The notes under the pieces were generated by a model. It worked only from the letters and a program-made list of their open reading frames with translations. It did no database searches and was not told the DNA's origin. A DNA stretch of 64,000 bases, taken from NCBI RefSeq assembly GCF_019688735.1, contig NZ_JAIFYA010000004.1:1-64000 (forward strand). The letters are read 5' to 3'. The DNA is from Thermosulfurimonas sp. F29. GTDB lineage: Bacteria; Desulfobacterota; Thermodesulfobacteria; Thermodesulfobacteriales; Thermodesulfobacteriaceae. The translations under genes and the position numbers were made by a program. The stretch's first letter is position 1, and each line of letters begins with the position of its first letter. Of this stretch, positions 1 through 64,000 are shown piece by piece.

Positions 1-45
<45 letters not shown>

Positions 46-113
46 TCCAGACTCCCCCTTTACCGCTTTCTAGCGGCCAAAAGCGTTAAAGAGGTTTACC
101 ACGCCACTTCCTT

Positions 114-2411
114 TTAGCCTTCGTATGGCGTGATAAACTTTTTGTAACGCTTAGGGGCCTTGAAGGATTTTTCCTTTTTCACCTCCCTTTTTCGGCTGAA
201 TTCCACGGAGACCCTTCCGGTTTTCTTATCCAGTATGAGGATTCCCTGATAACTCCTGCCCGCCTTGGAGCGAAGAGTCTTGGGGCCGAGGCGTCCTTTG
301 GCGATGAGTTCCTCCATTTCCCGATCGCTGAGATCGCGGCCGTAAACCCGCCGAAAAAGCCGAAATCCGCACTCTCTGGAACAAAAAGCGCCTTTCGCAC
401 CGACCACAAGACGCGCCCCGCAGGCGGGACAGGACACCGAAAGGGAGAGGGCGCTTTCAAAGAGCTCCTTGAAGGTCGAATCGGCTTTCTTTATGCGCTC
501 CACCTGTTGAGCCACGCTTTTTTTGATCTGCCGCATGAAGGATTCGTAGTCGCCCTGTCCCTGAGCGATGCGGGAAAGCATGGTCTCCCAGACCGCGGTG
601 AGGGCGATGTCTCCCACGGAGAGAGCGAGCTTCTGGCAGAGAGCGGCTACCTGAAGGCCCCGATCCGTTACATGGACACGCTCACGCGCAACCCGTATGT
701 AGTTTCGCCGTTTGAGCGTCTCGACGATTTCCGGCCGAGTGGCCGGCGTGCCGATCCCATCCGCCTCGCGGAGAACTTTCCGCAAGCGAGCATCCTTCAC
801 ATAGCGCCACACATTCCGCATGAGACTTTTAGCAATGGACCCCTCGGTGAACCGGGGTGGGGGTTGCGTCCTTCCGCGGGAGACTTTGATCTCGCGGCGA
901 AGGACCCGCTCCCCCTCCTTAAGAGGGGGCAGGGCGAGCTCGGCGGGTTTCCTCATGTAAGGCCGGTACCAGCGTCGCCAGCCCTCCTTCACCTCGGCAC
1001 GGCCGCTCGCGGCGAACCGGTACCCACCGGCCTCGAGCACTAGGGTGAGCTTTTCGTCTTCGCCCGCTTCGTCGAAAGCGGCGAAGGTTCGAGCCACAAT
1101 GAGGTCATAGAGCTTCTCCTCATCAGGGGTGAGCCTTTTCCCCTCCTTTGAGTCGTTTGGGATGATGGCGTGATGATCGGTGAGCTTTGAGTCGTCAAAG
1201 ACATGCTTTCCGGCTCGGCGCACGGCGCCGTCCGGGTCGGGATGTCCGAGCTTGCGGAGCACTCCGAGGATGAGCCCCCGATTGGCATCCCCGAGGTGCT
1301 CGGAGTCCGAGCGGGGATAGGAAATGAGCTGGTGGCGTTCGTAAAGGCTTTGCGCCACATCGAGGGTTTTTTTCAGGGACCAGCCCCACAGCCGGTTGGC
1401 CTCGGATTGAAGCTCCGTAAGACTGAAGAGTCGCGGAGGAGGAACGCGCACTTTCGTTCGGCGCGCTTCGATCACGGTGAAGGTCAACGGCAATGATCGG
1501 ACCACCTCCTTTGCGTCGCGCTCCCGCTTGAACCGGTAAGGCGCGAGGGAAAACCGCTTTCCCTTGGTCGGAGCCCGCTCTGCGGTTTCTTTTTCGGCTT
1601 CCGCTTCAGCTTCCTCCTCGGGGCTGAGTTCCCGATCGGACACCTCAGGATACTTCAGAACTGTCTCGCCTCCGACGAGGGGGAGGGTGAACTTGTGTCC
1701 TCTGGTTTCGAAGGAAGCATGCACGGTCCAAAAATCCTCGGGCTTGAAGTTGCGTATGGCGAGCTCGCGTTCGGCGAGCACGGCGAGCACCGCCGTCTGC
1801 ACCCTTCCGAGGGAGAAAAGCTCGCCCCGGACGCCGAACACTTCTCGAACCTTGGCGGTCACCGCCCGGGTGAGGTTGATCCCGACGATCCAGTCGGCGT
1901 GTTGACGAGCGAGCGCCGATCGGTAGAGGTCGTCGTAAGCCGAAGCCGGTTTGAGCGAGGCCAGTCCGTCGCGCACCACCTCGGGGGTGAGGGACTCGGA
2001 CACCCAGAAGCGGTAGGTGCGGTCCCAATTGCGCCAGCCGGCGTGGTGGAGAATGAGCCGGGCGATGAGCTCTCCCTCGCGTCCGGCGTCGGTGGCGATC
2101 ACCACGCGGTCGGCTTCGCGAAGCAGTTTTCGTATGGCTTCGAGCCGCTCTTTGGCTTCGCGCCGCTTTTTTTCGTTTCCACCGCGGGGCGCGTAACGGA
2201 ACTTTGCCGGGAAAATGGGAAGATCCGCAAGCGACCATTCCCCCTGTGGAGCGACGGCGTCGTCGATTTCGAGCAGATGCCCCACGGCCCAGGTAATGGT
2301 GTAGCGGCCGTCGGGGGTTCGGTAGCAATCCCTGTCGAACTTGGCCCGGAGGGCTTTGGCAAATTGCTCGGCCACTAGGGGTTTTTCGGTGAGGATGAGT
2401 GTGCTCATCAC
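114..2411 (-). CDS. topB: Type IA DNA topoisomerase III
   Basis: This 765-residue protein would relax or decatenate negatively supercoiled DNA by passing strands through a 5'-phosphotyrosine break. Plasmid copies (the TraE type) help resolve replicating or transferring DNA. The Toprim domain opens with LILTEKPLVAEQ (about 5-16) and has ATDAGREGELIARLI (106-120). The active-site tyrosine is about residue 365 in LISYPRSDSEHLG. The C-terminus has a Cys4-type finger (CPAC...CSREC) and a final topoisomerase repeat. An acidic insert (about 262-280, mostly Glu/Ala) is unusual. The start is GTG 2411 or ATG 2408, both behind GGGAG. It is transcribed away from the nuclease gene at 2917. Confidence 0.96.
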   Translation of the reverse strand: MMSTLILTEKPLVAEQFAKALRAKFDRDCYRTPDGRYTITWAVGHLLEIDDAVAPQGEWSLADLPIFPAKFRYAPRGGNEKKRREAKERLEAIRKLLREADRVVIATDAGREGELIARLILHHAGWRNWDRTYRFWVSESLTPEVVRDGLASLKPASAYDDLYRSALARQHADWIVGINLTRAVTAKVREVFGVRGELFSLGRVQTAVLAVLAERELAIRNFKPEDFWTVHASFETRGHKFTLPLVGGETVLKYPEVSDRELSPEEEAEAEAEKETAERAPTKGKRFSLAPYRFKRERDAKEVVRSLPLTFTVIEARRTKVRVPPPRLFSLTELQSEANRLWGWSLKKTLDVAQSLYERHQLISYPRSDSEHLGDANRGLILGVLRKLGHPDPDGAVRRAGKHVFDDSKLTDHHAIIPNDSKEGKRLTPDEEKLYDLIVARTFAAFDEAGEDEKLTLVLEAGGYRFAASGRAEVKEGWRRWYRPYMRKPAELALPPLKEGERVLRREIKVSRGRTQPPPRFTEGSIAKSLMRNVWRYVKDARLRKVLREADGIGTPATRPEIVETLKRRNYIRVARERVHVTDRGLQVAALCQKLALSVGDIALTAVWETMLSRIAQGQGDYESFMRQIKKSVAQQVERIKKADSTFKELFESALSLSVSCPACGARLVVGAKGAFCSRECGFRLFRRVYGRDLSDREMEELIAKGRLGPKTLRSKAGRSYQGILILDKKTGRVSVEFSRKREVKKEKSFKAPKRYKKFITPYEG

Positions 2412-2916
2412 GAAGCTCCCGACCTAGTGGTGTGCCTTTTCAACATAGCGCCCGGCGGAGATACCGTATTGCAATTGATGCCAACGATCTTATGCGGCCG
2501 GACGACGAAACGGATGCGGTGCTTTCCTCCGCATCGCTTCCCCGCAGGGCTATCTTTTGTTTCTGATGGAATTTTTGAAGATGCGCTTCCGAGACCTCAG
2601 GGCTTTCCCTCCCCCTCTTTCCGTTCTCGGTGAACTCGCCTGCACCTTTTCCCTTCTTTTCGCCGGCCTGTTTGCATTGCTCAATCGATAAGCTTTAAGA
2701 GAAAACTTATCGATAAGAGTTTTTTGAAAACTTATCGATAAAAAATCGAGTCCAGAGAGTTTAGAGGGCTTCGGTGGTGTTTTGGGTGCTCCTTGCGGTC
2801 TTCACGGTTTGACGGGGCCTGCGCTGGCGGAGGGATCTGGACGCCTTAATGCGTGCTTTCGTGGTGAAGCGGCGTTAAAATTATGAGTTGTAAGAACACC
2901 AATTCGCTGAGCTGAC
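2412..2916. other. 505-bp divergent intergenic region
   Basis: This gap separates the topoisomerase (minus) from the nuclease gene (plus). It holds repeat array 1 (2681-2742) and a 7-bp hairpin GATGCGG/CCGCATC around 2513-2536. Three-frame reading shows only short ORFs without a convincing ribosome-binding site. Promoters for both flanking genes must lie here, but no clear -35/-10 pair stands out. Confidence 0.7.
2681..2742. repeat. Triple ATCGAT palindrome array 1
   Basis: Three ATCGAT cores lie at 2684-2689, 2709-2714 and 2734-2739, exactly 25 bp apart centre to centre. The middle box is the perfect palindrome CTTATCGATAAG. The first keeps its right half (ATCGATAAG) and the third its left half (CTTATCGAT). 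The spacers are A/T-rich. Three further arrays with the same geometry lie at 6.9, 24.7 and 38.4 kb. This is the only copy between divergent genes. A protein-binding role (partition or regulation) is inferred. Confidence 0.92.
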
Positions 2917-4278
2917 ATGGCCTACATCGAGCGCACCTACTCTGTTGAAGCGCTTGAAGGGGTGCGGGGAGAGCGCCCCCGAGATCGGATGAAGTTTTAC
3001 CTTTCTCCCTCGGTGGCGGGTTACTGCGCGAGGAAGCTTTACCTTCTTCTGACGGGGCAAGCGGAGGACGAAGCGGATCTGCGCTTGCGCCACATTTTCA
3101 GGGATGGGGAAATTCACGAGGAGGCCTACGCCGCTCTTCTGCGAGCCGCAGGGGTGGAAGTGCTTGGCGAACAGGTGCCTGCGGATGTGGCCGAGCTACC
3201 GGAAGTGTCGCCTTCGGAGTTCGTGGAATCGGGGCGGTGTCTCATCTGCGGGGAAGCGGTCTTCGAAAACGCCCTCCACGGGCACATGGACTTCTTGGTG
3301 GTCAATCCAGAGACCGCTCGCCCTGAAGTGATTGATCACAAGGCGGTGTCCACGGCGCACTTTGAGAAGGTATTGCGCAACGCCCGGGACCGCGCGAGGG
3401 ACGAACTTTTTCGCAATGTAAAGCCCTACCTAGTCCAGCTCGGACTTTACATGGTCACTCTTTCCGGTGCGGGGAGCCTGGTTTTGCCCGATTCGGGACG
3501 GGTGGTGTTCGACGACCTTGACGAAGTGGGGGGAGCCCTCATCTACAAGAACAAAAACAACGGGGCGCAAATGGAGGTGCGGTTTCGTTATGTGCGATCC
3601 GAAGACCGCCTCGAGCTGAACGAGGTTGCGGTTCGGGGCGCGGATTCGGGAGATCCGGAGCGCGTGGAACGGATCTTCTTGGGTTATGCGATTCCGGGGT
3701 TCCACAGGAAAGTGAGTACCCGGCTGGCACGGGTGCGAGAGGCGGCCGAAGGGCGCCTCGACGCGCGGGAGCTCCCGGCGGATTCTTGGCAATGTGCGTA
3801 TTGCCGCGTGCGGGAGGCTTGCGAGCGGGTGTTCCTCGGGGCGGTATACCGCTCCGCAAGGGAACATTCCGAGATCGAACCTGACGAAGAATTGCGCCGC
3901 CTCATGGCCGAGGACCACCGCCTCGCAATGGAGATCCTGCGCCTCGAAAACTTGCGGGAGGCGGTGCGCGAGCGCTTACGAAGGGCCTGCGAGCGCCTTC
4001 CCGAGGGAGGCGTTTATGTGGCGAAGGTGCCGGAAGGGCGGCTGATTCTCACCGTGGGGAGACGCACATCGCGTTCGGTGGACCTCTCTCGGTTGCCTCC
4101 GGAGGAGCTTGAGCAGGTGCTCGAGCTCAACCGCGAGTACGGGTTCATCCGCGAGACGGTTAGTTACTACCCGGTGGTGCGATTGGTGCGTGAGAATCGT
4201 GGGGACTCTCCCCGCAAGAGCAAGCGGAACACCGCCAGCTTGCGCTTGGTACGGGGTGCGACCAACCCCGGTTCCTGA
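2917..4278 (+). CDS. Cas4/AddB-like PD-(D/E)XK nuclease with Fe-S cysteines
   Basis: A 453-residue protein of the PD-(D/E)XK superfamily of the Cas4/AddB/RecB kind, probably a DNA-end-processing exonuclease. The catalytic core is HGHMDFLVV (Asp about 125), EVIDHKA (Asp 140, Lys 142) and QLGLYM (Gln about 174). A lone N-terminal Cys (GYCARKLYL, residue 37) plus a C-terminal cluster CAYCRVREAC (Cys 293, 296, 302) match the four-cysteine iron-sulfur staple of Cas4 and AddB. A further CLICG pair lies near 108-111. The C-terminal 140 residues are charged and helical. No cas genes are nearby, so a role in plasmid replication or recombination is more likely than CRISPR adaptation. Confidence 0.85.
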   Translation: MAYIERTYSVEALEGVRGERPRDRMKFYLSPSVAGYCARKLYLLLTGQAEDEADLRLRHIFRDGEIHEEAYAALLRAAGVEVLGEQVPADVAELPEVSPSEFVESGRCLICGEAVFENALHGHMDFLVVNPETARPEVIDHKAVSTAHFEKVLRNARDRARDELFRNVKPYLVQLGLYMVTLSGAGSLVLPDSGRVVFDDLDEVGGALIYKNKNNGAQMEVRFRYVRSEDRLELNEVAVRGADSGDPERVERIFLGYAIPGFHRKVSTRLARVREAAEGRLDARELPADSWQCAYCRVREACERVFLGAVYRSAREHSEIEPDEELRRLMAEDHRLAMEILRLENLREAVRERLRRACERLPEGGVYVAKVPEGRLILTVGRRTSRSVDLSRLPPEELEQVLELNREYGFIRETVSYYPVVRLVRENRGDSPRKSKRNTASLRLVRGATNPGS

Positions 4279-4408
4279 GCCTAGCTGAACTGAACTTAGA
4301 ATTGCCCCTTCCTTAAGGTCTTTTCCCTGAGACCTTCCTCAAAACCTCTGAGCGACCGCCTGGGCTGATGTTCAGTTGGAGAAAAACCTGGGAGGAGGAG
4401 AAGCGAAC

Positions 4409-4729
4409 ATGATAAGCCGGTGTGCATACTGTGGATCGCAACATTCCTCTAAAGCTTGGGGCCTTTTTTGTCCTCATTGTTTCAGGAAGCGCTTCCAGGA
4501 GTGCTTCGGCGATGATCATCCCGTGGTGGGATCGGAAATGGACTTCGCCGCCGGCGCGAAGGCCCTGAAAAGCGGGCATTCCGTGGCGGTAAGTCCGCAG
4601 ATGGCGAGCCGCTTTCATGAGTACCTGAAGCGCCTCGGAGTGCGGGTTTCCGTGCGGGACGAAAAGTGGTATGCGCTCTTTTCGTCGAAGGCGTCCGAAA
4701 CGGACGCGCCGATGCTGACAGCCGCCTGA
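4409..4729 (+). CDS. Small zinc-ribbon protein, unknown function
   Basis: A 106-residue product starting at ATG 4409 behind GGAGGAGGAG. Its N-terminus carries CAYC and CPHC (about residues 5-8 and 22-25), a four-cysteine zinc ribbon. The rest is a mixed alpha/beta region with no recognised motif. The reading frame is open further upstream, but the strong ribosome-binding site fixes this start. It follows the nuclease gene by 130 bp and may be co-transcribed. It is one of at least six small zinc-ribbon proteins in the window. Confidence 0.8.
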   Translation: MISRCAYCGSQHSSKAWGLFCPHCFRKRFQECFGDDHPVVGSEMDFAAGAKALKSGHSVAVSPQMASRFHEYLKRLGVRVSVRDEKWYALFSSKASETDAPMLTAA

Positions 4730-4787
4730 TTAGAAATTGATTGGAAATGGCGTGGCGTCCGACTGGCGTCGTGCAGTTCCGACCGTT

Positions 4788-5483
4788 TTAGAAAGCTCGG
4801 GAAAAGTTGAGCGTGTTTTGCTGAATGAGCCCTTCGGTTGTAGTGTGCGGTCCGCGGTTTGCGCCCGCTTCTGTTGCGGCACCTTTTCCCGTGGCAGTTT
4901 CATTCTGGCGCGACTCTTCTTCCTTTAGCGGCTTTTCCTGCCAGCGGGGATCGTAGATGAGCTTGATCTCGTCTGGAACGACGAGGTAGATCGGCGTGAG
5001 TGCGGGTGTGGTGCGCCGTCTCGCGGCACGGTAGCGCTGAATGAGGTATTCGCGCATTCTCATTGCGGCGGCTCGCGCCAGTTGTTCGAGGAACCTCCGT
5101 TCGAACCCTCCCGGTACGAAGCAAAACCTCGCCCGAGGGAACCAGGGAGCAATTGCCATGTCGAACACCACCACGGGAAGGCGAAAGACGCCATTGTCGC
5201 TTTTGGAGGATCGAAGAATGTGATGTAGAAGTTTTTCGGCCCTTTCAAAGGCCGCAAGGGGACGATCCCTGACTTCGCGATGGAAGTGCCGGATGTATTC
5301 CGCTCGTGCGAACTTGACCACGGATTTGCCGGCGGCGGTTTCGAGCTCGGAGAGGGAAGGGGCGTTCCTGAAAGGAAAACGCACCACAGCCGCGCCGTAC
5401 ACCGCAAAGCGGACTGCGGTGTGGGGCGTCGTGGGCGCCGTAGACGCACCGGATGTATGTTGAGATCGGTTCGCTCCATCCAT
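4788..5483 (-). CDS. Conserved-looking hypothetical protein
   Basis: 231 residues, not recognised. The middle (about 80-190) is compact and mixed, with hydrophobic strands such as VFRLPVVVFDMAIAPWF and IYLVVPDEIKLIYD. The C-terminal 50 residues are polar and low-complexity (Lys, Glu, Thr, Gly), so probably disordered. It lies 6 bp downstream of the 149-residue gene on the same strand, so the two form an operon. The start (ATG 5483) has no strong ribosome-binding site, consistent with translational coupling. Confidence 0.75.
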   Translation of the reverse strand: MDGANRSQHTSGASTAPTTPHTAVRFAVYGAAVVRFPFRNAPSLSELETAAGKSVVKFARAEYIRHFHREVRDRPLAAFERAEKLLHHILRSSKSDNGVFRLPVVVFDMAIAPWFPRARFCFVPGGFERRFLEQLARAAAMRMREYLIQRYRAARRRTTPALTPIYLVVPDEIKLIYDPRWQEKPLKEEESRQNETATGKGAATEAGANRGPHTTTEGLIQQNTLNFSRAF

Positions 5484-5489
5484 GGCCCG

Positions 5490-5939
5490 CTACGGTTCCG
5501 GTGTGACGACGGGAGCTTGTCCGGAGAGGCGTCTGATGTGGCGTTCGTGATGCGCCTCATTCATGTAGCATTCCTCATAGAGACTTGTGGCTCGGCGAAC
5601 GGCTCTAGCGGCCTCCTCATCGCGGCAAAAAGCCGCCATGACGGGGCGGGAGAAGACCTCGAAGTCCCGGTGTCCGATAAAGTAGACCGCATCGAGCGCC
5701 ATGACGGCTACGACTTTTTCGTCTTCGAAGGCGTCGCGGTAATGCTCTTCGAGAACGGCGAGCACGCGCTCCACTAGGTCCCCGTAGTGGAAAGGAAACC
5801 GGTCGCTTTTCACCGTCAGACGCCTGGTGGCGTAACGCACACCGTGTTTTCCGCTGGCGTCGCGCACGACGATGGCCGGTCGGAATCGGATGCCTTCGCT
5901 GACTCGGGGCCGCGCTCGAGTGTGTTTTTGTGCTTTCAC
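5490..5939 (-). CDS. Hypothetical protein, first gene of a two-gene operon
   Basis: 149 residues starting at GTG 5939 behind GGGAGGAAG. No known domain is recognised. The C-terminal third is helical and rich in His, Glu and Arg (SLYEECYMNEAHHERHIRR). A GAGTTAACTT motif lies 35-44 bp upstream on the coding strand, the same motif that precedes three other genes here, so this is probably the promoter-proximal gene of the operon with 4788-5483. Confidence 0.78.
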   Translation of the reverse strand: MKAQKHTRARPRVSEGIRFRPAIVVRDASGKHGVRYATRRLTVKSDRFPFHYGDLVERVLAVLEEHYRDAFEDEKVVAVMALDAVYFIGHRDFEVFSRPVMAAFCRDEEAARAVRRATSLYEECYMNEAHHERHIRRLSGQAPVVTPEP

Positions 5940-5973
5940 GGCGCTTCCTCCCTTGGGAGCGATTCGATGGATG

Positions 5974-5983
5974 AAGTTAACTC
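5974..5983 (-). promoter_or_regulatory. GAGTTAACTT motif upstream of the 149-residue gene
   Basis: The coding strand reads GAGTTAACTT, ending 35 bp before the GTG start at 5939. The same ten bases occur upstream of the genes at 7960 and 11296, and a nine-base version upstream of dsbC. It could be a promoter or activator element. No clear -10 box follows. Confidence 0.45.
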
Positions 5984-6050
5984 GAGAGAAGGCTTGCGGT
6001 GCAAGATTTTGAAAAGGCTTGAGGTTCGTTTGTTCATTTTCGTCTCCCGC

Positions 6051-6060
6051 GGTTAACTTT
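6051..6060 (+). promoter_or_regulatory. GGTTAACTTT motif upstream of the dsbC-like gene
   Basis: A variant of the GAGTTAACTT motif whose end lies about 37 bp before the GTG start at 6097. An AT-rich stretch (AAAATTATG, 6068-6076) follows and could hold a -10 element. This motif and the oppositely oriented one at 5974-5983 lie in the same divergent region. Confidence 0.4.
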
Positions 6061-6096
6061 TCTCCGCAAAATTATGCGAAGAAAGGAGGAAATGCC

Positions 6097-6864
6097 GTGA
6101 GAAGTGTTATGACTGTTATTGCCTTCCTGATCGGTTTGGCGGTTGCGATCTCTGGTGGCTTAGCCTGTCCGAGTGTTCGAGACCTGAATGAGCTCTTCTT
6201 CGACAGGAGAAGCGGGGTTACGGCCGTTGAGGTGCGTTCGCTGGGGCGACACCTGTGCGAGGTTGCCGTCCGAACTCCCGGCGGAAAGGGGGTGCTTTAC
6301 ACCGATGCTTCCGGGCGGTACCTCCTGATCGGACAGGTGCTGGACCGCAGGGGACGCAATCTCACCGCGGAACGGATGGCGGAGCTCAATGCGAAGCCGG
6401 TCCCCGCAACGCTGGTGCGCGAACTGCGCAGGGTGGCCGTGGCTTCCTTCGGTTCCGGGAAGCAGGAGGTGTTTTTCATCGCTGATCCCGACTGCCCCTT
6501 CTGCCATCAGGCGTCGGCGGCCTTGGCGCGGCTTTTTCGGGAGACGCCGGAGGTAGCCCGTGACATCACCGTGCGGGTGGTGCTTTTCCCGCTCCCGATT
6601 CACAGGGGAGCCAGGGAAAAGGCCGAGCGTCTCGCCTGCATGAAGCGGTGGCCCTCCCTCGACCTTGAGAAAACATTGGGAAGCGATGTTTTCCGTTCCA
6701 CCGAAATCTGCGCGACCGGACGCATACTGGTGGGAAAGTCCCTCGCTCTGGTGAAAAAGCTCGGCGTTGCGGGAGTGCCCTCTTTTGTTTATCAGCGGAA
6801 CGGACGCTGGCTCCTCAGCACCGGCGCCCTTCCCCCTGACTACCTCCTCGGCTCCAATCGATAA
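6097..6864 (+). CDS. dsbC: Periplasmic DsbC/DsbG-like thiol-disulfide isomerase
   Basis: 255 residues starting at GTG 6097 after AAAGGAGG. The N-terminus is a signal peptide ending near GGLA-C (about residue 23). A small N-terminal dimerisation-like region is followed by a thioredoxin fold with the active site DPDCPFCH (Cys 133, 136) and a cis-proline loop GVPSF near residue 230. Such enzymes shuffle disulfides in secreted proteins, and homologues (TrbB, DsbC) are common in conjugative plasmids, where they fold pilus and secretion proteins. The pilins and minor pilins downstream contain paired cysteines, which fits. The TAA stop lies inside the first box of repeat array 2. Confidence 0.9.
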   Translation: MRSVMTVIAFLIGLAVAISGGLACPSVRDLNELFFDRRSGVTAVEVRSLGRHLCEVAVRTPGGKGVLYTDASGRYLLIGQVLDRRGRNLTAERMAELNAKPVPATLVRELRRVAVASFGSGKQEVFFIADPDCPFCHQASAALARLFRETPEVARDITVRVVLFPLPIHRGAREKAERLACMKRWPSLDLEKTLGSDVFRSTEICATGRILVGKSLALVKKLGVAGVPSFVYQRNGRWLLSTGALPPDYLLGSNR

Positions 6865-6914
6865 AAAATGAGAAAAATCTTATCGATAAGGTTTTCCTAA
6901 AAGTTTATCGATAG
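6852..6914. repeat. Triple ATCGAT palindrome array 2
   Basis: ATCGAT cores at 6857-6862, 6882-6887 and 6907-6912, again 25 bp apart. The middle box is CTTATCGATAAG. The array overlaps the last codons and stop of the dsbC-like gene (plus) and the last codons of the 281-residue gene (minus), so it sits exactly where two genes converge. The second spacer contains TTTTCCTAAAA, an inverted pattern shared with the other arrays. Confidence 0.92.
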
Positions 6915-7742
6915 GAATGAGAAGACGAGGGGCGGGATGGAGGTGTTGACGATGTTGAGGTGGAGGAGGTCGGCGATCCACTCCGAGCCCGACCAGCGGA
7001 GAAGGAGAGGCACCTCGCTGAAGAGCTCGAGGTTTTCCTGAACAAGGGTGAGCAGGATTTCGGTGCGGCGCCGGGGCAGGATCGGACGCGGACTTATGCA
7101 ATCGAAGACGAGGGCGAGGGTGAAGGCGTGCGTAGCGGGGTAAAGGTACCCGTGCGCGAAAAGTTCGAGCGCTTCCAGGGGTGGTCGTTCGAGAGCGACC
7201 CTGAAGAGGCGGTGTATCTCCTCGCGCAGGTCGTCGCCCCAGGAAGACTTCGGTAAAGCCGCGGCGCAGGCGACGAGGGCGATCGGGTCGATTTCCTCCG
7301 GGTGTGCCGGCAGGAGCGCGGGCAGGTTTTGTGCACCGCTTTCCTCGGCAAGAGCGCGCCAGGGTGTTCCTCGATCTCGCTCTTCATCGGGGGTTTCTTC
7401 TTTCTCCTCGGGGAGGAAAATCCCGATGGTCTTTTCGTCAAGGGGGACTCCAGTAAGAAGGTGAGCCACCGCAGTAGTGAAAAGGTCGGGATAAGGTACG
7501 GTCAATTCAATCCGAAGGATGTCGTTCACGGCGAGCAACACGCGCCCTTTTCCCCAGAAGCGGTACCCGCCCTGGGGGGCGCGGAAGGCTTCCACATCCA
7601 CGCCGTTGACGGCGGAAGCCGTCGGTTGCAGACGCCGCTCAAGGAGTTCCGCGACGAGAGTGAAGCCGTCCTGCACCGTTTGCGTGGCGATCGTCCGCCC
7701 CAAGATGTCGGTAAGGATGTATCGAGAAAAGTGTTTCACCAT
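6897..7742 (-). CDS. Hypothetical protein
   Basis: 281 residues starting at ATG 7742 behind GGGAGG. No recognised domain. The N-terminal half looks mixed alpha/beta, with an acidic loop around 110-125 (PEEKEETPDEERDRG). The C-terminal half is helical and leucine-rich. It is divergent from the ATPase gene at 7960 and convergent with the dsbC-like gene. Its last residues (SINF) are encoded inside repeat array 2, so gene end and array have evolved together. Confidence 0.75.
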   Translation of the reverse strand: MVKHFSRYILTDILGRTIATQTVQDGFTLVAELLERRLQPTASAVNGVDVEAFRAPQGGYRFWGKGRVLLAVNDILRIELTVPYPDLFTTAVAHLLTGVPLDEKTIGIFLPEEKEETPDEERDRGTPWRALAEESGAQNLPALLPAHPEEIDPIALVACAAALPKSSWGDDLREEIHRLFRVALERPPLEALELFAHGYLYPATHAFTLALVFDCISPRPILPRRRTEILLTLVQENLELFSEVPLLLRWSGSEWIADLLHLNIVNTSIPPLVFSFLSINF

Positions 7743-7895
7743 TGCCCTCCCTGAAAGCGAAGTTTCCTCTCATCCGGCGGTTCGTTTTTCTCCCGTAAGG
7801 GAGCGCTGTATGCGTCTGCCGTTTTCGACGCCGGGGGGGGGGAAGCAAAAGACGCTTCGATCTTGTGGCGTCTCTTGGAAAAGCGGAGCTCCGGC

Positions 7896-7905
7896 GAGTT
7901 AACTT
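7896..7905 (+). promoter_or_regulatory. GAGTTAACTT motif upstream of the pilus operon
   Basis: An exact GAGTTAACTT lies 54 bp before the ATG of the first ATPase gene (7960), inside the 217-bp divergent region. It is a candidate element for the promoter of the long pilus operon. Confidence 0.45.
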
Positions 7906-7959
7906 CTCTCCCTCGAGCGGACTCTTCCTGCTTGCAAAAATGCCGGAAGGGGGTGCGCG

Positions 7960-9216
7960 ATGAACATAGGGTTCGCCCATCGCGATCCGCAAAAATCCCT
8001 CGACGAACTCAGGGAAAGGCTCGGGGAGGAGAACCGCTGGTTCGCGGAACTCATCATCGAAATCGGGCGAGCCATGCGGTTCCCGCACAAGATTACCGAC
8101 ATCGTAATCCGGGAGGGAAAGCCGATAAAGCTGGCCATTGTAAAAGCGTACTTTCCGTACGCCTTCACCTATCCGAGGGAGGAGGGGCGGGTCTTCGTGC
8201 CTACCGGGGAGCACATCATAAGCCTGACCTCTCGGATATGCGGAATTTCTCCCCAAGAGGTGGAGCATTCGAACAACCTGGACTTTGCGCTCGCGGTTTA
8301 CGGACTCGGAGTGTACCGTTTCAACTACTCGAGGGACATCATGGGACGCACGCTCACCATCCGCCACCTCGACTTCGACATTCCTTCTCTTGAGGCGGTG
8401 GGATACCCCCCGCACTATGTGAAGACGATCGCCAAGCTGGTGGAGCGCAAAACCTTGGTCTACGGGGGGCGTTCCCTGGATCTGGGGGTGACCCGGGGAG
8501 GAGGGCTTATTCTCCATGTGGGCCCTACGGGTTCGGGTAAGTCCACCTCCATTGCGGCGGAGATCAAGTACTTGGCCGACAACATTTCGGGCACCATCAT
8601 CACTTACGAAAAGCCGGTTGAGTATCGTTTTCTCCACACCAAGGCCGAAGTGCTTCAGTTCGACATCATGGAACACATGAAGCCCAATCCTGCCAAAGGC
8701 GAGGAGGATGAGTTTGATGCGATCAAGAATCACCTGCTTCGGAACAACCCTTCGGCGATCCTCCTCGGCGAGGTGCGAACGGACAAAGAGATTACGGGCA
8801 TGGTGGACATCGCCAGCCGCGGACATGTGGTGTTCGCCTCCATGCATGCTCGCAATGTTTACGAGGCGATGAGCCTGCTCCTTTCGAAGTGCCGGGGTTA
8901 TACTCACCTTCTGGCTTCGGCGCTCACGGTGATTGTAGCCCACGGGCTGGTGCTCGGCCGGGAGGGAAGGATCATCCCGGTGTTCGAGATCTTCATCCCC
9001 GATCGCTCTTTGCGCAAGCGCATACAGGACGACGACAATCCGCTCGAAGCCGTAGATCGGGCTTTCTATGTGGAGGGGACCCTCGCCAGACACACCGGAT
9101 CGTTCACCTTTGAACAGTACATTCAGAACGCGCTTGAAAGCGGACGAATCAGCGCGGATGAGGCGGTGCAGGTGCGCAAGGCCATGGAGCCGGCTATGCG
9201 TATGGCGAAAGTGTGA
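7960..9216 (+). CDS. PilT/DotB-like secretion ATPase
   Basis: 418 residues of the GspE/PilT/VirB11 secretion ATPase superfamily. Walker A is GPTGSGKST (about 188-196), the Asp box region is TYEKPVEYR, Walker B is AILLGEVRTD, and the His box is ASMHARN. The N-terminal 170 residues form a PilT-like N domain. It is longer than typical PilT and has an insert after the Asp box (KPNPAKGEEDEFDA). This resembles DotB/TraJ of type IVB secretion systems, though a retraction or auxiliary assembly ATPase cannot be excluded. It heads the pilus operon. A separate, more canonical PilT lies at 22922. Confidence 0.88.
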   Translation: MNIGFAHRDPQKSLDELRERLGEENRWFAELIIEIGRAMRFPHKITDIVIREGKPIKLAIVKAYFPYAFTYPREEGRVFVPTGEHIISLTSRICGISPQEVEHSNNLDFALAVYGLGVYRFNYSRDIMGRTLTIRHLDFDIPSLEAVGYPPHYVKTIAKLVERKTLVYGGRSLDLGVTRGGGLILHVGPTGSGKSTSIAAEIKYLADNISGTIITYEKPVEYRFLHTKAEVLQFDIMEHMKPNPAKGEEDEFDAIKNHLLRNNPSAILLGEVRTDKEITGMVDIASRGHVVFASMHARNVYEAMSLLLSKCRGYTHLLASALTVIVAHGLVLGREGRIIPVFEIFIPDRSLRKRIQDDDNPLEAVDRAFYVEGTLARHTGSFTFEQYIQNALESGRISADEAVQVRKAMEPAMRMAKV

Positions 9217-9264
9217 GCGGCGCCGATTGTTTTCGTTAAGCGACCGTCTTTTCAGGAGGAGGCC

Positions 9265-9576
9265 ATGGCGGGATTCGTCCCGGATGTGGATTCCATCAGA
9301 GTGGACGGCAAGCGGATCAAAGTGGAGATACCGCTTGCGCAGGTTGCGAACTGGATGCTGACGATCTACCGGCTGAGCGGAGTAACGGAGGACTTGGCGC
9401 TTGCGCTCGAGTTCGCCTACAGCGCTCCGAAGGGGCGCGACGAAGAACATGCCGTCCACATGGTGCAGGAGCTTCTTCGGCAGGAAGCGAGCGGCAACAT
9501 TGAGCCGCCGCTTTCCTTCGGTGAGCTCTACCGCCGCGTGGTGACCGCCGCAACGAAAGGGGGGGATGCGCCGTGA
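9265..9576 (+). CDS. Small operon protein, unknown
   Basis: 103 residues starting at ATG 9265 behind CAGGAGGAGG. No signal peptide, membrane segment or known motif; it is predicted mainly helical and cytoplasmic. It lies 48 bp after the ATPase gene and overlaps the next start (GTG 9573) by 4 bases, so it is translated with the pilus operon. A role as a cytoplasmic partner of the ATPases is possible but unsupported. Confidence 0.78.
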   Translation: MAGFVPDVDSIRVDGKRIKVEIPLAQVANWMLTIYRLSGVTEDLALALEFAYSAPKGRDEEHAVHMVQELLRQEASGNIEPPLSFGELYRRVVTAATKGGDAP

Positions 9577-10217
9577 GGGAGAAGGGTGCTTGGCTTTTCG
9601 TGACGGTTTTGCTCTTGGGGTGGTTCTTTGCCGCCGCGTCGGCGAGTGCAGGCGGGGGAAACACTATTCCTCGGGAAAGCCGTCCGAAGGAGGTTGCTCA
9701 GGGCGGGTGCGCCGAAGTTTACCGCAGGGGCTATCTGGACGGTTACCGGCGGGCGCTCAGGGATCTTCGGGCGGAGCTTGAGCGGTTTCGGCGTGATTAC
9801 GAAGCGTATCAGGCGGGCAAGTACTTTCTCCGCAAGGGATGGATCACCTATCCGCGAGTGTACCGCGAGGTGAGGAACGGAATAATCTACCTGAGGGTGG
9901 AAGGGTGTCGCTTCGAACCGCCCATCCCCTTCGAGGCCCTCTTTCAAGGGGTAAGAATTCCCCTCTTGGAGGCCGGTCCCGCCGAAAAGAGTGCTGGATG
10001 CGGTGATAAGAGAGAAGCGAAGTCCTTCGACCGAGCCATAGAGGAAGCGGTGCGGGCTCTGAAAGCGACCTCGCTTGCGGCGAAGGACCGCGAGCTCGCC
10101 GAGCGGGACCTTCTTTTCATCCGCGAAGCGGTGCGCAACGCCGTCGCGCTCGGCGTGCCTTATGTGAGCTTTCGGACGGTCGAGCCCGAGAAAATGAAGG
10201 CGGAGAGAGGGCGATGA
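9573..10217 (+). CDS. Exported pilus-operon protein with signal peptide
   Basis: 214 residues beginning at GTG 9573, overlapping the preceding stop. Residues 1-26 form a signal peptide (hydrophobic core LFVTVLLLGWFFAAA, small residues ASASA). The mature part has a charged helical segment (about 55-85, RRALRDLRAELERFRRDYEA), a central beta-rich part and another helical C-terminus. Cys at about 47, 112 and 143 could form disulfides. It may be a periplasmic pilus component; no family is recognised. The stop overlaps the next ATG (10214). Confidence 0.78.
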   Translation: MREKGAWLFVTVLLLGWFFAAASASAGGGNTIPRESRPKEVAQGGCAEVYRRGYLDGYRRALRDLRAELERFRRDYEAYQAGKYFLRKGWITYPRVYREVRNGIIYLRVEGCRFEPPIPFEALFQGVRIPLLEAGPAEKSAGCGDKREAKSFDRAIEEAVRALKATSLAAKDRELAERDLLFIREAVRNAVALGVPYVSFRTVEPEKMKAERGR

Positions 10218-11197
10218 TCGGGAGTAAAGGCAAGGGGTTGCTCACCCGGATGAGGAAGCGGTTCTACGCCGGGGATGTGGAGCGGACGATTTACCGGGCC
10301 GAGGAGACGGCCATGCGGGCGGGGGTGGGAGCCAACCGCATTCTGGAGCAGTACATCCGCTTTCTGCGCGCATCGCAACCGGGACTGGCCGACGCCCTTC
10401 GGGAAGTGCACGAAAGTCTCAACCGTTGCGGTCTCGGCAACAAAGCGGCGGCTTACCGCGGGTTTCTGCCGCAGGAGGTGACTTCGCTTCTGCGGCTTGC
10501 GGAAACCAAGGGGCTCGATACCACGAAGTTTCTCGGGGAGTTTGCGCTGGTGCGCACTCTCGTGGAGAAACAGAAACGCACCGTGCGGGCGGGTCTCACC
10601 GTGCCGGTGCTGATGGCCTGCCTGATAGCGGGCATATTGGGGGCCATTGCGGGGCGCTTCAAAGCGCACGCCGCAACCCTGCACCTTGGCTCCGTAAGCG
10701 TGTTTATCGCTTCACACTTCCACCTCATCGCCTATTTGCTGATCGGAGGGATGGCCTTCGTTTTCTTCAGGTTCCCGCACCGGGTGCCGCTTCTCAAGCG
10801 CATTTATCGGGTGCTCGATTCGGTGCTGGTGGTGGGGGTGATAAACATCATGTACCGAGCGGGGTTTTCCTTCACCGAGATCGCTCCGCTTGTGGCCAAC
10901 CAGTTCAACCTAGGGGCGGTCCCCTCAAAGGCGCAGGCACTGATCGATGCGCTGGTGAGGCGAGGGATCCTGACGCCTCTCGAGGGAGCGGACCTGCTCG
11001 TGGCCCTTGAGTACACCAAGCCCGAGGAATTGCTCAACATTTTGCGGGATCGCAAGCTGGAGGAGGCCGCCCGGATAAGCGAACAGACCGGCGAGGTGGT
11101 GAAGAATGTCGCCATTCTCTTCTCGGTCATTCCCATCGGGCTCTTTCTCATCGTGATGTTTTCCGTGATGATGGGTGCCATGTCGCTCATCCAGTAG
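10214..11197 (+). CDS. PilR/GspF-type inner-membrane platform protein
   Basis: 327 residues resembling PilR/TcpE/BfpE, the polytopic platform of type IVb pili on which the assembly ATPase acts. There are three strong membrane segments: about 134-152 (VPVLMACLIAGILGAIAG), 170-190 (HFHLIAYLLIGGMAFVFF) and 300-322 (ILFSVIPIGLFLIVMFSVMM). Helical cytoplasmic regions lie before the first and between the second and third, as in the GspF fold. ATGA coupling with the upstream gene and its position before a prepilin support the call. Confidence 0.88.
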   Translation: MIGSKGKGLLTRMRKRFYAGDVERTIYRAEETAMRAGVGANRILEQYIRFLRASQPGLADALREVHESLNRCGLGNKAAAYRGFLPQEVTSLLRLAETKGLDTTKFLGEFALVRTLVEKQKRTVRAGLTVPVLMACLIAGILGAIAGRFKAHAATLHLGSVSVFIASHFHLIAYLLIGGMAFVFFRFPHRVPLLKRIYRVLDSVLVVGVINIMYRAGFSFTEIAPLVANQFNLGAVPSKAQALIDALVRRGILTPLEGADLLVALEYTKPEELLNILRDRKLEEAARISEQTGEVVKNVAILFSVIPIGLFLIVMFSVMMGAMSLIQ

Positions 11198-11250
11198 GGT
11201 CACCTTTTAACAACTTGGCGAACAAGCCCAAAAAACGATGACTTCCGCCT

Positions 11251-11260
11251 GAGTTAACTT
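11251..11260 (+). promoter_or_regulatory. GAGTTAACTT motif upstream of the major prepilin
   Basis: An exact GAGTTAACTT lies 35 bp before the ATG at 11296, in the 98-bp gap between the platform gene and the prepilin. It suggests an internal promoter giving extra transcription of the pilin. Confidence 0.45.
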
Positions 11261-11295
11261 GAGCTTTGAAAAAATCGTAAAAGGAGGTGTCGGAC

Positions 11296-11808
11296 ATGCG
11301 GAGGTCGACGGAGAAGAAAAGTGTCGCTTTTGCTGAGGACGGCATTAAGAAGTGTCGCAACAAAAGGGAGGAGGGGTTTACCCTTACCGAGCTGGCCTTT
11401 GTCATCGTAATTGCGGCTATTCTGATTCTGGGCGCGGTGGTGGGGTACAACAAGATTTACAAACCCTCGCAGGCTACCACGGAGTTCCGGCGGGTAAGCC
11501 AGGTGATTGCGGCGGTCGAGCGAGTCAAGGCCGACAACGGGGGCGCGTACCTTGCGGCGAGCGACCGAATTCAGAACATCCCGCGGATTGTGCGCCAGCT
11601 CTCCGGCAATGTGAACGATGTGGGCGGGTGGACCTACGATTGCCCCGCCGGCACACCGTCCACTCTTACCATCACCACCACGCCCTATGCGGACACCGTC
11701 GTGCGCGACCTGATCATCGACAAGATCAACAACAACCTTACCCCGTGGACGGCCACGGCGAGCGGCAACGCTATCCAGATTCAGCTCGCCAATGTCTCCT
11801 GCCGTTAG
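11296..11808 (+). CDS. Type IVb prepilin (PilS-like)
   Basis: 170 residues; the ATG at 11296 is preceded by AAGGAGG. A 27-residue charged leader ends in REEG, then FTLTELAFVIVIAAILILG gives the prepilin-peptidase site (Gly-Phe), Glu at +5 and the hydrophobic N-terminal helix. The leader is long, as in type IVb pilins. The C-terminal domain has two cysteines (YDC and the final VSC), consistent with the usual pilin disulfide loop. It lies in the slot that PilS occupies after PilR in R64-type operons. No prepilin peptidase is found in the window. Confidence 0.93.
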   Translation: MRRSTEKKSVAFAEDGIKKCRNKREEGFTLTELAFVIVIAAILILGAVVGYNKIYKPSQATTEFRRVSQVIAAVERVKADNGGAYLAASDRIQNIPRIVRQLSGNVNDVGGWTYDCPAGTPSTLTITTTPYADTVVRDLIIDKINNNLTPWTATASGNAIQIQLANVSCR

Positions 11809-11829
11809 GAGCGTGAGGAGGGGCGGGGG

Positions 11830-12345
11830 GTGTTGCTCGCCGCATTCGTGGTCTGTGCGGCGGCAGTAGCCAGCTTGTTTTTGGCCGTTCTCACGCCCCT
11901 CCCCCTCCATTACGAGTTGAAAGCCGGTTTCTACGACCCCATCCGTTCGGCGATCAGCAAGCCTTACTCGCCGTCTCCGTCTGAAAACCTCTCCTGGGTG
12001 CGGGAAATGGAGGTTCTTCAGGCGGAGAATGTGGAAGCGGCCCTGCTCAGGACCTGCCAGGTGCTCTATGTGCTTGAAGCGAGGCGAGGGTGCGCCGATC
12101 CCCCGACGGCCGCCGATGTGTGGGGGTTTGCGGGAACGCCTGGGACGGTGACCGCACTTGCGTCAATCTATTCCAGTGTCGCATCGTCCGCCTTCGGATG
12201 CGGAGCGGTGGCTTTTGCGTACGGACGCTACCGGTTCCGATTGGCTTTACCTCAGGTATACGCCACGGGTTTCTCCGCGGACCTGAGGGGAGTACCCGGC
12301 ACTTCGGACGAACCCTGTCTCTACGGTGAGGTGGCGAGGAGGTGA
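11830..12345 (+). CDS. Membrane-anchored pilus-operon protein, possible minor pilin
   Basis: 171 residues, GTG start at 11830 just after a GAGGAGGGG ribosome-binding site. An N-terminal hydrophobic helix (MLLAAFVVCAAAVASLFLAVL) is followed by a soluble domain with several cysteines. The Gly-Phe/Glu+5 signature of prepilins is absent, so it is either a signal-anchored periplasmic protein or a divergent minor pilin. It sits between the prepilin and the assembly ATPase. Confidence 0.72.
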   Translation: MLLAAFVVCAAAVASLFLAVLTPLPLHYELKAGFYDPIRSAISKPYSPSPSENLSWVREMEVLQAENVEAALLRTCQVLYVLEARRGCADPPTAADVWGFAGTPGTVTALASIYSSVASSAFGCGAVAFAYGRYRFRLALPQVYATGFSADLRGVPGTSDEPCLYGEVARR

Positions 12346-12348
12346 ACG

Positions 12349-14211
12349 GTGGAAACAACCCGGTTCGGAGAATTTCTGGTGCAAAACGGAGTGCTTTCGG
12401 CGGAGGAGCTCAGGGAATGTCTTGAGGAGCAGAAGCGCAGAGAAGCGCAGGGGGAGCGCATTTTCCTCGGGAAGGTTCTCGTCGAGCGAGGGGTTCTCAC
12501 CGAACACGAGCTGAAGCACCATTTGCGGCAATTCACCAAGCGGGAGATCTCCCGCTTGGGAGGTGAAAACAACTTTATCATTCACCGGATCAGGGCCCGC
12601 ATCGGGGAGGAGCGTTTTCGCGAGGTGCTCAACATTCGAAACCGTCTCGGAACGGACATCCACCTGCTCGCGGTGCTCGACACAACCGGGATAATGCCCT
12701 ACAGCGAGCAAAAAACCTTCATTTACAACATTTTTGCTCCGGTGGTGGAAGACCTCTACTTGGGCGACGAAACGAGCCTCCTCTACGACGAAAAAACCCG
12801 GGTTTACCTGCTTTCCCTCGGGGAACAGACCGTACCGGTCGAGCCGGTGTGGTGCCCCCGGGTGAATGCGGGGCGCCCGCAGGTGCTTCTTTCCTTCGGC
12901 GAGTACCTGCGCATCATCCAGCGCACGGAGAAGGACAGGGAAACGGAGAAACACCGCGCACTCACCTTTCAGGATTTGGTGATGGATGCCCTTTCCAAGG
13001 AGGCCTCGGACATTCACATCGTCAGCAAGGACGACTTCTACCATGTGTTCTTCCGGATAGACGGAGTGCTCAAAAGGCAACCGAAGTACCTCCTGCGTCT
13101 GGAGGAAGGGGAAGAGTTCATCACCCGGGTGAAGGAGGAGGCTTCGCTCCACACCAAGGGGCGCTTTCGCGTGGAGGAAAAGGCCGTGGCGCAGGACGCC
13201 CGGATTGACTATCCTGAGCTGGGAGTATCCCTGCGCCTAGTTTTCATACCGGACGGAACGCTCTCGAAGACCTCGCTTACGGCGCGCCTCCTAGTGAGAC
13301 GCCGCATGAAAGTCAAGTCCCTTGAGGAACTGGGTTACCTGCCTGAGGACGCCGAGGTGCTTCGCCGGGTGGTCAAGCGCCGAGGGGGGCTTCTCCTCAT
13401 TTCGGGCATTACCGGATCGGGCAAGTCGACGCTTGCGGCGAGCCTCCTCACGCACATTGATTCCACTCGCAAGGTGGTGACCGTGGAGGATCCGGTGGAG
13501 TATGTGGTGAACCTGCCCCATGTGGAGCAACACCAAATCTATGTGCCGGACGAGGCGGAGAAGAAGATGGGCTTCCTTGAGTACATCAAGGCTTTCAAGC
13601 GAGCGGACCCGGATGTGATTTTTGTTGGCGAGATTCGCCGGGATCCCGACTTGGTTACTTCGGTCGTCGAAGCCGCTCAGGCGGGCCAGCTCGTCATCTC
13701 CACCGTGCACATCAAGAGCGCTTTCGATGTTTACCGGGCGCTGGCTCAGCTCTTTGAGCTCGACTTTTACACCCTTGCGACCACCATCCTCTTTTCCCTG
13801 AACCAGAGCCTCGTGCCGGCACTCTGTCCCGATTGCCGCATAGAGGACCGGGAGGGAGCCAACCTTGCGGCCCTGCGAGAGGCGCTCGACATAGCTCCCA
13901 TCGGACATAAGGACCCCTTCCGCGAAATCCTTGGGGAAGCGGAATCCGGCAAGATTACCACCTACCGCAGGGGAGAAGGATGTCAGCGGTGCGAGGGACA
14001 GGGCTACCTCGGTCGGACCCCGATTTACGAGTACTTCTTTCCCACAAGCGAGTTCGTGGACTGGCTTCTGCGGGAGGCGCCGAGCATGTACGACATCGAG
14101 CGCAAGGTTTGTCGGCTCAACATCGGCAAAAACCGCCTTCAGGTGTTCCTCGTCAAATTGCGTTCCGGACTCATCGAGGCGAGCGATGAGACTCTCAAGG
14201 CTCTGCTCTGA
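12349..14211 (+). CDS. Pilus assembly ATPase (PilQ/GspE/PilB family)
   Basis: 620 residues starting at GTG 12349. The N-terminal 70 residues have a GspE_N/MshEN-like beginning (FGEFLVQNGVLSAEEL, VLVERGVLTEHEL). The ATPase core has Walker A SGITGSGKST (352-361), the Asp box VEDPVEYV, Walker B DVIFVGEIRRDPD and a His box ISTVHIKSA. A zinc tetracysteine (CPDC...CQRC) lies near the C-terminus, typical of GspE and PilB extension ATPases but not of PilT. It would energise pilin polymerisation at the PilR-type platform. The downstream gene begins 26 bp inside its 3' end. Confidence 0.93.
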   Translation: METTRFGEFLVQNGVLSAEELRECLEEQKRREAQGERIFLGKVLVERGVLTEHELKHHLRQFTKREISRLGGENNFIIHRIRARIGEERFREVLNIRNRLGTDIHLLAVLDTTGIMPYSEQKTFIYNIFAPVVEDLYLGDETSLLYDEKTRVYLLSLGEQTVPVEPVWCPRVNAGRPQVLLSFGEYLRIIQRTEKDRETEKHRALTFQDLVMDALSKEASDIHIVSKDDFYHVFFRIDGVLKRQPKYLLRLEEGEEFITRVKEEASLHTKGRFRVEEKAVAQDARIDYPELGVSLRLVFIPDGTLSKTSLTARLLVRRRMKVKSLEELGYLPEDAEVLRRVVKRRGGLLLISGITGSGKSTLAASLLTHIDSTRKVVTVEDPVEYVVNLPHVEQHQIYVPDEAEKKMGFLEYIKAFKRADPDVIFVGEIRRDPDLVTSVVEAAQAGQLVISTVHIKSAFDVYRALAQLFELDFYTLATTILFSLNQSLVPALCPDCRIEDREGANLAALREALDIAPIGHKDPFREILGEAESGKITTYRRGEGCQRCEGQGYLGRTPIYEYFFPTSEFVDWLLREAPSMYDIERKVCRLNIGKNRLQVFLVKLRSGLIEASDETLKALL

Positions 14212-14635
14212 CGCCACCTGCAGGCGAGTTTGGCTTTCGCGCGCATTGATGTTTTTCGCAACGGCGTGTGCGACGGCGTGGATGATGCTGACTTCCGTTT
14301 TCGTTCCAGCGGTTGCGGCGAGCGAAGCGCGGGTGGTGTACGGAAAAAAGGTGGTGCGGTTTCGGCACCCGGTGCTGGCGGTGCAGGGGAGTTGCCCCGG
14401 GGGAACGCTTGTGCCGCACATGTATGAGGTGTCGGTGCGGTGCGAGCGTCCGGTGACCTTTGCGGTGATTCTCTCCGCGCCGCGAGGGCCGGAAAGTGTC
14501 ATCGTGCGCTGGTCGCCGCGGAACCCACATACCGGTTCCGAAGAGGTGCGGCAAAAGGGGTTCTCTTATGTGGGGAAGGTCGGGCGCATCCGTCTCTATT
14601 ATGATGCAAGGAGGCGCATTTATGTGGAAAGGTAG
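14186..14635 (+). CDS. Small exported protein between ATPase and secretin
   Basis: 149 residues if it starts at ATG 14186, overlapping the ATPase gene by 26 bp. After a basic leader it has a hydrophobic segment (ALMFFATACATAWMMLTSVFVPAVAA), probably a signal peptide. The mature part (about 105 residues) is beta-rich and contains two cysteines. Its position directly before the secretin suggests a periplasmic or outer-membrane assistant such as a pilotin, but no family is recognised. The 3' end overlaps the secretin start by 14 bp. Confidence 0.7.
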   Translation: MRLSRLCSDATCRRVWLSRALMFFATACATAWMMLTSVFVPAVAASEARVVYGKKVVRFRHPVLAVQGSCPGGTLVPHMYEVSVRCERPVTFAVILSAPRGPESVIVRWSPRNPHTGSEEVRQKGFSYVGKVGRIRLYYDARRRIYVER

Positions 14636-16550
14636 ATTCGCATTGCCTGCGGTATTCGGAGTGTTCCTGGTATTTTTGTTTTTCGGGTGCCAGAGCGTCC
14701 CGATCGAGCGCGAGGCGAGCACGGAAGCACTCTGGGGAGCCTCGCCGGCCTACCGGGTGCTGAGCCGGACGGTCGAGGTGGACCTAGTGAAGTCCACGCC
14801 GGTAAGCGTGCTTGTTCGTACTCTGTGTGAAAATTACGGTTTCACCTGTGACTTCACGCATGAACCCGCCGAACGCTACCGCGTACGCATCAAAGGATTC
14901 AAGGGACCGCTTGCGGAGCTTCTGCGCCTCATCCAGGACAACACCGGTCTGGTTTACCGGGTTGACTCAGCGGGGGTGCTGAGGCTTGTAAACTGGCGCT
15001 CGGTGGAGCTTGCCGCCGAAGCGCCCGAAGTGACCCGCGAACCTGAAAAGGTGTGTCGCAAGCCCATCGTGGTGCGTTTTTCGGATACGCCTCTTGCGGA
15101 AGTGTTCGACTATTTTGCCAGAGAATTCGGATACTCCTTCACTTTCGACTTCCGCTATTCACCGGGTTTCGCTTCGTACGGCAAGACCAAGACCACTCTC
15201 ACCCCCTTGGGAAAGCAAAGGGCCGAGTTTGTGACTAAACCCGCGATTTTCCCCGGGGGCAAAACGCAAACCGGCGTTTCCGACGCCACAATGGCGGTGA
15301 AAAGCGCTGGTGAGGAGGAGATTGCGCCTTGGAAGGAGAGGGTGACTTACTTCTATCAGGGATGCTCGCCGGAAGAGGCTCTGGAGGGAGTGCTTCGCAC
15401 GGTGGACCTCAAGGCGGTGTCTCAAGGCGACAAGCGCTTCGTGGTGAGGGACTATGACGAGCTGGTGCTGGATCGGTCGGTTTTCTTCAACTACTCCTTC
15501 TCTCTGGGAGGGACCGGTACCGTTTCCAGCGAGGAGGAGTCAACGACCTCTTCCGGTGCGGGGACCGGTGTTTCGGACGCCACTTCAGCCGCTCCGTCGT
15601 CCGCTTCGGGAAGCGAAGCTACTGCGACGAGCGGCATTGCCGGGACAGGAGCGGGCGAAGAAACCATGGAGGTGAGTTTTGATGAGAATGTGATCTCTGA
15701 CCTGAAGAGTCGGATCAAAGCGCTCCTTTCATCCCGGGGGAAGGTGATTTACTCGCCGCGGGGTTACATCGTGGTGGTCGACCGTCCCTCAATCATACGG
15801 AGCGTGCGCGAGGTGCTTCTCAAGGAACGGAGCAAGGATCGGCGCATACGGCTCCGGGTGCGCATTGTGCGCATTGACCTCAGTCGCGAATTTCAAGCCG
15901 GCGTGGATTGGAACCTTCTCATCAGGTCTTTCGGGGACATCCAGAACTTGCGGGTGTTCACTTCTTATGCGGATGCGGTTCACGGCGGGACCGGGGTGCA
16001 GTTCGCTTACAAGGGAGCGAAGCAGGTGCTCCGCTTTCTCGAGAAGTACGGGAAGGTGCGCATCGTGCGGGAGTTTGTCGCCGTCGGGCGCACCGGGTTT
16101 CCCGTGATGTTCAAGGCGGTGGATCGCATTCCCTACGCCACTTCGGTGGTGACCACCACGGAGACGCAGACCCAGACCTTTCCGCAGGTGAACACCGAGG
16201 AGGTGGGGATGAAGCTGGTGCTTCTTCCCAATGTGGAGGGCGCCCGGGTGGACCTCTCCGTGGCGGTGTCGGTTTCCGAGTATCTAGGGGACAAGACTTT
16301 CAACCTGGGGGACGCCGGCACGGTGGTGGTGCCGCTGGTCACCAAGTCGGATGTTTACCTTCCGGCCCGGGTCGCCCTCGGGGAGACCCTCTTCATAACC
16401 GGGTTCAAGATCCACAAGACCGAGCTGGAAGACCAGGGAGCTCCGCTTCTTTCGCGCTTGCCGGTGGCGGGGGCTCTTTTCGGTTACGGCGACAGGAAGC
16501 ACGAAAACAGCGAGCTTCTCATTATGATCACACCTGAGGAGATTTCTTAG
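14622..16550 (+). CDS. Outer-membrane secretin lipoprotein (PilN-like)
   Basis: 642 residues from ATG 14622 (ribosome-binding site AAGGAGG). The N-terminus is a lipoprotein signal with lipobox LFFG-C (Cys 23). Periplasmic N domains follow, then a long Ser/Thr/Gly/Ala-rich insert (about 300-350) and the C-terminal secretin barrel with VALGETLFITGFK, LLSRLPVAGALFGYGD and a terminal ELLIMITPE. This is the architecture of PilN/BfpB lipoprotein secretins of type IVb pili. It would form the channel through which the pilus crosses the outer membrane, implying a diderm host. A second, non-lipidated secretin lies at 25845. Confidence 0.93.
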   Translation: MWKGRFALPAVFGVFLVFLFFGCQSVPIEREASTEALWGASPAYRVLSRTVEVDLVKSTPVSVLVRTLCENYGFTCDFTHEPAERYRVRIKGFKGPLAELLRLIQDNTGLVYRVDSAGVLRLVNWRSVELAAEAPEVTREPEKVCRKPIVVRFSDTPLAEVFDYFAREFGYSFTFDFRYSPGFASYGKTKTTLTPLGKQRAEFVTKPAIFPGGKTQTGVSDATMAVKSAGEEEIAPWKERVTYFYQGCSPEEALEGVLRTVDLKAVSQGDKRFVVRDYDELVLDRSVFFNYSFSLGGTGTVSSEEESTTSSGAGTGVSDATSAAPSSASGSEATATSGIAGTGAGEETMEVSFDENVISDLKSRIKALLSSRGKVIYSPRGYIVVVDRPSIIRSVREVLLKERSKDRRIRLRVRIVRIDLSREFQAGVDWNLLIRSFGDIQNLRVFTSYADAVHGGTGVQFAYKGAKQVLRFLEKYGKVRIVREFVAVGRTGFPVMFKAVDRIPYATSVVTTTETQTQTFPQVNTEEVGMKLVLLPNVEGARVDLSVAVSVSEYLGDKTFNLGDAGTVVVPLVTKSDVYLPARVALGETLFITGFKIHKTELEDQGAPLLSRLPVAGALFGYGDRKHENSELLIMITPEEIS

Positions 16551-16566
16551 AGGAGGAAGGGGCGAT

Positions 16567-17574
16567 ATGAGCGAGGAGGTCCTGAAGGAAGCGTTTGGCG
16601 GAGGCGATGGCGCTTCGGGTTCGGGAACGGAGGAATCCGTTTCCGAGTCCGCGGGCGGGGAGGAAAGGCCCTTCGTGGGCGCCGAGTTCCTTTCCGGGCT
16701 CGGCGGAGGCGGAGAAAAGGCCAGTAGCACCCGGGAAGCGAAGCCCGATGCGGAGACAAAGAAGACCCTCAACCGGTACTTCAACCGCGGGAAGGGAGTT
16801 CTATTGCTGGCGCTGTTTATTACGCTCGCCTTCGCGATGGCCGGCGGTGTGGGGTACTGGTGGTTTGCGGTGAAGCGGAATGTTCCCAAGGCGCCTTCTA
16901 GGTTAACGGCGGAAAGACAACCCCTCCAGTCTTCGCAGATCGCATCTGGAGCTACTGAGATCGAAAGGCTCGGGGCCGCCAAGGCAACGAACAACTCGAA
17001 AAACGAGCGGAGGAATGGTAGGGCGGACATCCGCAGAGTTCCGAAAAGGACGGGGATTTCCTCGTCGAATGCGACGGGTAACGGGAAGACCGGGGAACCG
17101 GGGAGAGTTGCCTTTGCTGGTTCGAGGCCGGTTTTGCCCGTCGCTGTTTTCGGAATGATTGAAAAAGACTTCAAACTTCCAGAGGGTTCGCTCGGCAACG
17201 CCCGTGATGTTCGTCTTACGCGACCGCTTGATCGGCTTTTTCTCTCCTGGGCGGCGGAGAAGCGCTTGCGCGAGGAGATAAAGCGCCGCCAGCGCGAAGA
17301 GCAAGCGCGCAAGAGATCTTGCGAAGAGGAAATCCGGCGTCGCCTTGCGCAGGTGATTATCCAGAATCCGAAGCCCTTGAAGCGGGAGCGACCTAAGCCG
17401 AAGGTGAAGTTGCGTCCAATTGCGGTTTTCGGAGTGGCCTGCGTGGGCAACAATTGCAAGGCTTTCACGGACCGAGGCGTTCTCAAAGTGGGTGACCAGC
17501 TTGCGGAGGGTGAAGAGGTGATACATATCGAGCCGAACCGGGTGGTCACCACTTATCGGGTGATCGAGTTCTGA
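16567..17574 (+). CDS. Bitopic inner-membrane pilus protein with PilP/GspC-like C-terminus
   Basis: 335 residues. A Gly/Ser/Glu-rich cytoplasmic N-terminus (about 75 residues) leads to one membrane helix (GVLLLALFITLAFAMAGGVGYW, about 76-98). A low-complexity linker and a charged helix (about 225-265) follow. The last 60 residues (IAVFGVACVGNNC...VLKVGDQLAEGEEV...NRVVTTYRV) look like the small beta domain of PilP or GspC that contacts the secretin. It probably bridges the inner-membrane platform and the secretin, matching its place right after the secretin gene. Confidence 0.82.
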   Translation: MSEEVLKEAFGGGDGASGSGTEESVSESAGGEERPFVGAEFLSGLGGGGEKASSTREAKPDAETKKTLNRYFNRGKGVLLLALFITLAFAMAGGVGYWWFAVKRNVPKAPSRLTAERQPLQSSQIASGATEIERLGAAKATNNSKNERRNGRADIRRVPKRTGISSSNATGNGKTGEPGRVAFAGSRPVLPVAVFGMIEKDFKLPEGSLGNARDVRLTRPLDRLFLSWAAEKRLREEIKRRQREEQARKRSCEEEIRRRLAQVIIQNPKPLKRERPKPKVKLRPIAVFGVACVGNNCKAFTDRGVLKVGDQLAEGEEVIHIEPNRVVTTYRVIEF

Positions 17575-17620
17575 CCGATTCCGGCTTAGTCGGCGGGAAG
17601 AAGCCGAAGGAGGCGGAAAA

Positions 17621-18646
17621 GTGGTGCTCGGACGGGTGGCTATTGAACGAGCGCCCTTCGAATCGGGGGGCAAGCGAGTCAAGGTGCGCATCCACGGCAA
17701 ATCCGCGGAAGTGGTGCTCCTCCCTGAAAAGGAGGAGCTTCTTTCCGATCTCGAGGAGGTCTTCTGGTTCGCGGTTTACTGTTATACGCAGAACTTGGAG
17801 CGTGCTTATCTCCCCTTGGGCAAGAGCGAGTTTGTTGCGGCCTCCCGGACGGAAGACGGAGACTACATCCTCTACCGGGAGCGCTTTGCTGATGAAGGAG
17901 AGAAGGTTTCCCTGCTCGAAACCATTTTCGAAGGGTTCGGCTACAGGGAGGTTGAGCTCGCCCTCGAAGAGGTGCGCAAAGCGCATGCACCCTCTTCGGC
18001 GAAGGAAGTTTTTGTTCTGGCTGGTGCGGTGGTGTTTGCGCTGGGGGTGCTTTTCGTCGCTTATCGGATGCTTTTCGTGAAACCGAAACCGAAGACGGCA
18101 AACCAGCCTCCGCCACCGCTTACCGCAACGGAGGTGGAGCAGGCCAAGCGGGTACTCACCCTCAGGCTTGTCGAGCGGCTTCGTGAGTGGGCGGAGGGGC
18201 AGATAAGGGATCCTCTCATCAGGGGGCCGATCGGGGTCCGGGTGCGCGAGGTGCGTCTTGACTGGCGGAAGGAAAGGGATCGCTTGAGCGGAGAACTGAG
18301 TCTCATTCTGGAGTATGCTTTTCCCGCCAGGGGCACCCAGCGAGCCGGTAGCCGATACCAGAAAACCGAAACTTTCAGCGAGAGCGTCGGACGGGCGAAT
18401 CTGAAACCTCTTCCCGGAGCGAGTCTCGAGTGCGTTCGCGCCCTGCTCGATCCGGCGCGGGGCGAGGTTATCTCTCGGGGCGACGACAGGGTTGCGGTGG
18501 ACTGGACCGCACCGGCGGAAGAATTTTTCGAATTTGCGGAGACGCTTTTCAAAAAGTGCCCGGCCCACATGGAGAGGCTTAGCCTTGAAGACGGACGCTT
18601 CAAGGCACGGGTGGTGTTGCGTTTGCCGCAGGAGGCCGCGCGATGA
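17621..18646 (+). CDS. Bitopic pilus inner-membrane protein (PilO-like position)
   Basis: 341 residues starting at GTG 17621 behind AAGGAGGCGG. A cytoplasmic N-terminal domain of about 125 residues precedes a membrane helix (VFVLAGAVVFALGVLFVAYRMLF, about 130-152). A Pro-rich linker and a periplasmic domain with two cysteines follow. The topology and gene order match the PilO/PilL-type inner-membrane proteins of type IVb pili, but no sequence motif proves it. ATGA coupling to the next gene (18643). Confidence 0.75.
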   Translation: MVLGRVAIERAPFESGGKRVKVRIHGKSAEVVLLPEKEELLSDLEEVFWFAVYCYTQNLERAYLPLGKSEFVAASRTEDGDYILYRERFADEGEKVSLLETIFEGFGYREVELALEEVRKAHAPSSAKEVFVLAGAVVFALGVLFVAYRMLFVKPKPKTANQPPPPLTATEVEQAKRVLTLRLVERLREWAEGQIRDPLIRGPIGVRVREVRLDWRKERDRLSGELSLILEYAFPARGTQRAGSRYQKTETFSESVGRANLKPLPGASLECVRALLDPARGEVISRGDDRVAVDWTAPAEEFFEFAETLFKKCPAHMERLSLEDGRFKARVVLRLPQEAAR

Positions 18647-19818
18647 AACGGGGCGGGAAGCGCCGCATTTTGGGATACTCCCTCACCGAACTCGCCTTCG
18701 GGCTTGCGATATTCGGTCTGGTCATGCTGGGCGTGATGCGCCTCTATACTTCCCTCAAGGAGACCGAAAACCTCAGCCGGGAGCGCTATCACGCCTATGT
18801 GTTCGAGCGCGGCGTGAAAACCGCTTTCGTGGCCATACTGGATGCCTTTGAGTCGGTTTGCGGCCGGATTGCTTCGGACTGGACGGCGGATTACGGTTGG
18901 GGATGGGGCAATCCCGCATGCGTGAACACTTCTCCTCTTCCGGTTTACGCCGGTGCGGACCTGATCAGGTATGATGTTGACCTCGCCAGCCTTCCCGCAA
19001 CCGCGCGGGCTTCCCTGACGACCTCGATTCGTGACGCTTTCGGTCCTTGGTGTCGCTTGCAGGGTACCACGGCGACCACCCTTACCCTGCTCTGTCCAGG
19101 GGTGGTAAACCTGCAGTACGATGCGGGGGCCGGACTTGTGGCGCGATACCATGTGCCGGGCACGCCGCTCGACTCGCGGCAAGTGCCCACGGTAGTGCTG
19201 ACCGTGCGCAGGCGTTATGAAAGTTCCGGCGCGGTGGAGCAGGTCGTTTACCGCATTTCGCTTGCGGATGTGTGGGAGGAGCGTCGGGCTTATTCCCGCA
19301 GAAAGCTCTATGAGGTGGTGAGGGCCCTGCGTGACTTCTACAACACCAAGCTCACCCGCGAAACGGAGAACACCGCTCCCACCGGTTTGAATTCCGCCGA
19401 CGATGTGCTGGTGCCCTGGTTCTGGGAGGTCTTCGGAGACGATGCGGCGCAGGTTCAGTCGGCCCTTTGCAACAGGGCGGGAGGAGTGTGCGCCAATCTG
19501 AACACCAACAACATCTGGCGTTCGGCGCTTGCGCGCCGGGCGCTCTTCTGGCGGCGCATCGTTCAGAACATCGCTTCGATTGACTGGCGGCACACCGTGG
19601 ACGGATTCGGCAATCCGCTCAACATCTACCCTATTTTGTCGCAGTGCCCGGGGCTCAGGCCCGATACCTGCGCGGTAAACGCACCGCCGGTCCCGCAGAG
19701 CAATTACGATGGCGTGTCTCCCTGGCTTCCTCCGTTTTCCACCGCGGTTTACACGCAATTCTGCAACGACCTCACCGTGGCTCAACCCGACTACTGCCGA
19801 GTGCTGGTGGTGTATTAA
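18643..19818 (+). CDS. Large PilV-like prepilin or tip adhesin
   Basis: 391 residues. The start overlaps the previous stop. A short basic leader ends in RRILG, followed by YSLTELAFGLAIFGLVMLG: a prepilin site with Tyr at +1 and Glu at +5, then the hydrophobic helix. The mature protein is more than twice the size of the main pilin and contains many cysteines. That fits PilV-type minor pilins, which sit at the pilus tip and choose recipients in R64-type conjugation. No shufflon repeats or alternative C-terminal cassettes are visible after it. Confidence 0.87.
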   Translation: MKRGGKRRILGYSLTELAFGLAIFGLVMLGVMRLYTSLKETENLSRERYHAYVFERGVKTAFVAILDAFESVCGRIASDWTADYGWGWGNPACVNTSPLPVYAGADLIRYDVDLASLPATARASLTTSIRDAFGPWCRLQGTTATTLTLLCPGVVNLQYDAGAGLVARYHVPGTPLDSRQVPTVVLTVRRRYESSGAVEQVVYRISLADVWEERRAYSRRKLYEVVRALRDFYNTKLTRETENTAPTGLNSADDVLVPWFWEVFGDDAAQVQSALCNRAGGVCANLNTNNIWRSALARRALFWRRIVQNIASIDWRHTVDGFGNPLNIYPILSQCPGLRPDTCAVNAPPVPQSNYDGVSPWLPPFSTAVYTQFCNDLTVAQPDYCRVLVVY

Positions 19819-19912
19819 GACAAACTCCGCGCAAAACCTCCTCACGATCCCGCTTCCCTTCGTTACCTTCCTTGGCGTCCTCTGGATCAGACGGCGCCGA
19901 GGGAGGTGAGCC

Positions 19913-22156
19913 ATGATGTGGAAAGTCGTCAAGCGCGACGGACGCATTGTTTCCTTTGAGGTCACTCGCATCGAAAACGCCGCCCGCAGGGCCCTGAGGG
20001 CCACCGGGGAGGACCCCGCGGAAGCGCGGCGCATTGCGGGGATGGTGGTGGAACGCCTCGCGCGGGAGTGGTACGCGCGGGGAAAAACGCCCCATGTGGA
20101 GGAGATCCAGGACCTGGTGGAGGAAGCTCTGATGCGGGCGGGATATTATCGGACGGCGCGGGCGTACATCCTCTATCGGGAGAAACGCCGTGAGGCTCGC
20201 GAGATTTCCAAAGCGGTGACCCATGCGGTGGACCTCATCGATGAGTATCTGGATTGCGAGGACTGGCGGGTCCACGAAAACTCCAACATGACTTACAGCC
20301 TTCAGGGGCTGAACGCCCATGTGTCCTCCTCGATGGTGGCGCGCTACTGGCTGGCAAAGATTTATCCGCCGGAAGTGGCCCGAGCGCACATGAACGGCGA
20401 TCTCCACATCCACGACCTCGGCTACCTTGCGCCGTACTGTATGGGATGGAACCTCTACGACCTCCTCAAGCGCGGTTTCGGCGGCGTGGCAGGCAAGGTG
20501 GAAAGCGCTCCTCCACGGCACTTCCGTAGCGCCCTCGGCCAGGTCGTAAACTTCATCTACACCCTTCAGGGGGAGGCGGCTGGAGCGCAGGCGCTTTCGA
20601 ACTTTGACACTTTGCTTGCGCCTTTCGTGCGTTACGACCGGCTCAGCTACCGTGAAGTCAAGCAGGCCATACAGGAATTCATTTTCAATGTGAATGTGCC
20701 CACCCGGGTGGGCTTCCAGACGCCGTTCTTCAACATCACCTTCGACCTCACCTGCCCCGATCCTTTGAAAAACGCGCCGGTCGTGGTGGGTGGCGAAGAG
20801 CGTTCCGAAACCTACGCCGAGTTTCAAAAGGAGATGGACATGATAAATCGGGCATTCTGCGAGCTGATGCTCGCGGGCGATGCTCGGGGGCGCATCTTCA
20901 CCTTCCCAATTCCCACTTACAACATCACCCGCGACTTCGCCTATGAGAATCCCAACCTCGAGCCGCTCTGGGAGATGACCCGCAAGTACGGAATTCCTTA
21001 CTTCGCCAACTTCGTGAATTCCGACCTGAAGCCCGAAGATGTGCGGAGCATGTGCTGTCGTTTGCGGCTCGACCATCGGAAGCTGGAACACCGCGGCGGA
21101 GGGCTCTTTGGGGCCGCGCCGCTTACGGGCTCCATCGGGGTGGTCACCATCAATCTTCCCCGGATCGCCTACCTCTCCTCATCGGAGGAAGAGTTTTTCG
21201 AACGGCTGGCGAACCTTATGGAGCTCGCCAAGACCTCCCTCGAAATCAAGCGCAAGGTGATTGAGGAGTTCACCGAGAGAGGCCTCTACCCCTACTCTCG
21301 GGTTTACCTCGATCGGGTGAAGGAGTGCTCGGGACGCTACTGGACGAACCACTTTTCCACCATCGGGATCGTAGGGATGAATGAGGCTTGCTTGAACTTC
21401 CTGGGAAAACCCATCTCCGATCCCGAGGCGAAGATGTGGGCCATCAGGGTGCTCGAATTCATGCGGGAGAAGCTTTCCGACTTTCAGGAGGAAACCGGCA
21501 ATCTATACAACCTTGAAGCCACGCCCGCCGAAGGAACAAGCTACCGCTTGGCCCGGATCGATCGGCATCGCTATCCCGACATTGTGACCGCCGGCACTAA
21601 GGAGGCTCCTTACTACACCAACTCCGTGCACCTTCCGGTAGGGCACACCGATGACATTTTCGAAATCCTCGCCCACCAAGACGACCTCCAGGTGCTTTTC
21701 ACCGGAGGCACGGTGGTTCACCTCTATGTGGGCGAGGAGATCCCGGACGCGCGCATGGTGCGGGAGCTCGTGCGGGCGGTGGTGGAGAACTTTCGTCTGC
21801 CGTACTTCTCCATCACGCCTACTTTTTCGGTCTGTCCGGTGCACGGCTATCTTCCCGGGAAGCATGAGTACTGTCCGCTCCCGCACGCCGAGGCGGACTT
21901 GGCTCGCTATGGGGAGGTGGCGGAGCTTGAAGTTTCGGCGCTCATGCGGATGGATCGGGGCGCTTTCCGAGTGCTCGGGTTTGCCGACGGCGGGGGAGCG
22001 GAAGAAAACACCGCAAAGGGGGTGCGCCATGGAAAGAGAGCCGATCGACGCCAGGGTGCGGGTGAAGGTGGTGCCTTGCGAGATATACAGCCGGGTCGTG
22101 GGATATTTCCGACCCGTTCACCACTGGAATACGGGCAAGCGCCAGGAGTTTTCTGA
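19913..22156 (+). CDS. nrdD: Anaerobic ribonucleoside-triphosphate reductase, large part
   Basis: 747 codons; the first about 690 are NrdD. An ATP-cone (VVKRDGRIVSFEVTRIENA, GYYRTARAYILYREKR) regulates activity. The catalytic barrel includes HIHDLGY, the paired cysteines in SMCCRLRLD (381-382), GSIGVVTINLPRIAY and NEACLNF. CPVHGYLPGKHEYC (641-654) holds two of the metal-binding cysteines. The glycyl-radical loop is missing from this frame; it lies in another frame at 22029-22229. Beyond about residue 690 the translation no longer resembles NrdD, so the frame runs past a shift site or the gene is naturally split. No NrdG activase is in the window. It lies inside the pilus operon, after the PilV-like gene. 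Confidence 0.93.
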   Translation: MMWKVVKRDGRIVSFEVTRIENAARRALRATGEDPAEARRIAGMVVERLAREWYARGKTPHVEEIQDLVEEALMRAGYYRTARAYILYREKRREAREISKAVTHAVDLIDEYLDCEDWRVHENSNMTYSLQGLNAHVSSSMVARYWLAKIYPPEVARAHMNGDLHIHDLGYLAPYCMGWNLYDLLKRGFGGVAGKVESAPPRHFRSALGQVVNFIYTLQGEAAGAQALSNFDTLLAPFVRYDRLSYREVKQAIQEFIFNVNVPTRVGFQTPFFNITFDLTCPDPLKNAPVVVGGEERSETYAEFQKEMDMINRAFCELMLAGDARGRIFTFPIPTYNITRDFAYENPNLEPLWEMTRKYGIPYFANFVNSDLKPEDVRSMCCRLRLDHRKLEHRGGGLFGAAPLTGSIGVVTINLPRIAYLSSSEEEFFERLANLMELAKTSLEIKRKVIEEFTERGLYPYSRVYLDRVKECSGRYWTNHFSTIGIVGMNEACLNFLGKPISDPEAKMWAIRVLEFMREKLSDFQEETGNLYNLEATPAEGTSYRLARIDRHRYPDIVTAGTKEAPYYTNSVHLPVGHTDDIFEILAHQDDLQVLFTGGTVVHLYVGEEIPDARMVRELVRAVVENFRLPYFSITPTFSVCPVHGYLPGKHEYCPLPHAEADLARYGEVAELEVSALMRMDRGAFRVLGFADGGGAEENTAKGVRHGKRADRRQGAGEGGALRDIQPGRGIFPTRSPLEYGQAPGVF

Positions 22157-22229
22157 GCGCAAAACGGTCAGCCTCAGCTCAATGACTCGGTTTGCCGCGG
22201 AGAGCCGTTTGGCTCGCGAGGTAGCCTGA
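22029..22229 (+). CDS. Glycyl-radical domain of NrdD in a separate frame
   Basis: 66 residues from ATG 22029, with AAAGGGGG just upstream as a possible ribosome-binding site. It contains PCEIYSRVVGYFRPV and HHWNTGKRQEFSERKT, the unmistakable C-terminal glycyl-radical signature of class III reductases; Gly 25 in RVVGY would carry the radical. The frame is +1 relative to the large ORF, and the two ORFs overlap by 128 bp. Options are a naturally detached radical domain (compare GrcA/YfiD), programmed +1 frameshifting, or a one-base error in GGGGG at 21992-21996 or 22018-22022. Confidence 0.85.
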   Translation: MEREPIDARVRVKVVPCEIYSRVVGYFRPVHHWNTGKRQEFSERKTVSLSSMTRFAAESRLAREVA

Positions 22230-22356
22230 TTTCGATGGAAACGGTTGCTTTCGGGGACTTGCCAAGGGGGGTTTCCCGCAATGGCTGTTCCTTGGCGGGC
22301 TAATCTTTTGACTTGAATGAGAGAATGAAAAAGAATGCTGAAAGGAGGGGTGAGCT

Positions 22357-22785
22357 ATGGAGAAGCGGGTTTGCAAGCGCAAAAGCAGAGCCAGAGGATT
22401 TACGCTCATTGAATTGCTTATCGTCATGCTCATCATCGGAGTGCTTGCGGCCATGGCCATTCCCAAACTCCGGGGGAGCGATACAGGTGCGGTGCTGACC
22501 AGCATGAAACAGGATGCTCGCAACGCCATCGCCGCGGAGCAGGCCTATTACGCTGCTTACCAGAGCTATGCTGCGGTGAATGTGGACGGCGGCACTTCCG
22601 GGGCCAGCGCCACTCTGGGGTCCTCCAACCAAGAAGTGACGGTTTCACCCGGGAACACTTTGGACATTCAGACTCAGACCTGCACGGACGGCTCCCCTGG
22701 GTTTATTGTAACGGTGACCAATCCGAAGGTGACTCAGACCGTAAGTTACGACTCCTGCAACGATGCCAGCATTCAGGTGAGCTAA
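22357..22785 (+). CDS. Type IV prepilin (PilA/GspG-like)
   Basis: 142 residues behind an AAAGGAGGGG site. The leader MEKRVCKRKSRARG (14 residues) precedes FTLIELLIVMLIIGVLAAMA, a textbook class IVa or pseudopilin N-terminus with Glu +5. The small C-terminal domain has a cysteine pair (about 109 and 134). It differs from the long-leader prepilin at 11296, so the element encodes two pilin types. A strong intrinsic terminator follows directly, suggesting high, separately regulated expression. Confidence 0.94.
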   Translation: MEKRVCKRKSRARGFTLIELLIVMLIIGVLAAMAIPKLRGSDTGAVLTSMKQDARNAIAAEQAYYAAYQSYAAVNVDGGTSGASATLGSSNQEVTVSPGNTLDIQTQTCTDGSPGFIVTVTNPKVTQTVSYDSCNDASIQVS

Positions 22786-22816
22786 TTCTGCTGATGACGG
22801 CATAGAGGGGCGCCAG

Positions 22817-22852
22817 AAAGGGGGAGAGGGAGGAACCCTCTCCCCCTTTTTT
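22817..22852 (+). terminator. Strong Rho-independent terminator after the pilin
   Basis: A perfect 14-bp stem (AAAGGGGGAGAGGG at 22817-22830 with its complement at 22836-22849) around the loop AGGAA, running into TTTTTT at 22847-22852. It lies 32 bp after the pilin stop and ends the upstream transcript before pilT. Confidence 0.95.
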
Positions 22853-22921
22853 CGTTTGTTCGGTGAAAAGGAAGTGAAGTTTTGCAAGAGACCAAAGAAA
22901 TTTTAAAACGGGAGGTGAGCC

Positions 22922-24082
22922 ATGGGGCTCTTCGAGGAAATTGTGCGCTCCTTTCTGGCCCATGAAGGGGGATCGGACATACACATCTCGCCGGGCAACC
23001 CGATCGCATTCCGTCTGAACGGACGCATTACGCCGTGGGATAAGGGCATTGCGCCCACGGAGGAACAAACCCGTGCGATCAAGGGTGAGATCTGGAAGAT
23101 GCTTCCCTTTCAGCTCAGGGAGTATCACGACCGTCGTGTGGCGGAAAAGGGCCACACGGGAGTGTCCGTTGAGACCGGAGGTGTTCGGTTTAGGGTCAAT
23201 GTTGCGAGACTGGGGGAGGGCTACCACATCGTATTGCGAGTTCTCCCGGTAGATCCGCCGCGCATTACGGATCTCGGGTTCAACGAAAAAACCGAGAAGG
23301 CTCTGCGGTGGATAGCGGGCCGCCGGGCGGGGTTTTTTCTCGTGGTGGGCGCCACGGGTTCGGGCAAGTCCACCACGCTTGCGGCCCTGATTCGCACCAT
23401 AGCGGAGTCCCGGGAGGTGCACATCATCACTCTGGAGGATCCCATCGAGTACCGTTTTCGGTCCGATCGGGCCCTCATCGTGCAGAAGGAGCTGGGGCGG
23501 GATTTTCCCCGGTTCGCCGAAGGGTTGCATTCGGCCTTGCGGGAAGATCCTGATGTGATCTTGGTGGGCGAGATTCGGGATCGGGAGTCGCTCGATCTGG
23601 CTTTGAAGGCTTCCGAGACCGGACATCTCGTTTTTGGCACGCTTCACACGCAGGATGCGGTCACCACCATCAACCGCATGGCGGCCATGGTGGACAATCC
23701 GGTTTTCCTGCGGGACCGTTTGGCGCAGACTTTCCTCGGAGTAATTGCCCAGACTCTTTATGTGGACCGCAAGGGCAGGAAGAGAGTTTGCTGGGAAATA
23801 CTGGTAGCCAACCAGGCTGTGCGGGCCATGATTCGAGAGGGCAATGATCTTCAGGTGAAGAGTGTTCTCGACACCTTACCCATGTCGCAGTCCTTCGCCA
23901 CCACCGTACGAGAGCACTTCGAGGCCGGGTGGATGGACCGGGAAACCGCCGAGCGCATCGCCCCTGACGCTTTTAAGGGCGAAGGGGAGGGAGGGTTTGT
24001 TTCCGCGGCTCGAGCGCGCGGCGGAGGTGATGTGGAGCGCATGGTGACCGCGGCCGCCGTGGCGGGCGTCCTCAAACTCTGA
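22922..24082 (+). CDS. pilT: Twitching-motility/pilus retraction ATPase PilT
   Basis: 386 residues, close to the usual PilT length. GGSDIHISPG opens the N domain. Walker A is GATGSGKST (143-151), the Asp box LEDPIEYRF (171-179), Walker B DVILVGEIRD (211-220) and the His box TGHLVFGTLHTQ (233-244). It lacks the tetracysteine of extension ATPases. It would power pilus depolymerisation, perhaps of the pilin encoded just upstream. The usual AIRNLIRE motif is only partly recognisable (QAVRAMIREGND). It follows the pilin terminator by 70 bp. Confidence 0.93.
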   Translation: MGLFEEIVRSFLAHEGGSDIHISPGNPIAFRLNGRITPWDKGIAPTEEQTRAIKGEIWKMLPFQLREYHDRRVAEKGHTGVSVETGGVRFRVNVARLGEGYHIVLRVLPVDPPRITDLGFNEKTEKALRWIAGRRAGFFLVVGATGSGKSTTLAALIRTIAESREVHIITLEDPIEYRFRSDRALIVQKELGRDFPRFAEGLHSALREDPDVILVGEIRDRESLDLALKASETGHLVFGTLHTQDAVTTINRMAAMVDNPVFLRDRLAQTFLGVIAQTLYVDRKGRKRVCWEILVANQAVRAMIREGNDLQVKSVLDTLPMSQSFATTVREHFEAGWMDRETAERIAPDAFKGEGEGGFVSAARARGGGDVERMVTAAAVAGVLKL

Positions 24083-24132
24083 AATTTGGTGTAAGTGTAA
24101 AGAAACAGGGAGAGGCAAATCCCGGCCGAAAG

Positions 24133-24678
24133 GTGGACATAAATTCGCCAAGAGGGACGCATACGGCGAATGTGAGGAAATTTGCTTTCGTTGACGGAGC
24201 AGAAGCGGAATTTGCGTGGGAGCGGGCGGGTGCGGCTCTTCGGGCGCTGGTGATTGAGCATTACGGTAGCGTGGGACGGTACACCAGACGCGTGAAGTTT
24301 TCGCCTTCCACAGTAACCGCGCTTTTCGTGGCTCCGCACCGGAGGCGTCTCTTCGTGATAGCCCGGGCTTTACTGATCATACCGGTGCGCCTCTCATCCT
24401 TCGTGGCGGTCGCCCGGGATCCTTCGCTTCCCCTCGAAGTGTGCCGTCCTTATCGCATACGCTGGCGCAATGCGCAACGCTGGTTCGAGGAAAACATCCG
24501 CCGCGACGGATGGCGCGAGACGGCTTCACAGCTCGGCTTGAGCCTTTCCGGCATTCACCGGGCTTTGCACCGCCCTTATCACCTCCACCTCCGCACCCTT
24601 CTCCGCATCCTCGCGGCCGCCCGTACCGATCCCGTTTCGTTTCTCGCTTCCCTCGAGGTTCCCATCGATAAGCTTTAA
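24133..24678 (+). CDS. Tandem helix-turn-helix DNA-binding protein
   Basis: 181 residues starting at GTG 24133, or GTG 24172. Two similar helix-turn-helix segments are visible: YGSVGRYTRRVKFSPSTVTA (about 43-63) and WRETASQLGLSLSGIHRALH (about 127-147), each followed by a helical stretch, as in Xre-type repressors or KorA-like regulators. Basic residues are frequent. The gene ends inside repeat array 3 (final residues PIDKL come from the first box). It is a natural candidate for the protein that binds the arrays or regulates the pilus operon; neither is shown. Confidence 0.75.
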   Translation: MDINSPRGTHTANVRKFAFVDGAEAEFAWERAGAALRALVIEHYGSVGRYTRRVKFSPSTVTALFVAPHRRRLFVIARALLIIPVRLSSFVAVARDPSLPLEVCRPYRIRWRNAQRWFEENIRRDGWRETASQLGLSLSGIHRALHRPYHLHLRTLLRILAAARTDPVSFLASLEVPIDKL

Positions 24679-24721
24679 CACAAAACTTATCGATAAATTT
24701 TCGGTTGAAGCTTATCGATAG
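24661..24721. repeat. Triple ATCGAT palindrome array 3
   Basis: ATCGAT cores at 24664-24669, 24689-24694 and 24714-24719, 25 bp apart. The boxes read CATCGATAAG, CTTATCGATAAA and CTTATCGATAGA. The first box encodes the last residues of the helix-turn-helix gene. The array lies between that gene (plus) and the terminator of the convergent 278-residue gene (minus). Confidence 0.92.
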
Positions 24722-24739
24722 AAACCGCGATAAAGGGCA

Positions 24740-24782
24740 AAAGAAAAACGGGAGGGGAGAGCGCATAGCCCAGCCCCTCCCG
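24740..24782 (-). terminator. Rho-independent terminator of the minus-strand gene
   Basis: On the minus strand CGGGAGGGG (24782-24774), a 16-nt loop and CCCCTCCCG (24757-24749) form a 9-bp stem followed by TTTTTCTTTT (24748-24739). It is correctly placed 74 bp after the stop of the 278-residue gene and just before array 3. Confidence 0.85.
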
Positions 24783-24855
24783 CTCAAGGGAGGGAGGCGA
24801 GGGATGGGAGGGGGAGCGGATGGTGTCGTGCGGGGTCCGCGGTTGCCTTTCCAGT

Positions 24856-25692
24856 TTAGCCGTACTTACCGATGCCGGTGTTTATGCCGGTGCTCATGTG
24901 AGACGGATAAACCATGGCTCGCACCAGCGAAGCCTGACGGCTGAGCGTCCGGTTCAGGCGCCCCCGAGCCGCGTCGGCGAGCGACACTTTGTCGTTGATC
25001 ACCCGGCGCACATTGCTCACGGCCTGCCACCGGATGGGCGAGCATCCGTACTTGGAGCACGATCGGGTTCCGGTCTGGTCCCCCAGCGCAATGGTAAACA
25101 CGCCGGTGGAGGGGTTGTAGTAAACCTCGCTTGCCACGCGGCTGAACCGCACGCAACCGTACTTGGATGAAGCCACGCACCGACTGCGGGAGGCCGGTAT
25201 CGCGAGGTTGCCTGTGAGCTGGACAATGTCGTTCCGCGCGCCGGGACCGCTTATGTGCACCCGGCCCACCTGATCCACCCACACCCGGTAGCTGTAGTTG
25301 CCGATGCGGAAGGTCCAGCTTTGTCCGATGGCGGGCGCTTGGGCGCTGTCGAGCGTGGTTTGCACCACATCTGGTATGGTGTAGCCGTCCAGCAGACGCT
25401 GATCCGTCGGCATCGCATCCACAACATTGCGCAGGGTCGTTCCACCCGGATCAGTAGGCGCATCGATGCGCCGGGCGCCTTTCGCCACCGCGGAGTTGGG
25501 GTTCTGGTAGAGATCATAGAAGGCCTGGTCGGTCTTCTGCTTGTACTGGTCGATGTCCGGGGGCACGATGTAAACACCGGCAAGTCCCTGCACCGCCGGA
25601 CCGAGCGCAGTAAGCGCCGCGGTGGCTAGCGCTCCAGCCTTATCCGCCTTGGCGACGAGCTTGGCGACCTTGGACTTGTGTTCCTCGGCCAT
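24856..25692 (-). CDS. Hypothetical protein with paired SKYGC motifs
   Basis: 278 residues from ATG 25692, preceded by GGGAGGTG; the upstream part of the open frame lacks an equally good site. The N-terminus is Lys/Ala-rich and helical, with a moderately hydrophobic stretch (ALATAALTALGPAVQGLAGVYI) but no clear signal peptide. The central part is beta-rich. Two copies of a Cys-x-Ser-Lys-Tyr-Gly-Cys-like motif (about 180 and 218) suggest a repeated disulfide or metal loop. No function is recognised. It is transcribed as a single gene with its own terminator, next to the pilus genes, so it may be a pilus-associated or exported protein. Confidence 0.75.
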   Translation of the reverse strand: MAEEHKSKVAKLVAKADKAGALATAALTALGPAVQGLAGVYIVPPDIDQYKQKTDQAFYDLYQNPNSAVAKGARRIDAPTDPGGTTLRNVVDAMPTDQRLLDGYTIPDVVQTTLDSAQAPAIGQSWTFRIGNYSYRVWVDQVGRVHISGPGARNDIVQLTGNLAIPASRSRCVASSKYGCVRFSRVASEVYYNPSTGVFTIALGDQTGTRSCSKYGCSPIRWQAVSNVRRVINDKVSLADAARGRLNRTLSRQASLVRAMVYPSHMSTGINTGIGKYG

Positions 25693-25844
25693 GACCGCAA
25701 CACCTCCCTGTCTTGCGTCATGGTTTCTTTTCCTCCGTAAATTAGCTCGCTTGATCAACGCCCACGAAAGAGGCCCCCGGAAAAAAGGTTATCTTCCTTT
25801 GCGTCGACCGTGATGGACACAACGCTGGAAACACTTGCGGGGGG

Positions 25845-27362
25845 ATGATGGCCATGAGGTGCATGGGCATCGCACATTCTTTTCGGTGGATTTGGTCTGT
25901 TGCCTTCGTTTTCATTGCGGTATTCGTGACGGCGGCGTTCCCAGGGAGAATCGGCGCCGTGGTAATCAGCAAAGAGGTGAATGTCCTGCGTATGCCCGTT
26001 CTGGGTGAGGCCATCGGCGGCACAGCTTGGGGAGACATTCCGGGGCGCGACATCGAATTCGATCCTCCCATTAGAGTGGCCGGGCGGGTGCCGCTCTCGG
26101 AGGTGCTTCGTCTGGTGCATGAGCGGGGCTACGAGGTCTCCGTCGATCCGGACGCCGGGAACCCTGGAGTGGTCTTTTTCGGAGAAGTGCGGCGGCTTTC
26201 AGAGCTTGCTCGCAAAGTGTGCTTCCCTGCGGATGTGTGGTGCTTCAGCCTAGACGGAAAAACCGTCCGCGTGGCCCGCACACTTTATGTCTTTGTGGAG
26301 GAAACTCCCGAAGGGAAAACCACCTTCACTACCGCGGCTTCCACGGTGGGGCACGGTTCCGGTTCGGAAACCGGCTCCTCGACCGAAGAAACCGCCACAG
26401 GCGGTGCCTCGGTCAACGCCGTATCTGGGCGCAGTTCTTCCTACTCCATAGAGAATCTCACCTTCGATGAAGTGGTGGACCTTCTGACCGAGAAGTTCCG
26501 GGTGCCTCTCTATCCCTCTGGTGAGGGGTTCATTATGTTCCGGGCTACTCCCAAGCAATACCGCGAAATCATGGCTTACTTCAGGGAACGCGACCGTCGG
26601 CGCGAGGATCTCATTGTGGAAGTGGAGCTTTACCGGGTCGACCTCAATCGGAATGTGCGCTACGGCATCGACTGGCAGGCGGTGGTGCGGCGGGCTTTTG
26701 TGCTGGGCAATATAAGCGCTTTCGCTTTCGGGACCCACATCAACGAGTTTACCGCAACCGACCTTCAGGGGCGCTTCACCTTGGTAACCAACGCCGGGAC
26801 GGAGGCGGCCATCCTTTCGGCGCTTGAGGAGTACGGTCGGGTGCACAAGGTGGACTCTTGGCACTACCGGATGGTGACGGGGAGTGTGGTGCCGTTTTCG
26901 AACTACGAGCTGGTGCGTTACTTCACGATAGGGGAGACCTCCACCGACACCTCCACCTCCACCACCGCGGAAATCAATGAGGATGAGGTGGGATTTCGGG
27001 GGGTGCTCGGCGTCTACCGCTTGCGGAACGGCTACAGCATTGAGGGTAGCATAGAGCTCTCGGTAATCACCGGATTCGTGGAGCAGACCATCGACCGCGA
27101 CGGTCATGTGCTCAGGGCCCCGAACCTCGCGGGGAAGTTTTTGCGCATCCACACCCGGGTGCCCGAGCTCGGCAAAACGCTGGTCATAGGTGGCTTCAGG
27201 AGCAAGGGGCTCGAGCGCCACGACCGGAGTACGCCGCTTCTCAGGGACATTCCCATTCTGGGATGGCTCTTCAAGGGGAAGGAGGACCTTACCACCGATT
27301 CGGAGTTCGTGGTGTTCATCACTTTGCGGCGTCCGCCGCGGAATTTTGCCGTGGGGTGGTAG
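25845..27362 (+). CDS. Second secretin-family protein
   Basis: 505 residues. A basic N-terminus and hydrophobic core (WIWSVAFVFIAVFVTAAFPG) form a signal peptide without a lipobox. Periplasmic N domains follow, then a Gly/Ser/Thr-rich insert (about 165-205) and a secretin-like C-terminus with ELGKTLVIGGFRSKG, TPLLRDIPILGWLFKGKE and EFVVFITLR. It is shorter than the lipoprotein secretin at 14622 and has little visible identity with it outside the fold signatures. It could serve a second pilus, a different transfer channel, or be a divergent paralogue. It stands alone, bounded by minus-strand genes. Confidence 0.87.
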   Translation: MMAMRCMGIAHSFRWIWSVAFVFIAVFVTAAFPGRIGAVVISKEVNVLRMPVLGEAIGGTAWGDIPGRDIEFDPPIRVAGRVPLSEVLRLVHERGYEVSVDPDAGNPGVVFFGEVRRLSELARKVCFPADVWCFSLDGKTVRVARTLYVFVEETPEGKTTFTTAASTVGHGSGSETGSSTEETATGGASVNAVSGRSSSYSIENLTFDEVVDLLTEKFRVPLYPSGEGFIMFRATPKQYREIMAYFRERDRRREDLIVEVELYRVDLNRNVRYGIDWQAVVRRAFVLGNISAFAFGTHINEFTATDLQGRFTLVTNAGTEAAILSALEEYGRVHKVDSWHYRMVTGSVVPFSNYELVRYFTIGETSTDTSTSTTAEINEDEVGFRGVLGVYRLRNGYSIEGSIELSVITGFVEQTIDRDGHVLRAPNLAGKFLRIHTRVPELGKTLVIGGFRSKGLERHDRSTPLLRDIPILGWLFKGKEDLTTDSEFVVFITLRRPPRNFAVGW

Positions 27363-27447
27363 GCCCAAGAGTCGATTCGGGGCGGTCTTTCGGCCTGATG
27401 CGAGGGGCTGGCGAGTAAATTGACGGGTTCGGACTATTCGAGTCTCC

Positions 27448-28812
27448 TCAGGAAACGACGGAGGACATGAGCTCGCTCGCTTTTCGGCCTTGACGCAAGG
27501 TTGCTAGTGTGGCCTCGAAGTGGGAATCGTGCGAGAAAACAGGGTGTGTGCGTCCCTGCGCGTCCACCACGATGTGGGCCAGTTCATGCAAAATGGTTTC
27601 CCGAAGAACCTCGACTTCGATCGCTCGCGCTTTCGCAGAAATTCCGATGTTGTCCGTTATCACGATAAAGTGGTCTTCGCTATACCAGTCGGCGAATCCC
27701 CTGAACACCGACTTTACGGGCAGGGTATACCCTAAAGCCGGGTTGTTCTCTCGCACGGTTCCGAAGTGTGCGATCGGAGGGAAGTTCAATCCTTCAAAGA
27801 CCACCTTGACCGAAAAGGGAGGGTCTTCGCCCAAGGATTCTTTCAATATGCATTCCGCAAGACGCTTTACGGCACGAAAGCATTTTGCGTCGATGGGGAG
27901 TGTTCTTTCTCCTTCGGAAAAGAGTTGCGCGGAGGGTTTTTCGGCGTAAAATGCGCTCCCTTTGAGGAAGTTTGCGGTTTCCAGCCATCCCGCCAAGACA
28001 TGCCGGGATTCGTAGGAGTGAAGCCAGAAGGAGAATACCGGTCTGTTTTCAAGTATTGAGTAACAAAGCAATTGTGGCTGGTGCCCCCTTAGGGAGGTGC
28101 GCAGGAGAAAGAGAGGAAGTGAAAGCCAGATGGGGCGTGTTATCTTTTTCAGATTGTGTCCCTTTAGACTCCCGAATTCGTCTTGGTCCAAGATGTAAAC
28201 ATTTTCTGCCGTGAATCCGAGCCTTGACCAGAGATGGCGGATTTCGCGATCCAGCTCCAGAGGATCGATTGGCACGGGTGAAGCAAGCAGGTAGCGGGAA
28301 CCGAAGGAATTGCGGGAAGGAGTGTGCTTTAGCACATGGAGGCACTCGCGGTTTCCGTCGAACCAGACCGCGAGCTTGTATACATAACCGATTGTTTCGA
28401 AGAGGTCCCGATATGCTTCTGGGTTCTCTGTGACGCTCTTTTTGGAGAGATACCAGTATTTCACCCTGCGGGTGATGTAACACTTTACGGGTAAACCATT
28501 TTGTTTTAATTCCCGCAAGGCATCGATCACCTCCTCGTCATAACCAAAACTGAGGTACACTCGGTCTTCGCGCGAGGGGTCTGTCCAGAGAATCATTACG
28601 GCCTCACTCGGGACTCCGAAGTGTCGTCCGAGCGCCCTTAGGCACTTGGCCGTAACCGTTTTCAAGTCGTTGAGCGTGATGACTTTTGTCGGTTCGGAGA
28701 CGGGCAAAATACCTCCGAAGGCATGGAGGATCCTCTCGGCGCATTGTTTCGCTTCCGCATCGGAAGCGAGACACTTTATTTGATGATCGCCGAATTCCGC
28801 CCGACACGGCAT
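27448..28812 (-). CDS. Large protein with C-terminal HELAH metallopeptidase-like motif
   Basis: 454 residues from ATG 28812 behind TAGGAGGAGG. The C-terminal 50 residues contain HELAHIVVDAQG (409-420) and then HDSHFEATL, an HExxH zinc site with a downstream His as in SprT-like and related peptidases. The first 350 residues are unrecognised. The motif at the extreme C-terminus and the lack of a signal peptide suggest a cytoplasmic zinc peptidase-like domain with a long substrate- or DNA-interacting N-terminus. An unrelated HELGH protein is encoded at 29837. Confidence 0.78.
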   Translation of the reverse strand: MPCRAEFGDHQIKCLASDAEAKQCAERILHAFGGILPVSEPTKVITLNDLKTVTAKCLRALGRHFGVPSEAVMILWTDPSREDRVYLSFGYDEEVIDALRELKQNGLPVKCYITRRVKYWYLSKKSVTENPEAYRDLFETIGYVYKLAVWFDGNRECLHVLKHTPSRNSFGSRYLLASPVPIDPLELDREIRHLWSRLGFTAENVYILDQDEFGSLKGHNLKKITRPIWLSLPLFLLRTSLRGHQPQLLCYSILENRPVFSFWLHSYESRHVLAGWLETANFLKGSAFYAEKPSAQLFSEGERTLPIDAKCFRAVKRLAECILKESLGEDPPFSVKVVFEGLNFPPIAHFGTVRENNPALGYTLPVKSVFRGFADWYSEDHFIVITDNIGISAKARAIEVEVLRETILHELAHIVVDAQGRTHPVFSHDSHFEATLATLRQGRKASELMSSVVS

Positions 28813-28929
28813 AAGCGGCGTTCCTCCTCCTAAAGTTTTTTGTGGATGAATAATAGCGGGACGAAAAAGTTCTCTTTGTGATAGAATAACTCAGCTTTTG
28901 GGACGAAGTTTGTTACTTTTGATTCAAAG

Positions 28930-29793
28930 ATGTTTGCGCTGAAGACCTTACCGAACCGGCGCTTCTGTCTCTCGAATGAGCGAGGGCGGACCCTCGTCCT
29001 CCGTGCGGATGAAGTCTGGGCGCTTGCAAGCGAGCTCTTTTGGGGAGCGTTCAGAGGCCACAGAGAGGCCGTTTTGTTGCATCACTCTGGAGCGCCCCTC
29101 CAGATTGAGGTTAAGAGAGGACGGGAGGGCTTTCTCGACCGTCTTGCCGGGAAACACAGGCTTGATGTAAGGATCGAGCTTGAGGGGGGAAGTTTCGCGG
29201 CCGAGGTCCGGGGTGTCGATGCGAGTGAGTTGCAGCGGGCGGCAGAGATTATGCTTCGCAGGGCCGAAGTGAGTCCGGTTGCTCCCGATGAGAGGTCCTT
29301 CCGGGTCGCAAGGCGGACGGCGGATGGTCGACACCTGGTTTTCCAGATAACGCTTCCGGAAGACTTAAACACGGCTGAACGGGCCGTCGCCAAAGCGGCC
29401 CTTACGGGTCTTCTCTGGGGCCGGGGGTACCTTCCAGAGGTCTCACCGTTTGCGCGGCATCCCGAAAGATTGCGCATAGGGTTTCTCAGGCGAGGGGAAA
29501 CGCTTTTCATGCAGGTTGCTATACCGGAGAAGGACGGGAGTTACGCGGTTTACAGGGCGAATCTCAGCCGTTGGAAGCATATCCCCTCCGCCGCCCGCGA
29601 GGCCTTCGCGGAGTTCGCCCTGCAACGAAAAGAGCATGTGAATCGAAAGGATCTTGAATACCTTTTCGAAGATGCAATTCAGGCAACAGTACGAGTAGAA
29701 ACACAAATCGATCATTCCCTTCGGCCATCTAAAACAAACGAAAGTGAGTTTGTCAGAGCTTTGCGAGGGGTTGCGCTGAGTTTTCACAATTAG
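28930..29793 (+). CDS. Hypothetical protein
   Basis: 287 residues, no recognised family. It is mixed alpha/beta, rich in Arg and Glu, with no signal peptide or membrane helix. A weak resemblance in its C-terminal half (KDGSYAVYRANL) to the cytoplasmic part of the 17621 protein (EDGDYILYRERF) is too short to use. It is divergent from the HELAH gene across 117 bp that include AT-rich promoter-like sequence (TAGAAT near 28883). The usual strong ribosome-binding site is lacking. Confidence 0.75.
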   Translation: MFALKTLPNRRFCLSNERGRTLVLRADEVWALASELFWGAFRGHREAVLLHHSGAPLQIEVKRGREGFLDRLAGKHRLDVRIELEGGSFAAEVRGVDASELQRAAEIMLRRAEVSPVAPDERSFRVARRTADGRHLVFQITLPEDLNTAERAVAKAALTGLLWGRGYLPEVSPFARHPERLRIGFLRRGETLFMQVAIPEKDGSYAVYRANLSRWKHIPSAAREAFAEFALQRKEHVNRKDLEYLFEDAIQATVRVETQIDHSLRPSKTNESEFVRALRGVALSFHN

Positions 29794-29836
29794 TATATGC
29801 ACCTCGGCCACCGATCGCTTGATTTATTGAGAGTCT

Positions 29837-30565
29837 ATGTGTTATCTTTTCCCCATGCTGGTCTTGGACCTTTTAAAATCCCCTCCATTGCGCCAATTCG
29901 CGCAGAACTTCCGTCAAATCTTTCCACGCTTCTTCGCTCAATCCTTGGATGTCCAAGTCGCCCCTTGGTTCCCCTATTCATATCTCGAACAGTACGACCG
30001 CCGGGATCACCTGAACCAGCTCGTCCGACGCATTGACGCTATTGCCTTCCCCGATGCTCGCGTCGTCTCTTTTCGCTTTATGCCCCCCGATCCACTCCTC
30101 CTCATCCACGAACTCGGACATGTGGTCTTCTCCATCAAGTCTGAACCCCCTTGGAACTCCTCATACGCCGGTGCGGAGATTCTCTTCTGGCTCTTTTATC
30201 GTGAAATCTTGGCTCCTGCGGATTTGAGCCCGGATGATGCTCTGGAAGCCTTAGTCTCTTTCTTTAAACAATTTCCATCGGCTACGCTGGAGTGGAAACG
30301 AAACATCCTCTCTGAAATTGTCGGCACCCTCAACCCGCCCGGAAGATCTCTGTTCGGTTTGTACTCCACCCTTGGTGTCCTTAAACCCGAAAGTTTTCTG
30401 GAATTTCCCAAATCCCTCAATCCAAATCAGGATCCCCCGGTGAACTTCGACCACGAACCGGATACCCTCCTCCGCGCGCTTCTCTCTGGAGCCCTGCTGA
30501 ATGAACCCGCTTGTGTCCATGTTTTACTCAAAACCCTGAATGTCCTCATGCAAATACTGCCCTGA
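29837..30565 (+). CDS. HExxH-containing hypothetical protein
   Basis: 242 residues (ATG 29837; ATG 29855 is an alternative). It contains LLLIHELGHVVFS with HELGH at 91-95, a zinc-peptidase-like site. A clear third ligand is not obvious; Glu 118 (AGAEILF) is one candidate. It is otherwise Pro- and Leu-rich and probably cytoplasmic. The codon use is pyrimidine-rich and unlike the neighbours, which suggests separate origin. Its closeness to the HELAH protein gene on the other side of 28930 may be coincidence. Confidence 0.75.
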   Translation: MCYLFPMLVLDLLKSPPLRQFAQNFRQIFPRFFAQSLDVQVAPWFPYSYLEQYDRRDHLNQLVRRIDAIAFPDARVVSFRFMPPDPLLLIHELGHVVFSIKSEPPWNSSYAGAEILFWLFYREILAPADLSPDDALEALVSFFKQFPSATLEWKRNILSEIVGTLNPPGRSLFGLYSTLGVLKPESFLEFPKSLNPNQDPPVNFDHEPDTLLRALLSGALLNEPACVHVLLKTLNVLMQILP

Positions 30566-30687
30566 TGCCTATCTCAAAAGATTCATGTTTAATTGTCCTC
30601 CCATCCCCCTAAAGGACATGCATTCCCGTAAGGGGGGCTATCTTTACTTGGTGGTAGTGCTAGACTGGGACAGAAAAGGAGGGAAAG

Positions 30688-30882
30688 ATGAAGCCGGCAG
30701 ATTTTTTCAGGTGGATGTTTGATTCCGACCATTGTCCCGTTTGTCGTGCAAAGTGGGAAGACCACCGAACCAGATACCGCAAAGAGTTGCAAACCTATGA
30801 AGCCAGTTGCCCCCAAAAACCGGCCATGGATGTTGATGAGCGGTTTTTTGTGATGAAAGCGCACAGGTGCCCCGGGCCCTAG
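30688..30882 (+). CDS. Small zinc-binding protein
   Basis: 64 residues with an ideal ribosome-binding site (AAAGGAGGGAAAG before ATG). Cysteines in HCPVC (about 15-19), ASCPQ (41) and HRCPG (61) can form a zinc site. It follows the HELGH gene by 122 bp and faces the minus-strand secretion block. Function unknown. Confidence 0.75.
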   Translation: MKPADFFRWMFDSDHCPVCRAKWEDHRTRYRKELQTYEASCPQKPAMDVDERFFVMKAHRCPGP

Positions 30883-30923
30883 ATGGAGTGTTGTTCGGTT
30901 ATACTGACTCGGCGGGCTTCAGG

Positions 30924-32468
30924 TCAAGGAAGAGCGCGCTTGTAGATATGCAATATGAGAGCCGCTATAGCAAAGGCTTCTAGGATGAAACACCCTCCCA
31001 GAGCCACATACAAACTGCCGAATAGCAGGAGCAACATGACGGCCTTGAAGATCCCCCATGTCGCCTGTATCAGGAAGGCCGCCACAATGATCCCCAGAAG
31101 ACCGCCCACCGCCAGGGGGAATGTGATTATTTCCAGCCACACCAAGCCTACCCTCAGGGCGCCGAGCACGCCCGCAAAGGGTGCGGTGACAACATACAAT
31201 AGCGCGCTTAATGCGCGATCATCGCAACATAAGTGGATCGCCTGCAGAATGTGATCGATCACCCACCGCAGAGCGGGGCGGCACCTGTTGGCGACGAACA
31301 GGGGAAAGGTAATGAAGGGAAGTGTGAGCACAAAGAGTATAGTCGCTCCGAAGAGGAAAAGGTTTGCGATCATTTCCAGCAAAACCCGCACCCGAAATCG
31401 GCGTAGCCGGCTCACGAAAGTGTCCCAATCGTGGGCGATGGCCTTTTGGCGGGGACGCAGAGGAAGAATATGGTTCAGCGCGGCGGACAACAATGCGGGC
31501 GGAGCCGCGATGATGGGGTTGCGGTGCGAGAGGTAGCACAAGTGGCGCTTTGGGGGAATCTGGAAGGAAGCGATGCGAGCCAGCGAATCGAGGATCTTTG
31601 TGTGAAAGGTGATGTCCATCAATCCTGGGGGGGTGCGGCGCATTTTCGGTTTGGATTGCAGTTGCAATACCTGCGTGGGTGGACAGGCGTAAACTCGCTC
31701 GAAACGCTCCCGCCAGCTTTCGACGGACCGGAAACCGCGGGCATGGGCTATGTACAACGCGATGATCGAGATCAGCATCAACACGCGCCAAGCGGTGAGA
31801 GCATGCGGAATGTTTCGCAAAGGAAATGGGCGAACCACTAGCGGGCAGGTGAACTCTCCTCTTAGGGCGAAACCGAAGTACGGGAAGTTCGGACGGGCAA
31901 GGGTGCCCGGGATCAGGTAAACCGGGTAGGGTAGGGCGCCTTCGGTTCTGACGGATGTTCGCCATGCGGGGACGGCGTACACAACGCGGTTTCGCAACAG
32001 AGGGATCGGCGCCCCTCGCAACGGCAGGTCCCAGAGGAAGTGCATCATGAGACCGGTCGTAAAAGCCGCGAGCAACGGGTGTCGGGTATAGAAGGCCGCG
32101 GCCCCCAATCCTCCCCACACGAGCGGATGGTGCAAAGGGGGATACGCCGGCGGGATTCTGCTGATGCGATACAACCTGTCGGCCATCCGTGAGCTAATCG
32201 CTCGGGCGGTGTAGTGAAAGCCCCCCTCCTCTCCGAACGGCAGGAGTGCGCCGATCAGGCACATCGCGATGGAATCCAAGCGCGGGCCGAACAGGAAAAG
32301 CGCGATTGCGACGCTGAGGAGGGCGAGCATCGCGGAACCCAGCACCCCTTCGGTTATTGCCAGAAGAAGTTTCTCCTTTCGAGTTTGCGGGCAACGGCGC
32401 TTTTCGAGCGGGACAATATATACCTTCATTGCAATTAAAATTGTAAACAGGCGCCAGCCGACCGCCAA
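30924..32468 (-). CDS. Polytopic membrane protein with YdjM-like N-terminal region
   Basis: 514 residues if TTG 32468 is used, 501 from ATG 32429; neither has a strong ribosome-binding site. Residues about 60-180 resemble YdjM-type membrane hydrolases, with an acidic GEEGG and conserved histidines (FHYTAR, LHHPLVWGG, MMHFLWDLPLRG). At least three more membrane segments are near 220-245, and four to five hydrophobic helices lie after residue 370. It follows the VirB6-like gene by 40 bp and shares its operon with virB4, so it may belong to the transfer machinery. Confidence 0.75.
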   Translation of the reverse strand: MAVGWRLFTILIAMKVYIVPLEKRRCPQTRKEKLLLAITEGVLGSAMLALLSVAIALFLFGPRLDSIAMCLIGALLPFGEEGGFHYTARAISSRMADRLYRISRIPPAYPPLHHPLVWGGLGAAAFYTRHPLLAAFTTGLMMHFLWDLPLRGAPIPLLRNRVVYAVPAWRTSVRTEGALPYPVYLIPGTLARPNFPYFGFALRGEFTCPLVVRPFPLRNIPHALTAWRVLMLISIIALYIAHARGFRSVESWRERFERVYACPPTQVLQLQSKPKMRRTPPGLMDITFHTKILDSLARIASFQIPPKRHLCYLSHRNPIIAAPPALLSAALNHILPLRPRQKAIAHDWDTFVSRLRRFRVRVLLEMIANLFLFGATILFVLTLPFITFPLFVANRCRPALRWVIDHILQAIHLCCDDRALSALLYVVTAPFAGVLGALRVGLVWLEIITFPLAVGGLLGIIVAAFLIQATWGIFKAVMLLLLFGSLYVALGGCFILEAFAIAALILHIYKRALP

Positions 32469-32508
32469 ACGATGGAAAGCCCCGTCAATGTGGGCATAGG
32501 CGGGATGA

Positions 32509-34410
32509 CTATCGGGCCATCGGCAGGGAGATCTGCTTGATGCGTTCCAGTCCCAGGTCGACCGCGGAGCCGACTACCTGCCGGGCCAGTCCGTGTGCGC
32601 GCAGGATGTAGTATCCCAGCGTGAGGATGATGGAAAAGGGCAATGCGAATGTCAGCGCAAGGTAAAAAAGCAGGAAGAGCAGTTTGACGAACAGAAGACC
32701 GCCGTGCCAGCCGGTTAAGAGGCTTTTCCCGACATAGTTGAGCAAAGGCACAAGCTGGCCGAGCACGACGAAGTACAGGTCGCGCGCAATCAGGCCGACG
32801 ACCAGAAGGAACAACAGGATAAGAGGAGAGATGAAGAGGGCGACAATGGCGGTTCCGAAATCGATAAGTCTCCGGAGTCCAATTTCACCGAACGGGCCGA
32901 CGAAAGCAACAAAGTAACCGAACACTCCGTACAAGACCGCATACATCAGCAGGACCAGGCACGCCAGCCAGAAAAAAATGACGACGGCGACGACAAAGAT
33001 GTATCCCGCGACGGAATAGCGGATCGCATTCATGATCGCATATATTCGGAGTAGCCAGTACTTGGCAGATGTGCCTGTACCCTTGTGCATGCTTTTGAGC
33101 GCCTTCACCTTGCCCGTTGCGACTCCGGTGGTGATGCCGGCTAGTCCCAAGATTGGGCTTCCCGTGAGCAGGCCGAGAAGGCCTCCGAGCAGTCCCCCGC
33201 CGGCCTCGTAGGCTATCACCTTAGCCCTTTCCTTAAAGGACAGTTCCTCTCGCAATCCGTGCCCGCGTTCCCTTTCCAGCTCCACCAATCCCGCGGTGAC
33301 GGTGTGAAGCACCTCGTAAAGCGCCGGATCGATCTCCATCCCCAGCTCCTGAGCCCGGCCGAGGCGCTGATCCAGTTGCTTCGCGTACGCCATGATTTCT
33401 CCATGTTTGTACGCCGTGAACGGTTCCGACAGGAGCTGGGGAATGAGGTAGTACTTTTCGAACTTGCGCAGGGCGATGACCGGGCCGGTGAAGAAGTAAT
33501 ATGCCTCTTCGACGGTTGCCGGTGTTTGTTCCGGGTAGTCCGCGAAGGAGGAAAACACAGAGTGGGCTATGCGTCCCGCCAGATCCATTCCTCCCTCGAG
33601 CATGCGGGTGGAAAACCAGAAGGCCGTGGGAAGATCGCCCTCGCCGCCGGCCTGCGCGAAGCGGTGCGAGTCGCCGAGGCCCGGAATGGCCTGCGTGACG
33701 GCTCCGACCGTGTACCGCGCGGGCATGATCAGCATCGTGGAAATTAAGAGCACGATTGTGGTTCGCACGAGGTGACGCCAAGGGTGTCCGTATGTGGCGA
33801 TGTATAGCTCATAGTACACCCTTGCGCACATGAGGGCGATGACGGTCACTATTAGTGTCCCGTAGAACCATGCGGCGTACTTCGTGATCAAATACGAGAA
33901 GATGCCGTAGAAGCGACACGCATCCCGCTTCAGTTCGTCCAGTTGTTTCGACACTCGGCTCCAGGCGGTTTCCCCCTGCCCCTGAAATATTAGGGAAAGC
34001 GGCAGGCCGCCCGGGAGGACATAGGTGCGAGTGTAGAACCTGCACTGCTCCGCCGGATTGGCCAGCACAAAGTAAGCGTCGCTCAGCAACACCGCGGTGT
34101 CGCTCAAAGCGCTCCAGAAACGCCGGACATCTTCATTCCAACCGTTGCGATTCGTGTCCGAAGCGGTGTTTTGTTCAACGGCGGCGTTTTCGTCGCTTGC
34201 TTCGTAGTCCCACACGGCTATGTCGGACAACCCGAGCGCGCCTTCGTCCGCATTGCTCTCGACGCTCTTCTGCGTTTGCAATGCTTCGGGCGGCACCGTG
34301 GAAGTATCGAGGGTGTATCCCCGGACTGAAAGCAGAAAAGCGCCCATCAGAAGGGCGCCCAGCAGTATGCGGATCGCTCGAGGCACAACCGACTTCTCCC
34401 CATTCCTCAT
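32509..34410 (-). CDS. VirB6/TraG/DotA-like polytopic transfer protein
   Basis: 633 residues. A signal-like N-terminus (AIRILLGALLMGAFLLSV) is followed by a periplasmic region with two cysteines. Several membrane helices then flank a large soluble segment (about 235-440), and four or five hydrophobic helices close the protein. This pattern matches the large inner-membrane channel proteins of conjugation systems (TrbL/VirB6, TraG-N, DotA/TraY). Its start overlaps the virB4-like stop by 4 bp, so the two are translated together, as expected for transfer genes. No sequence motif distinguishes the subfamily. Confidence 0.78.
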   Translation of the reverse strand: MRNGEKSVVPRAIRILLGALLMGAFLLSVRGYTLDTSTVPPEALQTQKSVESNADEGALGLSDIAVWDYEASDENAAVEQNTASDTNRNGWNEDVRRFWSALSDTAVLLSDAYFVLANPAEQCRFYTRTYVLPGGLPLSLIFQGQGETAWSRVSKQLDELKRDACRFYGIFSYLITKYAAWFYGTLIVTVIALMCARVYYELYIATYGHPWRHLVRTTIVLLISTMLIMPARYTVGAVTQAIPGLGDSHRFAQAGGEGDLPTAFWFSTRMLEGGMDLAGRIAHSVFSSFADYPEQTPATVEEAYYFFTGPVIALRKFEKYYLIPQLLSEPFTAYKHGEIMAYAKQLDQRLGRAQELGMEIDPALYEVLHTVTAGLVELERERGHGLREELSFKERAKVIAYEAGGGLLGGLLGLLTGSPILGLAGITTGVATGKVKALKSMHKGTGTSAKYWLLRIYAIMNAIRYSVAGYIFVVAVVIFFWLACLVLLMYAVLYGVFGYFVAFVGPFGEIGLRRLIDFGTAIVALFISPLILLFLLVVGLIARDLYFVVLGQLVPLLNYVGKSLLTGWHGGLLFVKLLFLLFYLALTFALPFSIILTLGYYILRAHGLARQVVGSAVDLGLERIKQISLPMAR

Positions 34411-37145
34411 CGTTTCCAGGAAGATAGCGCCCGGCGCACAATCGTATCGACGATCTCGCTCGGAGGGACATCGGGCAACCCTTCGGGGTAGAGTTCGCTC
34501 ATGGCGGCCACCGTTCGAAAAATCGCTTCGTGCCGGCCGAAACCCTTTTCCGCCAGGGTTTTTACCGCGGCGTTACGGACTTCGGCTTCGCGCTCGCGAG
34601 TGGTGCAAAGGTAGCGCTCCGAAGGAGTGGGTTCCAGCTTGAGGACGGCGTTGCCCAGGTCCTCGGAGAGGAGAAGGAATTCCGAGTAGCGTCCGGGTGC
34701 GGTGCGGAGGCTTTTAAAGATCTCAAAGGTGTCCTCGGAGAAGCCAAGCGTTCGGGCCACATTGCGTCCAGCCTCGGTCATTTCGCCGTGGACGCCGGTG
34801 TGGGAGAGCACGATCCGCATGGAGGCGTTGTTGAGCACCCGGGCGCTGAAGTCTTCGATGTCCTGCGAGATGGTGATGGGGGCGAGCCCCAGGGCGCGGC
34901 CCTGCTTGTAGTCTATTTCGATGAGGCGCCAGAGGGGTTGGTGGCCGCGCAGGTGATGGCACTCGTCCACCACCAGCACCTTTTTGCGGCTCTTGCGGCG
35001 GAGAAGGGTCTCCCGGTCGTAAATGCGGGAGAGAATTTCTTCGTCTTCGGGGTGAACCACCAGCATTTCGCGGAGAAAGCGGTGTGCCACGGGGAAAGTC
35101 GCCCTGATGAGGGAGGGGTTGCCGGCGAGGCGCCCGAGGTGAAAGACGACGAAGTCGGTGCCGCGCAGTTGCATTCCCTGGGGGAGACTCACCACGGTCG
35201 GCGCGTCGAAAAGCCGTCCCGCGGGACCGGAGATGAGAATTTCGAGCATACGCCTTATCCGTCGGAGGGTTTCGCGATCCTCGGGGGTGCCGGCGAGTTC
35301 CGCCGAAGTGGAAAGTGTCCGCAGAAGGTCGGAGAGCGTCGGAACGCAGAGGGAGTGCGCGAGGTAGGCCACCCCGAGCCAGTAGTCGTCGCGGGTTTCC
35401 GCATAGCGCTTGAGGGCCGCGAGACGCGCTTCGAGCCAGGTGCGGGTCCCGTTGAAGACCTCCGCCGGGAGGTCGAAGCGTTCGGGCGGGATTTCCTCAA
35501 AAGTGCGGGGTGTGCCCTCGGTGGAGAGAAAGCGTTCGTAGGTCAGGCGGAGTCCTTTCCTCAGGAGGAAGAGGTCCTCCGCGGTGGCTCCCTCGAGCAC
35601 GGCGGGGAAAAAAACCTCGGTGAGGAATCCGAGGTGACGCTCGGGCGGCTTCGGAAGGGGGAAAGCGAACTCGAGGGGATTGAGCCCGCCGGCGTCTTCG
35701 GAGATGGAGATGTGTATGCCCCCGAAGAGCTCGGCTCCCGCTTCGTAGCTCGGACGGGTGGCCAAGTCCACCGCACCGATTCCGGGAGGATCCTTGAGAA
35801 AGCGAAGGTGAAAGAGGAGGTTTTGCACCAGAAAGGACTTTCCCTTGCCGGAAGGAGCGATGACGACGACGCCCCAGCGGGAAAGGGATTCGGAGATGGG
35901 AGAGTAAGCCGCCTGGGTACGCCACCGGGTTTCGAAAAGCACATGCGGTGCGCGACGGTCTCCCCTGAAGGGACCCGACATGGGGGCAAGGGCAAGAGCC
36001 ACAGCGGCGCGTGCATGCAACCTCCGAGCCCTGACGCGGCGAGCGGCTCCGGGAAAGCTCCAGACCAGAAAGGCGTTTGCGGCGGCGCGGTTCTCCTCCT
36101 CGAGGAGGAGTCCTCTTTCGATGTGAGCGGTGAAAACGGCTTCGGCTCTGCGCCGCAGAGTTTCGGAAGTTTTGGCGGCGGTGAACACATGATAAGCCGT
36201 TTCAATGAGGCGGCCGTCCTCGGCAAGGATTTCGGAAAGGAGTTCGTCGATGGCTCTTTCCTTGGCGGAGTTCTGGTCGCGGGCGAATCCGACGCCGAGC
36301 ACATTGGCAACCTGCGCGTAGCGCCGCAGGTTGCCGAGTTTGCGCCGAGCCTCGTATTGGGACGGGGGGAAAACCAGGTGCACAACGGCGCGTCCCGGAA
36401 CGGGCAACTCCGCGAAAAGGTCGTGAAAGAGGGCCGCACTTACTTCCTCGGAGGGGAAAGCCGCAAGCGACCATGCTTTCCACCTGAGGGGTCCGCATCT
36501 CAGCACGCCCTCTTCGGAAAGCGCAATGTCTCCCCGAAAAAGGAGGTCGATGAGCTCGACATCGCCGAAAAAAAGAGCTTTGGAGAACCTTCGCAGGCGA
36601 TCCGGCAGAGTCGTTGGAAAAGGCGAGAGGTTGTACTGTTCGTAGAGGAAGGAGATGAGATCTTCAAAGTCCAGAGGCTTTGTTTCAAACCCGGTTTTTT
36701 CGAAGATTTCCCGAAGGGTGGGGATGGTGCGCTTCAGGCGAGCAAGAGCCTTGCGGTAGCCGTTTGCTCCGTTTCCGCTTTCGGGGGAGAAAGCAATCGC
36801 CGCATAGAAGTGTCGGGTTACGGTGCGAGCCGAAAGCAAGCGGATCTTTTCCTCGGCGAGAGGGTTCGCTTTGTTCTGGAGGGAGAGAAAGCGCTCGGCA
36901 AGTTCTCTTTCTCCGCCGAACATGGTGACGGAAACGAAGGAAAGACATCCTCCGCGGCAGGGTGCCTCTAGGGACCGTTCAAGGCGCACAATGCGTTCGG
37001 CGCAGGCGGGTTCCGCTTCGGCGCGACTGTTCGAGGGAGGAGGGTAGAGGCGGAGCACGCCCACGACGGAGAGGTCCCTCAGAACAATGTGGTCCCGCAC
37101 CACGGCCAGAACGGGCCAGAGGTCGGAAATGGTCTTGCCGGCCAT
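34407..37145 (-). CDS. virB4: VirB4/TraC/TraU-type conjugation ATPase
   Basis: 912 residues starting at ATG 37145 behind GGAAGGAG. The N-terminal about 400 residues are the VirB4 N domain. Walker A is VIAPSGKGKSFLVQNLL (about residue 425) and Walker B is KKVLVVDECHHLRGH. A later motif ITISQDIEDF corresponds to the sensor region of VirB4/TraC proteins. It is the cytoplasmic motor of type IV secretion and the best evidence that the element is conjugative. No relaxase or coupling protein is seen in the window. It is divergent from the small genes at 37275. Confidence 0.93.
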   Translation of the reverse strand: MAGKTISDLWPVLAVVRDHIVLRDLSVVGVLRLYPPPSNSRAEAEPACAERIVRLERSLEAPCRGGCLSFVSVTMFGGERELAERFLSLQNKANPLAEEKIRLLSARTVTRHFYAAIAFSPESGNGANGYRKALARLKRTIPTLREIFEKTGFETKPLDFEDLISFLYEQYNLSPFPTTLPDRLRRFSKALFFGDVELIDLLFRGDIALSEEGVLRCGPLRWKAWSLAAFPSEEVSAALFHDLFAELPVPGRAVVHLVFPPSQYEARRKLGNLRRYAQVANVLGVGFARDQNSAKERAIDELLSEILAEDGRLIETAYHVFTAAKTSETLRRRAEAVFTAHIERGLLLEEENRAAANAFLVWSFPGAARRVRARRLHARAAVALALAPMSGPFRGDRRAPHVLFETRWRTQAAYSPISESLSRWGVVVIAPSGKGKSFLVQNLLFHLRFLKDPPGIGAVDLATRPSYEAGAELFGGIHISISEDAGGLNPLEFAFPLPKPPERHLGFLTEVFFPAVLEGATAEDLFLLRKGLRLTYERFLSTEGTPRTFEEIPPERFDLPAEVFNGTRTWLEARLAALKRYAETRDDYWLGVAYLAHSLCVPTLSDLLRTLSTSAELAGTPEDRETLRRIRRMLEILISGPAGRLFDAPTVVSLPQGMQLRGTDFVVFHLGRLAGNPSLIRATFPVAHRFLREMLVVHPEDEEILSRIYDRETLLRRKSRKKVLVVDECHHLRGHQPLWRLIEIDYKQGRALGLAPITISQDIEDFSARVLNNASMRIVLSHTGVHGEMTEAGRNVARTLGFSEDTFEIFKSLRTAPGRYSEFLLLSEDLGNAVLKLEPTPSERYLCTTREREAEVRNAAVKTLAEKGFGRHEAIFRTVAAMSELYPEGLPDVPPSEIVDTIVRRALSSWKR

Positions 37146-37274
37146 TTGTTGCGCTCCTTCCGTAACCGGTTCTGGCGTGTTTCGTCGTGAGCAAAGACAA
37201 AATGACCGCCGAGCGAAGGGTTATTTTTAGGGAAGCAAAGTGTGTGTCAATTTCGGGAAAAGGGGGTGTGGACG

Positions 37275-37550
37275 ATGACCGAGACGGTGACGGAAAGGAA
37301 TGCGGAGGTCCGACGGGGAAACGATGTGCTTGCAGAGGCGGCCTTTTACGAAAATTTCGTGGTGGAGGTGTTAAGACAGGCCATCCGGGAGAGCGAGGCA
37401 ATCCAGCGCGAGCTCGAGCGGTTTGACCGCGAGAACCGTCGGGAATTGCTGGCGGCTTTGCTCATGTTGCTGACGGTGGAAGTGCCGCAGGAAGTGGCTG
37501 AGGTGCTTTCCGCATCGGGCGGGTTTGAAGTGGCGGCTGGGACCGCTTGA
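37275..37550 (+). CDS. Small helical protein, unknown
   Basis: 91 residues from ATG 37275 behind AGGGGGTG. Mostly amphipathic helix, acidic N-terminus, and a hydrophobic helix near the end (LLAALLMLLTVEV). It is 28 bp upstream of the 253-residue gene, so a two-gene operon. Divergent from virB4 over about 130 bp. Confidence 0.72.
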   Translation: MTETVTERNAEVRRGNDVLAEAAFYENFVVEVLRQAIRESEAIQRELERFDRENRRELLAALLMLLTVEVPQEVAEVLSASGGFEVAAGTA

Positions 37551-37578
37551 GGTAAGAGAGAAAGGGGGTGTTCGAACA

Positions 37579-38340
37579 ATGGCCGAGGTCAAAGTGGATC
37601 GTCGGGTAAAAGAGAAGCGGCCGGGGCTGGCTCAGGACGCCCGAATGGTGGCGATGCACCTCTCCCAGGAGCGAGCGCGGGCGCTCGCGGAGAGGCTGGT
37701 GGTTGAGCTTGAGGAGGAGAGGGAGCGTGATCGAGTTTTGCTTGCGGAAGTGGAAGACATTACCAAACCGTCCAAAGCGAGCAAACCCGTGCATGACCGT
37801 TCCTCTCTGAAGCCGCTGGCGCACACGGCGGCGGAAACAATGGTGCAGGGGCTTAGTGAGACCGATCCGAATGCGCTGGTGCGAATGATTGTGCAAAACA
37901 TGGTGCGGGCCGGAGTGGAAATGCTCCATGTGGGAAAGTACAAAATGGCGTTACCCGCTTTTGCGAAAGGCCGCGGAGCATGGCAAACCATTCGCAAGGC
38001 CGGCGCTGGTGTCCTTGCGGAAAAGCCCGAACCGGTTTCCAGATCGGTCGAAACTCCCGAATCGCCTGTTATACGCAATGAAGAACATTCCTATGTTGCG
38101 GATTTCGGACGCGGGCGTTTGCACTTTCCGAAACCGGAGTCTTTGGACATCGCAGACCGGAATGCAGGTCAGCGTGAAAAGCAGATCCCTCGGGCATTTG
38201 CCCATCTGATCCCCGTTTGGAACCGCATTCAGAACCTTCTTCGCAATGTCGCGAGTGCTCCCGAACATGCACCCTCGCGATCGCGGCGATCCAGACCTGC
38301 TCCCGCTATCGCCACGGGACCGACACCTGCTCCGAGATAA
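37579..38340 (+). CDS. Hypothetical protein with basic Pro-rich tail
   Basis: 253 residues from ATG 37579 (AGGGGGTG site). The N-terminal 70 residues are highly charged and helical (ERARALAERLVVELEEERER). The middle has a helical region with MIVQNMVRAGVEML. The last 30 residues are Arg/Pro/Ala-rich and probably disordered, perhaps binding nucleic acid. It is unrecognised. Array 4 begins 28 bp after the stop. Confidence 0.72.
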   Translation: MAEVKVDRRVKEKRPGLAQDARMVAMHLSQERARALAERLVVELEEERERDRVLLAEVEDITKPSKASKPVHDRSSLKPLAHTAAETMVQGLSETDPNALVRMIVQNMVRAGVEMLHVGKYKMALPAFAKGRGAWQTIRKAGAGVLAEKPEPVSRSVETPESPVIRNEEHSYVADFGRGRLHFPKPESLDIADRNAGQREKQIPRAFAHLIPVWNRIQNLLRNVASAPEHAPSRSRRSRPAPAIATGPTPAPR

Positions 38341-38368
38341 TCCCGGTCCGGATTTGCTAGGTCTCGGC

Positions 38369-38428
38369 CTATCGGAAACAGTTAAGAAAATCCTTATCGA
38401 TAAGATTTTGCTAAAACCTTATCGATAG
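38369..38428. repeat. Triple ATCGAT palindrome array 4 (first box degenerate)
   Basis: Boxes at 38371-38376 (ATCGGA, decayed), 38396-38401 and 38421-38426 keep the 25-bp spacing. The middle box is CTTATCGATAAG and the third CTTATCGATAGG. The second spacer is ATTTTGCTAAAAC, like arrays 1 and 2. The array lies between the 253-residue gene (plus) and the end of the IS607-type element (minus). Confidence 0.88.
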
Positions 38429-38450
38429 GCTCAACCCGCACTACACCTGG

Positions 38451-40049
38451 TTAACCAAACCGCACATTAGTGAATTGTGCGGCCGCCCCCGCACCAGGTA
38501 CGGGAGCTGGCGGTCCCGTCGCCCTCGTCCCTGCCCCTGAGACCAAAATCCGCCTCAAGGGTGAGAAGTCCCTCACGAAGGGCTTCCCCAGGAGAGGGAC
38601 GACGACCGCCACCCGGAGAACTCTCCAGCCCTTTTGCCGGGCTCCGGCCCGGCCCCTCGGAGACTTCTTCCCTCGAGCGGTCCCCTGCGGGAAGACCGGA
38701 TCGCTCCCCGGGTCTTTTAAACTCTCAAGGTGCCTTTGAAGCACCTTTATCTCCCTGCTTGCTCGTTTGATCTCCCTCCGAATCCGATTCCGCTTCCACG
38801 AATTCGATTCCCGCTCCAATTCCTCGTTAAGAGCCTTCCGCTTCTCCCGCCACCGCAAAATCCCATACTCCAAAAACTCCCTGTCCGAAAGCAACCTCCG
38901 GTAATTACGGGGAATTCCGTCCCATAAGCCCAGCCCTCGCCTTCCTATCACCAGCGCCGCCGCCCGGTCCCTATCAAGCCCATATTGCGGGGCATACTTC
39001 AAAGCCCCCACCACTGAACTCCAAGCCGCAGGAACTTTTCTTACCTCAATTCCATTTCTTCGCGCCAACACCTCTATCCGCTCAAGCAATTTCCGATAAA
39101 CGAATTGATGAAGCCTCCTCCTGAGCTTGCCCGCTCCGTCTCCCCGGCAACCCTTGGGAAGCTTCTTAAGATTCTCCATCACTATCGCCCGCCTTCTCTT
39201 CCGGGCCATTTCCACCACTCGATGAGCCGTTTCCCAGAGCAAAAGATCCTTCTTTCCACCGGAAACCCCGATCAGGTGTGACAGATCCATCCGCCCCGAA
39301 TCCACCGGATTCCCATCCTCTTTCACCTCCGCCCAGGCCAGATGAAACGGACTGGCATTCACATCGAGACCGATTACCCCCCAACTCTTGGTGATCTCCA
39401 CTTCGGGCCGCTTCTCCTCAAAGGACACCAGAGCGTAAAGCCTTCCGTCTTTGAGTTTGAGTTCCACGGAGTAAGGGAACCATCTGCCGGAAAGCTCGGC
39501 CTGAATCAGGTCGTGCACAAAAGCCGTCCATTTGTCCCGATCCCTTCGGCCCACCTGCACCTTCCGGTGCACATGGGCATATACATACTCCCGCTCACCC
39601 ACATTGATCCGAAGATAAAGAGTGCCTTCCCTCCAGACAAAACGCAGATTGAGATTGCCGTGCTTTGACCGGTCTCCTCTGGAATAGAGATGACCCTGCC
39701 TCGCCTCCCGCCATCTTCGCTTCAATCTCTCCCGATCCCTTCCGTTAAGATGTTTCCTCTTTAACTGCTCGAAAAGTTTCCGTCCTCCGAAAACCACCTT
39801 CCGAACACTTCGCCCCGCTTCCTTTCTTGCGGAAAATATCTCTCTCGCCTTCAAAATGGCGTCGTCCGCATACCGGGTGTTCAATCCAAAAAGAGAAGGA
39901 AGGTCCCGCTTAAGCTCGTTTCGAGTCCGGCCTTCTATGAGTCTCTGATAACCATACCGCATGCAGGCCGACCATCGGCGCATGAGATCCAGAACTTTCT
40001 CCTGATCGCTCTTAGATTCAAAGCTCAGCCGACATTGAAGAGTAATCAC
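38451..40049 (-). CDS. tnpB: TnpB-type RNA-guided nuclease family protein lacking the zinc finger
   Basis: 532 residues, GTG start overlapping the tnpA stop. RuvC motifs are GLDVNASP (Asp 229), IVMENLKKL (Glu 292) and GLDRDRAAALVI (Asp 361). The four-cysteine ribbon normally found between RuvC-II and RuvC-III is absent, replaced by AWSSVVGALKYAPQY, so this belongs to the zinc-less TnpB subgroup. The last about 90 residues are Arg/Gly/Pro-rich and cover DNA able to form hairpins, as expected where the guide (omega) RNA overlaps the tnpB 3' end. In related elements TnpB cuts donor sites to keep the element. Confidence 0.9.
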   Translation of the reverse strand: MITLQCRLSFESKSDQEKVLDLMRRWSACMRYGYQRLIEGRTRNELKRDLPSLFGLNTRYADDAILKAREIFSARKEAGRSVRKVVFGGRKLFEQLKRKHLNGRDRERLKRRWREARQGHLYSRGDRSKHGNLNLRFVWREGTLYLRINVGEREYVYAHVHRKVQVGRRDRDKWTAFVHDLIQAELSGRWFPYSVELKLKDGRLYALVSFEEKRPEVEITKSWGVIGLDVNASPFHLAWAEVKEDGNPVDSGRMDLSHLIGVSGGKKDLLLWETAHRVVEMARKRRRAIVMENLKKLPKGCRGDGAGKLRRRLHQFVYRKLLERIEVLARRNGIEVRKVPAAWSSVVGALKYAPQYGLDRDRAAALVIGRRGLGLWDGIPRNYRRLLSDREFLEYGILRWREKRKALNEELERESNSWKRNRIRREIKRASREIKVLQRHLESLKDPGSDPVFPQGTARGKKSPRGRAGARQKGWRVLRVAVVVPLLGKPFVRDFSPLRRILVSGAGTRATGPPAPVPGAGAAAQFTNVRFG

Positions 40050-40651
40050 TTTCTCTTCCCTCCACGGGCGCCATAAACACGAGCCGCAAATGAAGTCACT
40101 ATGGCTATAAGGTCCTCCGCAAGCTCCCTCATCCGATCCTCTTCATGGTCTTCGCCGTTTATCACGATTAACTCCACCCCGTGGCTCTCAAAAAAGGCCT
40201 TCAAATAATTGAACCCGAACCGGGCCAGACGGTCCGGATACTCCACCACCACCTTCTCCACCCTGCCGTTCTTGACCCGATTGAGCAGTTTCTGAAGACC
40301 GCGCCGGTTCTCATTGACCCCGCTGGCTATTTCCGAAATCACCTCGTATCGCCAGCCTCTTTCCTCCGCATACTTTTTCAGTCGCTCGATTTGGTTCTTC
40401 AAATATTCTTCCTGCTTGCGGGTGGAAACACGGGCATAAAGAATCACTTTCGGAGGCTCCGGATTGATCTGATCTCCAAACATCCCCAGCAGGCGTTCAA
40501 TGTCTTCCTTGCGATACCTGCGTCTCCCTCCAGGCGTCTTGAAAGGTTTTAACAGACCCTGCTTTTCCCAGTTCAGAAGCGTATTCCGATGCAAACCGTA
40601 GAGTTCTTTAACTTCTTGTGCAGTCAATAATATCCGGTCCATGTCGGCCAC
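40046..40651 (-). CDS. tnpA: IS607 serine recombinase transposase TnpA
   Basis: 201 residues (GTG 40651 or ATG 40642). A MerR-like winged helix at the N-terminus (LTAQEVKELYGLHRNTLLNWE, GGRRRYRKEDIE) is followed by a serine recombinase catalytic domain with LYARVSTRKQ (nucleophile Ser 76) and YPDRLARFGFNYL. This domain order, DNA-binding first, is diagnostic of IS607. It looks intact. Confidence 0.95.
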   Translation of the reverse strand: MADMDRILLTAQEVKELYGLHRNTLLNWEKQGLLKPFKTPGGRRRYRKEDIERLLGMFGDQINPEPPKVILYARVSTRKQEEYLKNQIERLKKYAEERGWRYEVISEIASGVNENRRGLQKLLNRVKNGRVEKVVVEYPDRLARFGFNYLKAFFESHGVELIVINGEDHEEDRMRELAEDLIAIVTSFAARVYGARGGKRK

Positions 40652-40828
40652 TAATATAACCTACTGTGCGTAAAATTGCAACTGTTGTGAACCTCCGCAC
40701 AAACGGGCAACAGTTAACTGACAACCCTCAAATGCCTTGAGCGACAACGGATTCGCCGTGTTTGGGCGCGGGTGTCCAATGGGTAGTCTTTAAATGAAAG
40801 CAAGTCCTTCAGTATCTAGGGAGGACCC

Positions 40829-41500
40829 ATGATTCAGACAATCAAGGAATTCCTAATGTGCCAAGCGATCGTTTTTCCGGCCGCTTTCTGGGTCACCGGA
40901 ATGAATCAGGCGTATGAACTTTACAAGCGCGGGCATTGGTTCGATTCCTTCAGAGCATTCCTTGCCAAACACCTAGTGCTTCTACCCCGCTGGTACATGC
41001 GGGCATTTCTTTTGAGCATCCCGTGGTCCGGTTTCGCATTCATTTCTTTAAAACTCAGACACCCTGACCAGTTGCCTCTGTTTCTGAACTTCCTCATGGG
41101 GGTGACGGATGTAATCAGTCTCGCGGCAATTTCTGGCATACTGCTCGTCTTTTTGCGCTCGCGCGTTTTCGGTCTCGCTTTGATCGAGAAAGAGGGAACC
41201 ATGCGCCTATGGACTAGGGGCTTCCACGATCTCCCCGGTGCCCGTCGGGCCGTGTGGGAGGCCCGGTGCATGCTGGGTGAGTCGGGTGTGGAGCGGGTGC
41301 TCGTGGTGTGTGTGGCGGATAGGTTTTTCGGAAAAAGGTGGACATTCGCAAGAAACCCGGAGTTGAGGCGATTGGACATATATACTGCCTGTTTCGCCAA
41401 CACCGAAAGCAGTGGTACGGAGTCGCTTGCGCCGGGCGGACATTGTCCGCGGGGCGAGGCGCTTAAAAAGGGTGAACAAACCGAGCGAAAATCCTCATAA
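40829..41500 (+). CDS. Membrane protein, unknown
   Basis: 223 residues with a good ribosome-binding site (AGGGAGGACCC). At least two membrane segments are seen (about 54-76 and 85-110), with a possible third near residue 12. A cytoplasmic C-terminal domain follows that looks like a small alpha/beta fold (VERVLVVCVADRFFGK) with a polar tail. It is the first gene of the accessory region downstream of the transposon. No family recognised. Confidence 0.75.
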   Translation: MIQTIKEFLMCQAIVFPAAFWVTGMNQAYELYKRGHWFDSFRAFLAKHLVLLPRWYMRAFLLSIPWSGFAFISLKLRHPDQLPLFLNFLMGVTDVISLAAISGILLVFLRSRVFGLALIEKEGTMRLWTRGFHDLPGARRAVWEARCMLGESGVERVLVVCVADRFFGKRWTFARNPELRRLDIYTACFANTESSGTESLAPGGHCPRGEALKKGEQTERKSS

Positions 41501-41514
41501 GGAGGAAGGAGAAT

Positions 41515-41952
41515 ATGATAAAGAAATGGTTTGTCAGAAGCTTTGACTATTTGGTGGCCGCTTTATTCATCGTTTGTGCCTTCGGGGGGTTCTTGGCTTG
41601 GCTCATACGCGACATTAATGAGGGCGTAGCGCAACAGAGAAAGATTGCGGTTACCATTGAGAAGGATCGCAAAACGAAATCCTTTCTTGGACTAAAGTGT
41701 GAAGGGCGGTTCTTTACTTCCAAAGACTTTCAAATAGTGTATGTAAGAGAAACCATTCCCTGCTTGAAATCCGACTTTCCATTCATAGGAAGTTGCAAGG
41801 TCCTTGTTCCCAAATTGCTGACTAGAGATGGAAAGTTCTATTCCAGAATCGACAATTGCGAGTCGGTTTTTTCTTCAGAAGACCCTCACTACAATACTAG
41901 GGAGGTCGCGAATGGAAAGGATTTGCGCTTCGGTGGATCGAATGATCGCTGA
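41515..41952 (+). CDS. Signal-anchored small protein with four cysteines
   Basis: 145 residues behind GGAGGAAGGAG. One N-terminal membrane helix (YLVAALFIVCAFGGFLAWLI) and an extracytoplasmic domain with cysteines near 63, 83, 93 and 114, suggesting two disulfides. It resembles the 42108 protein in topology (helix then Cys-containing domain). The next gene starts inside its 3' end. Confidence 0.75.
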   Translation: MIKKWFVRSFDYLVAALFIVCAFGGFLAWLIRDINEGVAQQRKIAVTIEKDRKTKSFLGLKCEGRFFTSKDFQIVYVRETIPCLKSDFPFIGSCKVLVPKLLTRDGKFYSRIDNCESVFSSEDPHYNTREVANGKDLRFGGSNDR

Positions 41953-42121
41953 GACGGAAAGCCAGCTTAGGGAGATCAGCAAGATGTGCGAGGAGCTTCC
42001 GCCAGAGTTGACAGTAGAAGGAAAGATGATCAAGGAACGACTTAAAGGCCGAATTGAGGCCTTCAAGAGAGTGAAAAAAGAAATCTGTAAGACAAAGGAG
42101 GATCACAATGAGCAAAGCTAG
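41912..42121 (+). CDS. Small coiled-coil protein, duplicated downstream
   Basis: 69 residues from ATG 41912 behind GGGAGGTCG, overlapping the preceding gene by 41 bp. Almost entirely helical and charged (MIAETESQLREISKMCEELP, GRIEAFKRVKKEICK). Its 3' half is repeated in diverged form at 42850-42948, showing a past duplication around the 42108 gene. Confidence 0.75.
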   Translation: MERICASVDRMIAETESQLREISKMCEELPPELTVEGKMIKERLKGRIEAFKRVKKEICKTKEDHNEQS

Positions 42122-42872
42122 AGAAGTGGTTAATTTTGCATTCTTCCAGAGAGCTTTCCCAATTCATGAAAACGGGAGGAAAGTCATGCTTAACCAGAAA
42201 ATCAAAAACATATTCACCGCTACTGGAATTATCTTTCTGGCAATCCTATCCGGATGGGGAATCATTCATGGGATAGAAGAAGAAAAGCTAGCAAATTCCT
42301 ACCGCGCAATTTACCCAAAAATATTCAGCACCTTTGCAGAAAGAATTAAAAAGCTCGCTAAAAAATCGCAAGCGATATACTGTGGTGAAGCGTTTACAAG
42401 GCTTCGTCCAAAATTCGTAAAAATGCGTATTGATGGATTTTCCAATGTTCTCCTTCTCGACGACAAAGGACAATGGCATTACATAGAAGACTGCCTGTTC
42501 GTCAAAACAGTAGAGAAAGGACAATGGAGGATCCTCTCTGTAGACGGAAAGATTATCATCGCGAACAAACGAATACTTGCCGAACGGCTCGCGATTAAAT
42601 ATCTCCTGAACACGGGAATTTTCGGAAGTTCTGACACCGTCGAACTGCGCAAGGAATGTTTTAGTAGCGCAAGCGTTTTTCAGGCCCTTGCTGAACTAAA
42701 AAATCAGGACCCAGAGCAGCTTGTTTCCTGCCATCTGTCTGTAGAGCATACATACCTTTACATGGACACAAAAGGACGAATTATTCCTCCAGCCACTATC
42801 TTCAAAGTTTTGTCTGGAACCAAGGGAGAGGATTTAGAAGGTCCTTACCATGGTACCCAAGGGACGACTTAA
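42108..42872 (+). CDS. Signal-anchored protein, AT-rich gene
   Basis: 254 residues from ATG 42108, or 228 from ATG 42186; both have good ribosome-binding sites. One membrane helix (IFTATGIIFLAILSGWGIIHG) is followed by an extracytoplasmic domain with about four cysteines. The gene is more AT-rich than the backbone. It lies between the two copies of the coiled-coil sequence and so probably arrived with the duplication. Function unknown. Confidence 0.75.
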   Translation: MSKAREVVNFAFFQRAFPIHENGRKVMLNQKIKNIFTATGIIFLAILSGWGIIHGIEEEKLANSYRAIYPKIFSTFAERIKKLAKKSQAIYCGEAFTRLRPKFVKMRIDGFSNVLLLDDKGQWHYIEDCLFVKTVEKGQWRILSVDGKIIIANKRILAERLAIKYLLNTGIFGSSDTVELRKECFSSASVFQALAELKNQDPEQLVSCHLSVEHTYLYMDTKGRIIPPATIFKVLSGTKGEDLEGPYHGTQGTT

Positions 42873-42948
42873 GGGCCGGATTGAGGCCTTTAAGAGGGTG
42901 AAGAGAGAGGTGTGCAAAGCAAAGGAGGGCAATGATGAACAGGGATAA
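42850..42948 (+). pseudogene. Truncated duplicate of the coiled-coil gene
   Basis: A 32-codon ORF (ATG 42850) encodes GRLKGRIEAFKRVKREVCKA, nearly identical to the C-terminus of the 41912 protein (ERLKGRIEAFKRVKKEICKT). The front half is missing and the ORF overlaps the end of the 42108 gene, so this is a fragment left by duplication. It also supplies the AAAGGAGGG ribosome-binding site of the next gene. Confidence 0.75.
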
Positions 42949-43114
42949 GCACATCGAAGGCTATCGATTACCTCTCATTCCCCGCGGCGGAGTTCACCGT
43001 CCGCGGAAAGGGAAGGGAAGCTACCACCGAGAGGAGGAGAAGCGCGCGATCCGGGAGGGGCTCAGGGAGTGGCGTATCGAGCGGATCGAGGAGGATGATG
43101 GGTATATGGACTGA
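42932..43114 (+). CDS. Small charged protein with C-terminal RIEEDDGY tag
   Basis: 60 residues from ATG 42932 (AAAGGAGGGC site). Highly charged, no known domain. Its last residues (IERIEEDDGYMD) are shared with the next protein (IERIEEDDGYQD), although the rest differs. The DNA of this tail is almost identical in both, so it is a recent shared cassette. Confidence 0.68.
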   Translation: MMNRDKHIEGYRLPLIPRGGVHRPRKGKGSYHREEEKRAIREGLREWRIERIEEDDGYMD

Positions 43115-43146
43115 GAAAGGACTCAAAAAAATAAAGGAGGTGCGTC

Positions 43147-43428
43147 ATGTGCGTGAGTGCTGACCCCGGTCTTTTTCCTGAGGAAATTGAAGCTCTAAGG
43201 CTCAAAAAAGTTTTTGAGGAAGTGGCCAAAAGTCTTTTCACCAACCGTAACATACGCCTCATATTTGACCGTGAGCGCAGGTTCAAACCGGAGGAGGTTA
43301 CCAAGATACTTAGGATACTTGAAGCAGGTCGAGGGCCGGTGGAGCCGGTGGTAATCGAGCAATCTCTGGAAGAAATGAAAAAGTTGGGAATAGAGCGGAT
43401 CGAGGAGGACGACGGGTATCAGGATTGA
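43147..43428 (+). CDS. Small protein sharing the RIEEDDGY tail
   Basis: 93 residues from ATG 43147 behind AAAGGAGGTG. Predicted helical and cytoplasmic. The C-terminal IERIEEDDGYQD matches the previous protein. No function recognised. Confidence 0.75.
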   Translation: MCVSADPGLFPEEIEALRLKKVFEEVAKSLFTNRNIRLIFDRERRFKPEEVTKILRILEAGRGPVEPVVIEQSLEEMKKLGIERIEEDDGYQD

Positions 43429-43441
43429 GGGAGGGCCAGCC

Positions 43442-43858
43442 GTGTGTCGCATATACCGAGCCAAGACGGGCGACTATGTGCGGGTGTGCAAGAGCTATGG
43501 TGGTCCTTTGCGAGTGTCGCTTACATCGCTGTCCTCGGAAGCACTGGAACACCTGAAACGATACGGACACCTTCCCAAGCGCCTTCGCTGTGGCTATGGA
43601 AACCGGACCACACATCAAACTGTGGCAAGAAAGCAGTCCAGATTCCGTTTGCACTTCTGTCGCGTGTGTGGGAATCCGACTAGGGATGAGATTTGTGATG
43701 TCTGCAAGGAGCTCTGCCGAAAACACGATCTCGGCCCGTCAGGCGTAGCAGAACTTCTCATCGCCAGCGGAATGGTTTGCCGCAGATGCGGAAAACCATC
43801 CACCAGAGGGCGCATCTGCGGCAGGTGTCGCATCGAGCGAGAGGCGTGGCATGAGTGA
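43442..43858 (+). CDS. Double zinc-ribbon protein
   Basis: 138 residues from GTG 43442. The C-terminal half has two ribbons: CRVCGNPTRDEICDVC (about 73-88) and CRRCGKPSTRGRICGRC (about 113-129). The N-terminal 60 residues have two further cysteines. Such small Arg-rich ribbon proteins often bind nucleic acid. It overlaps the next gene by 8 bp. Confidence 0.78.
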   Translation: MCRIYRAKTGDYVRVCKSYGGPLRVSLTSLSSEALEHLKRYGHLPKRLRCGYGNRTTHQTVARKQSRFRLHFCRVCGNPTRDEICDVCKELCRKHDLGPSGVAELLIASGMVCRRCGKPSTRGRICGRCRIEREAWHE

Positions 43859-44048
43859 AACCTTCGTTTTAAGCGGTTTCGTTTTCGCTTTCTTTCTCAT
43901 TTCAGCGCTTATGGGTGCCATTGCGTCCGAGTTGCGCCTGCTTCGTCGTTCTCGGAATCGAAAAGAGAGGCGGGGGTTCCGCCAAGGTTTCGAACCGGAG
44001 TGCTCCGGCTGTCCCTGGCGGGCGAAGGCCATGAGAGACTATTGCTAA
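43851..44048 (+). CDS. Single-span membrane microprotein with C-terminal cysteines
   Basis: 65 residues from ATG 43851. A membrane helix (FVLSGFVFAFFLISALMGAIA) is followed by a basic segment and a short tail with CSGC and a terminal Cys. The overlapping start suggests translational coupling. Unknown function. Confidence 0.7.
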   Translation: MSETFVLSGFVFAFFLISALMGAIASELRLLRRSRNRKERRGFRQGFEPECSGCPWRAKAMRDYC

Positions 44049-44061
44049 GGGGGGAAGGACC

Positions 44062-44424
44062 ATGCAAATCGGTAATCGAATTAGTGGTGAGACCCCATAC
44101 TGGCAGAAACGAGGCGAACACCTGCTCCGGGCGCTTTCGCCTCTGGTGGAGTACTTCGGGTGGGGATGTTTCCGCGAAGAACCCCAGCGGTATCTGCACC
44201 TGGAGTTTTTGATCGCTCTGGGACAGCTCGCCGAGGGAGGAGCCATTCCGCGGGATCGCGCCGGGTATCTGATCGAGTACCTCGACGACCTGTGCGGAGA
44301 GTTCGCCTGGCGCAAGCATGTGCCCGGGCTGAACGAATCCGAGCAGTTCGAGCGGATAAAACGCATGCATCTGAGGGTGGCGGAGGAGGCGGTCAGGTTG
44401 TTATCGGCGCGGAGGAACCCCTAG
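44062..44424 (+). CDS. Helical hypothetical protein
   Basis: 120 residues behind GGGGGGAAGG. All-helical and soluble (LLRALSPLVEYFGW, YLIEYLDDLCGEFAW). It has no recognised family. It lies in the run of small plus-strand genes and could be a regulator or inhibitor. Confidence 0.75.
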   Translation: MQIGNRISGETPYWQKRGEHLLRALSPLVEYFGWGCFREEPQRYLHLEFLIALGQLAEGGAIPRDRAGYLIEYLDDLCGEFAWRKHVPGLNESEQFERIKRMHLRVAEEAVRLLSARRNP

Positions 44425-44464
44425 GGTGGCTGGGAAACCGAAGGAGTCAAAAGCACAAAAAGGA

Positions 44465-44714
44465 ATGACAAAAAAGACCGAGAGAAAGGAGGTCAAGTAT
44501 GACCTAGGCCTTCTTCCTTCCTGCACTCATCTTACTCTACGGTTTCCTGGTTCTCATTGGAACTATGACAGCGCTAACAGTTTTCGGAACCGCCAGTCCT
44601 TATTGGTATGTGTTAGCAAAGCCAAGAAATGCCTACCTGTTATTGACCTGTATTCTCGGTATTCCAGCCCTGATCGTAACTGGACTCTGGTACATAGTTC
44701 ATTCACTCCAATAA
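44465..44714 (+). pseudogene. Small two-helix membrane protein, interrupted by frameshift or amber codon
   Basis: From ATG 44499, behind a perfect AAAGGAGGT site, the frame reads Met-Thr-TAG and then a typical two-helix membrane protein to TAA 44714 (AFFLPALILLYGFLVLIG, YLLLTCILGIPALIVTGLW). Alternatively a charged start at ATG 44465 (MTKKTERKEVKYD), in a different frame, would join this hydrophobic frame through a one-base shift near 44500-44510. Either way the present sequence does not encode an intact protein without recoding. A sequencing error is possible. Confidence 0.6.
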
Positions 44715-44716
44715 TT

Positions 44717-44898
44717 TGTGGGTGTTGGGGAGGAGGTCGGTGGGTGGAGTCGGCCTCTGGTCTACAACCTCTCAGTTCATAGGGGCTCTTTGCCCCAAGC
44801 AACTCATGGGTGGTTGGGAGAGGCTGGTGGTGCACTCCTTGAGGGGCTCTCTGGTCCTATGCCATGATGACCTACTGGCCTCCTCCCCACCACCTCTA
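44717..44898 (+). ncRNA. Candidate structured RNA with 26-bp closing stem
   Basis: Positions 44720-44745 pair with 44870-44895 over 26 positions with one mismatch and four G-U pairs. A second helix pairs 44749-44758 with 44819-44828 (10 bp, three G-U). Its arm contains further pairing (44766-44769 with 44812-44815) and an apical GGGGC-TCTTT-GCCCC hairpin (44782-44796). A third hairpin (44835-44846, UUGA loop) completes a three-way junction. The G-U pairs and absence of a credible ORF favour RNA over protein. It lies 31 bp before the ATG at 44930, so it is either a leader regulating that gene or an independent RNA. The strand is inferred from flanking genes. Confidence 0.65.
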
Positions 44899-44929
44899 TC
44901 CTACACATTTTGCTTATAGGAGGTAAGCC

Positions 44930-45145
44930 ATGCTTGATCGTCCAGTCATAATACCTATAGACAGAGGTCCTCACTTAAGCCCCCGGTGGCTCTATGTCGT
45001 TACCGACTGTCGGTACCGGACCGAGGAATACGCCAGCCCGAAAGAGGCACGCGAAGCATGGGAAAGAGGAGAAAGGGTGCCCGTGTTTGATCCCGCAATG
45101 TGTGAAAGGAGAACCAGAGAAATTTTGGAAAAGCATTTTTATTGA
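44930..45145 (+). CDS. Small hypothetical protein after the structured RNA
   Basis: 71 residues behind ATAGGAGGTAAGCC. Beta-rich N-terminus, then a charged helix (SPKEAREAWERGERV). Two cysteines. Its leader contains the candidate structured RNA, so expression may be controlled by it. Confidence 0.75.
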   Translation: MLDRPVIIPIDRGPHLSPRWLYVVTDCRYRTEEYASPKEAREAWERGERVPVFDPAMCERRTREILEKHFY

Positions 45146-45158
45146 GAGGAGAGAAAAA

Positions 45159-45212
45159 ATGAAAGGTTTGAATTCGGTGCGCCTTGTTGCAGGCTTCCAC
45201 GCGGTTCCGTGA
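45159..45212 (+). CDS. Very short ORF, possibly a truncated gene
   Basis: A 17-codon ORF (MKGLNSVRLVAGFHAVP) with a good GAGAGGAGAG site. It stops just before the sharp drop to AT-rich sequence at about 45220. It may be a microprotein, or the stub of a gene cut by the insertion of the AT-rich segment. Confidence 0.3.
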   Translation: MKGLNSVRLVAGFHAVP

Positions 45213-45265
45213 AACTTTGTTATTCCTCCTTTAGTTAAACAATATTATTAGGTTGGAGGGTTTAA

Positions 45266-45817
45266 ATGGGCTTCAAAAGTCAAGAAGAAATTAAAATAGC
45301 TGTTTATATCCTTAGTCTCCTCCTTTGGGCTCGAGAAAAAAATTATGAAATTTGGACTACTTCTTTACAAAAGTTGCTTTTTCTGTGGTTTTTGTCAGAA
45401 AATGATCGTGAAATTTTAGAAACTTATAGAGCCTATTTGTACGGTCCATATAGTTCAAAAGTCTCAGAAGTAGCAGATTTAATAAAGCTATACGGGCTCA
45501 TAGAAGCCGATGATACATCGTGGGGGGCACGTCTTTATAAAATAAAGAACAACATTCCTGAAGAGCTTTCCAAATTGATCATTCAAAAAACGGCAAATTT
45601 TCAAAAATTTTTAGAAAGCTTTGAAAAAAACAATAAAAAGTATTTAAAAAATCTGCAAAGATTAGCAAATCTTAGCAAAATCTTGTGGTTAAAGAAAATG
45701 GAAAACATACATGACATAAATAAAATTAAAAACAAGCTTAAGTTATACAACTGGAAAATACCTAAAAAGGAGTTAGAAGAAATTGATAAAAAACTGAAGT
45801 CTCAGGAATGGATATAA
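45266..45817 (+). CDS. YwgA/Panacea-like protein, AT-rich foreign gene
   Basis: 183 residues. The first 90 resemble the YwgA/SocA (Panacea) domain: paired helices, LQKLLFLWFLSE, YRAYLYGPYSSKVSEVADLI and LYGLIEAD. Panacea domains act as antitoxins and sensors in many toxin-antitoxin pairs. The C-terminal half is Lys/Asn-rich and helical. The base composition is much more AT-rich than the flanking genes, a clear sign of transfer. The next gene is not an obvious toxin, so the pairing is open. Confidence 0.7.
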   Translation: MGFKSQEEIKIAVYILSLLLWAREKNYEIWTTSLQKLLFLWFLSENDREILETYRAYLYGPYSSKVSEVADLIKLYGLIEADDTSWGARLYKIKNNIPEELSKLIIQKTANFQKFLESFEKNNKKYLKNLQRLANLSKILWLKKMENIHDINKIKNKLKLYNWKIPKKELEEIDKKLKSQEWI

Positions 45818-45841
45818 CCTAATTTATTGCAAGAAGAAAAA

Positions 45842-46207
45842 ATGAATGACAAAACTGGAGAACCCGAACTTCACCCGCTGGTTGTAAATCTGGCCGATAG
45901 AGTAATGGACATGTATCTGGAGGGATTCCATGCCGGTGTTTCCTTGTTTTACAACACGGCAACGGAATTAGCGGATCGAACAGGGACACACAGTTTGAAA
46001 TCTCTGCTTGAAGCGGCTCGAGCCGCTGTCCTCAAAACTATGTTCGAGGAAGGCAAAGAAATAATCAGTCAGGAGGTCCTTTCTAGGCTGAATGCCAGAA
46101 GTAAAAATGATCTTTTTGACTTTCTGGATCCTCATCCAGACAAAAAAGTAATCGATGTGTATCTCTCGATAGTCGGCGAAGAAAACAAGGAGGGCGTCAA
46201 TGTCTGA
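45842..46207 (+). CDS. Helical hypothetical protein upstream of the dUTPase
   Basis: 121 residues from ATG 45842. All-helical, acidic, no known motif. It overlaps the dUTPase start by 8 bp and is probably co-translated with it. Its composition is intermediate between the AT-rich gene before it and the GC-rich gene after it. Confidence 0.72.
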   Translation: MNDKTGEPELHPLVVNLADRVMDMYLEGFHAGVSLFYNTATELADRTGTHSLKSLLEAARAAVLKTMFEEGKEIISQEVLSRLNARSKNDLFDFLDPHPDKKVIDVYLSIVGEENKEGVNV

Positions 46208-46910
46208 GATCGCCTCGATCCTGAAACTGATGTTCGAGCGCCAGGCCGAGCTCAACCGCCGGATCGATCCGGAATGGGAGAAAAGGGGTTTCCCCTGGCC
46301 GCGGGCGATCCGGCAAGAGTGTGCGGAGCTGATCGACAGCCTTCCCTGGAAGTGGTGGGCGAAGGGAGAACCGGACCGGGACAATGCGCGGCTCGAAGTG
46401 GTGGACATCTGGCACTTCTGGATCTCATGGGCGCTTCAGGAGCGGCACGACTCCGAGTACCTGCGGAAAACCTACACCGTGGCCGAGTGGGCGTTCCGGC
46501 TCACTCCGGAAATCGAGCGTCATCTCGACGATCCCTGCGTTTCCGAGAATGCGGAAAGCGCAGAGCGGGTGCTTGAGGCCGTTGAGATACTCATCGCAAA
46601 AACCTTTTTCTGTTCGGCAAACGGTGTCGTTCAGGACCTAGCCCGGCTCACCGGACTCGTCGGATTGTCCTTCGAAGATCTAGCGAAACTCTACTTCGGG
46701 AAAAATGTCCTCAACCGGTTCCGGCAGGAGATGGGGCTTAAAAAGGGCGAATACCGCAGGATCTGGGGGCCGGACGGCGAAGAGGACAACCGGTGGATGA
46801 TGCGGCTTGCGCAGGAGCTCGCACCGCCGACGGATGAGAAATCTCTGGCCGTCTTCGAAGATGAGCTGTTTCGGCGGCTCATCGAGGTCTATCCGAACAA
46901 ATCCGATTGA
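46200..46910 (+). CDS. Dimeric (all-alpha) dUTPase
   Basis: 236 residues of the all-alpha NTP pyrophosphohydrolase superfamily, dUTPase_2 type. Metal-binding motifs are ECAELIDSLPWKWW (Glu 40, Glu 43) and LEVVDIWHFWISW (Glu 66, Asp 69), with the Trp-Lys-Trp-Trp signature typical of this family. It would hydrolyse dUTP to dUMP, protecting replicating DNA from uracil and feeding dTTP synthesis. It probably works together with the dNMP kinase at 48290 and NrdD. This form is common in phages and mobile elements. Confidence 0.9.
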   Translation: MSEIASILKLMFERQAELNRRIDPEWEKRGFPWPRAIRQECAELIDSLPWKWWAKGEPDRDNARLEVVDIWHFWISWALQERHDSEYLRKTYTVAEWAFRLTPEIERHLDDPCVSENAESAERVLEAVEILIAKTFFCSANGVVQDLARLTGLVGLSFEDLAKLYFGKNVLNRFRQEMGLKKGEYRRIWGPDGEEDNRWMMRLAQELAPPTDEKSLAVFEDELFRRLIEVYPNKSD

Positions 46911-46957
46911 ACGGAGGTGCTTCAGGGTTACCAAAAAACATCCAAAAGGAGAAGACT

Positions 46958-47572
46958 ATGCCTGTAGGATCCAAAATGCCGCTTAGAACCCTCTTGATCT
47001 GCTGCATGGCCTGCCTAGAAGTCACAAAGAAATACTACGGAATAATTCCCCTGTGGGGAGGATTTGTCCCGGTGATTTACTTCCACCTCTTTGAGCACAA
47101 CTATGAAAGTTACAGGAAGCTCCTGTCCTCCCCGGACGACTTCATCGGCCATTTGTCTTACATTGCTCAGGTCACAAAGGACGGTCTTTTCAGCTTCAGG
47201 CCCTCTCCGTACGGCCAAGTTGTTTTCCCCGGCCCGGAGTTTGAGGAAGCAGTTCAGAAACTGCCCTCAGCAGAATTTACAACCACCGTCTCTGGAACGC
47301 TTGCTACTCTGAAACATCTCCAGAAGATCCACCATAATGTTTTTTATCACCCGGAAAAGATAACCCGCCTCCTTCTGGTCCACTGGTACCGATATGTCAA
47401 ACCTGAACTCAGCATAAACAAGTTCGTGGAGCACTTTCTTAAATACGGGACCGCCTCCTTTTCCCGCGTAGCAACGGGTTGGGAGCCAACCCGAGAAGAA
47501 ATACGGGAACTTCTGGACCTTCTGAGCAAAACTCCCTATTTGGACCTGATCTATGCCCACAGGCGCATATAA
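46958..47572 (+). CDS. Hypothetical protein
   Basis: 204 residues from ATG 46958 behind AAAAGGAG. Soluble and mostly helical, with a short hydrophobic stretch near residue 30. No recognised family. A possible ORF at 47553 overlaps the end. Confidence 0.72.
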   Translation: MPVGSKMPLRTLLICCMACLEVTKKYYGIIPLWGGFVPVIYFHLFEHNYESYRKLLSSPDDFIGHLSYIAQVTKDGLFSFRPSPYGQVVFPGPEFEEAVQKLPSAEFTTTVSGTLATLKHLQKIHHNVFYHPEKITRLLLVHWYRYVKPELSINKFVEHFLKYGTASFSRVATGWEPTREEIRELLDLLSKTPYLDLIYAHRRI

Positions 47573-47744
47573 GGGAAAAGCTTTACGAAACATAAAATCA
47601 AGGCAACCCCGGAAGGGATTGGTGCTCAAGGGTTTTCAGGGGTTGGTGTGGGCATTGCGGGGAGGGTATAGAGAGAGCAGGGAAAAGTTAAAAGAACAAA
47701 TTGTTCAGATTACAGAGGAGCTTTTAAGGCGAGGGAGGATATAA
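47553..47744 (+). CDS. Small basic protein, tentative
   Basis: 63 residues from ATG 47553, overlapping the previous gene by 20 bp, with no strong ribosome-binding site. Very basic (Lys/Arg-rich) with a C-terminal amphipathic helix (KEQIVQITEELLRRGR). It stops 1 bp before the next gene start, which supports real translation. Confidence 0.5.
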   Translation: MPTGAYKGKALRNIKSRQPRKGLVLKGFQGLVWALRGGYRESREKLKEQIVQITEELLRRGRI

Positions 47745-47745
47745 C

Positions 47746-48273
47746 ATGAGAAAAGAGGCAAAAGAAATAATATATATAGTGCTAGACTTTTTAGAGTCGT
47801 TTGCTCGCACTTCCAGAGAAAACATGAACTTAATATGCGTCAATAAGACAGCTTTAGAAGATGTAAAGAAGGAATTATTCAGTTTACTTGAGCAAACAGA
47901 AAAAACAAAATCTTATAAAAGAGTAGATAAAAAAACTGAGTTAATAGGAACCCTACCTAGCGTACTAATAAATAAAAATAAATTTCCAACAAATGAAAGT
48001 ATAGTAAAACTAGCTGAAAAATCATTAAATCTAAAAATTCCTAATTGGCAAAAGAAAAGCAGAAATGAAATTATTGGTATCCTAATAGCTAAAATTGCTG
48101 AAAAGGACATTTCTGAGTTAGACTTGTTTATTAAAGCTTGGCAAGAGTTTGTAGAACAAAAAGAGATTAAAAAAGAACACGCTCGCGAAGACTTTGTTGA
48201 CCTTTGGCTAAAGTTTTTTGAACATTACAAAAAACCGTTTTCTAAAAGTTTATCCCAAGTAACCACCGAATAA
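47746..48273 (+). CDS. AT-rich hypothetical protein
   Basis: 175 residues behind GGGAGG. Lys/Glu-rich, all helical, unrecognised. Its AT-rich composition matches the Panacea-like gene at 45266 rather than its GC-rich neighbours, so it is a second independent foreign insert. A possible small defence or anti-defence gene, by context only. Confidence 0.68.
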   Translation: MRKEAKEIIYIVLDFLESFARTSRENMNLICVNKTALEDVKKELFSLLEQTEKTKSYKRVDKKTELIGTLPSVLINKNKFPTNESIVKLAEKSLNLKIPNWQKKSRNEIIGILIAKIAEKDISELDLFIKAWQEFVEQKEIKKEHAREDFVDLWLKFFEHYKKPFSKSLSQVTTE

Positions 48274-48289
48274 CGAAAAGGAGGTTGTG

Positions 48290-48979
48290 ATGAAACCGAG
48301 GTTTCCCGGCGTCGCCTTTTTCGGCCACAAGCATTCCGGTAAGTCCACTCTGGCCTCCATGGTGGAGTGGGAGCTGTGGGACCTCGGCGGTCGCAACACC
48401 GTCCGGCTCGCCTTCGCCGGCGCGCTCAAGGACCTCTGCCGGGAACTCATCGCGAGTTCGTTCCGTCCTCTCTCGGATGAGGAACTCAAGAAAGCCGAGG
48501 TGATACGCCTTTCGCCCGTCGCCGTGGAGCGGCTGAACACTTTCCTCGTTGCGGCGGGTCTTCCCGAGCTCGACGAGGGCGAGCGGGCCGAGCTTGAGCA
48601 TCGGGTATCTGGCAAGGTCCCTGCCACCTGGCGCTGGCTCATGCAATGGGTGGGGACGGATGTGGTGCGGCGGCGCGATCCAAACTTCTGGGTCGAGCAC
48701 CTGGAAGAACAGGCACTTGCAGCCATGGACGGTGATCACTTCGTCCTCATTGAAGACGGACGCATGGAGAACGAACTGGCCCTGTGTGAAAAGCTAGAGT
48801 TTCTCACGGTGGGCGTGGCCTGTCCGGTTCAGTTCGACGGGGATGATCACGAAAGCGAGAAACAGGCCCTGAAAACGGCCGGGAAGTGTCGGGTGTTCTA
48901 CTCCCTGCCGAAGAGCATGGATGTTCTCAAGGAGACAGCACACGAGATCGTGTGGAAGTTTTTGGTCAATGCACTTTAA
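48290..48979 (+). CDS. Deoxynucleoside monophosphate kinase
   Basis: 229 residues from ATG 48290 behind AAAGGAGG. A P-loop GHKHSGKST (12-20) opens a kinase of the phage dNMP-kinase type. Further features fit: AFAGALKDLCRELI, WLMQWVGTDVVRRRDPNFWV (the Gln-x-x-Gly-Thr-x-x-Arg region), IEDGRMENELAL and the late DDHESEKQAL. It would phosphorylate dNMPs to dNDPs for DNA synthesis. Together with the dUTPase and NrdD it makes a nucleotide-supply set typical of large phages. Confidence 0.87.
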   Translation: MKPRFPGVAFFGHKHSGKSTLASMVEWELWDLGGRNTVRLAFAGALKDLCRELIASSFRPLSDEELKKAEVIRLSPVAVERLNTFLVAAGLPELDEGERAELEHRVSGKVPATWRWLMQWVGTDVVRRRDPNFWVEHLEEQALAAMDGDHFVLIEDGRMENELALCEKLEFLTVGVACPVQFDGDDHESEKQALKTAGKCRVFYSLPKSMDVLKETAHEIVWKFLVNAL

Positions 48980-48990
48980 GGAGGCGTGAG

Positions 48991-49518
48991 ATGAAAACCT
49001 GTCTCTGGTTCTGCCCTGAGAATCCCGATGAGGGAGGCGTATGCGCCGTCTGGAAGTCTCAGGCCGAGGCGGAGATCGGATGTCGGGAATGCGAAGGACG
49101 CTCCGCCTGCGGCGGTCCGGTCACGGAAGTCGAGTTTTTCGGCCATTCGGACAAAGCAACCATACATTGCCCCGCGGATGGCGGTCTCAGGACTCCCATC
49201 CTATGCCTTGCGAATTGCCGATCCGCCCGTGTGCGGTTCACTAAGAAGGGCGATGAGGTCGAATGCGGCATATCGGGCGCGAGGCGTCCTCTGGGAACCG
49301 ATCTTCCGGACAGTTTCACCACGCAAAACCGCGTGTTCATGGGGGATGTGCTTTTTTCCGAAAACGGCATACCGCTTGCGCTGTGCCGTCCCGACTCTCC
49401 AGCCGGGTTCCTTCTCACGGGGGACACCGAAGTGACAGAAGAAGCGCTGTCCCGGCCGGGTGTCAAACGCAGATGTTTGATACGCATGGAAATAATACCC
49501 TTGGATCAGGAGGCGTGA
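48991..49518 (+). CDS. Cysteine-rich hypothetical protein
   Basis: 175 residues from ATG 48991 behind AAGGAGGCG. The N-terminal 80 residues contain eight cysteines (CLWFC, CAVW, CRECEGRSAC and others) that can form one or two zinc sites. The remainder is beta-rich. No function recognised. Confidence 0.73.
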   Translation: MKTCLWFCPENPDEGGVCAVWKSQAEAEIGCRECEGRSACGGPVTEVEFFGHSDKATIHCPADGGLRTPILCLANCRSARVRFTKKGDEVECGISGARRPLGTDLPDSFTTQNRVFMGDVLFSENGIPLALCRPDSPAGFLLTGDTEVTEEALSRPGVKRRCLIRMEIIPLDQEA

Positions 49519-49519
49519 A

Positions 49520-49963
49520 ATGAAGGAGCAAATACAGACTCAACTCCGCGCTCTGGAACAAGCGAGAAATACATACCGAAAAGCGCTCCATAGCACCTTC
49601 GAATCTTTGCTTCGGTTTTGGGCGGAAGCCTCGGCAAATGCCGGATTCTCCGATGAGCAATGGATCGAGTTCTGGGCCGAGGTGTCGGACTGGGAAGTGG
49701 AGGAAGACAAACACGGAATTTTGCTTCCGCTTCCCGAGGCAGTAGATACGGAAGTTTATCGCGATGACGAATGGGCGCAGGTTGGGTACTCCCGCTGGTT
49801 CCTGCGCCCCGGCAAAACGGAGCTATGGGAAGAGGTTTCGACCGGCTCGCGACTTGTGCCAATCACCTTCGGGAAACGCAAGTTCGAGGATCTCACCCTG
49901 AAGGATGTTGAAGTCGTGATTCCGCAAATGGCGAAGGTTTTAAAAGCACTTATCGAACACTAG
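49520..49963 (+). CDS. Hypothetical protein
   Basis: 147 residues starting 1 bp after the previous stop, behind GGAGGCG. N-terminal helix (RALEQARNTYRKALHSTFESLL), then an acidic mixed domain with many Trp. Unrecognised. Confidence 0.72.
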   Translation: MKEQIQTQLRALEQARNTYRKALHSTFESLLRFWAEASANAGFSDEQWIEFWAEVSDWEVEEDKHGILLPLPEAVDTEVYRDDEWAQVGYSRWFLRPGKTELWEEVSTGSRLVPITFGKRKFEDLTLKDVEVVIPQMAKVLKALIEH

Positions 49964-49977
49964 AAAAGAGGAGCACC

Positions 49978-50052
49978 ATGAGTGACACTTTGTCGGATTT
50001 TAAGTCTATCTCAGTAAACACCGAGGAGGTGCTATGGGTTTGTACATCATGA
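49978..50052 (+). CDS. Short upstream ORF of the interrupted zinc-ribbon gene
   Basis: 24 codons from ATG 49978 behind AAGAGGAG. It overlaps the start of the zinc-ribbon gene (ATG 50034) by 19 bp and carries the GAGGAGG site of that gene, so it may couple translation to it. Confidence 0.4.
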   Translation: MSDTLSDFKSISVNTEEVLWVCTS

Positions 50053-50129
50053 TCCCAAGCGAAGCGCGGCCCTGTCGGGACTGCGGCGACCTGATCATCG
50101 GCGGCTATTTTCTCGACGGCTGTTTTTAC

Positions 50130-51539
50130 AGAAAACTACGCCAGAAAGCCCCGTATCTGTGATATGGAGATGAATGGCGTCTGAGGGTTTAAAATAAATA
50201 TACGGGGTTTTGGAACTATGACCAAATCCGAAAAGATTAAACAAGCTCTCAAGCAGACAAAAGAAAAAAGAAAGTTCCAAATTCCCAAAGTATTTCAACT
50301 TAAACTCCAAAACATTTCTAAATCCGACCTGCGAACCTTAGAAAGACTTTTTTTGGAAGCCAAATGGTTCTACAACTACGTCATCGCCGACATTGAAAAC
50401 CGCCTAAATAATAAGTCCGAAAAGCTCAAAGAAGTTGAAATCAAAACTCCGAACGGCTTTGAAAAAAGAAAACTTAAAACCTTGGGTTCTCAAATTAAGC
50501 AAGGAATTATTGAAAGAGTCAGAAATAATCTAAACGCTCTTGAAAAAGTCAAAGAAAAAGGTTTAAAAGTCGGAAAACTAAATTTCAAATCAGACTTTAG
50601 GAGCATACCTCTGAAGCAATACGGCATAACCTACAAAATAGACTTTAAGAGAAACAGAGTAAAAGTCCAAGGCATTAAAAAGAAGTTTAGAGTTTTAGGA
50701 CTCCATCAAATACCTGAAAATGCGGAAATAGCTAACGCCTATCTTATCAAAAAACCATCGGGATATTATCTGTATGTAGTTTGCTATCTTTGGAAGGAGG
50801 AAGTTTTAAAGGAAATCAAAAAAGAGCAATTTTCCATTCCTGTAGGGATAGATTTAGGTATTAAAGACCAGCTGATACTGACAACGGGAGAAAAGATTAG
50901 GTGGTATATTCCTGAAACAGAGAGGCTAAAAAGACTTCAGAAGATATTGGCAAGGAAAAAGAAAGGAAGTAAAAACTACCTGAAAGTTAAAAGGTTAATC
51001 CAGAAGGAGTGGGAACATATCAGAAACAAGAGGAGAGATATTCAAAGCAAGGTTATAAGCTACCTAAAAAGATTTCCGCTCATAGCGGTTCAAAATGACG
51101 ATGTAAAGAGTTGGCATGCGGGAATGTTTGGTGGGCAGGTTCAGAACACGGGGGTAGGGGGAATAACTGCAAGGCTGAGATGCCTTGCGACCCTTATCCC
51201 TGTGGAATTTGTAGATAGATATGAGCCTACAACACAAAGATGTTCAAGATGCGGATTTAAGCAAAGACTTGATTTGAGTCAAAGAGTTTTTGAGTGTCCC
51301 AAATGCGGACTAAAAATTGATAGGGATTTAAACAGTGCGTGGAATATTTTGGAACTTGGACTGAAGAAGTTAGCACAAAGGGATAAGGCGCTGGCAGACC
51401 GCCTAAAGTCTGCCCTACCCGTGGACCGCGGGGAAGTTAAGCCTGGGGAGAGGGAAGCCTCTGCACCGTGTTTTGCGCACGGTGTAAGCTCCCTCGTTGA
51501 AACAGGAAGCCCCTCACTTTAGTGAGGGGAGGAGGTCAC
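50130..51539 (+). mobile_element. IS605-type element encoding only TnpB
   Basis: A 1410-bp insertion whose ends are deduced from the split zinc-ribbon gene. The left end follows TTTTTAC (to 50129), like the TTAC target of IS608-type elements. An inverted repeat CCCCGTAT/ATACGGGG (50149-50156, 50200-50207) marks the left end. The right end has the hairpin CCCCTCAC-TTTA-GTGAGGGG (51510-51529) ten bases before the junction. No Y1 transposase is present, so movement would need one supplied elsewhere. Confidence 0.8.
50218..51522 (+). CDS. tnpB: TnpB RNA-guided endonuclease
   Basis: 434 residues. RuvC-I is GIDLGIKDQ (Asp 212), the zinc ribbon CSRCG...CPKCG (Cys 342, 345, 360, 363) and RuvC-III KIDRDLNSAWNIL (Asp 370). 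RuvC-II reads LIAVQNDDVKSW, with Gln-Asn-Asp-Asp where most TnpBs have a Glu, so the second acidic ligand must be Asp 294 or 295. The C-terminal tail (VDRGEVKPGEREASAP, SLVETGSPSL) is encoded by sequence that in this family doubles as the omega RNA. The gene is AT-rich, unlike the surroundings. Confidence 0.95.
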   Translation: MTKSEKIKQALKQTKEKRKFQIPKVFQLKLQNISKSDLRTLERLFLEAKWFYNYVIADIENRLNNKSEKLKEVEIKTPNGFEKRKLKTLGSQIKQGIIERVRNNLNALEKVKEKGLKVGKLNFKSDFRSIPLKQYGITYKIDFKRNRVKVQGIKKKFRVLGLHQIPENAEIANAYLIKKPSGYYLYVVCYLWKEEVLKEIKKEQFSIPVGIDLGIKDQLILTTGEKIRWYIPETERLKRLQKILARKKKGSKNYLKVKRLIQKEWEHIRNKRRDIQSKVISYLKRFPLIAVQNDDVKSWHAGMFGGQVQNTGVGGITARLRCLATLIPVEFVDRYEPTTQRCSRCGFKQRLDLSQRVFECPKCGLKIDRDLNSAWNILELGLKKLAQRDKALADRLKSALPVDRGEVKPGEREASAPCFAHGVSSLVETGSPSL

Positions 51540-51657
51540 CTGACCTGCCGCAGGGATGACTGCCCCCATGCTGTTCAAGAGGAGGGCCTGCTCGTGAAAA
51601 CCTCGGACGGTTTTATTGTGGCGCCGACGCTGAGACGGTTTCGGGAGGAAGACAATC

Positions 51658-52317
51658 GTGCTTGATCTCCGCCTTTCCCTCATCCCGGCTACCCGCCACC
51701 TTGCCTACGGCTGGGGCATGGAGGCGTGGTTCGGGGACCGGCTCCTTTGCGAGCGGTTCGGGGCCCTTTTCGGGCTTCACGAGGCCGAGGCCGCGGCGGA
51801 GCTGTTGCTGAAGACCCGACAGGAGATCCGCGACCACCTGCGGGATGTCGAGCCGCCGATCCCCGCGCGGGTGGTCACGGACAATCTCGCTGTGTGTGAA
51901 CTCTGCACCGTTCTTGCCGAAAACGGCCCGCGGACCGTGGACCTGCTTCCGACAGGGGTGGGCTATCCGCTCACCATGGGCGCAGGACTTTTTGAGATCC
52001 GCGAGGTCAAGCTGGTCTCTAGGAATGAGCTTTCGGCTTCGGCGCTTGCGGCGTATGGGGTGATTCGAGCAAACGGGAAGCTCGATCCCAGGGACGCCGA
52101 TGAGGTCCGGCTGGTGGAGGTCCTGAAGGAGGTGATGGACCAGGTGCTCGCTCCGGCGGAGTCCGAGGCGGAGAAAACCGGCATGGTGATGAGCGGCTGT
52201 TACGGAGCTTTTGCCCGGGCGCTTGAGGTGCTGGCGGAGTACGGCGAGGTGGAGATTTTGCGGAAAAAGGGCCGCAATGTGACGGCCAAACTTAATAGAT
52301 CACGGTTCAGGTCTTAG
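51658..52317 (+). CDS. Hypothetical protein
   Basis: 219 residues from GTG 51658 behind GGGAGGAAG. Mainly helical; a central segment (VDLLPTGVGYPLTMGAGLFEI) is hydrophobic but not a clear membrane helix. Unrecognised. Its start overlaps the end of the interrupted zinc-ribbon gene. Confidence 0.73.
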   Translation: MLDLRLSLIPATRHLAYGWGMEAWFGDRLLCERFGALFGLHEAEAAAELLLKTRQEIRDHLRDVEPPIPARVVTDNLAVCELCTVLAENGPRTVDLLPTGVGYPLTMGAGLFEIREVKLVSRNELSASALAAYGVIRANGKLDPRDADEVRLVEVLKEVMDQVLAPAESEAEKTGMVMSGCYGAFARALEVLAEYGEVEILRKKGRNVTAKLNRSRFRS

Positions 52318-52368
52318 TGTTTGTTATCCTGATAATTGAAAGAGGAGTGAAGAACAAGGAGGATGATC

Positions 52369-53004
52369 ATGGGCATGTTCGACGAGATCGTGCTTCCCGA
52401 TCCTTGGGTGTGCCCGCGGTGCGGACGACCCGAACGCATCCTCCAGACCAAGTGGTTTAACTGCGAGTTGCGCAGATTTCGGGTGGGCGACGCCCTTGAT
52501 CCATGGACTCGTGAGATGATCGCCCTCTTCCCTGATCGGATATATTGCATGAAGCGAATGGAAGATGGGAGCTACTGTCCCGGTGAAGCCCCAGTCTGGC
52601 TGACGGTGGCGGACGGGCACCTTGTCGGCGTGCACTTCAACTACGAGCAAGCGAAGGTCGCTCTGGTCCAGGCCCTAAGTGATGTACAAATCATAACATG
52701 TTGGACGCTGGAGAAAAAGTTCGCGAAAACTCTTGCTCCCATTCGGGTTGTAGTTCGGTGCCTCGACGATGCTGGTTTTCCAGATGAGTTAACCGTAGCC
52801 AAAAGCTACGAGGGTGAATACGGTCTCTGGTGTCCTAAAGGGTGGCATTTCGTCAAAAGCGCTGCGGCTTTCTGTTCCGAGCACGCTAGGACCGCCGTCC
52901 TAGGCGTAAAGCTGGTGAACGATCGGGGCGAAGTCGATGTATGGGGGCTTTGGAACTTTGAGGTTCTGAGCATTAAGGAGTCCGAGCTAGGAGGAGAATC
53001 ATGA
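52369..53004 (+). CDS. Zinc-ribbon hypothetical protein
   Basis: 211 residues from ATG 52369; ATG 52363 is closer to the AAGGAGG site and possible. The N-terminus has FDEIVLPDPWVCPRCGRP, with further cysteines at FNCEL, YCMKR and YCPG forming ribbon-like sites. The C-terminal half is mixed alpha/beta. It overlaps the primase-like gene by 4 bp, so the two are co-translated. Confidence 0.75.
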   Translation: MGMFDEIVLPDPWVCPRCGRPERILQTKWFNCELRRFRVGDALDPWTREMIALFPDRIYCMKRMEDGSYCPGEAPVWLTVADGHLVGVHFNYEQAKVALVQALSDVQIITCWTLEKKFAKTLAPIRVVVRCLDDAGFPDELTVAKSYEGEYGLWCPKGWHFVKSAAAFCSEHARTAVLGVKLVNDRGEVDVWGLWNFEVLSIKESELGGES

Positions 53005-53972
53005 CCACACCCGCCTACACCCTCATCGTGAACGAATCCGACTCCGCGGCCTTCGAAATCCTTGCGGACGGGAAAGGCGAAATCACGCCCATCCTCAAGG
53101 ATGCGACGGTACTAGCCGCCTTCTTCGAAAAGCGTCTTCCCGAATACCATCTGGATGAGGGGTTCGTCCTTGCGGTCCTTCTCCGCCGCAAGTGGCTCAT
53201 CCGCCGTCACCCCGAACACGAGCAGGTCTTTCGCCGCCTCTTTAGTGGAAAAGAGATCTGTCTCGACCGTCTGGTCCTTGCGGGCGAGCGATCCCGGTTT
53301 GCGGACAAAACCAGGGCATCTCTTGAGGGCCTCATGTTCAAAACCAGGCGCATAAGGGACCGCGAGTGGCCGGTCGAAGCACTTTCCACCGTTTTTCCGG
53401 ACGGAATTTCCCTGCTTATCACCTTCGAACCGCGGAGCCTCTTCAAGGGAGCTTCATTGCTGTTTAAGGAGCTTTCGGACTTCTTCGTCAGGGCGGCCTC
53501 AACGGGGAAGGAAAAGCTTTCCTCCTCGGACCTCGCTTTTCTTCAGCACCTGGACAAGGAGTGGATCACGACGGTTCACCGGTCAGTACGGGAAAGGGGT
53601 CGTCCGAAGTTCGTGCTGGTGGACATGGACACGCCGGGCGTGGTCGAGCTTCCGTCGCTCAGGGAATTTGCGGCGAGAGTCGGGGCCTGGTTTAGAGGGA
53701 TCGGGCTTCTCGAAAACCTTCGCTACGCCTGCTCCACGCCGTGCGGGGGAGTCCACCTCGTTTTCGAGATAAACCGACGGGCGGAAGAGAAAATTTTTCG
53801 GTGTAGCGAAGAGTTCCGCAGGGATCTGGCCGAGATAATGCGGCCCTATGCCGGAAAGATGGCTCTTGAAGACATCGAAATCAAGACCGGACAGGTGCTC
53901 ACTCATGTGCCGGGAGTGAACCCGTATGTGAAAGATCTGACAGCTACAGTCCAAAAGGGAGGTGAAGCATGA
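53001..53972 (+). CDS. Divergent PrimPol-type (AEP) primase-like protein
   Basis: 323 residues. The C-terminal 130 have the three spaced motifs of archaeo-eukaryotic primase/polymerases: KFVLVDMDTPG (Asp 208, Asp 210), YACSTPCGGVHLVFEI (the small-Gly-Gly-x-His motif, 248-252) and DIEIKTGQVLTHVPG (291-305; usually an Asp where Glu 293 lies). The N-terminal 190 residues are unrecognised. If real, it would prime plasmid replication. It overlaps a zinc-ribbon gene upstream (zinc modules often accompany primases) and a small gene downstream. Its C-terminus has a decayed copy at 57246. Confidence 0.6.
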   Translation: MTTPAYTLIVNESDSAAFEILADGKGEITPILKDATVLAAFFEKRLPEYHLDEGFVLAVLLRRKWLIRRHPEHEQVFRRLFSGKEICLDRLVLAGERSRFADKTRASLEGLMFKTRRIRDREWPVEALSTVFPDGISLLITFEPRSLFKGASLLFKELSDFFVRAASTGKEKLSSSDLAFLQHLDKEWITTVHRSVRERGRPKFVLVDMDTPGVVELPSLREFAARVGAWFRGIGLLENLRYACSTPCGGVHLVFEINRRAEEKIFRCSEEFRRDLAEIMRPYAGKMALEDIEIKTGQVLTHVPGVNPYVKDLTATVQKGGEA

Positions 53973-54214
53973 AAATACAGCGCTTAGATCTTGAATTTGA
54001 AGACAACCTAGTTTTCATCGCGACCGGGCAGGGGCTTTTTGACGGGACCCGGTTCTGTGAAGAGCTGGGCATAGCAGGCCGGACGCAGTTTTCTTCCCTT
54101 CGAAGTTTTGTCTTTGGTGGAGCGGACGGCTATTTGGCGGTGGTACTGGTACCAAAGCGCCTATTGCAAAAGCGCTTGGAGGAAAAGCCCAGACCCTTAA
54201 TGCTCTCTTTGTGA
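53969..54214 (+). CDS. Small hypothetical protein
   Basis: 81 residues, ATG overlapping the primase-like stop (GGAGGTGAAGC site). Beta-rich N-terminus, basic helix near the end. No recognised family. Its coupling to the primase-like gene suggests a joint role. Confidence 0.68.
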   Translation: MKIQRLDLEFEDNLVFIATGQGLFDGTRFCEELGIAGRTQFSSLRSFVFGGADGYLAVVLVPKRLLQKRLEEKPRPLMLSL

Positions 54215-54256
54215 AGGGAAGGAAGAGCCGCAACTGAGGCACACAGGAGGTCCCCC

Positions 54257-55279
54257 ATGGCGAAACACACTCCCCGCTTCTATTTCACCGAGCCGCCTTT
54301 CGACCCGGAAATCCCGGCCACCTGTCTCCGGGCCGAAATCTTGGTGTGGCAAGCGGAGAACGGGCGCGACCCGATCGGCGAACGCCTCGAACGGAAAGAG
54401 GGCGTCCACATCGCGGACATTACGGATGTTCTCAAGGAAGCGGTCACGCCCGATGGCCACGGTGGTGGAGCGGTGCTTTACCACATAGACCGGGCGCGCC
54501 TGACGGTACTTAAGCCGGAGGCCCGGGCTGAAGCGGAGAAAAGAAACCCAGGCGAGAACCTCTTTCTGGTCCTTCCCTTTCGGGTTCTCGGTGAGGTGCA
54601 AAATGTGAAAGAGGCCCGGATCGGAAGCGTTCACTTCACACCGGAGGACTTTCAGGCTCTGGTGGAGCTTGCAACGAAGACGCCGAAGTTCAGGGAAGCC
54701 GTGATCGAAGGACTCAGGGGTGCACTTTTGGAGGTCTTTTCGGCTCCCGTTTTCGAGCCGCCCAAAAGAATCAAGGAGGAAATTTTCCGGGCCTACGACC
54801 GCGCGGTCACGGCCCGGGGGAAACTGTTTTCCTTGGTCAAAGAAAAGCTCCCGGAACCCCTGCGGGAAAACCTGAAGCTGGTCGGTCCGGACAGGGTGGC
54901 CCTCACGGAACCAGTAGAGAACGAATCGATTCTCAGACGCACGCCTTTTCGCCTGTCGAAGACCGATCCTTGGACGCTCGTCGTGAACCGTCGCACAAAG
55001 ACGGGCAAGGAGCTTGCGGAAAAGATGAGCGTCCTTTATGAGGAAGGGCTTTTCTATCCGGCCTTCTGGCTCGCCGACTATGCGGAAAGTGACCGGTTCG
55101 GGTTCCTGCGGTTTCACCTGGACGAAAAGAGAAACACAATCCTCTATGTCGGCGTTTTCGGTGTGGATGAGGAAAAAATGGAGAGAGACGGCTGGCGCAG
55201 GTGGCGGATGTGGGTGGCACCGCCTGCATCCGTTGTTCAAGGATGGAGTAATTCATACGAATACTGGAGGGAGATATGA
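54257..55279 (+). CDS. Hypothetical protein, 340 residues
   Basis: Starts at ATG 54257 behind CAGGAGG. No signal peptide or membrane helix; mixed alpha/beta with a long charged helical middle (about 130-210). Many Trp near the C-terminus. Unrecognised. Its stop overlaps the next start. Confidence 0.73.
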   Translation: MAKHTPRFYFTEPPFDPEIPATCLRAEILVWQAENGRDPIGERLERKEGVHIADITDVLKEAVTPDGHGGGAVLYHIDRARLTVLKPEARAEAEKRNPGENLFLVLPFRVLGEVQNVKEARIGSVHFTPEDFQALVELATKTPKFREAVIEGLRGALLEVFSAPVFEPPKRIKEEIFRAYDRAVTARGKLFSLVKEKLPEPLRENLKLVGPDRVALTEPVENESILRRTPFRLSKTDPWTLVVNRRTKTGKELAEKMSVLYEEGLFYPAFWLADYAESDRFGFLRFHLDEKRNTILYVGVFGVDEEKMERDGWRRWRMWVAPPASVVQGWSNSYEYWREI

Positions 55280-55494
55280 AAAAATGTGCTTGGACCATTT
55301 ACATGGAACATGATTTGATAGAGGAGGTCAAGGAAGCCGCGGCATTACGGGGGATTTCTGTTTCCGATCTGGTTCGGGAAGCCCTGAACAGGTTTCTGGA
55401 GGAGGACAGGCGTCGGCTGGCGAGGAAGAAGATGCTGAGCTGGCTGAGGGCGCAAATATGTCCTCTTGAAATGATGGGAAATGCGGGTGGTTGA
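55276..55494 (+). CDS. Ribbon-helix-helix protein
   Basis: 72 residues. A beta strand (CAWTIYMEHDL) is followed by two helices (IEEVKEAAALRGISVSDLVREALNRFLEE), the arrangement of CopG/Arc-type regulators. It would bind DNA as a dimer. It is co-translated with the 340-residue gene and may regulate this segment. No toxin is obvious next to it. Confidence 0.75.
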   Translation: MKKCAWTIYMEHDLIEEVKEAAALRGISVSDLVREALNRFLEEDRRRLARKKMLSWLRAQICPLEMMGNAGG

Positions 55495-55590
55495 TTGAAC
55501 TCTGGAAAGCAGAAACCTTTACGCCACAGCTCTGCTTGCGGTGCTATTGGCGTTGCCTAGTGATTTTGCGGTGTGTACGATATCCATACA

Positions 55591-56022
55591 ATGCCCAGTC
55601 GCAAAGTTACTATTAGGCTACCGGAGGAATTGCTGGTGAGGCTAAAGAGACGAGCTTCTAGGATGGGAATAGGGTATCAAACACTAATACGCATTCTGCT
55701 TTCCGAGGCCCTGAGTTCGGAAGCTACTGCGGAAGTGGCAACCCTTCACGAACCCGGAGACCTTCGGCCGGTCCGCTGGCGCGATTACGGCGCGGACCGT
55801 TCGCTTTTCTGGTCTTCGCCGGAGGAGTTGCCTCTGTGGATGGTCATCTGTACCGTGCTTAAGGCGGGACGGTCAAGGCCCCTTTTCGCCCTCCTCGAAA
55901 AGCACGGAGTGGAAAAAGTCAGATACTATCTCGAGATGTTGCACAAAAATGGAGAAATCAAACCGGAAATATACGAATACATGAGGGATTGGATAGAGTT
56001 GTGGGAAAAGCAATGCGTTTGA
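55591..56022 (+). CDS. CopG-type antitoxin-like protein with extra C-terminal domain
   Basis: 143 residues from ATG 55591. The N-terminus is ribbon-helix-helix (SRKVTIRLPEELLVRLKRRA, GIGYQTLIRILLSEAL). A C-terminal helical domain (RSLFWSSPEELPLWMVICTV, KHGVEKVRYYLEML) resembles the partner proteins encoded with AbiEii-type nucleotidyltransferases. It overlaps that gene, so the pair is a likely toxin-antitoxin or abortive-infection unit. A broken copy of its middle lies at 58684-58721. Confidence 0.78.
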   Translation: MPSRKVTIRLPEELLVRLKRRASRMGIGYQTLIRILLSEALSSEATAEVATLHEPGDLRPVRWRDYGADRSLFWSSPEELPLWMVICTVLKAGRSRPLFALLEKHGVEKVRYYLEMLHKNGEIKPEIYEYMRDWIELWEKQCV

Positions 56023-56846
56023 CAATTCCACCTTTCGGGCGATGGGAGGCGCTCAGGATTGTTTTGAAAAAGCTGAGTCACTCCAAGGAACTGGCCATTC
56101 TCTGGGAAAACACATATCTTATCGGCGGGACCGCGCTAAGTCTGCAGGTCCGGCATCGGTTGTCTTACGATCTTGATCTGGCTTGGATCGGAACGGACCG
56201 GTTGCCTTGGAGAGGGCTTGTCTCTGTTCTGGAAAAAGTTTTCAAGGACTTTGGTATAGAAGCGCAACGCTTTTATCGAGAGGATATTGATAGGGATCTT
56301 CTCATGGCGGGAATTTATCCCGAAGAACAATATCTTTTCTGGATGTTGCGCCCAAGGGAAATCCCCGAAACCGTAAAGTTCGAGGTGTGGATTCCGGATA
56401 GTCAGCAATTCAAACAAGTGTTGCTTGAACAGCGAAAAGAGGCCCGCTACGGCTTGGTTCGACTGGCCTCTGCGGAAACCATTTTCCGGCTCAAAACTCT
56501 TCTGCTTCCCCGCCGTCGAACATGGAGAGATCTTTTCGACCTGTGGTGGCTTGTTCGAAGCGAAAAATATCCGAAGCTAACCTACCAAGAAATAATTCGA
56601 ACTCTCCGGTCTTATTACTCCGATGCGACGGTGGATTCGGTTCTGTTGCGCCTCAGAAATTTGCGTCTTGAGCACCTAGGCGACCAAGGGTTTTGTTTGG
56701 TCGATGGCACCGCGCCAGACTGGGCGCGGCTATTCGAAACCGTAAAGCAAGATCTGCTGACGGGGTTGACTCAAGTATGGCTTGAAGAAGCTAAACGAAT
56801 AAAACCACTCCCAATGTCCCCTTCCGGCACAACACCGGAAATTTGA
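56013..56846 (+). CDS. AbiEii-type nucleotidyltransferase (putative toxin)
   Basis: 277 residues from ATG 56013, overlapping the antitoxin-like gene by 10 bp. The signature LIGGTALSLQVRHRLSYDLDLAW (Gly 38-Gly 39, Asp 53 and Asp 55) is that of AbiEii/MenT-like polymerase-beta-fold nucleotidyltransferases, and AETIFRLKTLLLPRRRTWRDLFDLWW matches their C-terminal core (usually K...R..RDLFDL). Members add nucleotides to tRNA and arrest growth. The pair probably stabilises the plasmid or defends against phage. Confidence 0.85.
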   Translation: MRLTIPPFGRWEALRIVLKKLSHSKELAILWENTYLIGGTALSLQVRHRLSYDLDLAWIGTDRLPWRGLVSVLEKVFKDFGIEAQRFYREDIDRDLLMAGIYPEEQYLFWMLRPREIPETVKFEVWIPDSQQFKQVLLEQRKEARYGLVRLASAETIFRLKTLLLPRRRTWRDLFDLWWLVRSEKYPKLTYQEIIRTLRSYYSDATVDSVLLRLRNLRLEHLGDQGFCLVDGTAPDWARLFETVKQDLLTGLTQVWLEEAKRIKPLPMSPSGTTPEI

Positions 56847-56924
56847 CACGCCTCGCTGTCGCCATGGCCGGGGCTGAGGCCCTGACGAGGCTGTTTTTCG
56901 GTTGACTGCCGCAGGAGAAGCGCC

Positions 56925-57221
56925 GTGAGCGCTAAAAAGAACAGGCTTGATATCGAGGAACTTCTCACTACCCTTGACTTCGAAGATCGCAAGCGTCTCA
57001 TGAAGGCCATGCGGGACCTCAACCGTGACCGGACGCTTCTCGCCGCAGGCGACACTACCCCGGTGGGAGACGACGGGCTTTTCCTCTGGTTTGTCCTTGA
57101 CCGGAGACGGGCAAGGTTCATCCTGATGCGGATCGAACGAACCGAGACCGGAGGTCGTTGCGTTCCCTTGAGGGAAACCTCCGTCTCTCTTAAGAAACTC
57201 GGTGCAATTATGGGCTCATAG
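56925..57221 (+). CDS. Small hypothetical protein
   Basis: 98 residues from GTG 56925 behind CAGGAG. N-terminal charged helix (DIEELLTTLDFEDRKRLMKAM), then a beta-rich region. Unrecognised. Confidence 0.68.
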   Translation: MSAKKNRLDIEELLTTLDFEDRKRLMKAMRDLNRDRTLLAAGDTTPVGDDGLFLWFVLDRRRARFILMRIERTETGGRCVPLRETSVSLKKLGAIMGS

Positions 57222-57245
57222 TGTGTCTGTAAGCCCAGAGCCTTT

Positions 57246-57359
57246 ATGCCTTCTCAAACCGAATTCTCGCATGTACCGGAAGTAAATCCATACATGGAAA
57301 ACCCGACAAAAATCTGTACGGGAAGATTCTTCAAGAACTTCGGGCTAATTTCTTTTTAA
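57246..57359 (+). pseudogene. Decayed fragment of the primase-like gene 3' end
   Basis: Within a 223-bp gap, a 37-codon frame encodes SHVPEVNPYMENPTK, which aligns with THVPGVNPYVKDLTA at the end of the primase-like protein (53001-53972). DNA similarity is also visible. The surrounding bases are AT-shifted and no intact gene remains, so this looks like a relic of a second copy. Confidence 0.55.
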
Positions 57360-57444
57360 AGCGAAATGATCAAAAAAGCTTGGGAAAACAGAAAAAGGAG
57401 AGATGATCGCAAGCAAGCTGAATTCTTAATAAGGGGGCACAAAA

Positions 57445-58125
57445 ATGAAAATTTGTGTTTGCGGCAGTCGTTCCATCACCGATCGGGATGAGGTTTTTTC
57501 CCGGCTTGATCGCCTTGTTGCGGACTTAGACCTCGCACAAGTAACCATTATCGCTGGCGGAGCGAAGGGTGTGGATCATCTGGCAAAGGAATGGGCGAAA
57601 AGCCGAAGAATTTCGTTTAAGGAGTTTCCCGCGGATTGGGATCGGGATTGGGATCGGTATAGCAAGCGAGCGGACAAGGTTCGCAACCGCAGAATGGCGG
57701 AAGTCGCTGATCTCGTAATCGCTCTCTGGGACGGGGTGTCCACGGGCACGGCCCACATGGTGGTCACCGCGCACGAGCTCGGCAAGCCGGTTCGGGTGGA
57801 GTTCATTCCGGCGGATCACTTTTCCATCTGGTTCATGCTGGGCGAGTTTGACGCCATTTGCGTGACCACCAACGGCTTTGTGGTTCGGGACAGGAAGACC
57901 GGCAAACCCCGTGGAGTCATGGGGCGGGGTGTCGCTTACCAGACGAAGGTGTGGCTCCCCGATGTGGAGTATCGACTCGGAGATCATTTGCTCAAACACG
58001 GGAATGTGCCGGGCGTGCTCGGCGAGGTAAGAGGAACGGCCATTGTGTCGTTCCCTGTGAAGGAAACGAAGGGGAAGTATCCGTGCGAAGTGGTGTCGCA
58101 TGCTAAGGGTTGTTTCAAGCGTTAA
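57445..58125 (+). CDS. SLOG (DUF2493/YspA-like) and macro-like fusion protein
   Basis: 226 residues. Residues 1-120 are a SLOG nucleotide-binding fold: MKICVCGSRSITD, TIIAGGAKGVDHLAKEWA, and ADLVIALWDGVSTGTAHM. A Asp-Trp-Asp-Arg tandem (64-71) comes from a short DNA repeat. Residues 134-226 (ICVTTNGFVV, GVMGRGVAYQTK, LGDHLLKHGN, IVSFPVKE) resemble the first half of macro-type ADP-ribose-binding domains, but the second half is missing. Both folds handle NAD-derived or nucleotide ligands, so a sensor or ADP-ribose-processing role is plausible. It is monocistronic, after AT-rich DNA. Confidence 0.75.
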   Translation: MKICVCGSRSITDRDEVFSRLDRLVADLDLAQVTIIAGGAKGVDHLAKEWAKSRRISFKEFPADWDRDWDRYSKRADKVRNRRMAEVADLVIALWDGVSTGTAHMVVTAHELGKPVRVEFIPADHFSIWFMLGEFDAICVTTNGFVVRDRKTGKPRGVMGRGVAYQTKVWLPDVEYRLGDHLLKHGNVPGVLGEVRGTAIVSFPVKETKGKYPCEVVSHAKGCFKR

Positions 58126-58142
58126 GGTGACCGGGCCAAAAA

Positions 58143-58484
58143 TTATAAACCCAGCCCCTTGAAGATGAGGGGCAAAGCCTTCCCCGCAGGAATCTTCCCG
58201 CGGGGAGTTTCAACATAATAGTCGACCGCCCCTTCTTGGATCTCTATCCGAGAGGGGCGGTTTTGAATGGCTCCGAACTTTTCTCGGAGCCATTTCTTCG
58301 CCTCCGGGAGGGTCATCCAATCTTCTTCCTCCCTCCCGGAATAGCGCCGGAGAATATACTTCCCTTGGCGCTTAAGACAAATTGAACCATAAAACTTATT
58401 TCCCTCATAATCAATTGTTACCATCTCCCCTCCTGCCCCGCAAATTTTCCCAGCCCGGACCGCGGGGTCACCTGCCCGAGCCAT
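58143..58484 (-). CDS. Small hypothetical protein
   Basis: 113 residues from ATG 58484 (AGGAG site); ATG 58424 behind AGGAGGGGAG would give 93 residues. Mixed alpha/beta and basic (FYGSICLKRQGKYILRR, WMTLPEAKKWLREKF). Unrecognised. It is convergent with the SLOG gene, ending 17 bp from it. Confidence 0.68.
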   Translation of the reverse strand: MARAGDPAVRAGKICGAGGEMVTIDYEGNKFYGSICLKRQGKYILRRYSGREEEDWMTLPEAKKWLREKFGAIQNRPSRIEIQEGAVDYYVETPRGKIPAGKALPLIFKGLGL

Positions 58485-58683
58485 TTTTTTACTCCTATTC
58501 TCCTATTCTATCACCCCTTTTTGTGTTTATAAAAAAGGTCTTGATCCGGACCTTTCGAAGACGATTTTTGTGTTCAAGTTAACATACCTAGTTCCAAAAC
58601 AGGCAAATGTTTTCTTTTGCAACTGGCAATCGGTTCCGCGGATAGCTTTATATTTGACACTAATATTAATTACAGAAGCATCG

Positions 58684-58721
58684 ACCCTTCACAAACCTAG
58701 AACTCGGCCGGTCCGCTGGCG
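58684..58721 (+). pseudogene. Fragment of the CopG-type antitoxin-like gene
   Basis: ACCCTTCACAAACC followed by CGGCCGGTCCGCTGGCG (58705-58721) matches the coding sequence at about 55741-55780 with a two-base deletion. No ORF survives. It is a second example of a decayed local duplication in this region and lies in the 287-bp divergent gap between the 113- and 184-residue genes. Confidence 0.6.
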
Positions 58722-58771
58722 TTAATTTTGTTTGTGAAAACAGGAATCGATCCGAGCGAAGGGAGGGCTGT

Positions 58772-59326
58772 ATGGTGAAAGGGAAGCATAAAGGACTTTT
58801 AGGACTTTTCCAAGCGGTAAATCTCACTCCGCATCCTATTACAGTACTCCGCGAAGATGGGACGCAAATAGAACTTCCTTCCCTAGGCGGACTGAGGCTG
58901 AAAGAAGAGACGGAAACTGTTCCCTGGAGCGAAAGCCTTGCGGTGCCCGTGGTGGACAAAAGGTTCACAGAATTGGAAGTACAGGTAAAAGGCGCGGAGG
59001 AACTGGAAACACTACAGCGAATTTTGACGGATCCCACCCGGCATGTAGCGCTCATAGTCAGCTTGCCGGTAATACAGGTCCTGAGTTCTCTGGACAATCA
59101 AAAGCTGGCGGAGGTTTTGCGGGAAGCACTCGGGAAAGCAATCGGCCGGGAGGTACTGGCCGGCCTTTTACCGCTGGCTCCAGACACCGGACCGGCATCT
59201 GCGGTGAGAGATCGGGACGGCCGCATCATAGGCGTCAGGCGGTTCGTGAGAAGTGTGAAATATGCTATGGCCCCTGTCTCCACTTCCTCTCCTGTTAGAA
59301 GGCGAAAGGTGGACTTTTCGCCGTAA
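58772..59326 (+). CDS. Hypothetical protein with NLTPHPITV motif
   Basis: 184 residues from ATG 58772. It begins with a short leader and NLTPHPITVLREDG, a motif found in many small bacterial and phage proteins of unknown function. Two beta-rich halves follow, and the C-terminus is basic. It is convergent with the RuvC-like gene across 121 bp without an evident terminator. Confidence 0.73.
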   Translation: MVKGKHKGLLGLFQAVNLTPHPITVLREDGTQIELPSLGGLRLKEETETVPWSESLAVPVVDKRFTELEVQVKGAEELETLQRILTDPTRHVALIVSLPVIQVLSSLDNQKLAEVLREALGKAIGREVLAGLLPLAPDTGPASAVRDRDGRIIGVRRFVRSVKYAMAPVSTSSPVRRRKVDFSP

Positions 59327-59447
59327 CCATCCACGAACCATCCACAATCGCCACCGCAATCATCACCGCAGACCAAATCCCCAAATCCGTCGCCCGCCCC
59401 GGTCTGAGGAGCGGAGCCCGCAAGTGGACCCGAGCGGTCCTTTATGT

Positions 59448-60131
59448 TTATGTTGGGTCGAGGCGGACAACATCGCACCTCTCTTGGCGGTTCCCCCTTT
59501 GTTTTTCGAGGGCCGGCATGGTCGCCTCAATGATTCTCGAAAGTCCGAGTCCTATGGCGGAAAAAATGTGGATGCGTTTGCTGGGAGAATAGCCCGCCGC
59601 TTCTGGAAAGAGCATGAGCAAATTTTCCTCGATTTTTTTCGCAAGTCGCCTTTCATCGTCTGGGAAGGAACAGAGGTCCGCGGGCAATTCCTTCAAGGCT
59701 TTGGCCAGAATGCTCTTCCACCGGACGGGATGCACCACGGTGGTGGGAATTAGGTGCGCATTAAAAAACCCGTGCAAATATCCGATAAACTCCTTCATAC
59801 GGCTTACTACAAGGATACTCCCTTTGCCGGTTTTACCGCCTTTTTTTCGTCCCTTCGTTTTTTTTTCAATTTCCGATTCTTCCTTTTCCGTCCAGAAAAA
59901 GAAGTCTTCAATCAGCACCTCGGTCACGCCGTGCGCGCGAGCCGTGCGGAGAAAAAAGGAGGCAAGCACATACCGAGGGAGCTTCCCGGAGTCCTCCACG
60001 CCACAGGCAAGGAGTTTGGTCTTCCGAGCCCAGAGAACGGGAGGGTCGCCCTGAAAAACATTGGAAGGGTAGGAGAGCACCGCCCAGCCACAGCTCTTCC
60101 GCAATCCAGGGTCTATGGCAAGAATGACCAT
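59448..60131 (-). CDS. RuvC-like Holliday junction resolvase family protein
   Basis: 227 residues from ATG 60131. An RNase H fold is indicated by MVILAIDPGLRKSCGWAVL (Asp 7), VLIEDFFFWTE (Glu 75) and the late IHIFSAIGLGLSRI segment, where a His and following helix take the place of the usual His/Asp motif. A Lys/Gly-rich insert (KKTKGRKKGGKTGKG) is unusual. It probably resolves recombination or replication intermediates of the element. It lies 25 bp after the GGDEF gene and may share its transcript. Confidence 0.75.
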   Translation of the reverse strand: MVILAIDPGLRKSCGWAVLSYPSNVFQGDPPVLWARKTKLLACGVEDSGKLPRYVLASFFLRTARAHGVTEVLIEDFFFWTEKEESEIEKKTKGRKKGGKTGKGSILVVSRMKEFIGYLHGFFNAHLIPTTVVHPVRWKSILAKALKELPADLCSFPDDERRLAKKIEENLLMLFPEAAGYSPSKRIHIFSAIGLGLSRIIEATMPALEKQRGNRQERCDVVRLDPT

Positions 60132-60156
60132 TTCATTCGCCTGCCGTTTCGCCGGC

Positions 60157-61038
60157 TCAAACCCGTATGAGATGCCATCCCATGTCGTCGTGCTTCGCCC
60201 GATACATGGCTTGATCCGCCCGCTCAAGCACCGACTCCATGGAGTCGCTTCCTATCACATTGGTAGCGCCTATCGCGAAGGACACCACAATGGTGTTTTC
60301 CTCACCGGGCACGCGTATTTCAAAAGAGGGGTGCTTGCCGAACCATGCAATCAGCCGACCGCGGGTCTCGCCCACCGTCAGGTCCGGCACCACGGCGACG
60401 AACTCGTCCCCGTACACTCGAGCTATGAAGCTCGTAAGAGGCAATGCTTCGACAAGCCTTTTCGCGAAGGCCTGAAGACACCGATCGCCTGTAAGGTGCC
60501 CGTAATGGTCATTGATTTTCTTAAATCCGTTGAGGTCGAAAAAGAACACCATGTAGTCCTTGGTGAAAATGTTCGGGAAGACCACCTCATTGAAGTAAAG
60601 ACGCAGGCCCCTCCGGTTCCAGAGACCGGTAAGGTCATCTCGGAGAAAACACATCCGAAGAAACTCGAGCTTGCGCTCCATGCATTGCAGTCGCTCGGCG
60701 AACTCAGCGGCGCGATGTCTGGCCCTGATAAGCTTCTCAAGGCAAGCGGAGAGGCTCTGGGGTACATTGCCGTCCTGCGAGAACTTCTGGAAGTACTTCC
60801 TGAGCTCGCCGAGCAGGACGAGCAGGTCAGCTCCCTTTTCCCTGTCAGGCAGGTGTGCGATGCGAGCATACCGCTCGCGGTAAACTTCCGGGGTGGGCAC
60901 GCGCCCTTCCTGCAGAAGGGAGAGGAATGCCACCCAAGCCGTAAGGAGCTCTCTCTGCCTTTCCTGGAGTTTCGCGGCGAAATCAAACGGTCCGCCCTTA
61001 CACAACGGTTGTTGTTGCGGTGTTTGCACCTGCGACAT
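60157..61038 (-). CDS. GGDEF-domain protein with YGDEF signature
   Basis: 293 residues. The N-terminal 125 residues are helical and cytoplasmic, with no membrane helix. The diguanylate cyclase domain has DDLTGLWNRRGL (134-145), FFDLNGFKKINDHYGHLTGD (167-185) and ARVYGDEFVAV (209-213 is Tyr-Gly-Asp-Glu-Phe, so the first Gly of GGDEF is Tyr). The ATNVIGSDSMESVLERADQAMYRAK end is normal. The usual RxxD inhibitory site before the signature is absent. It may still make cyclic di-GMP, or be a degenerate sensor. A plasmid-borne copy could switch pilus activity or lifestyle. Confidence 0.9.
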   Translation of the reverse strand: MSQVQTPQQQPLCKGGPFDFAAKLQERQRELLTAWVAFLSLLQEGRVPTPEVYRERYARIAHLPDREKGADLLVLLGELRKYFQKFSQDGNVPQSLSACLEKLIRARHRAAEFAERLQCMERKLEFLRMCFLRDDLTGLWNRRGLRLYFNEVVFPNIFTKDYMVFFFDLNGFKKINDHYGHLTGDRCLQAFAKRLVEALPLTSFIARVYGDEFVAVVPDLTVGETRGRLIAWFGKHPSFEIRVPGEENTIVVSFAIGATNVIGSDSMESVLERADQAMYRAKHDDMGWHLIRV

Positions 61039-61143
61039 GAGAGAACCTTCTCCCGCATGGTTTCTCGAGTTCGCGTCTCATCGGACCTTAATATAACCCC
61101 ACATAAGGTAGTGTTTGTTCCTGCCGTCGTTCGTATTCCGCTC

Positions 61144-64000
61144 TCAGGAAGACGCACCAATACTTGGCGCATGCGACGCTAGGACGCCTTTTTTCAAGAA
61201 TTGCCTAGCGGTCCTGTCGCTTCGGGTGACCTTCACGCCTTCGGGCAGAGACCCCAAGAATTCCTTCCCGTACCAAGAGGTGAGCACGCGCGGATCCAGA
61301 ATGGTAACGATCCCGGTGTCGGTCTCGGTACGGATGAGACGCCCCACTCCCTGACGGAAGAGGAGCAGGGCCCGAGCGAGAGAGAGGTCCTTGAAGGCCT
61401 TGCGATCGGCGATTCGTACGGCGCGGTGGGCATCGAGATCGGTCTTGCGCAGGAGGTAGTTCAAAATGCGGTTGCGCTCATTTTCGTAGAGACTGCGCAA
61501 AACAGGATCGTTGGGCTCATCAAAGGGCAGACGCACGAGTATGAGGTGGTTAAGGAGCTCGCCCGGCGCATCCAGCCCCTGCCAGAAAGATTGTAGTCCG
61601 AAAAGTACCATGCGGTTTTTTCGGGCCTCCTCGCCGGTAAAAAGTCGCCGGATGTCCCGTATGGGATGCACAGTCTGGGCAAGGAGGCGGAGACCCTTTT
61701 TTTCAAAGTCTTCCTGCAGAGCATCATAGGCGTCGCGCAAAAGTTTGCGCGAGGTGAAAAGCACCAGGATGCCACCGCGGTCGGAGTAGGGTAGGGCGCG
61801 GAGTCTCTCGATTACTGCGGATTGCCATTCTTCCGGGCTTTCTACGGGATCGGGCATTTCAGGCACATGGATGAGCATTTGTTGCTCGAACCGAAAGGGA
61901 GACTGCGCCACAAAAGTGACCGTTTCCCGACGGTCGAGCCCCGTAGAACGGACGAAGTAATCGAAGTTCCGGTCGCGTCCCACCGCGATGGTGGCCGAAG
62001 TGAAAATCTTGGGAAGTTTCCTCCAGAGGGCAAACCGTTGCAAAATTTCGCGCATTCCTACGGGGTGAACGACAAGGTCGGTACCGTCTATCGCGGTCCC
62101 AAAGGTGAAGTCTATGCGAATGCGAGCATCTTCTTCCGCTTCAAGACGCCGATTGCGGTTGGAATAAGCCACATCGTAAGCGCGACGGAACACCTTGGCG
62201 AGTTCTTCCAAGGAGCGCAAGCGTCCCCTAGGGGCCTGGCGGGCAAGGGCGAGTACGCCCGGCGTGAAGGCGCCACCCTGCTGGAACTCGATGAGTACCG
62301 TTTGACAGGCCTCGCGGAACCCATTCGCAATCCCTTCGCTCATGGTGAGGAGCCACTCCACGGCCTTGATCCGGTCGTAAACGGCCTCATCATAAACGGT
62401 GCCGTAAAGAGAGGAGTTGCGTTCGAGCAGGGCGGTGAAGTCGTCCGCTTTTCCCATCTCGATTAGTTTTTCGAGAGTCGTCCTCACCCAGCGCTCGGTG
62501 AGTTCCTCAATTGCGGTCCGGCTTAGGGATAACACGGCCTTATCATCATCGTCATCGTCTCCGACAGACAGGTATTCAGGCAAAAAGGGGTTGTCCTTGA
62601 GCCCCTTTTTTCGCGGGAGGGCGAGCAAGCCCTGCATGAGGGCTTCCCTCACATCCTCACGCAGACGCTCATTTTCGCGGAGAAGTCGTCCCAGGTGCCA
62701 ACCGAGGATCAGAGCGGCTTCCTCGAAAGTGGGGGAGGCATCGCGCTTTTTGAGCTCCTCAAGGAGAGTGGAAAGTCCTTTTTCCACAAAGGAAGCCGCT
62801 TCTTTTGCACAGATACCTAAGGTGAAGATGTTCGTCGCATCGCTTCCGACGAGGAAGCCTTGCTTGTCAAGGCGTTCCATGCGGTTGACAAAGTGTCGAA
62901 GGTTGCGGGTCGTTTCGAGGAGGTCAATGGATCGAGTGAATGCTGAGCTTACGAACTTTTCGAAGTTGTGCGCTTCATCGAAGATGAGGAAAATTCGGGG
63001 ACGCTCTTCGCGCACATCCCAGAAAACACCGATTAGCTTGCTCAGGCCCTGAAGTTTCTGGAAGTCCTCCTGAGAGAGGTCCTCGCCGCGCTCGATTTTT
63101 TTCTGTACTTCTTCATAAGCGCGCAGGGCTCGCATCAGGGGAGCGAGCACATTGTGGGCAAAGGCATGGTAGTTGGCCACAATGATGCGGGCCTCTTGGA
63201 GGTGGCGAGTGTTTTCCCGAAAGCGGCAGGGCTCCTCGCACTGCGAGCACAGATCGGGCAGGGTGCGCCAGCTTCCGTTCCGATCCTGCGGAGGAGAGAT
63301 GGACACTTCAAATTCCTCAAGCAGGGTCTCAAGGTATTCGACCTCCCTTTTAGGGAAAAGCCGCTTAATTTCGTCGTGCTCCATCACCTCGGCATCGTAA
63401 ATGCGCTCGAGCATCCGCAGAAGACTTTCGGCATCTTCATCGGGCGCGCTTGCTTTAGCATCGTCTTTTTTTGCGTGTTTGGCGTCGGCTTCGAGCAGGG
63501 TTCGAAGGGACTCTATGGCGCGGTGCACCCGCAGACGACAGATATAGTGCGTGCGTCCCACAAGGAGGCCGTAGGAGAGGGTTTCCGGCGTGAGAGACGG
63601 CAAAACCTTTGAAGCGGCTTGAGCCAAAAAGGGAAGGTCCTTTTTCAAAAGCTGGTCCTGAAGGAGCTTGCTTGCGGTTACGATCATCACCCGCTGGATG
63701 TCCGCGCGGGGTGTCGCCAAGGAAACCGCTTCGGTGGGAGCATCTCCGTTCTTCACGAAGTAGTCCTCCAGAGCTTTGTCGAGATCGGTTGCACCGGCCG
63801 CATAGGAGCCCTCCGTGACCACGAACTTGGGTACCGAAGGCAACAGGCCGGCGAGGTAAAGCACAAAAGGCGTAAGGTAAGCATAGGTCTTGCCAAGCCC
63901 GGTCTGCCCTTCGCCGACAACCGTATTTCGTTCGCCGTAAAGGGGCAGGGTGAATACGGAAGCGGCTTTAACCTGCCCCTCGCGCTCGGTGAGTCCGTAT
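61144..64000 (-). CDS. dinG: DinG-family (XPD-like) helicase, N-terminus outside the window
   Basis: At least 951 residues; the frame is open to the window edge. Reading from 64000 it begins TEREGQVKAASVF and has Walker A GEGQTGLGKTYAYL (about 63867-63917). The iron-sulfur cysteines are in CRLRVHRA and CSQCEEPCRF, the DEAH box is IFLIFDEAHNFEK, and the C-terminal helicase motifs include GILVLFTSRKLL, LFGLQSFWQGLDAPG and LLFRQGVGRLIRTETD. DinG proteins are 5'-3' helicases that remove R-loops and other structures. It is larger than host DinG because of a long insert (about 250-450). It is separated from the GGDEF gene by about 105 bp. Confidence 0.92.
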   Translation of the reverse strand, partial: YGLTEREGQVKAASVFTLPLYGERNTVVGEGQTGLGKTYAYLTPFVLYLAGLLPSVPKFVVTEGSYAAGATDLDKALEDYFVKNGDAPTEAVSLATPRADIQRVMIVTASKLLQDQLLKKDLPFLAQAASKVLPSLTPETLSYGLLVGRTHYICRLRVHRAIESLRTLLEADAKHAKKDDAKASAPDEDAESLLRMLERIYDAEVMEHDEIKRLFPKREVEYLETLLEEFEVSISPPQDRNGSWRTLPDLCSQCEEPCRFRENTRHLQEARIIVANYHAFAHNVLAPLMRALRAYEEVQKKIERGEDLSQEDFQKLQGLSKLIGVFWDVREERPRIFLIFDEAHNFEKFVSSAFTRSIDLLETTRNLRHFVNRMERLDKQGFLVGSDATNIFTLGICAKEAASFVEKGLSTLLEELKKRDASPTFEEAALILGWHLGRLLRENERLREDVREALMQGLLALPRKKGLKDNPFLPEYLSVGDDDDDDKAVLSLSRTAIEELTERWVRTTLEKLIEMGKADDFTALLERNSSLYGTVYDEAVYDRIKAVEWLLTMSEGIANGFREACQTVLIEFQQGGAFTPGVLALARQAPRGRLRSLEELAKVFRRAYDVAYSNRNRRLEAEEDARIRIDFTFGTAIDGTDLVVHPVGMREILQRFALWRKLPKIFTSATIAVGRDRNFDYFVRSTGLDRRETVTFVAQSPFRFEQQMLIHVPEMPDPVESPEEWQSAVIERLRALPYSDRGGILVLFTSRKLLRDAYDALQEDFEKKGLRLLAQTVHPIRDIRRLFTGEEARKNRMVLFGLQSFWQGLDAPGELLNHLILVRLPFDEPNDPVLRSLYENERNRILNYLLRKTDLDAHRAVRIADRKAFKDLSLARALLLFRQGVGRLIRTETDTGIVTILDPRVLTSWYGKEFLGSLPEGVKVTRSDRTARQFLKKGVLASHAPSIGASS

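What the first reader, a model, noticed from the sequence alone, without database searches (positions are those of the whole stretch)
44717..44898. Candidate novel structured RNA with a 26-bp closing stem and three-way junction
The 5' arm 44720-44745 and 3' arm 44870-44895 pair with a single mismatch, and four of the pairs are G-U, which preserves RNA but not DNA symmetry. Two internal arms follow, one with an apical GGGGC/GCCCC hairpin. There is no credible ORF, and a small gene with a strong ribosome-binding site begins 31 bp later. I do not recognise a known riboswitch or RNA family.
Basis: seen in the sequence. Interest (0 to 1): 0.82.

Follow-up and report, generated by a model that had tools for sequence, protein, structure and literature searches.

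The report
Recombinase-less IS110 element with bridge RNA
The striking hairpin is not a new RNA family: read on the opposite strand it is a diverged copy of the guide ("bridge") RNA of IS110-type jumping genes, sitting in a 429-base element that has no recombinase of its own and landed in a ribosome-binding site, a site choice that its intact relatives and a set of miniature cousins share.

Summary
The hairpin is real: 26-position closing stem with one mismatch and four G-U pairs, three-way junction, z -4.6. The novel-RNA reading is not the best one. In reverse, a model of 12 IS110 bridge RNAs without the window sequence has one hit in the 64 kb: 44716-44890, minus, full length, E 0.0018. A second copy of the host element in the same genome lacks exactly this segment, revealing a precise 429-bp insertion at a CT core inside the Shine-Dalgarno sequence AGGAGG of the next gene, with an IS110-like right end. 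All six IS110 copies in this genome, and nearly all in close relatives, sit at AGGAG just before a start codon (control 13%). No recombinase remains; its place holds a small membrane-protein ORF with an in-frame TAG. A related genome holds about ten recombinase-less elements of this type. Verdict: new variant of a known kind.

The parts
44492..44920 (-). 429-bp non-autonomous IS110-type element, left end at 44920, right end at 44492
   Evidence: Absent from the paralogous locus on contig C2; ends and predicted pre-insertion site
44490..44491 (-). CT core next to the right end (AG on plus)
   Evidence: Inferred by comparison with the ends of six IS110 copies and the empty site
44921..44922 (-). 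CT core next to the left end (AG on plus), inside the AGGAGG 44918-44923 of the 71-aa gene
44899..44920 (-). Left end (CCTATAAGCAAAATGTGTAGGA)
   Evidence: Between core and bridge-RNA homology
44716..44890 (-). Bridge-RNA region (match to model R2, positions 1-165 of 165); the hairpin of the finding is the complement of 44717-44898
   Evidence: R2, built without this sequence: 20.3 bits, E 0.0018, only hit in the window
44858..44866 (-). Candidate left target guide CATGGCATA (target strand has CATGGCTTA, but out of register)
   Evidence: Position by R2 alignment; sequence reading
44835..44841 (-). Candidate right target guide CAAGGAG, complementary to CTCCTT of the target
   Evidence: Position by R2 alignment; sequence reading
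44781..44807 (-). Donor-binding hairpin core GAGTTGCTTGGGGCAAAGAGCCCC (relatives: AAGTTGGTTGGGC....AAGCCC)
44492..44503 (-). Right end, CATACTTGAC next to the core (relatives: GATAGTTGA-CT)
44499..44714 (+). Passenger ORF inside the element, antisense to the bridge RNA: two hydrophobic helices, TAG as codon 3 (44505-44507), Shine-Dalgarno AGGAGG 44488-44492 region formed at the right end
   Evidence: Sequence; no relatives found
44930..45145 (+). 71-aa target gene; intact relative without insertion on contig C2
44062..44424 (+). 120-aa gene upstream of the insertion, shared with the C2 copy

Best explanation
The segment is the left-end non-coding region (bridge-RNA gene, read on the minus strand) of a non-autonomous IS110-type element of 429 bp. 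An IS110 recombinase acting in trans, or a lost parent's own, inserted it at a CT core inside CCTCCT, the complement of the AGGAGG Shine-Dalgarno sequence of a small gene. The ends leave AGGAGG on both sides: one still serves the target gene, the other precedes the antisense passenger ORF. Shown here: homology to bridge RNAs and its strand, empty site, ends, Shine-Dalgarno targeting by relatives, absence of a recombinase. Inferred: transcription, mobilisation in trans, and whether it can still move (the RNA is diverged and probably decaying).
For: Model of this sequence finds IS110 upstream regions as best hits; sense-strand-only similarity z up to 8.6; reverse test with R2 built without it gives its only window hit here, full length, minus; empty site in a 95% identical paralogous element with exact restoration of the target; right end like that of six IS110 copies; Shine-Dalgarno target as in those six and in relatives against a 13% control; ten similar recombinase-less loci in G009.
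Against: R2 score is low (20.3 bits against 73-165 for most members) and several pairs of the consensus are broken on the minus strand; the plus strand folds better. The left target guide does not match its target in register. The left end differs from those of the relatives. The element is single-copy in this genome. No expression data.
Confidence: 0.85

Rival explanations
1. Dead remnant: an ordinary IS110 copy whose recombinase gene was lost or replaced after insertion; the RNA no longer works and the ORF is an unrelated later gain. It differs from the best explanation only in that the element never moved in its present form.
For: Low R2 score and broken pairs, TAG in the ORF, single copy.
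Against: Both ends are still recognisable and precisely placed; recombinase-less elements with bridge RNA are multi-copy in a relative, so such elements do spread.
Confidence: 0.45
2. A plus-strand cis-regulatory or processing RNA between two genes, perhaps after co-option of the IS110 sequence.
For: Plus strand folds better (-96.4 against -72.3); all three stem transitions are G-U on plus; it lies just before a ribosome-binding site.
Against: Homology is strand-specific to minus; the paralogous gene does without it; no plus-strand homologue found in about 400 genomes; antisense folds of other bridge RNAs are often stronger too.
Confidence: 0.07
3. The segment is ancestral and the C2 copy lost it by recombination between the two AGGAGGT sequences.
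For: AGGAGGT lies at both borders.
Against: That repeat is what an IS110 insertion at this target leaves; an IS110-like right end and the bridge-RNA region lie exactly within the borders. Precise excision would give the same C2 sequence, and would not change what the segment is.
Confidence: 0.1
4. Chance or a simple inverted duplication without RNA function.
For: Inverted repeats of other origin give strong folds; other regions of the window rank higher.
Against: z -4.6, homology to a known RNA class with two independent models.
Confidence: 0.03

Closest known systems
IS110-family bridge RNA / seekRNA (Durrant et al. 2024 PMC11208160; Siddiquee et al. 2024 PMC11187229)
   Same: Two-hairpin, two-internal-loop consensus; position in the left-end non-coding region; insertion at a CT core without further duplication; right-guide match to the target
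   Different: No recombinase gene in the element; diverged sequence; longer closing stem; target is a Shine-Dalgarno sequence
The six-copy autonomous IS110 of the same genome (L031-L036, L056-L061)
   Same: Same target type and orientation, right end TTGACTCCT against TTGACCTCCT, related bridge-RNA region (z 5.5)
   Different: 394-aa recombinase present; left end GCAATGAATTATG; R2 score 142.6 bits
Recombinase-less miniature elements of genome G009 (L164-L173)
   Same: Bridge-RNA region and both IS110 ends without recombinase, mostly at Shine-Dalgarno sites
   Different: 226-278 bp, several copies, no passenger ORF; four lack the first (target-binding) hairpin
MITEs and transposon-like cassettes with passenger genes (general knowledge)
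   Same: Non-autonomous, ends like those of an autonomous partner, passenger instead of transposase
   Different: IS110 elements have no classical terminal inverted repeats; this one carries a guide-RNA region

Membership tests
IS110 bridge RNA | Sequence and structure match to a profile of bridge-RNA regions that excludes it | tested here: met
   R2: only window hit, minus strand, 1-165 of 165, E 0.0018
IS110 bridge RNA | Two hairpins with internal loops intact | tested here: inconclusive
   Full-length alignment but several non-standard pairs
IS110 bridge RNA | Encoded next to a DEDD recombinase in the same element | tested here: not met
   No IS110 recombinase trace in 44400-45200 or on contig C4
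IS110 bridge RNA | Target-loop guides match the actual insertion site | tested here: inconclusive
   Right guide matches CTCCTT (6 positions); left loop matches 8 of 9 but out of register (sequence reading)
IS110 bridge RNA | Transcribed, binds the recombinase | not testable with these tools
   No RNA or protein data; junction promoter TTGACC-18-TAGGAT only weakly above chance
IS110-family insertion | Precise insertion at a core dinucleotide, empty site known | tested here: met
   C2 paralogue against window
IS110-family insertion | Autonomous element with recombinase | tested here: not met
   hence filed as non-autonomous
MITE-like non-autonomous element | Ends like those of an autonomous element | tested here: met
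   Right end and target like six IS110 copies; left end only weakly similar
MITE-like non-autonomous element | Multiple copies | tested here: not met
   Single copy in this genome; multi-copy only for the miniatures of G009
Known Rfam family (riboswitch, HEARO and others) | Score above the curated threshold | tested here: not met

The most novel reading that the evidence does not exclude
A clade of IS110 elements carries bridge RNAs whose target loop is antisense to translation-initiation regions. It inserts at Shine-Dalgarno sequences upstream of start codons, leaves such a sequence on both sides, and is accompanied by recombinase-less elements with a bridge-RNA region, some with passenger genes, mobilised in trans.
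Probability: 0.5. Interest if true: 0.75.

Novelty: new variant of a known kind. Interest (0 to 1): 0.6.

Why it matters
Bridge RNAs are a recent class of programmable recombination guides. A natural clade aimed at ribosome-binding sites, with many dispersed targets served by one guide, bears on how degenerate targeting works. Miniature elements that keep only guide region and ends would be natural substrates for action in trans. No mention of either was found in the two founding papers or the library searched, which is not proof that they are unreported. Rfam release 15 gave no hit for this locus, so such loci can pass for novel RNAs in scans.

Tried and rejected
Rfam at gathering and relaxed thresholds: nothing. 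DNA homologues in phages, plasmids, own genome and 60 relatives: none. Flanking proteins in viral contigs, phages and plasmids: none. Passenger ORF in genome contigs, viral contigs, plasmids, PHROGs, NCBIfam: none. Exact-pattern scans for the donor-loop core gave six loci without any R2 match, taken as chance. R1 hits L037, L043-L045, L048 are plain GC-rich hairpins. Attenuator or terminator: no more terminator-like sites than in shuffles. Passenger region as recombinase remnant: no similarity. A simple-transposon reading with terminal inverted repeats was dropped because the true ends lie outside the stem.

Full report
Observation. The plus-strand energy is -96.4 kcal/mol (z -4.64, none of 200 shuffles as low). 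The minus strand also folds well (-72.3, z -2.88). In a scan of 182-nt windows it is among the few most structured regions of the 64 kb. No Rfam family matches.

An empty site. The 71-aa gene downstream (44930-45145) has one clear relative, in the same genome on contig C2. The two loci belong to paralogous mobile elements, about 95% identical over the neighbouring genes, but the C2 copy lacks the stretch from about 44492 to 44920. In C2 the 120-aa gene is followed directly by AGGAGGTAAGCC-ATG of the 71-aa gene. In the window an extra segment lies between two AGGAGG sequences. Removing 44492-44920 plus one core dinucleotide gives back the C2 arrangement.

What the segment is related to. A covariance model from the single window sequence (R1) was run over 395 genomes of the phylum. 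Its best hits are copies of one repeated sequence (L042, L049, L051 in one genome; L046 in another genome of the same family), the best with 35.5 bits, E 2.2e-5. L042 lies immediately upstream of an intact IS110 recombinase gene (PF01548, PF02371 and the NCBIfam IS110 model), the position of the IS110 bridge RNA. Weaker hits in this genome and two relatives (L031-L036, L038, L039) are also IS110 upstream regions. The match is to the strand opposite to the recombinase gene, so the RNA strand in the window should be minus. Local alignments confirm this: the window minus strand scores z 8.6, 7.1, 5.7, 5.5, 5.3 and 5.0 against six IS110 upstream regions; the other orientation gives z of about 0 for the two best and at most about 2 for any; upstream regions of more distant IS110-family members give nothing.

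Independent test. Twelve IS110 bridge-RNA regions, without the window sequence, were aligned (A2). The consensus has the two-hairpin, two-internal-loop architecture of bridge RNAs, and 14 of 26 pairs show compensatory changes. The model R2 has exactly one hit in the 64 kb: 44716-44890 minus, positions 1-165 of 165, 20.3 bits, E 0.0018; with filters off over 6 kb the next best has 6.1 bits. Other IS110 regions score mostly 73-165 bits, so the window copy is a distant or decaying member.

Ends and target. The genome holds six identical IS110 copies with an open recombinase frame. All six have the left end following CCTCCT and the right end GATAGTTGACTCCT. On the other strand the CCTCCT reads AGGAGG a few bases before an ATG that opens an ORF of at least 200 nt. 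The same layout holds for 12 of 12 copies in G010 (one with a short ORF), five of five in G012, single copies in G014 and G035, three in G222 and one of four in G009; four more distant IS110 copies (L063, L064, L066, L068) sit at AGGAGG without a convincing start codon. In 265 kb of this genome only 13% of AGGAGG are so placed. The window insertion has the same layout: minus strand CATGGCTTAC-CT-[CCTATAAGC...CATACTTGAC]-CT-CCTTTCTC. Its right end resembles ATAGTTGA-CT. Joining the ends gives TTGACC-18-TAGGAT, like TTGACT-17-TATAAT or TATATC in relatives; 5% of shuffles do as well, so for the window alone this is weak. Siddiquee et al. report a promoter formed by joined ends (PMC11187229).

Guides. 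In Durrant et al. [quoted passage not shown] Read by eye from the alignments, the left guides of L104 (CATTTTAC-CT) and L063 (TTTCTTC-CT) match their targets in register, and many right guides contain AAGGAG or similar, complementary to CT-CCTT. The window has AAGGAG at that place (six matching positions). Its left loop CATGGCATA resembles its target CATGGCTTA, but out of register. I did not test these pairings statistically.

No recombinase, but company. Nothing like the recombinase remains in the segment. Instead, on the plus strand, an ORF with a good ribosome-binding site (44499-44714) encodes two hydrophobic helices and has TAG as codon 3; no relative was found. A search of 60 relatives with R2 found more bridge-RNA loci than recombinases: G009 has 14 against four. 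The other ten loci of G009 have no recombinase. In seven of them both ends were placed, with lengths of 226-278 bp (two left ends were read too short by the script), mutual identity 81-98%, and a right end GATAGTTGACT or close to it; most sit at Shine-Dalgarno sequences. Four of the seven lack the first, target-binding hairpin, so they would depend on an RNA from elsewhere. Pairs in these RNAs are kept more often than in shuffled controls and slid registers, though the alignment was fitted to the model. Siddiquee et al. showed that the non-coding region works in trans and that a cargo flanked by IS ends moves, so mobilisation of such elements is plausible; it was not tested here.

Conclusion. 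It is the bridge-RNA region of a non-autonomous, probably decaying IS110-type element inserted in a Shine-Dalgarno sequence. What is of interest is not a new RNA family but the target choice of this IS110 clade and the existence of recombinase-less elements with a bridge-RNA region. That these are unreported rests on a limited library search.

Noticed in passing
G000 C1, C2, C5 (L031-L036); G010, G012, G014, G035, G222: A clade of IS110 elements inserts at Shine-Dalgarno sequences just upstream of start codons, always with the left end towards the ATG.
   Followed up: partly
L164-L173 (G009): About ten recombinase-less IS110-type elements with a bridge-RNA region; four lack the target-binding hairpin.
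   Followed up: partly
44499-44714 (+): Small two-helix membrane-protein ORF with a strong ribosome-binding site but TAG as codon 3; no relatives found.
   Followed up: partly
45266-45817 (+): AT-rich gene, absent from the C2 copy, with similarity to the C-terminal part of the DarG antitoxin model (NF048014, E 3.3e-7, below its cut-off).
   Followed up: no
58140-58300: Cluster of strong hairpins on both strands, the most structured stretch of the window, ending in GGGGAGTTTCAAC; it recalls the right end of a TnpB-type transposon, but no such gene adjoins it.
   Followed up: no
38429-38640 (-) and 51490-51535 (+): Strong structure at the 3' ends of two TnpB-like genes, where omega RNAs usually lie.
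   Followed up: no
24653-24730, 38383-38434 and several more places on contig C4: Dispersed palindromic repeats around CTTATCGATAAG, perhaps partition or resolution sites.
   Followed up: no
G000:C4 124310-125480 and 137680-138180: Two arrays of about 30-nt direct repeats with spacers on the same contig, CRISPR-like.
   Followed up: no
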